From Chloroflexota bacterium (GTDB lineage Bacteria; Chloroflexota; Dehalococcoidia; Bin125), in assembly GCA_026707335.1 (NCBI GenBank), contig JAPOXB010000054.1, positions 1-38,805 on the forward strand: a stretch of 38,805 bases of DNA, written 5' to 3'. The translations under genes were made by a program, and so were the position numbers. Below, piece by piece: positions 1 through 38,805 of the stretch; position 1 is the stretch's first letter; each line of letters begins with the position of its first letter. The notes under the pieces were generated by a model. The model saw only the letters and a list, made by a program, of their open reading frames with translations, was not told where the DNA came from and made no database searches.

Positions 1-60
1 GCCCCCGCCCCCCCCCGCCCCCGCCCCCCCGCGCCCCCCCCCCGGGGGGGTTTTGGTTTT
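1..60. other. low-complexity poly-C/poly-G/T stretch at window edge
   Basis: The first 60 bases are almost only C with a few G, then a G run and T/G runs. No coding pattern is visible. It resembles a contig end or sequencing/assembly artefact more than biology, although a true homopolymer-rich intergenic tract cannot be excluded. Confidence 0.6.
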
Positions 61-85
61 GTGGCGGGGCCCGCGACCGCCGAGA

Positions 86-193
86 CCTCACCCCCTGTCC
101 CCCTCTCCATCTGAACGGTGGAGAGGGGGGACGTGGGCGCGGGCGCTGGGGCTCCGATCCCCTCTCCCTGGGGAGAGGGTTCGGGTGAGGGGG
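86..193. repeat. composite palindromic intergenic repeat
   Basis: Two hairpins lie inside an outer inverted repeat. The outer arms are CCTCACCC (86-93) and GGGTGAGG (183-190). Inner hairpin 1 pairs 99-108 (CCCCCTCTCC) with 120-129 around an 11-base loop. Inner hairpin 2 pairs 160-168 (CCCTCTCCC) with 171-179. The CCCTCACCC...CTCTCCC pattern resembles dispersed REP-like palindromes of many high-GC bacteria. It sits between the window edge and dnaE and encodes no convincing protein. Confidence 0.7.
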
Positions 194-281
194 ACCAACG
201 CGCGCGACCATCCCCATCCACCGGCCGTCCACGCCGGCCGTCCACACCGGCCATAAGCGACGACGGCGGCCGGCCCCTCGT

Positions 282-290
282 TGCTACCCT
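282..290 (+). promoter_or_regulatory. extended -10 promoter element of dnaE
   Basis: TGCTACCCT is an extended -10 (TGn plus TACCCT) ending 12 bases before the dnaE ATG at 303. Transcription would start around 297, leaving a leader of only about six bases. No clear -35 and no Shine-Dalgarno sequence are visible, which fits a near-leaderless transcript. The same motif recurs before other genes in this window. Confidence 0.45.
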
Positions 291-302
291 CGCTGCACGC
301 CG

Positions 303-3300
303 ATGTTCACCCATCTCCATACGCACACCGAGTTCAGCCTGCTCGACGGCCTCGCCAAGATCGACGGGCTCATGGAGCGCGCCCGGGGGCTGGGGCAGGA
401 GGCCCTGGCGATCACCGACCACGGCAACCTCTACGGCGCGATCGACTTCTACAAGGCGGGGCGGCGGGCGGGCGTGCACCCCATCCTGGGCATGGAGGCC
501 TACGTCGCGCCCGGCAAGATGAGCGAGCGCGACGCCGCCGCCCGGGTCACCGCCCACCACCTCACCCTGCTGGCGATGAACAACACGGGCTGGCGCAACC
601 TCGTCGCGCTGTCGACGAAGGCGCACCTCGAGGGCTTCTACCACAAGCCCCGCGTCGACCGGGAGTGCCTCAGCGCCCACAGCGAGGGCCTCATCGTGCT
701 CTCCGGCTGCCCCTCGGCCGAAGTCCACCGGGCGCTGTACGAGGCGCGCGACGCCGACGCCCTGGCCACCGCGCGTTGGTACCGCGAGGTGTTCGGCGAC
801 CGCTACTACGTGGAGTTGCAGAACCACCACGACCCCAAGTTCACGCCCATCATCCCCAAGCTCGTCGAACTGGCGCGGGAGTTGGAGCTGCCGCTGGTCG
901 CGACGCACGACTCGCACTACACGGCCCCCGAGGACGCCATCAGCCACGAGGTCCTGCTCTGCATCGGCACCAACGCCACGATGGACCAGGCGGACCGGTT
1001 CAAGCTGGACGGGCACGACTTCTACCTGGCGAGCGAGTCGGAGATGGTGGAGCGCTTCCCGGAGCTGCCGGAGGCGCTGCGCAACACGGTCGCCATCACG
1101 GAGCGCTGCGACGTCGAGCTGACCTTCAACCGCCTGCAACTGCCCGACCCCGATCTGCCGCCCGGCACGACCGCCCAGCAGCACCTCGCCGACCTCAGCG
1201 CCGCCGGCCTCCAGCAGCGCTACGGCACGCCCACGCCGGCCCACATCGAGCGCCTGCGGTACGAGCTGAGCGTCGTGGAGGAGACGGGCTTCGCGGAGTA
1301 CTTCCTCATCGTGCGCGACTTCGCGCAGTTCGCGCGCCGGCAGCGCATCGCCATGGGCGTGCGCGGCAGCGCCGCCGCCAGCATCATCCTCTACTGCCTC
1401 GAGATCACCGACATCGACCCGATCGCCCACGACCTCGTCTTCGAGCGCTTCCTCAACGTCGAGCGGCGCGAAATGCCCGACATCGACATGGACTTCGCCG
1501 ACGACCGCCGCGACGAGGTGATCCGCTACGTCGCCGACAAGTACGGCCACGACCGCGTGGCGCAGATCATCACCTTCGGCACGCTGGGCGCGAAGGCCGC
1601 CATCCGCGACACCGGCCGCGCCCTGGGCATGACCTTCGGCGCCGCCGACCGCATCGCGCGGCTGGTGCCGGCGCAGTTGAACATCACGCTCGACGCCGCC
1701 CTCACGGGCAGTCAGGAGCTGCGCAGCGCCTACGACTCGGAGGCGGACACGAAGAAGCTCGTCGATCAGGCGCGGCAGCTCGAGGGCGTCGCGCGGCACG
1801 CCGGCACGCACGCCGCGGCGGTGGTCATCGCGCGCGAGCCGCTGATCGAGAACGTGCCGCTGCAGCGCCCCGTCCGCGCCGAGGCCGGCGACGAGAGCGC
1901 CATCCCCATGACCCAGTGGGCGATGAACCAGTGCGCCGAGATCGGCCTGCTGAAGATGGACTTCCTGGGCCTCACCAACCTCACGATCCTCGAGGCGGCG
2001 GTCGCCATCGTGGAGGACGAGACCGGCGAGCGGCCCGACTACGTGAGCCTGCCCGACGGCGACCCGGCCGCCTTCGCGATGCTGGCGCGCGGCGAGACGT
2101 TCGGCGTCTTCCAACTGGAGTCGGCCGGCATGCGCCGCTACGTGCAGGAGCTCAAGCCCACCCGGCTGTCCGACCTGGCGGCCATGGTGGCGCTGTTCCG
2201 TCCCGGCCCCATGGAGCACATCCCGCGCTTCATCCGCTCGAAGCACGGCGAGGAGGCGATCAGCTACCCCCACCCCGACCTGGCCGAGATCCTCGACCCC
2301 ACCTACGGCGTCATCGTCTACCAGGACCAGGTGCTGCAGATCGCGCGCAAGTTCGCCGGCTACACGCTGGGCCAGGCCGACGTCATGCGCAAGGCGATGG
2401 GCAAGAAGGACGCCGACGTGATGCAGGCCGAGCGCGGCCGCTTCGTGCAGGGGGCCGAGGCGCTGGGCTACGGCGCCAGCGAGGCCAACACCGTCTTCAA
2501 CCTGGTCGAGCCGTTCGCCGGCTACGCCTTCAACAAGGCGCACGCCGTGTGCTACGGCAGCATCGCCTACCAGACCGCCTACCTGAAGGCGCACCACCCC
2601 GTCGCCTACATGACGGCCGTGCTGCGCCACGCAAGCGGCGCCTCGGACCGCGTGGGGCTGGCCGCGGTCGAGTGCGCCCGGCTCGACATCCCGCTGCTGC
2701 CCCCGGACATCAATCGCTCCGGCGCGACCTTCCAGCCCGAGGCCCTGGCCGGCGAGCGGCAGGGCATCCGCTTCGGCCTCGCCAACGTGAAGAACGTGGG
2801 GCAGGGCGCGATCGAGGCGCTGATCGCCGAGCGCGACGCCGAGGGCGCGTTCGCGTCGCTGGAGGACCTCTGCCGCCGCAGCGACCTGCGCGGGCTGAAC
2901 AAGCGCTCGCTGGAGAGCCTGATCAAGGCGGGCGCGCTCGACGCGCTCGTCGCGCGGGGGCCCGCTCTGGCCGGCATCGACCGCATCATGCGTCTGGCCC
3001 AGCGCGAGCGGGAGCTGCGCGAGAGCGGCCAGACAACGATGTTCGACCTCTTCGGCGACCAGGTGGACACGCCCCGCCCGGCGCTCGGGCTGGAGGACGT
3101 CGCCGACGCCGACGTCACCAGCGCCGAGCAGCTCCAGTGGGAGAAGGAACTGCTGGGTACCTACGTGTCCGCGCACCCCTTCCAGCCCGCCAACGCGGCC
3201 CTGCAGCCCTACGTCACCCTGGCCGCCGGCGAGGTCCGCGCGGAGCACGAGGGTCAGGACGTCGTCCTCGCGGGCGTGGTCACACTGGTGCGGCAACTCA

Positions 3301-3992
3301 CGACCCGGAAGGGCCAGCCGTTCGCGGCGGTGGAGATCGAGGATCTCACGGGCGCGGTGGAGGTCACCGTCTGGCCCGACCTCTACGCCGAAAGCCGCGC
3401 CCTCTGGCAGGACGGGAACACCATCCTTACGCACGCGCGCGTGCGCATGCGCGGCGACCGCCTCACCGTCTCGGTTGAGCACGCGACAATCTGGGAGCAG
3501 ACGCCCGACGGCGGCCGCCTGCGCGAGGACCCGGCGACCTGGGACATGAGCGCGCGCCCGTCGCGCCGGCCGCCGTCGTCGCGCCGCAACGGCGACGCCG
3601 GCGGCGACGTCCGATCCGCCCCTCGCCCAACAAACGGCGCCGGCGCCGCGCCGCCGGTCTCCCCGGCCCCGGCCGCCGTCGCACCGCCGGCGTCGCCCCC
3701 GCCCTCGCCCCCGCCTGCGGCCGAGCCCGCGCCCGCGTTGCAGGTGCGCCTGCACGAGACCGACGACGAAGACGCCGACCGGGTGCGGCTGCACGAGATC
3801 CTGCGCCTCGTGCGCGAGGCGCCCGGCGCCGACCACGGCTACCTCACGATCGTGGGCCTGGGCGAAACCGTGACCCTGACGCTGCCCGACTGCAACGCCA
3901 ACTTCGCGCTCGTCGAGTCGCTGCGGCGCGCCGTGGACGAGTTCGGCGCGGCCGAGATCGAGGCGGCCCCCGTCGCGGTCGCCGGCGGCTGA
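303..3992 (+). CDS. dnaE: DNA polymerase III alpha subunit (replicative polymerase)
   Basis: 1229 aa, the usual size for DnaE1-type C-family polymerases, which perform the bulk of chromosomal DNA synthesis. An N-terminal PHP domain opens with HLHTHTEFSLLDG (residues 4-16), followed by TDHGN around H40, an acidic residue at E65 and HH at 85-86. These look like an intact metal site, unlike E. coli DnaE, so a PHP proofreading exonuclease is possible (inference). The polymerase active site is PDIDMD at 392-397 (D393 and D395). Helix-hairpin-helix and beta-binding regions should follow, then an OB fold around residues 970-1070 and a Pro/Ala-rich linker around 1090-1145. The extreme C-terminus is a small domain of about 80 residues. 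The ATG at 303 gives a standard N-terminus directly before the PHP motif. The long upstream alternative in another frame is a GC shadow. Confidence 0.97.
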   Translation: MFTHLHTHTEFSLLDGLAKIDGLMERARGLGQEALAITDHGNLYGAIDFYKAGRRAGVHPILGMEAYVAPGKMSERDAAARVTAHHLTLLAMNNTGWRNLVALSTKAHLEGFYHKPRVDRECLSAHSEGLIVLSGCPSAEVHRALYEARDADALATARWYREVFGDRYYVELQNHHDPKFTPIIPKLVELARELELPLVATHDSHYTAPEDAISHEVLLCIGTNATMDQADRFKLDGHDFYLASESEMVERFPELPEALRNTVAITERCDVELTFNRLQLPDPDLPPGTTAQQHLADLSAAGLQQRYGTPTPAHIERLRYELSVVEETGFAEYFLIVRDFAQFARRQRIAMGVRGSAAASIILYCLEITDIDPIAHDLVFERFLNVERREMPDIDMDFADDRRDEVIRYVADKYGHDRVAQIITFGTLGAKAAIRDTGRALGMTFGAADRIARLVPAQLNITLDAALTGSQELRSAYDSEADTKKLVDQARQLEGVARHAGTHAAAVVIAREPLIENVPLQRPVRAEAGDESAIPMTQWAMNQCAEIGLLKMDFLGLTNLTILEAAVAIVEDETGERPDYVSLPDGDPAAFAMLARGETFGVFQLESAGMRRYVQELKPTRLSDLAAMVALFRPGPMEHIPRFIRSKHGEEAISYPHPDLAEILDPTYGVIVYQDQVLQIARKFAGYTLGQADVMRKAMGKKDADVMQAERGRFVQGAEALGYGASEANTVFNLVEPFAGYAFNKAHAVCYGSIAYQTAYLKAHHPVAYMTAVLRHASGASDRVGLAAVECARLDIPLLPPDINRSGATFQPEALAGERQGIRFGLANVKNVGQGAIEALIAERDAEGAFASLEDLCRRSDLRGLNKRSLESLIKAGALDALVARGPALAGIDRIMRLAQRERELRESGQTTMFDLFGDQVDTPRPALGLEDVADADVTSAEQLQWEKELLGTYVSAHPFQPANAALQPYVTLAAGEVRAEHEGQDVVLAGVVTLVRQLTTRKGQPFAAVEIEDLTGAVEVTVWPDLYAESRALWQDGNTILTHARVRMRGDRLTVSVEHATIWEQTPDGGRLREDPATWDMSARPSRRPPSSRRNGDAGGDVRSAPRPTNGAGAAPPVSPAPAAVAPPASPPPSPPPAAEPAPALQVRLHETDDEDADRVRLHEILRLVREAPGADHGYLTIVGLGETVTLTLPDCNANFALVESLRRAVDEFGAAEIEAAPVAVAGG

Positions 3993-4026
3993 CGCCGCGG
4001 CGCGCTCGGCGCCGCCGCCCGACCGG

Positions 4027-4077
4027 TACACTCAGCGGACCGGCGCTTTGTTCGGATGCGCTCGCAGCCTCCGGGAG
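4027..4077 (+). promoter_or_regulatory. -10 element and ribosome binding site of the moxR/bat operon
   Basis: A TACACT hexamer at 4027-4032 fits a -10 box, though no good -35 precedes it. GGGAG at 4073-4077 lies five bases before ATG 4083. It selects that start over the in-frame ATG at 4056, which has no Shine-Dalgarno sequence. Confidence 0.4.
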
Positions 4078-4082
4078 CAGCC

Positions 4083-5145
<1,063 letters not shown>

Positions 5146-5162
<17 letters not shown>

Positions 5163-6108
5163 CCGGCTGCTGGACTGGCTGTCCCCGCCCGCCGCCCTGC
5201 TGGGCGAGTCGGAGGATCCCGCCGTGGCCGAGGCGCGCATCCGCCGCGAGGTGCGCGCGATCGAGATCCGGGCCCGCACCGCCCTGCGCGAGCGCATGAC
5301 CGGCGACTTCCGCAGCGCCTTCCGCGGCCGCGGCCTGGAGTTCGCCTCGATCCGCGCCTACACGCCCGGCGACGAAGTGCGCCTGATCGACTGGAACGTC
5401 ACCGCCCGCCGCGGCGCACCGTACGTCAAGGAGTTCGTCGAGGAGCGCGAGCGCACGCTGTTGATCGTGCTCGACGTCAGCCCCTCTGGGGCCTTCGGGA
5501 CGACCGGCCGCAGCGTGCGCCGCTTCGCGGTCGAGGTGGCGGGGCTGCTGGGTTTCTCCGCCGCCGCCAGCAACGACCGCGTCGGCGCGATCGCCTTCAG
5601 CGACCGCACGGAGTACCTGCTGCAGCCCGCCCGCGGCGACGCGCACGTCCTGCGCCTGCTGCACGACCTGCTGCACCTCCGGCCGCGGGGCGGCGGCAGC
5701 GACCTGGGCGGGGCGCTGGAGCACGCCGCGCGCACACTGCGCGGCGGCAGCATCGTGGCGGTCATCTCGGACTTCCAGGGCGACGCCGCAGAGGCCGGCG
5801 ACTGGCAGCCTGCCCTGCGCCGGCTCGCCGTCGCGCACGACGTGCTGGCGCTGCACGTGCACGACCCCGCCCAGGCCCGGCTGCCCGACGACGGCCTGCT
5901 GACCATCGAGGACGCCGAGTCGGGCCGCGTCGTCACCGTCGACCCGGCCGCGATCGGCGACGACTTCGCCCGCGAGGACGCCCGCCGCGGGCAGGCCGTC
6001 CGGCGGCTGCTCCGGGCCAGCGGGGCCGACTACCTCTCGCTGCCCAGCGACGCGCCCGCCGCCCCCGCCCTGGCCAGGCTCTTCCGCCTGCGGACCCAGC
6101 GCCGATGA
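5146..6108 (+). CDS. DUF58 domain protein (VWA-like partner of MoxR)
   Basis: 320 aa, no obvious signal peptide or membrane segment. The DUF58 core is clear: FASIRAYTPGDEVRLIDWN, then a KEFVEERE segment and a VWA-like metal-binding start LDVSPS (D110, S112, S114). The start is GTG 5146, overlapping moxR by 17 bases, which suggests translational coupling. The product should be cytoplasmic and work with MoxR on a membrane or envelope target. Its 3' end overlaps the next gene by the four bases ATGA. Confidence 0.9.
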
Positions 6109-7091
6109 GCCCCCGGCGGCTGGCCGTCGCGCTGCTGGGACTCGTGGCGCTGCTCGCGCTGGGGGCGCCGTCGGCCGCCGCGCAGGCGCCGCCGTCGCCG
6201 CTGCCGCCCGGTGTGGCCGTCGGCGTCGAGGTGGAGCGCGAGGGCGACACCATCGGCGACCCCGTGCGGCTCACGGTCGTCGTCACGCACCCGCCCGGGG
6301 GCGAACTGCTCGTGCCCCCGCCCGAGGGTCCGATGGGCGCGCTGGAGCCGGCGTCGCCGGTCGTGACGCGCGACACGACGGCCGACGGCCTCACCCGCGT
6401 CACGCTCGTCTACGAGACGCGCGCCTTCGCGACCGGCCCGCTGCCGCTGACGCCGCCCGCGCTCTCCTACCGCCGCGACGGCCTGACGACCGCGATCCAG
6501 CCCGCCGGACGGATCATCGACGTGCGCTCGCTGCTGCCTGCGGACGGGTCGGCGGCGCCCCGCGGCCTGAAGCCGGCCGAGCAGGTCGGGGCGACGGGTT
6601 TCCCGACCGTGCCGGTCGCCGTGGGCGGATCGATCGCCGCGCTGCTGCTCCTTGCGGTGGGGGTGACCCTCGCCCGGCGGCGGCGGCCGGCGCCACCGGC
6701 GACCGCCGCTCCCGGCCCCGGGGCGCTGGCCGGCCGCGACCTCGATGCGATCGCCGGCGCCGGCCTCCTGCCCCACGCCGTCGACGAGTTCTGCGCGCGG
6801 ATCAACGGCGCCGTGCGCGGCTATCTGGCCGCGCGCTACGGCCTGCCCGCGCTGAACCTGACCGCGTCGGAACTGGCCGAGCGCCTGGCCCGCGCCGGGG
6901 CCGACGCGGGCACGGTGCAGCGCGTGCGCAGCCTCTGTCAGGCCTGCGATGGCATCGCCTACGCCGGCTCGACGCCCAGCGCGGCCCGCGTCGCCCGCTA
7001 CCTCGACCTGGCCCAGGCCATCGTGCGGGAAGGCCCGGCCCCCGCCGCCGCACCGGCCGGCCCCACCGCCCCTGCGAGCGAGGTGCAGTGA
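6105..7091 (+). CDS. BatD-like membrane protein with N-terminal signal peptide
   Basis: 328 aa. Residues 1-27 form a signal peptide ending in an Ala-rich cleavage region. An extracytoplasmic beta-rich part follows to about 165, with a GDPVRLTVVVTHP stretch typical of BatD or DUF4381-type proteins. A single membrane helix spans about 168-190, ended by an RRRRP stop-transfer segment, and a cytoplasmic helical domain covers about 205-310. Position between DUF58 and BatA matches BatD/DUF4381 genes of MoxR operons. The family name is assigned mainly from architecture and context. The start overlaps the previous stop (ATGA) and the end overlaps the next start (TGATG). Confidence 0.7.
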   Translation: MSPRRLAVALLGLVALLALGAPSAAAQAPPSPLPPGVAVGVEVEREGDTIGDPVRLTVVVTHPPGGELLVPPPEGPMGALEPASPVVTRDTTADGLTRVTLVYETRAFATGPLPLTPPALSYRRDGLTTAIQPAGRIIDVRSLLPADGSAAPRGLKPAEQVGATGFPTVPVAVGGSIAALLLLAVGVTLARRRRPAPPATAAPGPGALAGRDLDAIAGAGLLPHAVDEFCARINGAVRGYLAARYGLPALNLTASELAERLARAGADAGTVQRVRSLCQACDGIAYAGSTPSAARVARYLDLAQAIVREGPAPAAAPAGPTAPASEVQ

Positions 7092-8047
7092 TGCGCTTCG
7101 CCGACCCGGAACTGCTGGTCCTGCTGGCGCTGCTGCCGCTGTTCGTCTGGCTGCTGCGCCGCGACGGCCGACGTCATCCGGCCAGCCTGCGCCTGCCCAG
7201 TTTGGCCGCGCTGCCCGCCGCGGCCCGCGCCGGCGGCCGCTCGTGGCGGACGCGCACCCTGCCCTGGCTGCCCGTCCTGCGGCTGGCCGCCGCCGCGCTG
7301 ATCATCATCGCCCTCGCGCGCCCGCAGACCGCCGACGCCGAGGCCAGCACCACCGCCGAGGGCATCGACATCGTGCTCGCGATCGACACCTCGCTGAGCA
7401 TGGTGCAGGAGTCGATCGGGGACGAGCGGCGGATCGAGGCGGCCCGGCGCGTGGCCCGCGACTTCATCGACCGGCGCGGCGCCGACCGCGTGGGGCTGCT
7501 CGTCTTCGAGTCCCGCACGCTGGTCCTCAGCCCGCCGACGCTCGACCTGGACGCCATCGACCGCCTGGTGGCCGACACGATGCGCACCGGCCTGCTGCCC
7601 GGCGGCACCGCCGTCGGCCTGGCGCTGGCGAAGTCGGTCGACCTGCTGCGCGAGTCGGACGCGCCCAGCCGCATCGTCGTGCTGCTCACCGACGGCGAGG
7701 ACAACGTGCGCACCGTGCGCCCCGTCGACGCGGCCGGCATCGCCGAAGCGCTGGGCGTGCGCGTCTACACCATCGCCATCGCCGACCCGGGCGCCTACCA
7801 GGGCGTCGTCGATGAGCTCGCCCTGCGGTTCATCGCCGACCGCACGGGCGGCGAGTACTTCCGCGCCTCCGAGCCCGGCGACCTGGAGGCCGCCTACGCC
7901 GCCGTCGACGCCCTCGAGCGGGCGCGGCTCGACACGGAGGAGTTCACCGTCTTCCGCGAGCGCATGCCCTGGTTCCTCATCCCCGCGATGGCGCTGATCC
8001 TGCTCGAGTTGCTGGGCCGCGCCACCTGGTGGAGGCGCGCGCCATGA
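7091..8047 (+). CDS. BatA-like von Willebrand factor A membrane protein
   Basis: 318 aa. Two hydrophobic segments at the N-terminus (about residues 6-20 and 58-75), a VWA domain, and a C-terminal membrane helix (about 290-308) give the standard BatA topology. The MIDAS motif DTSLS is complete (D99, S101, S103), and LLTDGEDN supplies the later acidic ligand region. ATG 7091 overlaps the previous stop in TGATG; the GTG three bases upstream is an equal alternative. Bat proteins are partners of MoxR ATPases and have been linked to envelope stress tolerance in other bacteria. The role here is inferred from that. Confidence 0.88.
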   Translation: MRFADPELLVLLALLPLFVWLLRRDGRRHPASLRLPSLAALPAAARAGGRSWRTRTLPWLPVLRLAAAALIIIALARPQTADAEASTTAEGIDIVLAIDTSLSMVQESIGDERRIEAARRVARDFIDRRGADRVGLLVFESRTLVLSPPTLDLDAIDRLVADTMRTGLLPGGTAVGLALAKSVDLLRESDAPSRIVVLLTDGEDNVRTVRPVDAAGIAEALGVRVYTIAIADPGAYQGVVDELALRFIADRTGGEYFRASEPGDLEAAYAAVDALERARLDTEEFTVFRERMPWFLIPAMALILLELLGRATWWRRAP

Positions 8048-9903
8048 GCCTCGCACCCCTGCCGCCCCTCGCCCTCTCCCCGCTGACACAGTTCGGCGAC
8101 CCCGCCCTGCTCACGCTGCTGCTGCTCGGGTTCCTGGCGGGCGGCCTCTCGCTGCGCATCCTGCGCCGGCGCGCGCTCCGGGTGACGCGGCTGCTGGACC
8201 GGGGCGGCGGGCGCGTGCTGGCGGGCGCCGACCCCCGGCGCGACCTCTGGAAGTTCGGCCTGATCAGCCTGGTCGTGGTGCTGCTCGCGCTCGCCGTCGC
8301 CCGGCCGCAGTTCGGCGAGCGCACGCGGACGCTGGAGCAGCAGGGCGTCGCGATGGTCGTCGCGCTCGACGTGTCGCTCAGCATGGCGGCGCAGGACACC
8401 GCCCCCGATCGCATGCAGGCTGCCCAGACGGAGCTGGCGGGACTGCTCGACCGGATGTCGGGCGACCGCGTCGGCCTCGTCATCTACGCGGGCGAGGCGC
8501 TGGTGCGCTTCCCGCTCACCCGCGACCTGACCGCCGCCCGCGATCTGATCGGCGCGATGCAGCCGGGCGAGCGGCTGGTGCAGCCGGGAACCGACGTCGC
8601 GGCGGCCATCACGCAATCGCTGGCGCTGCTGGAGACGACCCCCTCGCGGACGCGCGTGATCCTGCTCGTCGGCGACGGGGAGAGCCTGAGCGGCGACGCC
8701 CTCGCCGCGGCACGGATGGCGGCGGCCGCCGACGTGCACATCTTCACGGCCGGCGCCGGCAGCGAGGCGGGCGCCACGATCCCGGTGGTCAACCGCAACA
8801 CGACCGAGACGGTCACGAAGATCGACGCCCGCACCGGCGAGCCGGTCATCACCCGCCTCGACAGCGCGGCGCTGACGGCGCTGGCCGACCGGGGGCGGGG
8901 GCGCTTCGTGCGGCTGGACCAGCCCGGCGCCCTCAGCGACCTCGCCGCCGACTTCGAGGCGCTGGAGGCGTCGCGCTTCCACGTCACGACCGAGCGGCAG
9001 CCCCGCGAGCGCTTCCAGATCGCCCTCGCGCTGGCCCTGGCGCTGCTGCTCATCGAGCCGCTGATCGCGGCGCGCGCACCCCGGCGGGCGTCGCCGGTCG
9101 CGGCGCGCGTCCGATGGCTGCGGCGGCGGCGGCTGCTGTTCGCGGGGCTGCTGCCGATCGTCGCGCTGCTGGCCGCGTCGTGCGGTGACTTCGCGGCCGA
9201 GCGCAACGCGGCCGGGACCGCCGCCTTCGACGAGGGCCGCTTCGCCGACGCCGCCGTCGCCTACCGCGAGGCGCTCGCGGCCGAACCCGGCGACGCGCGC
9301 CTGGCCCTGAATCTGGGCCGCGCCCTGCACGCCCTCGCGGAGTACGACGCCGCCGTCGCGGCCTCGCGCCGCGCCCTCACCACCCACGACGACGCCCTGG
9401 CCGCCCGCGCCTACTACCAGATCGGCGTGCACCACTTCGCGCGGGACGACCTCGTCGCGGCGCGCAGCGCCTACATCGAGGCGCTGCTGCTCGACCCCTC
9501 GGACGCCGACGCCAAGCTGAATCTGGAGATCGTGAACCGGTTGCTGGCGGCGCTCGCTCCGCCTCCGGCGGCGGAGGACGGGACGCCGGGCTCGGGCGAG
9601 GGCGACGGCGGCGGCGCCGAGGGCGGCGGCGGGCGGGGGCCCGGCGCGGACGGTGATGACTCCCCGGTCGACACCGCGCCCGGCCGGCTGGCGGGCCGCG
9701 CCGACGTCCCCGGCGAGGACGACCAAAGCCTGGACGCCGGGCCGGCCGCGGAGGCCCTGCGGGAGGCGATCCAGGCCTTCGACCGCAACAATCCCACGCT
9801 CGAGGAGGCGCTGGCGATCCTCGAGGCCCTGCGCGCCATCGAGGAGACGCGGGGCGCGTCGGGCATGCTGGGCGTCGAGGTGGCCGGCCAGGACGACTAC
9901 TAG
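8044..9903 (+). CDS. BatB-BatC fusion: VWA membrane protein joined to a TPR domain
   Basis: 619 aa in one uninterrupted frame. Residues 1-360 form a BatB-like part: two N-terminal membrane helices, a VWA domain with an intact MIDAS (D109, S111, S113), and a helix near 325-345. A second hydrophobic stretch at about 360-379 after RRRR ends in a lipobox-like LAASC with Cys at 380. TPR repeats follow (about 385-500; repeats around the NLGRALHALAEYDAAV and YYQIGVHHFARDD segments). A Gly/Asp-rich linker and a helical, acidic C-terminus (about 570-619) close it. The TPR part looks like a BatC lipoprotein fused in frame after BatB. No ATG or GTG is present at the junction. ATGA overlap with batA. Ends ten bases from the convergent transglutaminase-fold gene. 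Confidence 0.85.
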   Translation: MSLAPLPPLALSPLTQFGDPALLTLLLLGFLAGGLSLRILRRRALRVTRLLDRGGGRVLAGADPRRDLWKFGLISLVVVLLALAVARPQFGERTRTLEQQGVAMVVALDVSLSMAAQDTAPDRMQAAQTELAGLLDRMSGDRVGLVIYAGEALVRFPLTRDLTAARDLIGAMQPGERLVQPGTDVAAAITQSLALLETTPSRTRVILLVGDGESLSGDALAAARMAAAADVHIFTAGAGSEAGATIPVVNRNTTETVTKIDARTGEPVITRLDSAALTALADRGRGRFVRLDQPGALSDLAADFEALEASRFHVTTERQPRERFQIALALALALLLIEPLIAARAPRRASPVAARVRWLRRRRLLFAGLLPIVALLAASCGDFAAERNAAGTAAFDEGRFADAAVAYREALAAEPGDARLALNLGRALHALAEYDAAVAASRRALTTHDDALAARAYYQIGVHHFARDDLVAARSAYIEALLLDPSDADAKLNLEIVNRLLAALAPPPAAEDGTPGSGEGDGGGAEGGGGRGPGADGDDSPVDTAPGRLAGRADVPGEDDQSLDAGPAAEALREAIQAFDRNNPTLEEALAILEALRAIEETRGASGMLGVEVAGQDDY

Positions 9904-9913
9904 CCCGAAGGCC

Positions 9914-12583
9914 TCACTCGGCGGGCGCGGCGGGAACGGGCAGCCGGAGCACGCGCCGCACGAGCCGCCCGCGCAGCGCCCGCCAGGCGGCGAGGGCCTG
10001 CGCGTGGTGCGACTCCGGCAGCGCCCCGGCCGAGAAGCGTTCGCGGGTGTAGGTGTCGGCCAGGCGGCGCGTGGCCTCCGGGTCGCGCACGGCGTCGCCC
10101 AGCGCGGCCGCGTACTCGCGCGGCGTGTTGGCCGGGTCGACGCGCAGGCCGCCCCAGCGGGACAGGCGCTGCGTCGACGTCCACAAGCGTTCCACGGGCG
10201 TCTGCCCGCGCAACGAGAACTGCCACGCCGCGGCCCCGCTGCCGGTCAGCAGCAGCAGCGCCAGAGCGAGCGCCAGCGGCGCCAGCACCCACCAGGTCAG
10301 GGGATTGAAGCCGGTGTCGCGGGCGAAGCCCTCCTGTTCGAGTTGCTGGCTCAGCTCCTCCAGCGAGAGGAACTCGCCGAACGGGTCCAGCAGCGGGTCG
10401 TACAGCGGACCGGAGTCGCCCAGCAGGTCGGAGGCGAACGGCCGCAGGCGCTGCTCGGCGATGCGCTGCCCCGCGATCCCCGCGAACCCCTCCGTCACCA
10501 CCGGCGGCGTGGGGTCGAAGTCCACCCAACCGTACTCGGGGAAGAACACCTCCACCCAGCTGTAGCCGTGCAGCCCCCGCACGATGAAGGTGCCGGTGCG
10601 CGGATCGAAGTTGTCGTCCGTCAGGACGTAGCCGGTGCTCACGCGGGCGGGGATGCCCAGCGTTCGCAGCAGCACGGCCATCGCGCTGGCGTGGTAGTCG
10701 TAGTAACCGCCGATGGGCAGCCCGTCGGCGTCGCGATTGTCGAACAGCCACCAGGTGACGGCGTCGGTCCGCGCCGGCGGGAGAGCCACGTCGCGCGTGA
10801 AGGGGTACAGCAGCCGCGGCGTCCCGTCCGACCCCAGCAGCACCTCGCCGTCGTCATCGCGCAGCGGCGTGCAGCAGAGATAGCCCTCGATGGCGGCCGC
10901 GGCGTCGTAGCGGGACGCGACCCCGCCGACGATGCTCGCCGCCAGGCTCTCCAGCCGGCCCAGGCTGCGATCGTCGAGGTCGCCCGGCAGTTGCAGATAG
11001 CGCTGGCGCACCCAGAACGGGTACTCGCCGCCCGACCGCCGCAGTTGGTTGATGGAGGCGGACGACACGGAGCCCCTGACCTCGTACGTGAAGCCCGCGC
11101 GCACGGGCTCCGAGGGGTGCACGCGCAGCACGTCCGGCTCCAGCGGCCGGTTCTCCAGGTCCAGCGCCAGCAGCTCGCCGTCGTCGCCGACCTCCGAGCC
11201 CACCGGCACCCAGCCCTCGGGGATCACGTCGGCGGAGAACGATTCCCCGGCCTCCTCGCGGTCCGCGATCTCCCGCGCCACGCCCGCCAGCTCCCGCGGC
11301 GCGGCCGCCGCCGATCCCTCGATGTCGAGCCGGACGGCGCCCGGGGCCGTCTGGTCGATCGTCACCTCGCGGCTGATCTCCCGCGGCAGGCCGAAGGTGA
11401 AGAGAACCCGCGCCGACTGCTCCACCGACACCCGCGCGACCACGTCGCGGCGCGCCTCGTAGACGCTCTCGTCCTCGCCGCCGAAGGAGCCCTGCGAGAC
11501 GGGCTTGGTCGTGACCACCGAACTCTGCTGCCAGCCGCGCGTCGTGTAGTGGTCGTAGCTCGCGCCGCGCAGCAGCCCCACCTCAGGCGCGTCGACGCGC
11601 ACCACGATGCCCTGCCCCGGGTTGATGTCCCCTTGCAGGATGAAGTTGGAACTGAAGCTGTGGATCGGCACGCCCCGCTTGGAGTCGATGCCGCCGAAGA
11701 GGCGCTCCATGTCGAGGCTCAGCTCGTCGAAGGGATCGGCGATGCCGCTCCAGACCGCCGTCAGGGGCTCCACGCGGTCGGGCCGCGGCAGCGCGCGGCT
11801 GACCACGATCAGGGCCAGCACGGCCAGCAGCGTGACGCCCAGGAAGCTCAGGCTGATGAAGTCGGGGAACGGCGTCCCGCGGCTGCGCCAGCGCCCCATC
11901 CGCGCCAGCAGACCGGTGCGCATGACAAGCAGCGCCGCCCCGATCGCGAAGAAGGCGAAGTGCAGATCCCACTGCCGGCCGCCCAGGTAGCTGACGTTCA
12001 CCGCCAGCAGCGTCCCCAGCAGGATCAGCAGCGGCCAGGGATTGCGGCGCCGCAGCACCAGCAGCGTGGCCGGGAAGGTCGCCAGCCAGACGGCCGCGAC
12101 GACGAAGAACACGAACGGCACGTTGTCCGTCGTGATGCCGTCGTTGAAGGCCTGCGTGAACCAGTCCTCCAGGCGGAAGCGCAGGTCGATGAAGCGCTCC
12201 CAGAACCAGGCCTGGCCCGTGAAGTGCTCCATGCCGAGCATCTGCCAGCAAACGACGACCACGCCCAGCGCGAGGCCGATCGCGTAGGCCGCGGTCCAGT
12301 GCAGCCGGCGCGCCGCCAGCGGCACCGCCGCAACCAGCGCCAGCAGGGCCGTGACGCGCACGTCGGGCATGCCGTCGACCCAGTTCGCCGCGTGGATGGA
12401 GTCGGACACGGCGATGATCACCAGCAGCAGGATGCCCAGCGTGACCGCGGCCTCCATCAGGCGCCACGGCCAGCGCTCCTGCGTCGTCTGCTGCTGCCCG
12501 GGCGCGACGGCGCCGCGGATCAACGCGGCCGGCGAGAGGTTCGCCGCGGCGGCGACGTCGGCGAGGGGCAGACGCGAACTCAT
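9914..12583 (-). CDS. DUF3488/transglutaminase-like/DUF4129 membrane protein with altered catalytic residues
   Basis: 889 aa. About seven membrane helices lie in the first 285 residues (DUF3488-type), followed by an extracytoplasmic region and a transglutaminase-like core around 600-690. A membrane helix follows at about 755-780, then a cytoplasmic DUF4129-like tail. The core keeps LLRTLGIPARVSTGY and WVDFDPTPP. However, where active members have GYC before the helix, this protein reads GYYDYHASA (Tyr628 in the Cys column), and the usual His two before WVEV is Tyr674. The Asp of DFDPTPP is kept. It is probably not a standard cysteine transglutaminase. ATG 12583 overlaps the upstream DUF58 stop (ATGA). 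Third gene of the minus-strand MoxR operon. Confidence 0.85.
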   Translation of the reverse strand: MSSRLPLADVAAAANLSPAALIRGAVAPGQQQTTQERWPWRLMEAAVTLGILLLVIIAVSDSIHAANWVDGMPDVRVTALLALVAAVPLAARRLHWTAAYAIGLALGVVVVCWQMLGMEHFTGQAWFWERFIDLRFRLEDWFTQAFNDGITTDNVPFVFFVVAAVWLATFPATLLVLRRRNPWPLLILLGTLLAVNVSYLGGRQWDLHFAFFAIGAALLVMRTGLLARMGRWRSRGTPFPDFISLSFLGVTLLAVLALIVVSRALPRPDRVEPLTAVWSGIADPFDELSLDMERLFGGIDSKRGVPIHSFSSNFILQGDINPGQGIVVRVDAPEVGLLRGASYDHYTTRGWQQSSVVTTKPVSQGSFGGEDESVYEARRDVVARVSVEQSARVLFTFGLPREISREVTIDQTAPGAVRLDIEGSAAAAPRELAGVAREIADREEAGESFSADVIPEGWVPVGSEVGDDGELLALDLENRPLEPDVLRVHPSEPVRAGFTYEVRGSVSSASINQLRRSGGEYPFWVRQRYLQLPGDLDDRSLGRLESLAASIVGGVASRYDAAAAIEGYLCCTPLRDDDGEVLLGSDGTPRLLYPFTRDVALPPARTDAVTWWLFDNRDADGLPIGGYYDYHASAMAVLLRTLGIPARVSTGYVLTDDNFDPRTGTFIVRGLHGYSWVEVFFPEYGWVDFDPTPPVVTEGFAGIAGQRIAEQRLRPFASDLLGDSGPLYDPLLDPFGEFLSLEELSQQLEQEGFARDTGFNPLTWWVLAPLALALALLLLTGSGAAAWQFSLRGQTPVERLWTSTQRLSRWGGLRVDPANTPREYAAALGDAVRDPEATRRLADTYTRERFSAGALPESHHAQALAAWRALRGRLVRRVLRLPVPAAPAE

Positions 12584-13839
12584 GCCAGCGCCCCCACTCC
12601 GGCGCGGCCCGGCGTGCCCGCCGCGGCGTCGAGCGCCTCCGCCAGGAAGTCGCCCTGCGCGACGAGATTGGTCTGCACGCCCGAGGCGCGCAGGGTCGTC
12701 CACGCCTCCTCACCGCCCGCGCGCCCGCCGAACGAGGCCGCGTCGATCAGCACGGCCGCCACCTGCACGCCGCGCTGGGCCAGCGCGCGGATACCGTCGC
12801 AGGCCCGCCGATCGCTGGCGGCCGTGATCACGATCACCGTCGTGTGCCGCCCCCAGCGGGGCGACTGCTGGGCCAGCAGCGTGGAGATGGGCACGTCGCC
12901 GACGGGCTGCGCTACCGCCAGGTCCTCCAGCATGCGGGTCAGCTGCTGATTGCCCCGGTCGGCGTCGATCAGGCGGAAGCGGTCGGCGAACATCATCATG
13001 CCCACCGATCGGTTCTGCCCCAGGAAGAGCCGCGCGATGGAGGCGGCGGCGGTCACCGCGTACTCCACGGTGGCCTCGTCGTCCGTCCCCGCGTGGTCGC
13101 TGCGGTTCATGTCCAGCACGATCCACAGCTGCGAGGCCGGGTCCAACTCGAACGTCTTCACGTGCAACCGGCCGGTGCGCAGCGTGCTGGGCCAGTGGAT
13201 GCGATTGACGCTGTCGCCGGGGGCGTACTCGCGCAGGCCCGATGCGTTGGGCGTCACGTAGTGGGTGCGGCGGCGGAAGCGCCCCTCGCCGGGCAGGTTG
13301 GCCGGCGGCACGCTGTAGCGGGGCAACTCCTCGGCCCGCGGGTAGACGAGCAACTGCTGCGGCCCGCCGAAGGTCATGCTCTTGTGGAACAGGTCGAAGG
13401 GGTCGCCGGCGCGGACGTGCACCGGGCCCAGCGTGAACAGGCCGCGGCGGCGGCACTCGGTGTCGACGCGCCACTGCCGGCGCGCGCGCCCGCCCAGGCT
13501 GACGACGTGCTCCGCCTGATGCTGCGGCAGGTCCGACTCCTCCTCGACCTCCAGCCAGTACTTGCCCAGGCGCGAGCGGTTGGTGACCTGCAGCTGCTCG
13601 GTGATCGTCTGGCCCACCTGCACCCGCTCCGAGTCGCGGCGCATGCGCACCTGCAAGCCGCGGCTGCTCAGCCAGGTCCACATCGCGGCCGCGATGAGGC
13701 CGAAGAGCAGCAGGTAGCCCAGCCGCAGCGGCAGCCAGAAGTTCGTCGAGAAACCGATGCCGAAGACCACGAGGGTCAGGATGGTGACCAGGGTTAGCGA
13801 TCGCCGCCGGCCGAACGTCGCACCGTAGAACCGGCGCAT
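12580..13839 (-). CDS. DUF58 membrane protein (second copy)
   Basis: 419 aa. Two N-terminal membrane helices (about residues 14-60) are followed by a beta-rich segment and the DUF58 core, with REYAPGDSVNRIHWPSTLR and a VWA-like LDMNRS (DxNxS). Unlike the 320-aa copy at 5146-6108 this one is membrane-anchored, the form usually found next to transglutaminase genes. It lies seven bases after the minus-strand moxR stop and overlaps the transglutaminase-fold gene by four bases, so the three genes form one transcription unit. Confidence 0.9.
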   Translation of the reverse strand: MRRFYGATFGRRRSLTLVTILTLVVFGIGFSTNFWLPLRLGYLLLFGLIAAAMWTWLSSRGLQVRMRRDSERVQVGQTITEQLQVTNRSRLGKYWLEVEEESDLPQHQAEHVVSLGGRARRQWRVDTECRRRGLFTLGPVHVRAGDPFDLFHKSMTFGGPQQLLVYPRAEELPRYSVPPANLPGEGRFRRRTHYVTPNASGLREYAPGDSVNRIHWPSTLRTGRLHVKTFELDPASQLWIVLDMNRSDHAGTDDEATVEYAVTAAASIARLFLGQNRSVGMMMFADRFRLIDADRGNQQLTRMLEDLAVAQPVGDVPISTLLAQQSPRWGRHTTVIVITAASDRRACDGIRALAQRGVQVAAVLIDAASFGGRAGGEEAWTTLRASGVQTNLVAQGDFLAEALDAAAGTPGRAGVGALA

Positions 13840-13846
13840 GCCGCGC

Positions 13847-14800
13847 TCAACTCACACCCACCCGCGCGCCCGGGACGGGCACCCGGTCCAGCACGTCCTC
13901 CACCACCGTCAGCGAACTCACGCTGCGCACCTGCGCCGAGGGGCTGATGATGATGCGGTGCCCCAGCGTCGAGTAGGCCAGCTCTTTGACGTCGTCGGGC
14001 GTGACGTAGTCCCGGCCGGCGAGCAGCGCGGCGGCCTGCGAGGTGCGGAACAGCGCCAGCGACCCCCGCGGCGACGCCCCCAGGTAGGCCGCGTCGTGCT
14101 GCCGCGTCGCCGAGGAGATCTCCACGATGTACTGCTTGATCAGCGGGTCGACCCAGACGGCCCGCACGGCCTCCTGCAGGCCGTTCAGCGCCTCCGGGTC
14201 GGTCACCGCCTCCAGCGAGTCGATCGGGTGGGCCGTCTGCTGCCCCTCCAGCACGGCGATCTCATCGTGCGATTCGGGGTAGCCCAGGTGGATGCGCATC
14301 AGGAAGCGGTCCAACTGCGCTTCGGGCAGCGGGAAGGTGCCCTCGTACTCGATCGGGTTCTGAGTCGCCATGACCATGAACGGGCGGGGCAGCTCGCGCG
14401 TCACCCCGTCGGTCGTGATCTGGCGCTCCTCCATCGCTTCCAACAGCGCCGACTGCGTCTTGGGCGTGGCCCGGTTGATCTCGTCGGCCAGGGCGATCTG
14501 GGCGTAGATGGGGCCCGGCCGCCACTCGAAGTCGCCCGACTTCTGGTTGTAGATCGAGACGCCGGTCACGTCCGACGGCAGCAGGTCGGGCGTGAACTGG
14601 ATGCGGCTGAAGCCGCAGCCCGTCGAGACGGCCAGCGCCCGGGCCAGCATCGTCTTGCCGGTGCCGGGCACGTCCTCGACCAGCAGGTGCCCGTCGCTGG
14701 CCAGAGCCAGCACCGCGCGCCGCACCTCGGCCGACTTGCCCAGGATGACGCGCTCGACGTTGGTCGTGATTTCACGCAGCGTGGCCTGCGGATCGTCCAT
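13847..14800 (-). CDS. MoxR-family AAA+ ATPase (second copy)
   Basis: 317 aa. Walker A is DVPGTGKT (K49), Walker B is LADEIN (D106, E107), and the family signature [18 protein letters not shown] follows. It lacks the Pro-rich N-terminal extension of the copy at 4083. ATG 14800 is chosen because AGGGGG precedes it by about six bases, and the upstream in-frame codons would overlap the promoter. It leads the moxR-DUF58-transglutaminase operon and presumably remodels the membrane DUF58/transglutaminase-fold complex (inference from gene order). Confidence 0.93.
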
Positions 14801-14837
14801 CCGAACCCCCTGCTCCCCTAGCCCGCGAGCGGAGCCG

Positions 14838-14846
14838 AGCATAGCA
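14838..14846 (-). promoter_or_regulatory. extended -10 promoter of the minus-strand moxR operon
   Basis: Read on the minus strand this is TGCTATGCT, an extended -10 (TGn-TATGCT). It ends 37 bases before ATG 14800. No convincing -35 is seen, as is normal for extended -10 promoters. It is divergent from the M23 promoter at 14888-14915. Confidence 0.5.
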
Positions 14847-14887
14847 GTACGGCGCGCCTGAGGCCCGGCGCGCTCCTCGGTCCGCCG

Positions 14888-14915
14888 TTGTGACTACGCG
14901 CGCCGCCTCTATCCT
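14888..14915 (+). promoter_or_regulatory. sigma-70-type promoter of the first M23 peptidase gene
   Basis: TTGTGA (14888-14893), a 16-base spacer and TATCCT (14910-14915). The predicted start near 14922 leaves a leader of about 16 bases before ATG 14938. It rules out the upstream in-frame start near 14890, which would lie inside the promoter. Confidence 0.55.
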
Positions 14916-14937
14916 GGATCTGTCGGCGGGACCAGGG

Positions 14938-16089
14938 ATGAGCGCAGCCGTGTCCCCACGCCGGCTCGCCGGCCTCGCACTCCTCGCGCTGTGCGGCGCC
15001 CTCCTCGCGAGCGCCTGCTTCATCGACGGGACGGGCGTCGGCCCTTCGCCCGACGATCCACCGGCCGCCGCCGAGGCCCAGCCCGCCGCGTCCGCGGAGA
15101 GCGCCCCCCGGCAGGGAACCGCCGCTGGCCTGGCGCCCGAGGCCCGCAGCGACCCCGCCGAGACGACCGACGCGCCCGCCGACGCGTCATCCCCGCCCGA
15201 GGCTCAGCCCGCAGCGGAGCCCGCGCCCGCGCTCCACGCGGCGATCTTCGTGGAGCCGCGGGAGGTCCGCCCCGGCGAGGTCTTCGTCGTCGCGGTCGAT
15301 GCGACGAACGCCTCGGCGGCCTCGGTGGCGCTGGGCGGACAGTTCGTGTCGCTCGCCCGCGAGGGCGACCGCTTCTACACGATCCTGCCCGTCGCATTCG
15401 CGCAGCCGGCGGGACCGCTGCCGATCATCGTGGCCGTCGCCGACATGAACGGCGGCCTCGCCGTGCAGCAGTTGATCGAGGTGCAGGTCCAGGCGGGCGA
15501 GTTCCCCGTGGAGCCCGTGCAGCTCGACCCGGCGCTGTCGCGGCTGCTGGACCCGGACGTCGTGGCCGAGGATCGCGCCGTGCGCGAATCGGTGCAGCGC
15601 GTGCGCTCGCCCGAGCGCCTCTGGGACGGGTACTTCCGCGAGCCGACCCAGGGGGTGCTCACCTCGACCTTCGGGTTGCTGCGGTCGTACAACGGCGCCG
15701 ACCCGACGGACTACCACAGCGGCCTCGACTTCGCCGCGCCGCGCGGCACCGACGTCGTCGCGGCGAACGCCGGCGTCGTCGCCTGGACCGGCGAAACCGA
15801 GCGGCGGGGGCGCGGCGTGATCATCGATCACGGGCACGGCGTGTTCAGCAGCTACTGGCACCTCGCCGTGGTCGACGCGACGCCGGGGACGCCGGTCGCG
15901 CCCGGCACGATCATCGGCCGGGTGGGCAACACGGGACTCTCCACCGGCTCCCACCTGCACTGGGAGATCACCGTGTACGGCGTGCCCGTCGACCCGCTGC
16001 CCTGGCTGCGGGAGCTCGAAGTCCCCGACCCCCTGGCCCGGTTCGACCCCGCGCGGGCGGTCAATGCCGGGCCCGCGGCGTCCCCCTGA
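14938..16089 (+). CDS. M23 peptidase lipoprotein, Sec-type signal (first copy)
   Basis: 383 aa. The signal peptide has a lipobox ASAC with Cys27, so the protein should be a surface or membrane-anchored lipoprotein. A Pro/Ala/Glu-rich linker (about 30-100) leads to an Ig-like or beta domain beginning IFVEPREVRPGEVF. The C-terminal M23 (LytM) domain carries HSGLD (H260, D264), YWHL and HLHWE (H339, H341), so zinc ligands and catalytic His are intact. M23 enzymes cut peptidoglycan cross-bridges or act as amidase activators. The gene is followed 80 bases later by a paralogue with the same layout. ATG 14938 fits the promoter just upstream. Confidence 0.9.
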   Translation: MSAAVSPRRLAGLALLALCGALLASACFIDGTGVGPSPDDPPAAAEAQPAASAESAPRQGTAAGLAPEARSDPAETTDAPADASSPPEAQPAAEPAPALHAAIFVEPREVRPGEVFVVAVDATNASAASVALGGQFVSLAREGDRFYTILPVAFAQPAGPLPIIVAVADMNGGLAVQQLIEVQVQAGEFPVEPVQLDPALSRLLDPDVVAEDRAVRESVQRVRSPERLWDGYFREPTQGVLTSTFGLLRSYNGADPTDYHSGLDFAAPRGTDVVAANAGVVAWTGETERRGRGVIIDHGHGVFSSYWHLAVVDATPGTPVAPGTIIGRVGNTGLSTGSHLHWEITVYGVPVDPLPWLRELEVPDPLARFDPARAVNAGPAASP

Positions 16090-16169
16090 CCGGATCGGGA
16101 GAGGGAAGCCGAGTACCATGGGATCGGGCGGCGGCGCGAAGCGCGCGCCGCTCCGCCCCGGGCCGGCCC

Positions 16170-17288
16170 ATGTGCATCCCCACGACGACCGCCCGCCACC
16201 GCGCCCTGCGCCGCTTCAGCCGGCGCAGGCTGCTGGGCGCGCTCGGGGGGGCGGGCGCGGGCCTGCTCCTGGCCGCCTGCAGCGGCGGCGAGGACGAGCC
16301 CGGCGTCACCGTCGATGTGCCGGGCGACGACGACCCGGCCGAAGAGCCGATGGCGGAGGCGGCGGCGCAGGCGGAGGGGGCCGACGACGAGGCGCAGAGC
16401 GCGGCCGAGGAAGAGTCGCCGGGGCTGGAGGCCGAGCCGCTGATCTGGGTCGAGCCGCGCGAGGTGCAGCAGGGCGCGGCCTTCATCGTCGCGAGCGACG
16501 CCCCGGGGGCGGGATTCGCCTCGGTCGCCTTCGGCGGCCAGATCCTCTCCATGCAGCGGGAGGGGTCGCGCTTCTACGCCATCCTCGGCATCGACGCGCT
16601 GGCGCCCGTCGGCCCGATCCCGCTGATCATCTCCATCGCCGACGGGGCCGGCGACCCGGCCGTGCAGCGCGAGACCCTGATCGCGGTGCGGGACTCCGAG
16701 TGGCAGACCGAGGTCGTCCAACTGGACGAGGAGAACCGCTCCCTGCTCGACCCGAACGTCACCCGGCAGGACACGGAGACGCGCGGGCCGTTCCTGCGCA
16801 GCCGCAGCAGCGACCGCTTCTGGCACGACATCTTCGACCCGCCCGCCGCCGGCGTGATCACCTCGGGCTACGGGCTGCTGCGCTCGTACAACTACCGCCC
16901 GCCCAGCGAGTACCACGCCGGCGTCGATTTCGCCGGCGCCGTCGGCGACACGATCGTCGCGCCGAGCGGCGGCGTCGTGCTCTGGGGCGGCCAGACGCAG
17001 CGCCGGGGCAACGGCCTGATCGTCGATCACGGCGCCGGCGTCACGTCGGGCTACTACCACCTGTCCGACTTCGCCGTCACGCCCGGGCAGGTCGTGCAGC
17101 CGGGCCAGTTCCTCGCCCGGATGGGCGCGACCGGCCTGGCGACGGGGCCCCACCTGCACTGGGAGATCGTCGTGCAGGGCGTGACGGTGAACCCGGTGCA
17201 GTGGATCCGCACGCTGGGCTTCCCGAGCCCCACACAGGAATTCGACCCGCTCGACGCCCTACCGGCCCGGCTCGAGATCCCCGGCTGA
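16170..17288 (+). CDS. M23 peptidase lipoprotein with twin-arginine signal (second copy)
   Basis: 372 aa. The N-terminus has SRRRLLG at 17-23 followed by a hydrophobic segment and lipobox LAAC with Cys37, that is a Tat-type lipoprotein signal. An acidic Glu/Ala-rich linker follows, then IWVEPREVQQGAAF, the same beta domain as the first copy. An intact M23 domain has HAGVD (H249, D253), YYHL and HLHWE (H328, H330). The two genes are clearly tandem paralogues, yet their export signals differ. ATG 16170 lies directly before the signal. A weak TACCAT near 16112 could be a -10, but the gene may also be read from the upstream promoter. It converges on rsmE. Confidence 0.9.
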   Translation: MCIPTTTARHRALRRFSRRRLLGALGGAGAGLLLAACSGGEDEPGVTVDVPGDDDPAEEPMAEAAAQAEGADDEAQSAAEEESPGLEAEPLIWVEPREVQQGAAFIVASDAPGAGFASVAFGGQILSMQREGSRFYAILGIDALAPVGPIPLIISIADGAGDPAVQRETLIAVRDSEWQTEVVQLDEENRSLLDPNVTRQDTETRGPFLRSRSSDRFWHDIFDPPAAGVITSGYGLLRSYNYRPPSEYHAGVDFAGAVGDTIVAPSGGVVLWGGQTQRRGNGLIVDHGAGVTSGYYHLSDFAVTPGQVVQPGQFLARMGATGLATGPHLHWEIVVQGVTVNPVQWIRTLGFPSPTQEFDPLDALPARLEIPG

Positions 17289-17290
17289 CG

Positions 17291-17312
17291 CCCACGGCGG
17301 CGCCATCGTGGG
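17291..17312. terminator. possible bidirectional hairpin between convergent genes
   Basis: CCCACG (17291-17296) and CGTGGG (17307-17312) can pair around a ten-base loop in the 28 bases between the M23 gene and rsmE, which converge here. No T-run follows, so this would be Rho-dependent or structural rather than a classic intrinsic terminator. Confidence 0.3.
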
Positions 17313-17316
17313 GGCG

Positions 17317-18120
17317 CTAGCGCGGCGGCGGATCGCGGCGCGGGGAGGGCTGCGGCAGCGTGCGCAGCGCCAGCGCCGTCTGCACGACGGCGAGCGCCAC
17401 CATGCCGGCGGTCTCGGCGCGCAGCGGCCGCGGACCCAGGGTGACCGGCGCCCAGCCGCCGTCGGCGGCGGCCTGGGCCTCCTCGGCGCTGAACCCCCCC
17501 TCCGGCCCCACGACGATCTGCACGGTGTGCAGGTTGGGCACGTGCGCCGCCGCGTCGGGGATGGTGCGCTCCGGCTCCAGCGCCGAGGACATCACCCGCA
17601 GCGTGCCCGGCTCCACCGGCTCCGACAGCAGGTCGAGTACCTCGATCGGCTCGTGCACGGCCGGGCGCTGCTCGCGGCGGCACTGCTCGGCCGCCTCGGT
17701 GATCAGCCGCTTCCAGCGGCCCAGGCGCTCGCTGCTCTTGCCCCGCGTCAGCGAGCGCGCCGCCCGCACCGGGCGGATCTCCGACGCCCCCAGCTCCGTC
17801 GCCTTCTCGACCAGCAGGTCGAAGCGCTGGGGGCGGATCAGGCTGGGGCAGAGTTCGATGCGGGGCGGCGGATCGGGCCGGGTGGGACGGGAGTGCAGGA
17901 TCTGCGTCTGCACCGTGTCCCGCGTCACGCGGCTGACCTCCACCTCGTGCAGCGCCTCGGCGTGGATCACCTCCAGCCGATCGCCGCGCCGCAGCCGCAG
18001 CACGCGCCCCAGCCGTCGCACCAGCGATCCCTGGATCAGCAGGCGCGCGCCATCGATCGCGGCCGGGTCATCCACGAAGACCCGCGGGACGAATGACTTC
18101 GAGGCCGCGCCACTCACCAT
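17317..18120 (-). CDS. rsmE: 16S rRNA (uracil-1498-N3)-methyltransferase
   Basis: 267 aa. An N-terminal PUA-like domain ([10 protein letters not shown] onward) precedes a SPOUT methyltransferase domain with VEKATELGASEI, VGPEGGFSAEE and LGPRPLRAETAGMVAL, the knot motifs of RsmE, which methylates U1498 of 16S rRNA. The gene begins at ATG 18120 inside the 3' end of prmA, a 53-base overlap. A later start would remove the first PUA strand, so the overlap seems real. prmA-rsmE adjacency after dnaJ is common in Gram-positive-like genomes. Confidence 0.93.
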   Translation of the reverse strand: MVSGAASKSFVPRVFVDDPAAIDGARLLIQGSLVRRLGRVLRLRRGDRLEVIHAEALHEVEVSRVTRDTVQTQILHSRPTRPDPPPRIELCPSLIRPQRFDLLVEKATELGASEIRPVRAARSLTRGKSSERLGRWKRLITEAAEQCRREQRPAVHEPIEVLDLLSEPVEPGTLRVMSSALEPERTIPDAAAHVPNLHTVQIVVGPEGGFSAEEAQAAADGGWAPVTLGPRPLRAETAGMVALAVVQTALALRTLPQPSPRRDPPPR

Positions 18121-19063
18121 CGCTGTGCACCTCCGACGGCCGCAGCGGCTGCCCGCCCATGGTCGTGCCCGCGAGGGCGTTTGTCACGCGTGAGAACTGC
18201 GGCGCGATGATGCCGCCCAGCAGGCAGCGGCCCCCGGGCCGCACGCCGGCGAGCAGCGCCGGCAGGACCCGCACGATCACGCCGGCCCTGATGTTCGCCA
18301 CGACCACATCGTACGGCGCGCCGCCGATCGGTGGGGCGTCGGCCTGGGCCACGGTCACGCCGTCGAGGCCGTTCAGCGCGACGTTGCGCCGCGCCGCGGC
18401 CACCGCTTGCGGATCGAGGTCGAGCGCCAGCACCGCGGTCGCGCCCAGCCGGGCGGCGGCGCAGGCCAGCACGCCCGACCCCGTCCCGAAGTCGAGCACC
18501 CGGTCGCCCGGACGGACGGTCCGCTCCAGCGCGGCCAGGGCCATCCGCGTCGTGGGATGGTCGCCCGTCCCGAAGGCCAGCCCCGGCTCCAGGTCGACGA
18601 CGACCTCGCCCGCCCGCGGCGTCTCGGCGCTGGGCCGCGGTCGCAGCAGCAGCCGGCCGATGCGCAGCGGCCGCAGATGGCGATGGAAGGCCGTCTCCCA
18701 CTGCGAGCGTCGCAGCGCCTCGAACCGCAGCCGGTCGGCGTCCGCGCCGCGCCCGGCGTCCCGCAGCAGCCGCCGCAGCCGCGCCAGCGCGTCGTCGAAC
18801 CGCGCTGCTGCCACATAGCACCGCACCGACGGCTGCGTCGCGGCGGGCGGCCCGTCCGGTGGCGGCGCGACCGGCGCCACGTCCGCCGGCTGCCGGACCG
18901 GCCACTCGACGACGACTCCCGCCGGGGTCACCCGCTCGAACAGGGCCGCCACCGGCTCCACCTCGCCGGCGGGCACGGCCAGCGAGATCCGCCACCACGC
19001 CTCCTCTGCGACGGGGGAGACGGGCGCGCCGCCGGCGTCGCCGGGGTCAGGCGCCGAACGCAT
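18068..19063 (-). CDS. prmA: ribosomal protein L11 methyltransferase
   Basis: 331 aa. The N-terminal substrate domain begins at [15 protein letters not shown]. The SAM-binding domain shows [34 protein letters not shown] and [17 protein letters not shown], the set that defines PrmA, which trimethylates ribosomal protein L11. ATG 19063 lies 17 bases inside the dnaJ 3' end. No other start exists between it and the conserved domain. The SD-like AAGG abuts the ATG, so translation may depend on coupling to dnaJ. The N-terminus is about 15 residues longer than usual. Confidence 0.92.
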
Positions 19064-20162
19064 CCTTGATTCGCGAGAAGAAGCCGCGGCCGTTGCTCCG
19101 CGTGGCCTCGTCGAGCACGCCATCGAGTTGCTCGAAGAGGTCGCGCTGGGCGGCGCTCAGCTTCGTCGGCACCTGCACATCGACGCCGACCAGCAGGTCG
19201 CCGCGCGAGCGGCCGCGCAGGTGCGGCACGCCGCGCTTGCGGATGCGGAAGACGGACCCAGCCTGCGTGCCGGCGGGGATCTCCAGCTCCTCCGCGGGGT
19301 CATCGAGGGTAGGCACCTCGACCGCCGTGCCCAGCGCGGCCTGGGCCACCGTGATCGGCATCGTCACGCGCAGGTCGTCGCCGTCGCGCTCGAAGAGGTC
19401 GTGCGGCCGGACGCGGAAGTCGACGTAGAGGTTGCCGCGCGGACCGCCGCGCTGTCCCGCGTCGCCCTCGCCGCTGAGCCGCATCTGGGAGCCGTTATCG
19501 ACGCCGCCCGGCACCTTGACCTGCAGCCGCCGGTTGCGGCGCTCGCGCCCCAGCCCGCCGCAGTTGCCGCAGGGGTGCGTCACGATCGACCCCTCGCCGG
19601 CGCAGCGATCGCAGGCGGAGACGTTGACGAACTGGCCGAAGACGCTGCGCTGGACGCGGCGCACCTCGCCGCTGCCCTGGCACTGCGGGCAGGCCTCGGG
19701 CGGCTGGCCGGGCTCGTGGCCGGCGCCGCCGCAGACCGTGCAGTCCTCCAACCGGCTGACGCGGATCTCCTTCTCGACGCCGAAGACGGCCTCCTCGAAC
19801 TTGAGCTCCTGGCGCAGGCGCAGATCGTCGCCGCGGATGGGGCCGCGCGACGCGCCGCGGCCGCCGAAGAACGCATCGAAGATGTCGCCGAAGCCGCCGA
19901 AGTCGAACCCCTCGAAGCCGCGCGACGGGCCGAAGTCGGCGTTCGGCCCGTACTGGTCGTAGCGCGCCCGCTTCTCGGGGTCAGAGAGGATCTCGTAGGC
20001 CTCGCCGACCTCCTTGAAGCGCTCGGTCGCGTCGGCCGCCTTGTTGCGGTCGGGGTGGTACTGCATCGCCAGCTTGCGGAAGGCGCCCTTGATCTCCTCC
20101 GCCGTGGCGGAGCGATCGACGCCGAGCACTTCGTAGAAGTCGCGCTTGCTGGCGGCGGCCAT
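19047..20162 (-). CDS. dnaJ: chaperone DnaJ (Hsp40)
   Basis: 371 aa. The J domain opens with [13 protein letters not shown] and has the HPD motif in [11 protein letters not shown] Gly/Phe-rich segment follows ([20 protein letters not shown]), then four CxxCxGxG zinc-binding repeats ([32 protein letters not shown]) and the client-binding C-terminal domains. It stimulates the DnaK ATPase and delivers clients. ATG 20162 is preferred; a TTG nine bases upstream is in frame but adds nothing conserved. It follows dnaK after 71 bases. Confidence 0.97.
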
Positions 20163-20170
20163 GATTCGCA

Positions 20171-20176
20171 ATCGTA
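20171..20176 (-). promoter_or_regulatory. possible internal -10 element before dnaJ
   Basis: On the minus strand this reads TACGAT, with eight bases to ATG 20162. It would give an almost leaderless dnaJ transcript, like other starts here. No clear -35 is present, so it is only a weak candidate. Confidence 0.25.
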
Positions 20177-20233
20177 GCGGAGCGGCGCGAGCGGGCCCCG
20201 CCGCCGCTCAGCCGATCCGCGGCCCGGCGGTCG

Positions 20234-22171
20234 CTAGACCTCCCGGAACTCGCCCTCGACGGTGCCGGCCTCCTCGCCGGCCCCGTCGGCGCCGTCGGTA
20301 CCGTCGGGTCCGGCCGACTGCCCGTCGGCGCCCGGAACGCCCTCCTCACCGGGAGGCGGCGCGCTGCTGGCGTAGATCTTCTCGCCCACCTTCATCAGGG
20401 CCGCGTTCAGCTCGTCGAGCGCCGTGCGGATGGCGTCGGCGTCGGGCGTCTCCGCCGCCAGCGCCTCGCGCACGGCGGCGATCTTCGCCTCGACCTCGCC
20501 CTTCAACTCGTCGTCGATCTTGTCCTCTTGCTCGGCCAGCATCTTCTCGGCGCGATAGGCCGACGAATCGGCGATGTTGATCAGCTCGACGCTCTCGCGG
20601 CGCGCCTTGTCCTCCTCGGCGTGCAGCTCGGCGTCGCGCCGCATCTGCTCGACTTCCTCCTCCGCCAGGCCGGAGGCCGCCTGGATGGTGATCTTCTGCT
20701 CCTTGCCCGTGCCCTTATCGACCGCGGCGACGTTGAGAATGCCGTTGGCGTCGATGTCGAAGGTGACCTCGATCTGCGGCATGCCGCGCGGCGCGGGCAG
20801 GATGCCGTCGAGCACGAACTTGCCCAGCGACTTGTTGTCGGCGGCCATCTCGCGCTCGCCCTGCAGGACGTGGATCTCGACCTGCGGCTGGTTGTCGGCG
20901 GCGGTCGAGAAGACCTGGCCCTTGCTGGTCGGGATCGTGGAGTTGCGCTCGATCAGGGATGTGCGCACGCCGCCCAGCGTCTCGATGCCCAGCGTCAGCG
21001 GCGTCACGTCGAGGAGCAGGACGTCCTTCACGTCGCCCTTGAGCACGCCGGCCTGGATGGCGGCGCCGATCGCGACCACCTCGTCGGGGTTGACCGATCG
21101 GTTCGGCTCGCGGCCGAAGAACTCCTGCACCTTGGCCTGCACGAGCGGCATCCGCGTCTGGCCGCCCACCAGCACGACCTCGTGCACCTGCGCGGCCGAG
21201 ACGCCCGCGTCGGCCAGGGCGGCCTTGCAGGGCCCCAGCGTCGACTCCACCAGGTCCTCCGTGAGCTGCTCGAGCTTGGCCCGCGAGAGGGGGATGTTGA
21301 AGTGCTTGGGGCCGCTGGCGTCGGCCGTGATGTAGGGGAGGTTGACCTCGGTGGTCTGCGTGCTGGAGAGCTCGATCTTGGCCCGCTCGGCGGCCTCCTT
21401 GAGCCGCTGCAGGGCCATCCGGTCCTCGCGCAGGTCGATGCCCTGCTCCTTGCGGAACTCGTCCACCAGGAAGTCGATCACGCGCTGGTCGAAGTCGTCG
21501 CCGCCCAGGTTCGTGTTGCCGTTGGTCGATTTGACCTGGAAGGTGCCCTCGCCGATCTCCAGGATCGAGATGTCGAAGGTGCCGCCGCCCAGGTCGTAGA
21601 CGGCGATGACCTGCTCGTCCGTCTTCTCCAGGCCGTAGGACAGCGCCGCCGCCGTCGGCTCGTTGACGATGCGCAGCACGTTGAGCCCGGCGATCTTGCC
21701 GGCGTCCTTGGTGGCGTTGCGCTGGCTGTCGTCGAAGTAGGCGGGGACGGTGATCACCGCCTCCGTCACGCTCTCGCCCAGGTAGGCCTCGGCGTCGGCC
21801 TTCAGCTTCTGCAGGATCATCGCCGCGATCTCGGGCGGGCCGTAGGCCTTGCCGCTCATCTTCACCCAGGCGTCGCCGTTGTCGGCATTCGCGATCTCGA
21901 AGGGCAGCAGCTTCGCCGCCGCGCGCACGATGGAGTCGTCGTAGCGCCGCCCCATCAGCCGCTTGACGCTGAAGATCGTGTTGTCCGGGTTGGTGATCGC
22001 CTGGCGCTTGGCGACGGTGCCCACGACGCGCTCGTCGTCCTTGCTCATCGCCACCATCGAGGGCGTCGTGCGGTTGCCCTCCTGGTTGGGGATCACGATC
22101 GGCTCGCCGCCCTCCATGACGGCGACGACCGAGTTGGTCGTGCCCAGATCGATACCGATGACGTTCGCCAT
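20234..22171 (-). CDS. dnaK: chaperone DnaK (Hsp70)
   Basis: 645 aa. All Hsp70 signatures are present: [17 protein letters not shown] at the N-terminus, [17 protein letters not shown] and [15 protein letters not shown] substrate-binding domain and a helical lid follow, with a Gly/Asp/Pro-rich tail ending EGEFREV. ATP-driven folding of nascent and stress-damaged proteins, with DnaJ and GrpE encoded on either side. A GGAAGG ribosome binding site lies just upstream of ATG 22171, and grpE ends 45 bases before it. Confidence 0.98.
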
Positions 22172-22216
22172 GAGTCTGCCTTCCTTGCCGGCCGGGCCGT
22201 CTCGCCCGCCGGAGAT

Positions 22217-22816
22217 TTACTCGCCGTCGCTGTTCTCGTTCTCGTCCGCGTCGCCGTGCCCCACGACCACCAGCGCCGGCCGCAGCACGCGCGTGCCCAG
22301 CAGGTATCCCTTGCGCACCTGCTCCAAGACTTCGTTGTCGGGGCCGGGGGCGCGGCCCACCGCCTCGTGGTACTGCGGGTCGAAGGGCTGGCCGGCCGCC
22401 GCGATCGGCTGCACCCCCAGGCGCTCCAGCACCTGCACGAGGTCCTTGCGGATCAGGGCGATGCCCTCCGCCCAGGCGCCGGGATCCTCTTCGCGGTTCG
22501 CCTCGAACGCGCGATCGAAGTTGTCCACCACCGGCAGCAGCGACAGCAGCAGCCCGGCGGTGGCCTGCGCCGCCCGCTCATCGACCTCGCCGGCGCTGCG
22601 CCGCTTGAGGTTCTCGTAGTCGGCGCGCGCCCGCTTCCAGGCGGCCAGATGCTGCTCCGACTCCGCCCGCAGGCGCTCGACATCCAGCAGCGCCGCCTCC
22701 AACGTGGCGGCCGGCTGGGCGTCGGCGTCCTCGGGCGGCGCGCCGGGGTCCGCGCCGTCCGATCGCGCGTCGGGCGGCTGGGGCCCGGCGGGCCCCTCTG
22801 CATCCGTGGTCGTCAT
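22217..22816 (-). CDS. grpE: nucleotide exchange factor GrpE
   Basis: 199 aa. A disordered acidic, Pro-rich N-terminus (about 1-45) is followed by a long coiled coil (LRAESEQHLAAWKRARADYENLKRR region) and the beta domain with GVQPIAAAGQPFDPQYHEAV and VLRKGYLLGTRVLRPA-like motifs. GrpE releases ADP from DnaK. ATG 22816 overlaps the hrcA stop by four bases (ATGA), so hrcA and grpE are coupled. Confidence 0.96.
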   Translation of the reverse strand: MTTTDAEGPAGPQPPDARSDGADPGAPPEDADAQPAATLEAALLDVERLRAESEQHLAAWKRARADYENLKRRSAGEVDERAAQATAGLLLSLLPVVDNFDRAFEANREEDPGAWAEGIALIRKDLVQVLERLGVQPIAAAGQPFDPQYHEAVGRAPGPDNEVLEQVRKGYLLGTRVLRPALVVVGHGDADENENSDGE

Positions 22817-23835
22817 CCGTAAACCCGGTCCATCATCTCTTCGAGCAGCCCGCTCAGGTAGCGCACCGTCGCGACGCCGCGGCCGTAGCGCATCCGCGTG
22901 GGCCCGACGAGCGCGACGTAGCCCGACATGTCGGCCTGGTCGCCGTACGGCGCGACGACCACCGAGCACTGGTGGAGTTCGTCGGCCGGGTTCTCGTCGC
23001 CGATCATCACGCTGACCCCGGCGCCGCCCAGCGACTCCGGGGGCACGACGCGGTCCGTCGCGCGCTGGTCCACCAGCGACACGATGTCGAGCATGCCGCG
23101 GTGGTCGCGCTGGAATTCGGGCTGGCCCAGCATGCCGGCCACGCCCTCCACCCGGACGGCCGCCTCCCGCGCCGACTCCTCGTTGAGGATGCCGGTCAGG
23201 GTCTCGATCATGCGCTGCTCGGTCACGTCGTCCGCCGACGGGTCGCGGCGCAGCTCCGTCACCGTGCGGCCCGACACCCGCTCGTTGAGGCGCGCCGCCA
23301 GCACGCTCAATTCGGCCTGCTCGAACGGGCTGTCGAGGGGCACGAGCTGCTTCAGCACGCGCGCCTCCCGCAGCACGACGACCAGCAGCGCGAGGATCTC
23401 GTTGAGGCCGATCAGTTCCAGGTGCTTGACCTGCAGCTCGCGCGAGCGCGGCGGCGAGACCAGGGCCAGCAGCCCCAGCGATCGCGCCAGCAGCCCGGCG
23501 GCCAGATCCGCCCACTCGTCGAGCTCGGGCGCGGCCTGGAAGAACTGATGGCGGATGGTCGCCTTCTCGTCGCCGGGCAGGTCGGCCTGCCCCATCAACG
23601 ACTCCACGTACATCCGGTAGCCCCGGTCCGAGGGCACCCGCCCGGCGGAGGTGTGCGGCTGCTCGAGCAGCCCCTCCTCCTCGAGCGCCTGCATCTCGTG
23701 GCGGATCGTGGCGGGGGAGGCGGGCACGCCGTACTTGTCGTGGATGGTGCGCGAGCCCACGGGCGCGGCCGTCTCCACGTACTCGCGCACGATGATTCGC
23801 AGGATGCCGGCGCGTCGATCGGTGACCGCAGCCAT
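22813..23835 (-). CDS. hrcA: heat-inducible transcription repressor HrcA
   Basis: 340 aa. An N-terminal winged-helix domain (RRAGILRIIVREYVETAAPV, then SPATIRHEMQALEEEGLLEQ) precedes the GAF-like dimerisation region ending in SVVVAPYG and YLSGLLEEMMDRVYG. HrcA binds CIRCE operators and represses chaperone operons until heat shock. It is the first gene of the operon and sits directly downstream of a perfect CIRCE, so it should autoregulate. Confidence 0.97.
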   Translation of the reverse strand: MAAVTDRRAGILRIIVREYVETAAPVGSRTIHDKYGVPASPATIRHEMQALEEEGLLEQPHTSAGRVPSDRGYRMYVESLMGQADLPGDEKATIRHQFFQAAPELDEWADLAAGLLARSLGLLALVSPPRSRELQVKHLELIGLNEILALLVVVLREARVLKQLVPLDSPFEQAELSVLAARLNERVSGRTVTELRRDPSADDVTEQRMIETLTGILNEESAREAAVRVEGVAGMLGQPEFQRDHRGMLDIVSLVDQRATDRVVPPESLGGAGVSVMIGDENPADELHQCSVVVAPYGDQADMSGYVALVGPTRMRYGRGVATVRYLSGLLEEMMDRVYG

Positions 23836-23850
23836 CGGGCCTCTCCATCC

Positions 23851-23879
23851 GTTAGCACTCTCGACATGAGAGTGCTAAC
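23851..23879. promoter_or_regulatory. CIRCE operator (HrcA binding site)
   Basis: TTAGCACTC (23852-23860), nine spacer bases and GAGTGCTAA (23870-23878) form the textbook CIRCE inverted repeat with no mismatch, extended by one further G-C pair on each side. It lies between the hrcA promoter and the hrcA start, in the 5' untranslated region, so HrcA binding would block transcription of the whole operon. Confidence 0.97.
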
Positions 23880-23890
23880 TTCGCAATAGA

Positions 23891-23920
23891 AGGCTAGCAG
23901 CGCCCCGCCCAGGAGGTCAA
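23891..23920 (-). promoter_or_regulatory. sigma-70-type promoter of the hrcA operon
   Basis: On the minus strand: TTGACC (23920-23915), an 18-base spacer and an extended -10 TGCTAGCCT (23899-23891). The predicted start lies around 23884, immediately before CIRCE. This is the clearest promoter in the window and is correctly placed for HrcA repression. Confidence 0.75.
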
Positions 23921-23979
23921 TCGAACGTGTCAGAACGTGGAGATCCGGCCGCCGCGGCCCCCTCTGACGACTGCGCCGC

Positions 23980-24008
23980 TTGGCCGTCGCGCGCCGGGAC
24001 GGCACACT
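23980..24008 (+). promoter_or_regulatory. promoter of the ketosynthase-fold gene, probably leaderless
   Basis: TTGGCC (23980-23985), a 17-base spacer and CACACT (24003-24008). ATG 24016 is the eighth base after the -10, where transcription should begin, and there is no Shine-Dalgarno sequence. A leaderless mRNA is therefore likely (inference). Confidence 0.45.
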
Positions 24009-24015
24009 GCTAGAC

Positions 24016-25221
24016 ATGCCGGACGAACCCCGCCGCGTCGTGATCACGGGCGTCGGCGCGATCAGCGCCGCCGGCCACGACCCGCCCGCCGTCTGGGAGG
24101 CGCTGCTGACGGGCAAGCCGGCGCTCACGCCGCTCCCCGGCGACGCCTTGGATCGCCCCGCCGTCGCGGCACGGATCGCACACTACGACGGCCCGGCCGG
24201 CGTCCCGGCCGACTTCACCGCCCGGCTCAGCCGCGCCTCGCAGTTCGCCCTCGACGCCTCCATCCAGGCCGTCGCCGACGCCCGCATCGGCTTCAACGCC
24301 GAGAACGCCTACGCGGTCGCCTCGCTCATCGGCTCCGCGCACGGGCCCGACCCCGCCGGTCCGCCCGCGCCCCTGTTCAGCGCCGGGCTGGCGGGCGCGA
24401 GCACGGGCCTGAACATCGCCGGGCCCAGCTACGCGATCGACGCCGGCGCGGCCTCCGGCTTGGTCGCGATCCATCAGGCGGCGGAGATGGTGCGCAGCGG
24501 CAGCGTGCGGGCGGCCCTGGCGGGCGGCGCCGACGCCCCCCTGCGGCCGGAGGTGCTGGCCGCCTACGAGGCCCGCGGCCTGCTCTCGTCGCAGGCGACC
24601 GCCACCGCCCAGCGCCCCTTCGACCTCCTGCGCGACGGCATGGTCCTGGGCGAAGGCGCGGCCGTGCTGCTGCTGGAGGACCGGGAGTTGGCCGTGATGC
24701 GCGGCGCCCACATCTACGGCGAGCTGATCGGCGGCGCCGTGACGGCCGGGCCGGCCGCCGACGGGGCGCCCCCCACCGACGTCGACATCGCCCGCCAGGC
24801 CGTCGGCCGCGCCCTGCGCGAGTCCGGCCACAGCCCGGGCGAGATCGACATGGTGTTCACGGCCGGCGCGGCCACCAAGGCCGGCGACGCCCGGGAAACC
24901 GACATCCTGGAGCGCTCCTTCGGGTCGCGCATCCTCGATATGTACGTGACCGCCACGACGCCGGTACTGGGCTACACCGTGGGGGCGAGCGGCGCCCTGG
25001 CGGCCGTCGCGGCGCTCTTCGCGCTGGCCGAGCAGATGGTGCCGCCGCATCCCGTCTACGCTGAGGCGGACCCGGACTGCGCCCTCGACATCACCGTCCG
25101 CGCGCAGCGGGACCACCTGCACGCGGCCCTCGTGAGCGCCTACGGATCGGCCGGGCAGAACGCTGCGCTGCTGATCGGCGCGCACCGGGCCGAGCCCGGC
25201 GACGAACTGCCGATGGCCTAG
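24016..25221 (+). CDS. ketosynthase-fold (thiolase-like) protein lacking the catalytic triad
   Basis: 401 aa, the size of FabF/KAS II. The N-terminus RRVVITGVGAISAAGHDP and the middle region LLRDGMVLGEGAAVLLLED are typical of beta-ketoacyl synthases. The catalytic Cys normally within DTACSSGLVA is replaced: the protein reads DAGAASGLVA with Ala145 in the Cys column. The first active-site His (in HGTxTxxGD) is Ala283 in TAGAATKAGD, and the second (TGHxxGAxG) is Tyr320 in LGYTVGASG. It should not condense acyl chains. Comparable Cys-less ketosynthase folds are chain-length factors of type II polyketide systems, but no partner ketosynthase or ACP lies nearby. It is followed after 24 bases by a metallo-beta-lactamase-fold gene. 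Likely an acyl-binding or structural role; function unknown. Confidence 0.85.
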   Translation: MPDEPRRVVITGVGAISAAGHDPPAVWEALLTGKPALTPLPGDALDRPAVAARIAHYDGPAGVPADFTARLSRASQFALDASIQAVADARIGFNAENAYAVASLIGSAHGPDPAGPPAPLFSAGLAGASTGLNIAGPSYAIDAGAASGLVAIHQAAEMVRSGSVRAALAGGADAPLRPEVLAAYEARGLLSSQATATAQRPFDLLRDGMVLGEGAAVLLLEDRELAVMRGAHIYGELIGGAVTAGPAADGAPPTDVDIARQAVGRALRESGHSPGEIDMVFTAGAATKAGDARETDILERSFGSRILDMYVTATTPVLGYTVGASGALAAVAALFALAEQMVPPHPVYAEADPDCALDITVRAQRDHLHAALVSAYGSAGQNAALLIGAHRAEPGDELPMA

Positions 25222-25245
25222 CCGGCCGGCGGAGGGACGAGCGCC

Positions 25246-25911
25246 ATGGACATCGCCTGGATCGGCCACGCGGCGTTCCGTCTGCGCGGACGCGAGGCCG
25301 CCGTCGTGCTGGACCCCTGCCCCTCGAGCACCGGCTTCCGGCTGGGCCGCCCGCAGGCCGACATCGTCACGATCTCCAACCCGGCCCCCGAACACGGCTG
25401 GGACCAGGGCGTCGGCGGCGAGCCGGTTCGCCTCGACGCGCCGGGCGAGTACGAGATCCACAACGTGCTCATCACCGGCGTCGTCACGAACGACCACGCG
25501 GCGGCCGCGGCGGACGATGATGAGGCGCCGGTGCGCAACGTCGCCTTCGTCGTCACGATCGACGACGTCATCGTCGCGCACCTGGGCGACCTGCGCGGGG
25601 AGCCCTCGCCGCGGGCGATGGAGGAGTTGAGCCGGGCCGACGTGCTGCTCGTGCCGGTGGGCGGCAACGGCCGCCTCGACGCGAAGGCCGCCGTCAAGGT
25701 GGCCGGCGCGATCGACCCCCGCCTCGTCATCCCGATGCTGCACAAGGTGGGCCCCGAGACGGCGTCGCTGGACACCGTCGACAAGTTCCTCAGCGCGATG
25801 GGCCTGAGCGCGGAGGGCGGCGGCGCCCCGCTCGACAACCACATCAACGTGACGCGGGGCGGCCTGGGCGAGCACACGGCCGTGCAGGTACTCGCCCCGC
25901 GGGGCGACTGA
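25246..25911 (+). CDS. metallo-beta-lactamase-fold protein (COG2220/UlaG-like) with degenerate metal motif
   Basis: 221 aa. The order IGHAAFRLRG, VVLDPCPSSTG, ADIVTIS, RLDAPGEYEI, VAHLGDL and a C-terminal IPMLHKVG matches the COG2220 type of beta-lactamase-fold hydrolases. The metal-binding HxHxDH normally following VTIS is NPAPEH here (residues 45-50): the first two His and the Asp are lost. The later His112 and Asp115 (HLGDL) remain. Metal hydrolase activity is therefore doubtful. The gene lies 24 bases after the ketosynthase-fold gene and is probably co-transcribed; GGAGGG precedes the ATG. It converges on rho. Confidence 0.8.
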   Translation: MDIAWIGHAAFRLRGREAAVVLDPCPSSTGFRLGRPQADIVTISNPAPEHGWDQGVGGEPVRLDAPGEYEIHNVLITGVVTNDHAAAAADDDEAPVRNVAFVVTIDDVIVAHLGDLRGEPSPRAMEELSRADVLLVPVGGNGRLDAKAAVKVAGAIDPRLVIPMLHKVGPETASLDTVDKFLSAMGLSAEGGGAPLDNHINVTRGGLGEHTAVQVLAPRGD

Positions 25912-25947
25912 GCGAGCCGGGGAATACCGGGGAGGAGCCGCGACGCC

Positions 25948-27213
25948 CTAGGCGTCGGCGGTCGCCAGCGACTCCAGGAACTCCGAGTTGGACTTCGTCC
26001 GCGAGAGCCGGTCGAGCAGGCGCTCGGTGGGCTCGGTCGAGCTGCCGTTGCTGCTCAGCATCGACATCATCCGGCGCAGCAGCCACATCTTCTGCAGCTC
26101 GTCGCCGTTGAGCAGCAGCTCCTCGCGGCGGGTGCTGCTGGCGGCGATGTCGATCGCCGGGTAGATGCGCCGCTCGGCGAGGCGGCGGTCGAGCCGCACC
26201 TCCCAGTTGCCGGTGCCCTTGAACTCCTCGAAGACCACGTCGTCGAGGCGGCTGCCCGTATCGACCAGGCAGGTGGCGATGATCGTCAGGCTGCCGTTGT
26301 CCTCGGCCTTGCGGGCGGCGCCGAAGAAGCGCTTGGGCGGGTACAGCGCCACCGGGTCGATGCCGCCCGAGAGCGTGCGCCCGCTGGTCGGCATCTCCAG
26401 GTTGTAGGCCCGCGTCAGCCGCGTGATCGAATCGACCAGGATGACCACGTCGCGGCCGCACTCCATCAGCCGCTTGGCGCGCTCCAGCGCCATCTCCGCG
26501 ACCCGCGTGTGGTCCTCGACCGGGTCGTCGAAGGTGGAGGCGAAGACCTCGCCGCGCACCTGACGGCGCATCTCGGTGACCTCCTCGGGCCGCTCGCCGA
26601 TCAGCACGACCATCAGGTGCACGTCGTTGTAGTTCGAGGCGATGCCGTTGGCCAGCGCCTGCAGCAGCATCGTCTTGCCGGCCTTGGGCGGCGACACGAT
26701 GAGCCCCCGCTGGCCGCGGCCCATGGGCGCGATCAGGTCCACCAGCCGCCCCGAGAGCTCCGTGGGGTCGTCGGTCTCCAGCATGAAGCGCTCGTTGGGG
26801 AAGACGGCGGTGAGATTCTCGAAGTGGGGGCGCTTGAACGCCTCCTCGGGGCTCATGCCGTTGAGGGCGTCGACGCGCAGCAGCCCGTAGTACTTCTCGC
26901 CGTCCTTGGGCGCGCGCACCTGGCCGGTGACGTAGTCGCCCGTGCGCAGCCCGAAGCGGCGCACCTGCGACTGCGAGACGTAGACGTCGGTGTTCGTGGG
27001 CAGCAGCGACTCGCCGCGCAGGAAGCCGTAGCCGTCGTCGACGATGTCGATCACGCCGCCGGCGAGGATGTGGCCTTGTTTCTCGCTGTGCGCCTGCAGC
27101 AGCTTGAAGACGAGGTCCTGCTTGCGGAGCCCGCCGACGCCGGGGATCTCCAGCTGCCGGGCCCGTCCGAGGAGTTCTTCCCGTGTCAGGGATTCGAGTT
27201 CAGCGATATTCAC
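25948..27213 (-). CDS. rho: transcription termination factor Rho
   Basis: 421 aa, the usual Rho length. An N-terminal SAP-like helical part ([15 protein letters not shown]) and the RNA-binding cold-shock fold ([15 protein letters not shown]) precede the RecA-type motor with Walker [23 protein letters not shown] and [11 protein letters not shown], plus the Q/R-loop region TSGRTLSGG. It terminates transcription by translocating on untranslated RNA. The start is GTG 27213, directly before NIAELESLT; an upstream in-frame extension runs through the promoter and is not coding. A GAAGG Shine-Dalgarno lies ten bases upstream. Confidence 0.96.
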
Positions 27214-27223
27214 GCTTCGTGAA
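27209..27223 (-). promoter_or_regulatory. hairpin over the rho start codon
   Basis: In the mRNA sense the sequence is TTCACG-AAG-CGTGAA, a perfect six-base stem with a three-base loop. The GTG start codon lies in the 3' arm and the Shine-Dalgarno GAAGG just 5' of the stem. It could limit initiation on rho mRNA. No such regulator is known to me, so the function is inferred. Confidence 0.5.
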
Positions 27224-27279
27224 CCTTCACCAGCCGGCGCTGCGGCGGTGCTGCATCCGATGGGTCGGAAGGGGTGCGG

Positions 27280-27339
27280 CGGTCGCCTTGCGACCGATCC
27301 GCTATGTCGATAATAGTCCCAAAAACGGGCGGATGGCAA
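27280..27339 (-). promoter_or_regulatory. rho promoter and leader hairpin
   Basis: On the minus strand: TTGCCA (27339-27334), an 18-base spacer and TATTAT (27315-27310), an AT-rich promoter within a GC-rich genome. The start near 27303 gives a leader of about 90 bases. The leader begins with a perfect seven-base hairpin CGGTCGC-AAG-GCGACCG (27296-27280), with the same AAG loop as the hairpin at the start codon. Confidence 0.65.
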
Positions 27340-27369
27340 GTGCCATGCCGAGGGCCCGGAACGAACCGC

Positions 27370-28059
27370 TCAGCGGCCGGCGGCCGACTCGGCGCGCTCG
27401 CGCCGCTGCGCCTGCGCGCGATCCCAGTCGGCGAGGAAGGAGGCGATGCCCTTGTCGGTCAGCGGATGCTGGAGCATGGCCTGCAGCACCTTGAAGGGCA
27501 GCGTCGCGATGTGCGCCCCCACGGCCGCGCAGGCGCTCACGTGGCCCACGTGCCGCACGCTGGCCGCGATGACCTGGGCCGGGCTGTGGTAGCGGTCCAG
27601 CATCTCGACGATCTCCGCCACTAGAGAGACGCCGTCCTGGCCGATGTCGTCGAGCCGGCCGATGAAGGGGCTCACGTAGGCGGCGCCGGCGCTGGCCGCC
27701 AGCAGCGCCTGGTTGGTGGAGAAGATCAGCGTCGTGTTGACGCGGATGCCCTCGCCGCTGACGCGGCTGATCGCCTCGAGGCCGGCCCCGTCGATCGGGA
27801 TCTTGACGACCACGTTGGGATGCCAGCTCGCGATCTCGCGCGCCTCCGCGACGAGTTCGTCGGCGCCGCGGCTCACGCACTCGGCCGAGATCGGCCCGTC
27901 GACGATGGCCGCGATCTCCTGCACCCGCTCCTTGTAGGAGCCGGCCCGGTCGCTCACCTTGGCGAACAGCGAGGGGTTGGTGGTCACCCCGTCGCAGACG
28001 CCCCAGCGGACGGCCTGCCGGATCTCCTCGCTATCGGCGGTGTCCAGAAAGATCCGCAT
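27370..28059 (-). CDS. tal: transaldolase, small TalC/FSA type
   Basis: 229 aa, typical of the short transaldolase/fructose-6-phosphate aldolase family. The N-terminus MRIFLDTADSEEI, DGVTTNPSL and the Schiff-base lysine in VVVKIPIDG (K86) are diagnostic. It moves a dihydroxyacetone unit between sugar phosphates in the pentose phosphate pathway. Sequence alone does not separate transaldolase from fructose-6-phosphate aldolase. ATG 28059 matches the family N-terminus; an upstream extension is Gly/Pro-rich and not conserved. Confidence 0.92.
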   Translation of the reverse strand: MRIFLDTADSEEIRQAVRWGVCDGVTTNPSLFAKVSDRAGSYKERVQEIAAIVDGPISAECVSRGADELVAEAREIASWHPNVVVKIPIDGAGLEAISRVSGEGIRVNTTLIFSTNQALLAASAGAAYVSPFIGRLDDIGQDGVSLVAEIVEMLDRYHSPAQVIAASVRHVGHVSACAAVGAHIATLPFKVLQAMLQHPLTDKGIASFLADWDRAQAQRRERAESAAGR

Positions 28060-28138
28060 GGGGGGTTCCCTTCCCAACGGCGGCCTGCCGCCGCCTGCGC
28101 CGGCCATGGGTCCAAGGCTGCCGGGGCCGACGAATCGC

Positions 28139-28618
28139 TCAGAACGGCTTGCTGATCGAGAGGGCGGTCATCAGCACCACCAGCGCCAGCATCAGTGTAC
28201 CGAAGACCAGCGGCCCCTTGTCGGCCAGCGTTTCACGTAACTCGTCGCTCACCTCGCCGCTGTGCTGGGCTTGCAGGGCCAGCAGCCGCGCCCGGCGCAA
28301 CCCGGCCGCCATGCCCGGCAGGCAGATGAACAGGGCGCCCAGGTAGATCAACTCCACGGCCAGCAGCCAGCCCGTCTCGATGGGGTCGACGTGGTCGGCG
28401 ACGATCGCCCAGACGACGCCGGTCACGCCGGTCAGGATCATGCCCGGGAGCAGCACGCCGGCCTGGTTGCGGCCGGCCTCCTGGAAAGCGTAGACCTGCC
28501 GCTGCACGTCGTCGCTGTTCCAGGCGCGGTAGAGGGGCAGCATCGTCGCGCCCAGCCCGGCCAGATAGACGAACAGCGACAGCATGTGCAGCAGGCGGAA
28601 TATCTGGTCGTCGCTCAT
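28139..28618 (-). CDS. DUF2269-like integral membrane protein
   Basis: 159 aa with four hydrophobic helices (about residues 8-28, 50-72, 82-104 and 135-156). The LLHMLSLFVYLAGLG start, with a His in the first helix, resembles DUF2269/CopD-like small membrane proteins. No catalytic motif is seen. It lies between pyrG and transaldolase on the same strand. Family assignment is by eye. Confidence 0.6.
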   Translation of the reverse strand: MSDDQIFRLLHMLSLFVYLAGLGATMLPLYRAWNSDDVQRQVYAFQEAGRNQAGVLLPGMILTGVTGVVWAIVADHVDPIETGWLLAVELIYLGALFICLPGMAAGLRRARLLALQAQHSGEVSDELRETLADKGPLVFGTLMLALVVLMTALSISKPF

Positions 28619-28671
28619 GGCCTGCTCACGCTCGGGAGGGCTCGCTCAGGCGGCGGGCCGCGGGGCGGCGA

Positions 28672-30324
28672 TCAGGAGCGGCTCGCCGACGCCGGCACGC
28701 CCGCCGCGAGCGGCCGGCCCGCGCCTTCCCGGCCCGCCAGCGCGGCGTCCATGAACGCGGCGAAGAGCGGGTGCGGCCGGCCGGGCCGGGAGCGCAACTC
28801 GGGATGGAACTGCGAGCCCATCATGAAGGGGTGGTCGCGCAACTCGGCGATCTCGACCAGGCGGCCGTCGGGCGAGACGCCGCTGGCGCGCAGCCCGGCC
28901 CCATCGAGCGCCTCCCGGTAACGGTTGTTGAACTCCCAGCGGTGCCGGTGCCGCTCATCGACGGCGGCCGCGCCGTAGGCGGCCCGCGCCCGCGTCCCCT
29001 CGACCAGGTGGCAGCGATAGTGCCCGAGCCGCATCGTGCCGCCCAAGTCCGTTACGTCCTCCTGCTCGGAGAGCAGCGAGATGACCGGCGCGGGCGTCTG
29101 CTCGTTGAACTCGGTCGAGGTCGCCTCGGGCTCGCCCAGCACGTTGCGGGCGAACTCGATCACCATCTGCTGCATGCCGCGGCACAGGCCGAGGTAGGGC
29201 AGGCCCGTCTCGCGGGCGAAGCGCGCGGCGGCGATCTCGCCCTCCGCGCCGCGATCGCCGAAGCCGCCCGGCACGATGATGCCGGCCACGCCGTCCAGCT
29301 CGGCCGCCACGTCGCGCGTCTCCAACTCCTTCGACTGCACCCAGCGCACGTCCACGTCCACACCGCGCTCGACGCCGGCATGGATCAGCGCCTCGCGCAC
29401 GGAGAGGTAGGAGTCGTGCAGCTCCACGTACTTGCCCACGATGGCGATCGTGCAGTGGCCCGACGGGTTGCGCAGGCGCTGCACCCAGCCGCGCCACTCG
29501 GCGAGGTCACGCTCCGCGGCGGGCAGCGCCAGCTTCTCGACGACGAGGTCGGAGACGCCGGCGTCGTCGAGCACCTGCGGCACCTGGTAGATGCTGGGCA
29601 TCGTCTCCAGCGGGATCACGGCGCGCTGCTCGACGTCGCAGAAAAGCGCGATCTTGGCCTTGATGCCCTCGTCGACGGGCATCTCTGCGCGGGCGATGAT
29701 CAGGTCCGGCTGCAGGCCCAGCGAGCGCAGGGTGCGCACGGAGTGCTGCGTGGGCTTGGTCTTCAACTCCCGCGAGGCGCGCAGGTAGGGCAGCATCGTG
29801 ACGTGAATCGAGAGCGTGTCCTCGCGCGCCTCCTCGGAGCGGATCTGACGCATCGCCTCCAGGAAGGGCTGGCCCTCGATGTCGCCGATGGTCCCGCCCA
29901 CTTCGATGATCAGCGCGTCGGCCCCGGCCGCCTTCGCCAGCCCGCGCACGCGCGACTTGATCTCGTCGGTGATGTGGGGAACGGTCTGGATCGTCCCGCC
30001 CAGGTGGACGCCGCGGCGCTCCTGCTCGATCACGGCCTGGTTGATCTGCCCCATCGTGACCGAGGAGGCGCCGGTCAGGTCCTCGTCGAGGAAGCGCTCG
30101 TAGTGGCCCAGGTCGAGGTCGGTCTCCGCGCCGTCGTAGGTCACGAAGACCTCACCGTGCTGGTAGGGCGACATCGTGCCGGGGTCGACGTTGAGGTAGG
30201 GGTCGAGCTTCTGGACGGTGACCGACAGGCCGCGGCTCTTGAGCAGTTTCGCGAGGGAGGCGGTGCTGATGCCCTTGCCGACCGAGCTGACCACCCCGCC
30301 CGTGACAAAGATGTACTTCGGCAT
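28672..30324 (-). CDS. pyrG: CTP synthase
   Basis: 550 aa. The synthetase domain starts PKYIFVTGGVVSSVGKG with its P-loop and has the GTIGDIEGQPFLEA motif. The C-terminal class I glutamine amidotransferase domain carries the nucleophile in LGLCRGMQQM (Cys381) and the catalytic HPE near the end. It makes CTP from UTP, glutamine and ATP, the last step of pyrimidine nucleotide synthesis. ATG 30324 gives the canonical N-terminus. The nucleophile motif has Arg where many homologues have Leu (GxCxGMQ). Confidence 0.97.
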   Translation of the reverse strand: MPKYIFVTGGVVSSVGKGISTASLAKLLKSRGLSVTVQKLDPYLNVDPGTMSPYQHGEVFVTYDGAETDLDLGHYERFLDEDLTGASSVTMGQINQAVIEQERRGVHLGGTIQTVPHITDEIKSRVRGLAKAAGADALIIEVGGTIGDIEGQPFLEAMRQIRSEEAREDTLSIHVTMLPYLRASRELKTKPTQHSVRTLRSLGLQPDLIIARAEMPVDEGIKAKIALFCDVEQRAVIPLETMPSIYQVPQVLDDAGVSDLVVEKLALPAAERDLAEWRGWVQRLRNPSGHCTIAIVGKYVELHDSYLSVREALIHAGVERGVDVDVRWVQSKELETRDVAAELDGVAGIIVPGGFGDRGAEGEIAAARFARETGLPYLGLCRGMQQMVIEFARNVLGEPEATSTEFNEQTPAPVISLLSEQEDVTDLGGTMRLGHYRCHLVEGTRARAAYGAAAVDERHRHRWEFNNRYREALDGAGLRASGVSPDGRLVEIAELRDHPFMMGSQFHPELRSRPGRPHPLFAAFMDAALAGREGAGRPLAAGVPASASRS

Positions 30325-30381
30325 CAACTCGCTTGTACGCGCCCCGCGACGGCGATTCGACCGTCTGTTCTAGTGGGAATC

Positions 30382-30684
30382 CTATGGGCCGCCCGAGGGC
30401 GTGTCAACGCGGCGGGCCGGGTTCTCCACCGGCGAATCCACGCCCGCGCCCCCCTGCAGATTGACGATAAACTCCACCTCGTCGCCGTCGTGCAGCGTGC
30501 GGTCGGATTCGGACTGCTCGTTGTTGACGATGGCCGCGATGGCCTCCGCGTCCTGCTCGCTGAAGCCCTCCGCCGCGACGATGTCCGCCACGGTCATCCC
30601 CTCGCGCCATTCCACGTCGAAGCTCGGCTGCTTCGTCTTCGACAGCGCCACCAGCGTCGTAAACATGCGCACGTGTACCGGCAC
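30382..30684 (-). CDS. ubiquitin-like MoaD/ThiS-family protein with C-terminal tail after Gly-Gly
   Basis: 100 aa. A beta-grasp pattern is visible: a first strand VHVRMFTTL, a helix around TVADIVAAEG, and HDGDEVEFIVNLQGG near the end, which corresponds to the GDEVAF...GG of MoaD/ThiS sulfur carriers. Here Gly78-Gly79 are not terminal; a 21-residue tail follows and ends SGGP. The protein would need processing to become a thiocarboxylate carrier, or it is not one. GTG 30684 is chosen because GGAGGAGG lies six bases upstream. No E1-like enzyme is visible nearby. It sits between a hypothetical gene and pyrG. Confidence 0.7.
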   Translation of the reverse strand: MPVHVRMFTTLVALSKTKQPSFDVEWREGMTVADIVAAEGFSEQDAEAIAAIVNNEQSESDRTLHDGDEVEFIVNLQGGAGVDSPVENPARRVDTPSGGP

Positions 30685-30708
30685 GATGGTCCTCCTCCCG
30701 CCGAGATA

Positions 30709-31653
30709 CTAGCCGCCCGCCGGCCCCGGCGGTGTTCCCGCCGCCGGCGCCGCCAGGGCCGCCTCGGCCCGCAGCGCCGACTCCAGCGACCGCGCCCCCG
30801 CCTCCCGGCCGCCGCCGACCACGTCGCCGCCGCCGGGGAAGGGGAACAGCGTCGCGAAGCGGGAGAGGGCGAGCGCCAGCGCCGCCGCCGCCTCGGCGAG
30901 GGGCGCCGCCTCCGCGACCCCCTCCGCCGCCGCCTGCCGGAAGAAGCGCGCCGCCTCGCCCGACGCGGCCGCCAGCGCCTGCGCGGCCCGCGCGTGGCCG
31001 GTCGCGTCGATCTCGACCTGCGACCGCAGGAGCGTCACCCAGTCGCGCAGCCGCTCGGCGCGGTCGGCGTCGCGCTGGTGCGTCGCCGCGCGCCGCACGA
31101 GCGTGGCCGTGTCCGCGGGGCCCTTCGCCATCGCCGCCTCGGAAATGACGACCGCCAGCCAGTCCGCGCCGGGCGCCGGCAGCCGGTCGGCCCGCAGCCA
31201 GCCGCCGACCTCCTCGCTCAGCGGCCCATCGACCCGGTAGGCGCGGCGCGCGCCGTCGTAGGCCACCAGCAGGCCGAAGTCGCCGCCCGCCACGCCCGAG
31301 GCCGCCGCCGCGCGTCCGTCGGCCAGGGCGCGGCGCAGCCGCCAGCCCAGCCGCCGTCCCAGCAGCAGCGAACGGCCCGATCGCAGATCCCACACGTCGA
31401 CGCGGGCGCGCAGGCCCAGCAGCGCCAGGTCGCCGGCGAGGGTGGAGAGGTCGCGGGGAGAGTCCGCGCCGGCCGCGAAGGCCGGACCCCCGGTTGCGGC
31501 CGGCGGCCACGGCAGGCGGAACGCCTCGCCGCTGACGGCGCCGACGCGCGCCGCGTCGTGCGGCAGCCCGGCCGCGCGCAGCAGTCCCTGCAGGCACCCC
31601 AGCAAGGGATTCCAGTTGTATTCGTAGCGGGCGGGCGGCGCGTCGGGCTGCAC
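30709..31653 (-). CDS. hypothetical protein, possibly BtrH_N/C39-like fold
   Basis: 314 aa. I do not firmly recognise it. The N-terminus YEYNWNPLLGCLQGLLRAA with Cys20, then GAVSGEAFRLPW and later GGDFGLLVAYDGARRAYRV followed by DGP, resembles the order in BtrH N-terminal/papain-like proteins (Cys near the start, a dehistidinated HD-like strand later). The C-terminal half is an Ala-rich helical bundle (about 190-300). No signal peptide. GTG 31653 is the start and lies at the predicted transcription start of a TACGCT -10, so it is probably leaderless. Followed after 24 bases by the ubiquitin-like gene. Confidence 0.5.
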   Translation of the reverse strand: MQPDAPPARYEYNWNPLLGCLQGLLRAAGLPHDAARVGAVSGEAFRLPWPPAATGGPAFAAGADSPRDLSTLAGDLALLGLRARVDVWDLRSGRSLLLGRRLGWRLRRALADGRAAAASGVAGGDFGLLVAYDGARRAYRVDGPLSEEVGGWLRADRLPAPGADWLAVVISEAAMAKGPADTATLVRRAATHQRDADRAERLRDWVTLLRSQVEIDATGHARAAQALAAASGEAARFFRQAAAEGVAEAAPLAEAAAALALALSRFATLFPFPGGGDVVGGGREAGARSLESALRAEAALAAPAAGTPPGPAGG

Positions 31654-31659
31654 CCGAGA

Positions 31660-31665
31660 AGCGTA
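31660..31665 (-). promoter_or_regulatory. -10 element of the 31653 gene, probably leaderless
   Basis: Minus-strand TACGCT ends six bases before GTG 31653, which is where transcription would begin. It is interleaved with the divergent promoter of the M16 peptidase gene. Confidence 0.4.
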
Positions 31666-31674
31666 GCCAGCCCG

Positions 31675-31683
31675 TGCTAGCCT
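31675..31683 (+). promoter_or_regulatory. extended -10 promoter of the M16 peptidase gene
   Basis: TGCTAGCCT, the same nine bases as in the hrcA promoter, lies 41 bases before ATG 31725. GGAGG at 31710-31714 serves as ribosome binding site. Confidence 0.5.
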
Positions 31684-31724
31684 GCCGACCGTCGGCCCAC
31701 GGGCCGTGGGGAGGTCCGGGGCCG

Positions 31725-33029
<1,305 letters not shown>

Positions 33030-33060
33030 GCCCGCGCGGGCGTGCCGGGGAAGGAACGTG

Positions 33061-33738
33061 ATGGACGACGTGCGCTCCCTGCTCCTCGTCCCCGCCGACC
33101 CCGACGGCCTGCCGGACCTCGGTTCGGATCTCCCCGACGCGACCCTCGTCGACCTCATGCACACCGACGCGGGCGGCCACGACGCGGCCGTCGCCGCCAT
33201 CGCGACGCTGCGCGCCGCCGGTCATCGGGTCTACCTGCACACCCGCGGCCCGCAGTCGCCCGACCTGCGCGACGAACTGCTCGCGACCCTGCGCGACGGC
33301 GTCTACGGCGTGTCGCTGCCCGGCGTCGTGCACACCGATCAGTTGCGCTTCGCCGACTCGCTGCTGGAGGACGTCGAGGGGCGCGCCGGGATCGAGCCCG
33401 GCCTCACCGCGCTGGGCCTCTGGATCGAGAACGCCGCCGCGCTGGGCCGGGCCGGCGCGCTGGCCGCCGCGAGCAGTCGCCTGACGTGGCTGGGCGTCGC
33501 GACGGCCCCGCTGGCGATGGAGCTGGCGGTGGACGCGCCCGCCCCCGCCCTGCTCGACCACGCCCGCGCGGCCGTCGTCTTCGCCGCGCGGGCGTCGGGC
33601 CTGCCCGCCGTCGAGGGCCTCCCCCTGCCCGCCCTCCCCCCGCACGACGCCGCCCTGCGCGCGCACGGCCTGCGCGGCCGGCTCACGCGCCATCCATCGG
33701 AGGTGGCGGGGCTCAACGCCGCCTTCCCGTCGGGGTGA
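33061..33738 (+). CDS. degenerate CitE/HpcH-like TIM-barrel protein
   Basis: 225 aa. RSLLLVPA, LPGVVHTDQL, and LWIENAAAL line up with the CitE-type lyase at 35218 (RSMLSVPG, LPKVIDAGTI, PWIETAAAV), so it is a distant paralogue. Residues needed for CoA-lyase activity are missing: FDLEDSV is replaced by LVDLMHT, the Lys of LPK by Gly88, and GADD by GVATAP; only the Glu of WIE (E123) remains. It is also about 70 residues shorter. It starts 31 bases after the M16 peptidase and is likely co-transcribed. Function unknown. Confidence 0.65.
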   Translation: MDDVRSLLLVPADPDGLPDLGSDLPDATLVDLMHTDAGGHDAAVAAIATLRAAGHRVYLHTRGPQSPDLRDELLATLRDGVYGVSLPGVVHTDQLRFADSLLEDVEGRAGIEPGLTALGLWIENAAALGRAGALAAASSRLTWLGVATAPLAMELAVDAPAPALLDHARAAVVFAARASGLPAVEGLPLPALPPHDAALRAHGLRGRLTRHPSEVAGLNAAFPSG

Positions 33739-33790
33739 GGGGAGTCCGCCCTGACGCACGCCATTCGATCCGGGGCGCTCATAAGAACCC

Positions 33791-33819
33791 TTCCTGGGTA
33801 GTCGGGTCGATGCGACAAT
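33791..33819 (+). promoter_or_regulatory. candidate promoter of the first DUF3800 gene
   Basis: TTCCTG (33791-33796), a 17-base spacer and an extended -10 TGCGACAAT (33811-33819). GTG 33826 lies seven bases after it, at the expected transcription start. This supports 33826, not 34036, as the original start of the DUF3800 reading frame. Confidence 0.4.
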
Positions 33820-33825
33820 TGCGGG

Positions 33826-34035
33826 GTGACTCCAACCGAGGCGCGCTCCGACGATGATCTCACCGCCAGCATCGAACCCTGACGCCTCAGACAGCGCATT
33901 GAGCATCTTGAGGTCGCCGCGGCGTACCTCGATCTCGCTCAGCATCACCACCGCCAAGCGTCCCCGGATGACAAGGGCCGGCTCGCGGCAGCCGTCAACG
34001 ATGCGCGGAGCGAACTAAGTTCACTGAACCAAGAA
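33826..34035 (+). pseudogene. 5' part of the DUF3800 reading frame, interrupted by TGA
   Basis: From GTG 33826 the frame of the following DUF3800 gene is open except for one TGA at 33880-33882. Between this stop and 34036 the 51 codons read like a protein: a coiled-coil RLRQRIEHLEVAAAYLDLAQ and a basic-acidic helix with AAAVNDARSELSSLNQEV. CGA to TGA would be one base change. This suggests a nonsense mutation, a sequencing error, or a truncated gene start. Confidence 0.55.
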
Positions 34036-34890
34036 GTGAGGGGCCCCATCTGGCCGCGCCGCCGGGCGTCAGGCGCCGGCACCAAGGACCCGGAGAAGGA
34101 GTGCCTCGTCTTCATCGATGAGTGTGGGTCGCACACAGTCAACGTCCGCAGGGGGGAATTCGGCGCCTTCTGCTTGGCGGCAGTCCTGGTCGCGGCCGAG
34201 GCGTACGGTGCGTTCTGCGACCGCTGGAATCGTTGGAAGGAAGCCACCTGGGGATCTAGTCGCGTCGAGACTCACGAGCCTGATGTTCGACGTCGGAATG
34301 GGCGATTCTGGTGCGGCGGCGATCGGACCGAGCAGGCGCAGTTGGTAGAGAGTCTCGGCCGCGAACTCGCGGCGCTTGAGTTCACAGGGATCGTCGTCGT
34401 CGTTCGGCGAGACGCCTACGCGAGCGAATTCGGACAGGACTCAATGGACACGAGCCTGCCGAGCCACGTCTACCTGGTGGCGCTCGATTTCCTCTGCGAG
34501 CGGATCGCGTTGGCTCTGCAGACAGAATTTGCGGGTGCCCGCGGTCGTCTCATCGCAGAATCGCGAGGCCCGAAAGAGGACGCACAACTCCAGCAGGAGT
34601 TCGTCAGGCTCCACATCGACGGGACTTCGTACATCCACCCCAGTTGGATCCGGCGACAGATGTTCCCGGGAATCCTCTTCCACCGGAAGCAGGACTACAT
34701 CCCAGGCCTTGAAGTGGCGGACCTGCTCGCTCGGCCGTGCGGTGAGAAGGTTCTCGACCCGAAGTCCGATCCAGAGCGCTGGGCAGAGTTGTCCCCCAAG
34801 CTGTGCAGTCGCCGGGAGACGGCGCACAGCCCCCTTGGGCTGAAGATCGTTCCTTGGGACGATGATTTCGAGGGCCTGATTAAAAGCTAA
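34036..34890 (+). CDS. DUF3800 domain protein (first copy)
   Basis: 284 aa from the only standard start after the upstream TGA, a GTG without a good Shine-Dalgarno. DUF3800 hallmarks are LVFIDECGSH at the domain start (an Asp-Glu-x-Gly motif) and GLEVADLLARP near the end, around acidic residues compatible with an RNase H-like nuclease fold. Family function is not established; these genes often occur in mobile or defence-related regions. G+C is visibly lower (about 60% by eye) than in neighbours, with codons such as ttt, gaa and agt, suggesting horizontal acquisition. Not related in operon terms to its neighbours. A hairpin follows the stop. Confidence 0.75.
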   Translation: MRGPIWPRRRASGAGTKDPEKECLVFIDECGSHTVNVRRGEFGAFCLAAVLVAAEAYGAFCDRWNRWKEATWGSSRVETHEPDVRRRNGRFWCGGDRTEQAQLVESLGRELAALEFTGIVVVVRRDAYASEFGQDSMDTSLPSHVYLVALDFLCERIALALQTEFAGARGRLIAESRGPKEDAQLQQEFVRLHIDGTSYIHPSWIRRQMFPGILFHRKQDYIPGLEVADLLARPCGEKVLDPKSDPERWAELSPKLCSRRETAHSPLGLKIVPWDDDFEGLIKS

Positions 34891-34920
34891 AGGGGCAGTC
34901 CCTCGCAGGACCCCCCCTTT
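34889..34920 (+). terminator. hairpin terminator after the DUF3800 gene
   Basis: AAAGGGGCAGTCC (34889-34901) pairs with GGACCCCCCCTTT (34908-34920) with two mismatches around a CTCGCA loop. The 3' arm ends in TTT. It immediately follows the stop codon at 34888-34890. Confidence 0.6.
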
Positions 34921-35203
34921 CGCCGACCGGGCGATGCCCAGCCCACTTGAGGGCATCCTACCACAATCTCGGGGCCTCGGGAACATGGTCCAGGACGCAG
35001 AAACGGCGTCCTCACGGCGCGACACTAAGGATGAACGTCCTTGAGTGAACCGCTTCACTCAGAACATGCTTCTTTCCCCACCCGACACTCACTATCGCCC
35101 GGACAACGTCTAGTTGAGGCCCCAGAACGTCGAGTTTCGCTGCATCAGACCCGACGAGGCTCCAGCCGACGCCTGCCCGGAGGCCCGCACGCCGCCCGAC
35201 CGC
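34921..35203. other. gene-free stretch with two further inverted repeats
   Basis: No coding frame is supported in this interval, which has lower G+C than its surroundings. It contains AGGACGC (34992-34998) facing GCGTCCT (35006-35012) with a seven-base loop, and TGAGTGAA (35042-35049) facing TTCACTCA (35054-35061) with a CCGC loop. A weaker AAGGA...TCCTT pair lies between them. They could be operators, mobile-element ends or a small structured RNA. An in-frame TTG extension of citE through the area has no protein-like features. Confidence 0.5.
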
Positions 35204-35209
35204 TATCCT
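35204..35209 (+). promoter_or_regulatory. -10 element of the citE operon, probably leaderless
   Basis: TATCCT lies eight bases before ATG 35218, so transcription should begin at or next to the start codon. No Shine-Dalgarno sequence and no clear -35 are seen. Confidence 0.4.
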
Positions 35210-35217
35210 GCCGCCCC

Positions 35218-36114
35218 ATGACCGCACCCATCCTGCGCAGCATGCTCTCGGTGCCCGGCAACCAGCAGCGCTTCATCGACAAGGCGCTGAACGTCCCGGC
35301 CGACATCCTCTGCTTCGACCTGGAGGACTCCGTCGCCTGGGACGACAAGCCCGCCGCCCGCGACACCGTGGCCGCCGCGCTGCCCCGCTTCGAGGCCCGC
35401 GGCCGGCTGCTCTGCGTGCGCATCAACGGCCTCGACACCGGCCTCGCCGAGCACGACCTGGCGGCGATCGTGGGGCCCAGCCTGGACGTCGTGAACCTGC
35501 CCAAGGTGATCGACGCGGGCACGATCCGGCAGGTCGACCACTACCTCACGCTGCTGGAGCGCACCCGCGGGCTGGAGCCGGGCGGTATCCGCCTGATCCC
35601 CTGGATCGAGACCGCCGCGGCGGTGGTCCACGCCTACGAAATCTGCGCCGCCTCGCCGCGCATCCTCGGCGTCACCTTCGGCGCCGACGACTACGCGACC
35701 GACAGCGGCGTCGTGCGCACGCCGGAGGCCGCCGAACTCAACTACCCGCGCGCCGTCACCAGCAACGCCGCGGCGGCGGCCGGCGTCGTGCCCATCGACA
35801 CGCCCACGACGGAGTTCCGCGACCTAGCCAAGTTCGAGCGCGACCTCACCGCCGCCCGCCACCTGGGCTACCGCGGCAAGTTCTGCATCCACCCCACGCA
35901 GGTGGAGATCGCCAATCGCGTTTTCGCGCCCAGCGACGACGAGCTGGCCTGGGCGCGGCGGATCATCGACGCCTACGAGGCCGGCAAGGCCGAGGGACGC
36001 GGCGCCATCGCCCTGGACGGCGAGATGATCGACGACCCGCTCGTCGACCGCGCGCACCAACTGCTTGACTGGACGCAGCGCGTCGCCGCGCGCGACGCTC
36101 AGCTGGGCCGCTAG
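35218..36114 (+). CDS. CitE/HpcH-family CoA-ester lyase
   Basis: 298 aa, typical of malyl-CoA/citramalyl-CoA/citrate lyase beta-subunit TIM-barrel enzymes. RSMLSVPGN, FDLEDSV (E36, D37), RING (R68), LPKV (K96), PWIETAAAV (E131) and FGADDYATD (D157, D158) cover the CoA, metal and substrate sites. It should split a beta-hydroxyacyl-CoA into an acyl-CoA and an oxo-acid such as glyoxylate or pyruvate. An acyl-CoA dehydrogenase and a MaoC hydratase follow in the same operon after 35 and 47 bases, which points to C5-dicarboxyl-CoA metabolism rather than citrate lyase. Substrate not proven by sequence. Confidence 0.9.
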   Translation: MTAPILRSMLSVPGNQQRFIDKALNVPADILCFDLEDSVAWDDKPAARDTVAAALPRFEARGRLLCVRINGLDTGLAEHDLAAIVGPSLDVVNLPKVIDAGTIRQVDHYLTLLERTRGLEPGGIRLIPWIETAAAVVHAYEICAASPRILGVTFGADDYATDSGVVRTPEAAELNYPRAVTSNAAAAAGVVPIDTPTTEFRDLAKFERDLTAARHLGYRGKFCIHPTQVEIANRVFAPSDDELAWARRIIDAYEAGKAEGRGAIALDGEMIDDPLVDRAHQLLDWTQRVAARDAQLGR

Positions 36115-36149
36115 GCGGCCCGGCCGACCCACCCGAGAGGATGCCCGCG

Positions 36150-37337
36150 ATGCCTTCAGCGAGCGACGTGCGCGAGATCATCGCCGGCGACGGCGAGGTC
36201 GGCGCCGACATCGTGCGGACGGTGCGCCGCTGGGTCGATGAGCAGGTCATCCCCAGCGCCGCCGCGCTCGAGCACGCCGGCGCGTTCCCCGCCCAGTTGC
36301 ACCGCGACATGGTGGACATGGGGCTCTACTCGATCACCTTCTCGCCCGACTACGGCGGTCTGGGCCTCTCCTACGAGACCTACTCGGCCGTGATCGAGGA
36401 GATCTGCCGGGGCTGGATGGGCCTGGGCGGGATCATCAACGGCAACAGCATCGACGGCTACGCCCTGGAGTCGTGGGGGACGGAGGAGCAGAAGCAGCGC
36501 TTCCTGCCCGGCCTGGCCAGCGGCGAGGTGCAGGCGGCCTTCAGCATCACCGAGCCGAACGCCGGCACCGACGCGCAGGCCATCCGCACCACCGCCGTCC
36601 GGGACGGCGACGACTACGTCGTCAACGGCAACAAGCTCTTCGTCACCAACGGCGACCGGGCCGGCGTCTTCCTGACGATGGTGAAGACGGACCCCGACGC
36701 CCAGCCGCGCCACCGGGGCATCAGCGCCCTGCTCGTCGAGCGGGACACGCCGGGCTTCAGCACCGGCCGCCTGATCGACAAGCTGGGCTACAAGGGCCCC
36801 GGCACGACGGAGCTGTTCTTCGAGGACGCGCGCGTGCCGGCACGCAACCTGCTGGGCGGCGTCGAGGGACGCGGCTTCAAGCAGATGATCGGCGCGCTCG
36901 AGATCGGGCGGATCAACGTCGCCTCGCGGGCGGTGGGGGTCTCGCAGGCCGCCTTCGACGATTCGATCCGCTACGCCCAGCAGCGCGAAACGATGGGCGT
37001 GCCCATCGCCCGGCACCAGGCGATCCAGCTCAAGCTGGCCGACATGGCGACCAAGATCCGCGCCGCCCGGCTGCTCACCCGCGACGCCGCCCGCAAGAAG
37101 GACAGCGGCGCCCGCGCCGACCTCGACGTGGGCATGGCCAAGCTCTTCGCGACCGAGGTGGCGCTGGAGTGCACCATGGAGGCGATGCGCGTCCACGGCG
37201 GCATCGGCTACACGACCGAACTCTCGGTGGAGCGCTACTACCGCGACGCGCCGCTGATGGCCGTGGCGGAGGGGACCAACGAGATCCAGCGCATCGTCAT
37301 CGCGCGGCGGCTGCTGGAGTTGTACGAGATCGACTAG
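36150..37337 (+). CDS. acyl-CoA dehydrogenase
   Basis: 395 aa, the standard length for mitochondrial-type acyl-CoA dehydrogenases. FSITEPNAGTDAQAI (FAD/substrate binding), INVASRAVGVSQAAFD, MRVHGGIGYTTE and MAVAEGTNEIQRIVI with catalytic Glu374 are all present. FAD-dependent alpha-beta oxidation of a CoA thioester. ATG 36150 is chosen because GAGAGG lies nine bases upstream; ATG 36141 directly abuts it. Located between a CitE lyase and a MaoC hydratase, a methylsuccinyl-CoA or similar branched substrate is plausible but not shown. Confidence 0.93.
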   Translation: MPSASDVREIIAGDGEVGADIVRTVRRWVDEQVIPSAAALEHAGAFPAQLHRDMVDMGLYSITFSPDYGGLGLSYETYSAVIEEICRGWMGLGGIINGNSIDGYALESWGTEEQKQRFLPGLASGEVQAAFSITEPNAGTDAQAIRTTAVRDGDDYVVNGNKLFVTNGDRAGVFLTMVKTDPDAQPRHRGISALLVERDTPGFSTGRLIDKLGYKGPGTTELFFEDARVPARNLLGGVEGRGFKQMIGALEIGRINVASRAVGVSQAAFDDSIRYAQQRETMGVPIARHQAIQLKLADMATKIRAARLLTRDAARKKDSGARADLDVGMAKLFATEVALECTMEAMRVHGGIGYTTELSVERYYRDAPLMAVAEGTNEIQRIVIARRLLELYEID

Positions 37338-37384
37338 AGGGCCGCGCCGGGCGACGGCCGGGCGCGCCGCCGGGGAGGGACGCC

Positions 37385-37858
37385 ATGCCGACCAAGGAGG
37401 GCTTCGGCCGCTACCTGGAGGACTTCCGCGTGGGCGAACTGATCGAGCACTGGCCGGGCCGCACCATCACCGAGGCCGACGATGTGCTCTTCTGCATGCT
37501 GACGATGAACCACCACCCGCTGCACTCCGACGCGAAGTACGCCGCCGACACGCAGTTCGGGCAGCGCATCGTCGCCGGGCCGCTGGTCTACAGCCTCGTC
37601 TTCGGCATGACGGTGCCCGTCGTCAGCGGCAAGGCGATCGCCAACCTGGCGACGTCGGAGATGCGCCATCTGGCGCCCGTCTTCCACGGCGACACGCTCT
37701 ACGCCCGCACGGAGGTGCTCGCCGTGCGGGACTCGAAGAGCCAGCCCGACCGCGGCATCGTCACCGTCAAGACCGAGGGCGTCAACCAGAAGGGCGCCGT
37801 GGTCCTGGAGTTCCAGCGCGCCGTCATGCTGCCCAAGCGGTCGGCGGCGGCGGAGTAG
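37385..37858 (+). CDS. MaoC-like (R)-specific enoyl-CoA hydratase
   Basis: 157 aa hot-dog-fold protein. ITEADDVLFCMLTMNHHPLH then SDAKYAADTQFG carries the hydratase dyad region (D32/33, N42, H47) in the arrangement seen in mesaconyl-CoA and itaconyl-CoA hydratase-type MaoC proteins. It adds water to an enoyl-CoA. A strong GGGAGGG site precedes ATG 37385. Third gene of the CitE-dehydrogenase-MaoC operon; hydrating the dehydrogenase product would give the substrate for the lyase. Confidence 0.9.
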   Translation: MPTKEGFGRYLEDFRVGELIEHWPGRTITEADDVLFCMLTMNHHPLHSDAKYAADTQFGQRIVAGPLVYSLVFGMTVPVVSGKAIANLATSEMRHLAPVFHGDTLYARTEVLAVRDSKSQPDRGIVTVKTEGVNQKGAVVLEFQRAVMLPKRSAAAE

Positions 37859-37894
37859 TCCGTCACCCCAACGCGGGCCCGACTCGGTGGTGCT

Positions 37895-38530
37895 ATGGGA
37901 CGTGTCTACATCTACGGAGACGAGTCGGGCGACTTCCGCTTCGATCAGGACCCCTCCGCGTCGACCTACTTCCTGGTGGCGACAGTTACGACGCGGACGA
38001 ACGCGGTTGCTCACGCGCTACTCGACCTTCAGCAGGACCTGCTGCACGAGGGCTTCCCGGTCGGGGCCGGCTTTCATGCCTACAACGATGACCACCCTGT
38101 TCGAACGAGGGTCTTCGAGACCCTCGCGCGCCACGACTTCCGCATTGACGCCACGATTCTCAGGAAAGATCGTGCTCACGAACACATTCGCGGCGACAAC
38201 CTTCGTTTGTGGAAGCTGACTTGGTACTTCCACCTGAACTTCCTCGTGCCACGGGCGCAGCGCGGCTCCGATTCGCTGCTCGTGTCAGCGGCGGCGCTGA
38301 GCACGAAGATGTCGAGGAAGGACGCGCGCGCCGCAATCGAAGACATCGTGGCGCAAGTCCGGGTGGGTCCGGCCGTCGCCGCACTGCCCCCGGCTTCGTC
38401 GAGTTATGGCCTGCAGGCCGCCGACTATTGCGCCTGGGCGATCCAGCGGAAGTGGCAGAGCGAGAAGGACGACTACTACCGGCTGATCAAGTCGAAGATC
38501 AAGAGCGAGTTCGCGATGTTTGGGAAGTAG
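37895..38530 (+). CDS. DUF3800 domain protein (second copy)
   Basis: 211 aa. RVYIYGDESGDFRF gives the DUF3800 opening motif (D-E-S-G-D), and GLQAADYCAWAIQRKW gives the closing AD motif; YYRLIKSKIKSE is typical of the C-terminus. RNase H-like fold and nuclease activity are only predicted for the family. It is a different subtype from the copy at 34036, and shorter. Composition is again less GC-rich than the neighbouring MaoC gene. It starts 36 bases after the MaoC stop, but there is no sign of functional linkage. Confidence 0.85.
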   Translation: MGRVYIYGDESGDFRFDQDPSASTYFLVATVTTRTNAVAHALLDLQQDLLHEGFPVGAGFHAYNDDHPVRTRVFETLARHDFRIDATILRKDRAHEHIRGDNLRLWKLTWYFHLNFLVPRAQRGSDSLLVSAAALSTKMSRKDARAAIEDIVAQVRVGPAVAALPPASSSYGLQAADYCAWAIQRKWQSEKDDYYRLIKSKIKSEFAMFGK

Positions 38531-38709
38531 GCGGAGCGGCTATCCCTAGGGGAAGGGCACCCATGGCACCCGTTTCGCCGCCCCTGTTCAACCATCCTCA
38601 GTTTGACATGGTGGAGATGTCCTGTCGACCTACTGCGCGGCACTCGCCGCCGCGACGGCCTCCGCGATCGCCCGGTCGGCCCAGCCCCGCACCTCCGGCG
38701 CGCCCGCCG

Positions 38710-38805
38710 CTAGCGGATGTTGCGCAGGCGCGGGTCGAAGGCGTCGCGGACGCCGTCGCCGACGAAGTTGAAGGCCATCACGAGCAGGATGATCGCGATC
38801 GCCGG
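38710..38805 (-). CDS. peptide/nickel ABC transporter permease, C-terminal fragment (DppC-like)
   Basis: Minus-strand frame entering from the right edge and ending in TAG at 38712-38710. The last 31 residues include [19 protein letters not shown]-like sequence (reading [17 protein letters not shown]) and [11 protein letters not shown], the conserved C-terminal end of DppC/OppC-type permeases: a final membrane helix followed by GDxxRDxxDPRLR. Partial because the window ends. Confidence 0.85.

Follow-up and report, generated by a model that had tools for sequence, protein, structure and literature searches.

A TgpA-type protein of Dehalococcoidia with tyrosines in place of the catalytic cysteine and histidine of its transglutaminase domain

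Results

A TgpA orthologue in a MoxR-DUF58 operon

The window analysed here, a stretch of 38,805 nucleotides from a Chloroflexota bacterium of the class Dehalococcoidia, carries at 9914..12583 on the minus strand a gene for a TgpA-like pseudo-transglutaminase of 889 residues, as identified from the open reading frame, Pfam matches, hydropathy and synteny. According to Pfam and hydropathy, the protein is arranged from the N- to the C-terminus as transmembrane (TM) helices (TgpA_N; PF11992, 33.7 bits, cut-off 30), an extracytoplasmic region with the Transglut_core domain, one more TM helix, and DUF4129 (PF13559, 33.8 bits, cut-off 24.8). The Transglut_core match spans residues 626-691 (10511..10708, minus strand), corresponding to positions 52-108 of PF01841 (9.6e-15; 55.2 bits, cut-off 23). 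The domain order is that of the TgpA family, with all three matches above the curated cut-offs.

The ATG at 12583 overlaps the stop codon of the upstream partner as ATGA. This partner is a DUF58 (vWA-like) protein (12580..13839, minus strand; PF01882, 2.9e-23, and synteny), itself preceded by the first gene of the operon, a MoxR AAA+ ATPase whose Walker A and Walker B motifs are both intact (13847..14842, minus strand; PF07726, 3.3e-63). The MoxR-DUF58-TgpA order is likewise that of the TgpA family, and is kept in those loci of the protein's own family, f1, that have enough flank. In a rooted tree the protein shares common descent with the Chloroflexota TgpA orthologues, nested within Dehalococcoidia, and a sequence search of the PDB returned P. 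aeruginosa TgpA (6G49/6G4H) only. The gene at 12583-9914 is a true TgpA orthologue, third in a MoxR-DUF58-TgpA operon, and encodes the only PF01841 protein in its own genome assembly (265 contigs, 87% complete). An earlier note on this DNA had described the gene as intact within a MoxR-DUF58 operon, in agreement with the domain scores and with the two partner genes directly upstream on the same strand.

Tail-to-tail with the TgpA operon lies a complete Bat-like operon (4056-9903), in which a second MoxR-type AAA ATPase gene (4056..5162, plus strand; PF07726, 4e-64, and synteny) is followed by genes for a DUF58 protein, a 328-residue protein, a BatA-type vWA protein and a vWA protein with TPR (5146..9903, plus strand; Pfam and synteny). 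Among the f1 loci whose flanks are long enough, all but L120 show this pairing. On the other side, tandem M23-type metallopeptidase genes lie upstream of MoxR and run divergently from it on the plus strand, at 14890-16089 and about 16150-17288, and an M23 peptidase gene is found beyond MoxR in the f1 loci reaching that far. The gene at 14890-16089 matches PF01551, while that at about 16150-17288, in the frame of the 14991-17288 open reading frame, looks like a lipoprotein paralogue. We note that the DUF58 partner has a non-canonical metal-site motif, DMNRS here and DLSSQ in relatives, which varies across the class, and the partner's vWA metal binding may be altered too. The Walker motifs of MoxR are intact wherever read across groups, and neither these nor the DUF58 motifs were evidently linked to the state of the transglutaminase (TG) site in any of the groups. 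Relatives of the TgpA-like gene were not found on viral contigs.

Tyrosines occupy the catalytic cysteine and histidine columns

Alignments and codon reading place Tyr628 (codon TAC, 10700..10702, minus strand) in the column of the catalytic cysteine, Tyr674 (TAC, 10562..10564, minus strand) in that of the histidine, and Asp690 (GAC, 10514..10516, minus strand) in the third column of the triad. Flanking the core, RTLGIPARVSTGY and GWVDFDPTP anchor the assignment on either side, and the phmmer alignment to P. aeruginosa TgpA (6G49/6G4H) likewise sets tyrosine over both the catalytic cysteine and histidine columns. Thus the two residues on which the active thiol enzymes of PF01841 depend are absent, with no conserved cysteine elsewhere in the domain, and the acidic third residue is retained; in sister clades with phenylalanine this position is Asn or Ser. 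Three residues after Tyr628, His631 (CAC, 10691..10693, minus strand), which is invariant in family f1, takes a position held by Phe or Tyr in active relatives.

The earlier note had read GYYDYHASA with Tyr628 and GYSWVEV with Tyr674 in this gene and proposed that only the aspartate is kept; residue numbers and coordinates proved exact, the Pfam and phmmer alignments bore out both columns, and the aspartate is indeed in place. It had also held that another Cys/His pair in the pocket would overturn its reading. Within residues 291-700 the sequence comparison leaves C570/C571 as the only candidate substitutes for the cysteine; 3 of 18 relatives have them, and there is thus no thiol site common to the whole of family f1.

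Confidence was low in both AlphaFold models (mean pLDDT 42 and 52), with shallow alignments. In the smaller one (mean pLDDT 52) the order of secondary structure fits a TG fold, with a helix starting from the Tyr628 position and strands located at Tyr674 and ahead of Asp690; in fold comparison it matches TgpA (6G4H/6G49) best and other transglutaminases next.

The replaced site is the best-conserved part of the protein

Tyr628, Tyr674, Asp690 and His631 are identical in all 18 genomes of family f1 with a readable core, and the identity of both tyrosines across these genomes speaks against chance or error. The TG core (residues 621-695) shares 92% identity with the nearest relative, of the same genus, compared to 54-72% in other regions. 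Across f1 the mean majority is 0.84 in the core versus 0.61-0.73 in the TM and DUF4129 parts, and the omega (dN/dS) of the core, 0.015-0.09, is below that of the whole protein in every pair. Taken together, the core identity and low omega show that the active site is not decaying; the Tyr/Tyr pair has become fixed, and purifying selection on it is strong. That the best-kept part of the protein is the dead pocket suggests binding rather than chemistry, yet folding needs alone could account for the conservation. The conserved non-catalytic subfamily that the earlier note anticipated is therefore borne out by Tyr/Tyr in 18/18 same-family genomes and by the MoxR-DUF58 operon. As to whether YYDYHASA is shared by Chloroflexota at large, which the note had raised, the motif is a signature of family f1 only (18 genomes); other Chloroflexota have Cys/His (85 of 98 rows), and sister families of Dehalococcoidia have Phe together with Tyr, Phe or Trp.

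A single origin within Dehalococcoidia

Among 101 TgpA orthologues of the class, the pair of catalytic columns reads Cys-His in 15, Ser-His in 20, Ala-His in 3, Phe with Tyr, Phe or Trp in 40, Tyr-Tyr in 18 and Pro-Tyr in 2, with Val-Leu, Ala-Leu and Ser-Trp once each. The third column is Glu alongside Cys-His or Ser-His (once Asp), Asn alongside Ala-His and most Phe versions, and Asp alongside Tyr-Tyr. In a tree of these orthologues, built without the four active-site columns, 62 rows with replaced pairs, nearly always aromatic ones (Phe/Tyr, Phe/Trp, Phe/Phe or Tyr/Tyr), form one clade (SH-aLRT 100), inside which the Tyr-Tyr proteins form one clade of their own. When 30 outgroup sequences were included, the replaced-pair clade (40 rows after thinning) had a support of 100 and was nested in the class (99), from which it follows that Cys-His is ancestral and the replacement derived. 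The dead site arose once, in one clade of Dehalococcoidia, and has persisted since, with two aromatic residues in nearly every case. Six positions change jointly between aromatic and Cys-His proteins, namely 628, 674, 654, 655, 690 and 631. In sister families within the aromatic clade, position 631 is Gln, Phe, Met or Ser and position 690 is Asn or Ser.

Of 98 rows sampled across Chloroflexota, Cys-His accounts for 85, Ala-His for 6 and Ser-His for 4, leaving 3 that are aromatic; these 3 are the only rows without the histidine and come from in-class genomes of the replaced clade, already counted above. Separately, Ala-His-Glu is found outside the class, in other Chloroflexota (L155, L160, L161, L206, L208, L215). 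Ser-His-Glu instead of Cys-His-Glu is present in the orthologues L025, L031, L042, L045, L048, L050, L055, L056, L058, L060, L065, L066, L072, L073, L078, L083, L086, L096 and L107, all from genomes within the class that have no MraY match above the cut-off; these may represent a serine-based enzyme with a TG fold or a half-dead one. In family f34 (L098 in G108; L046 and L063 in G119 and G061) the triad columns read Pro-Tyr-Ser and Val-Leu-Leu in intact frames, an active site eroded further. The Phe-Tyr-Asn version occurs in the genus labelled f33/g60, whose genomes carry flagellin genes, as do some other genomes of the class. This genus is very probably the cultured Tepidiforma, which is flagellated (PMC10284905).

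Peptidoglycan genes and paralogues

For 79 genomes, data on both the active site and peptidoglycan were available. A MraY match and several PBP transpeptidases are present in 45/45 genomes of the aromatic clade, our genome included, with three of the MraY matches below the model cut-off, one of these a fragment, and PBPs in all 45. The Ala-His genomes and seven Cys-His genomes likewise have MraY and PBP transpeptidases. MraY above the cut-off is absent from 19 Ser-His and five Cys-His genomes, where PBPs amount to one weak hit in one genome. The distribution agrees with the single loss of peptidoglycan genes published for the class (PMC10284905). The association runs in reverse, aromatic sites occurring where peptidoglycan is present and Ser-His where it is absent; striking as it is in counts, it carries no statistical weight because only one change on the tree underlies it.

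In most genomes of the aromatic clade the TgpA-like protein is the sole PF01841 protein. A second one, of about 309 residues, is found in the f1 genomes G151 (G151:C5:103536-103838) and G140 (G140:C28:36701-37009). Since a second such protein is missing from most genomes of the clade, the dead protein is unlikely, as a general rule, to regulate an active paralogue.

Discussion

The closest characterized relative is TgpA (PA2873) of P. aeruginosa, an essential protein encoded in the co-transcribed cluster PA2875-PA2874-PA2873 (PMC3507681). Both proteins combine TgpA_N, Transglut_core and DUF4129 and are encoded by the third gene of a three-gene cluster, and TgpA (6G49/6G4H) is the best match in the PDB by sequence as well as by fold. 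However, TgpA has a Cys-His-Asp triad and measured transglutaminase activity (PMC3507681), whereas here cysteine and histidine are both tyrosine. As the TG domain of TgpA is located on the outer face of the inner membrane (PMC3507681), we infer the same placement here. More precisely, hydropathy and the TgpA topology indicate that the domain likely faces the space between the membrane and the wall or S-layer, since peptidoglycan-bearing Dehalococcoidia are described as monoderms (PMC10284905). Operon and topology together point to a protein that would serve an envelope complex.

Inactive transglutaminase domains, membrane-anchored bacterial ones included, are already known elsewhere. RloB is an inactive transglutaminase with seven TM helices that faces the periplasm and for which genetic phenotypes are described (PMC12239564). 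Our protein resembles it as a membrane-bound inactive transglutaminase outside the inner membrane, but the envelope phenotype is RloB's, the RloB operon contains genes for a retropepsin-like aspartic protease and an ATP-grasp protein where here the neighbours are MoxR, DUF58, vWA and M23, and a Pfam search at E up to 1 gave no RloB-family match. In yeast Cyk3, a TG-like domain without the catalytic cysteine is functional and stimulates the chitin synthase Chs2 (PMC4758748). The absence of the cysteine is common to both proteins, while the action on wall synthesis is that of Cyk3, which is eukaryotic, keeps His and Asp and has an SH3 partner domain (PMC4758748). The Ala-His-Glu TgpA proteins of other Chloroflexota are similar to Cyk3 in having lost Cys and kept His and Glu. 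Inactive TG domains of polymorphic toxins, for which peptide binding has been proposed, have also lost triad residues and are located at the surface, but are fused to RHS repeats of secreted toxins in an unrelated architecture (PMC3482391). Finally, serine-bearing papain-like families of the same superfamily have the catalytic cysteine naturally replaced (PMC10318531), as in the Ser-His-Glu proteins of sister lineages; in these families His is retained together with a third polar residue, unlike the present site with two aromatic residues. In a literature search covering few subscription papers, neither an inactive TgpA nor the Dehalococcoidia series turned up as previously described, and none of the papers in this mostly non-subscription literature joined transglutaminase and Dehalococcoidia.

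We consider it probable that this lineage consists of pseudoenzyme TgpA proteins, which use the groove to bind or scaffold something on the outer side of the membrane and are coupled to MoxR-DUF58. With several passes at the N-terminus and a final TM helix, the protein would expose its TG domain outside the membrane. There, Tyr628, Tyr674, His631, Asp690 and a remodelled loop at 653-655 would line a putative groove that binds a peptide- or wall-linked ligand or partner, neither cleaving nor joining it. As the operon order suggests, DUF58 and the MoxR ATPase may be coupled to this binding across the membrane, by way of DUF4129 at the cytoplasmic end, and would in turn assemble or activate an envelope process, by analogy to the stimulation of chitin synthase by the Cys-less domain of Cyk3.

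Other explanations were weighed against this reading. Having lost catalysis, the TG domain could be a structural spacer with an empty groove, its core plugged and stabilised by the aromatic pair and function residing in the membrane and DUF4129 parts. Packing predicts the observed variation of the residues between families (Phe, Tyr or Trp, and Pro-Tyr and Val-Leu in f34), but in f1 conservation is higher in the core than in the TM and DUF4129 parts, omega is lowest there, and the charged or polar positions 631 and 690 are invariant, and we regard a spacer as rather unlikely. That the pocket works by a different catalytic arrangement, built on His631, Asp690 and a tyrosine hydroxyl, appears improbable: both residues are invariant in 18 f1 proteins and papain-like enzymes with a migrated histidine exist, such as GP42 with its histidine beside the cysteine (PMC10318531), yet the site lacks a thiol or Ser/Thr nucleophile, and the varied residues at 631 and 690 in sister families leave no alternative triad in common.

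Decay of the site after loss of its substrate peptidoglycan, for which the one loss in this class (PMC10284905) might speak, is highly improbable, as all 45 aromatic-clade genomes have the peptidoglycan genes and the 24 genomes lacking MraY above the cut-off have Cys-His or Ser-His sites; wall loss is hence no explanation. The fragmented source assembly could in principle have introduced an assembly error, misread frame or misalignment, but 18 independent genomes agree in these residues, the frames are intact and the alignment is anchored on both sides, which makes the chance of this next to negligible.

Returning to the pseudoenzyme reading, a more specific form of it is offered tentatively, as a possibility short of the probable: in peptidoglycan-bearing Dehalococcoidia, TgpA would have lost catalysis once and been rebuilt as an aromatic-lined receptor for wall peptide, S-layer or secreted polypeptide, reporting to or loaded by MoxR-DUF58.

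The MoxR-DUF58-TgpA type of operon is widespread, its membrane protein has a functional cross-linking enzyme in most bacteria, and P. aeruginosa depends on TgpA as an essential protein. The natural series within one class, from Cys-His through Ser-His and Ala-His to Phe-aromatic and Tyr-Tyr, makes catalysis separable from other functions, and its loss in lineages retaining peptidoglycan provides a way to test which function the operon needs. With the Phe/Tyr/Asn version in a genus that is very probably the cultured Tepidiforma, such testing is practicable. If the receptor reading is true, the conserved role of MoxR-DUF58-TgpA would be binding or assembly, with cross-linking dispensable.
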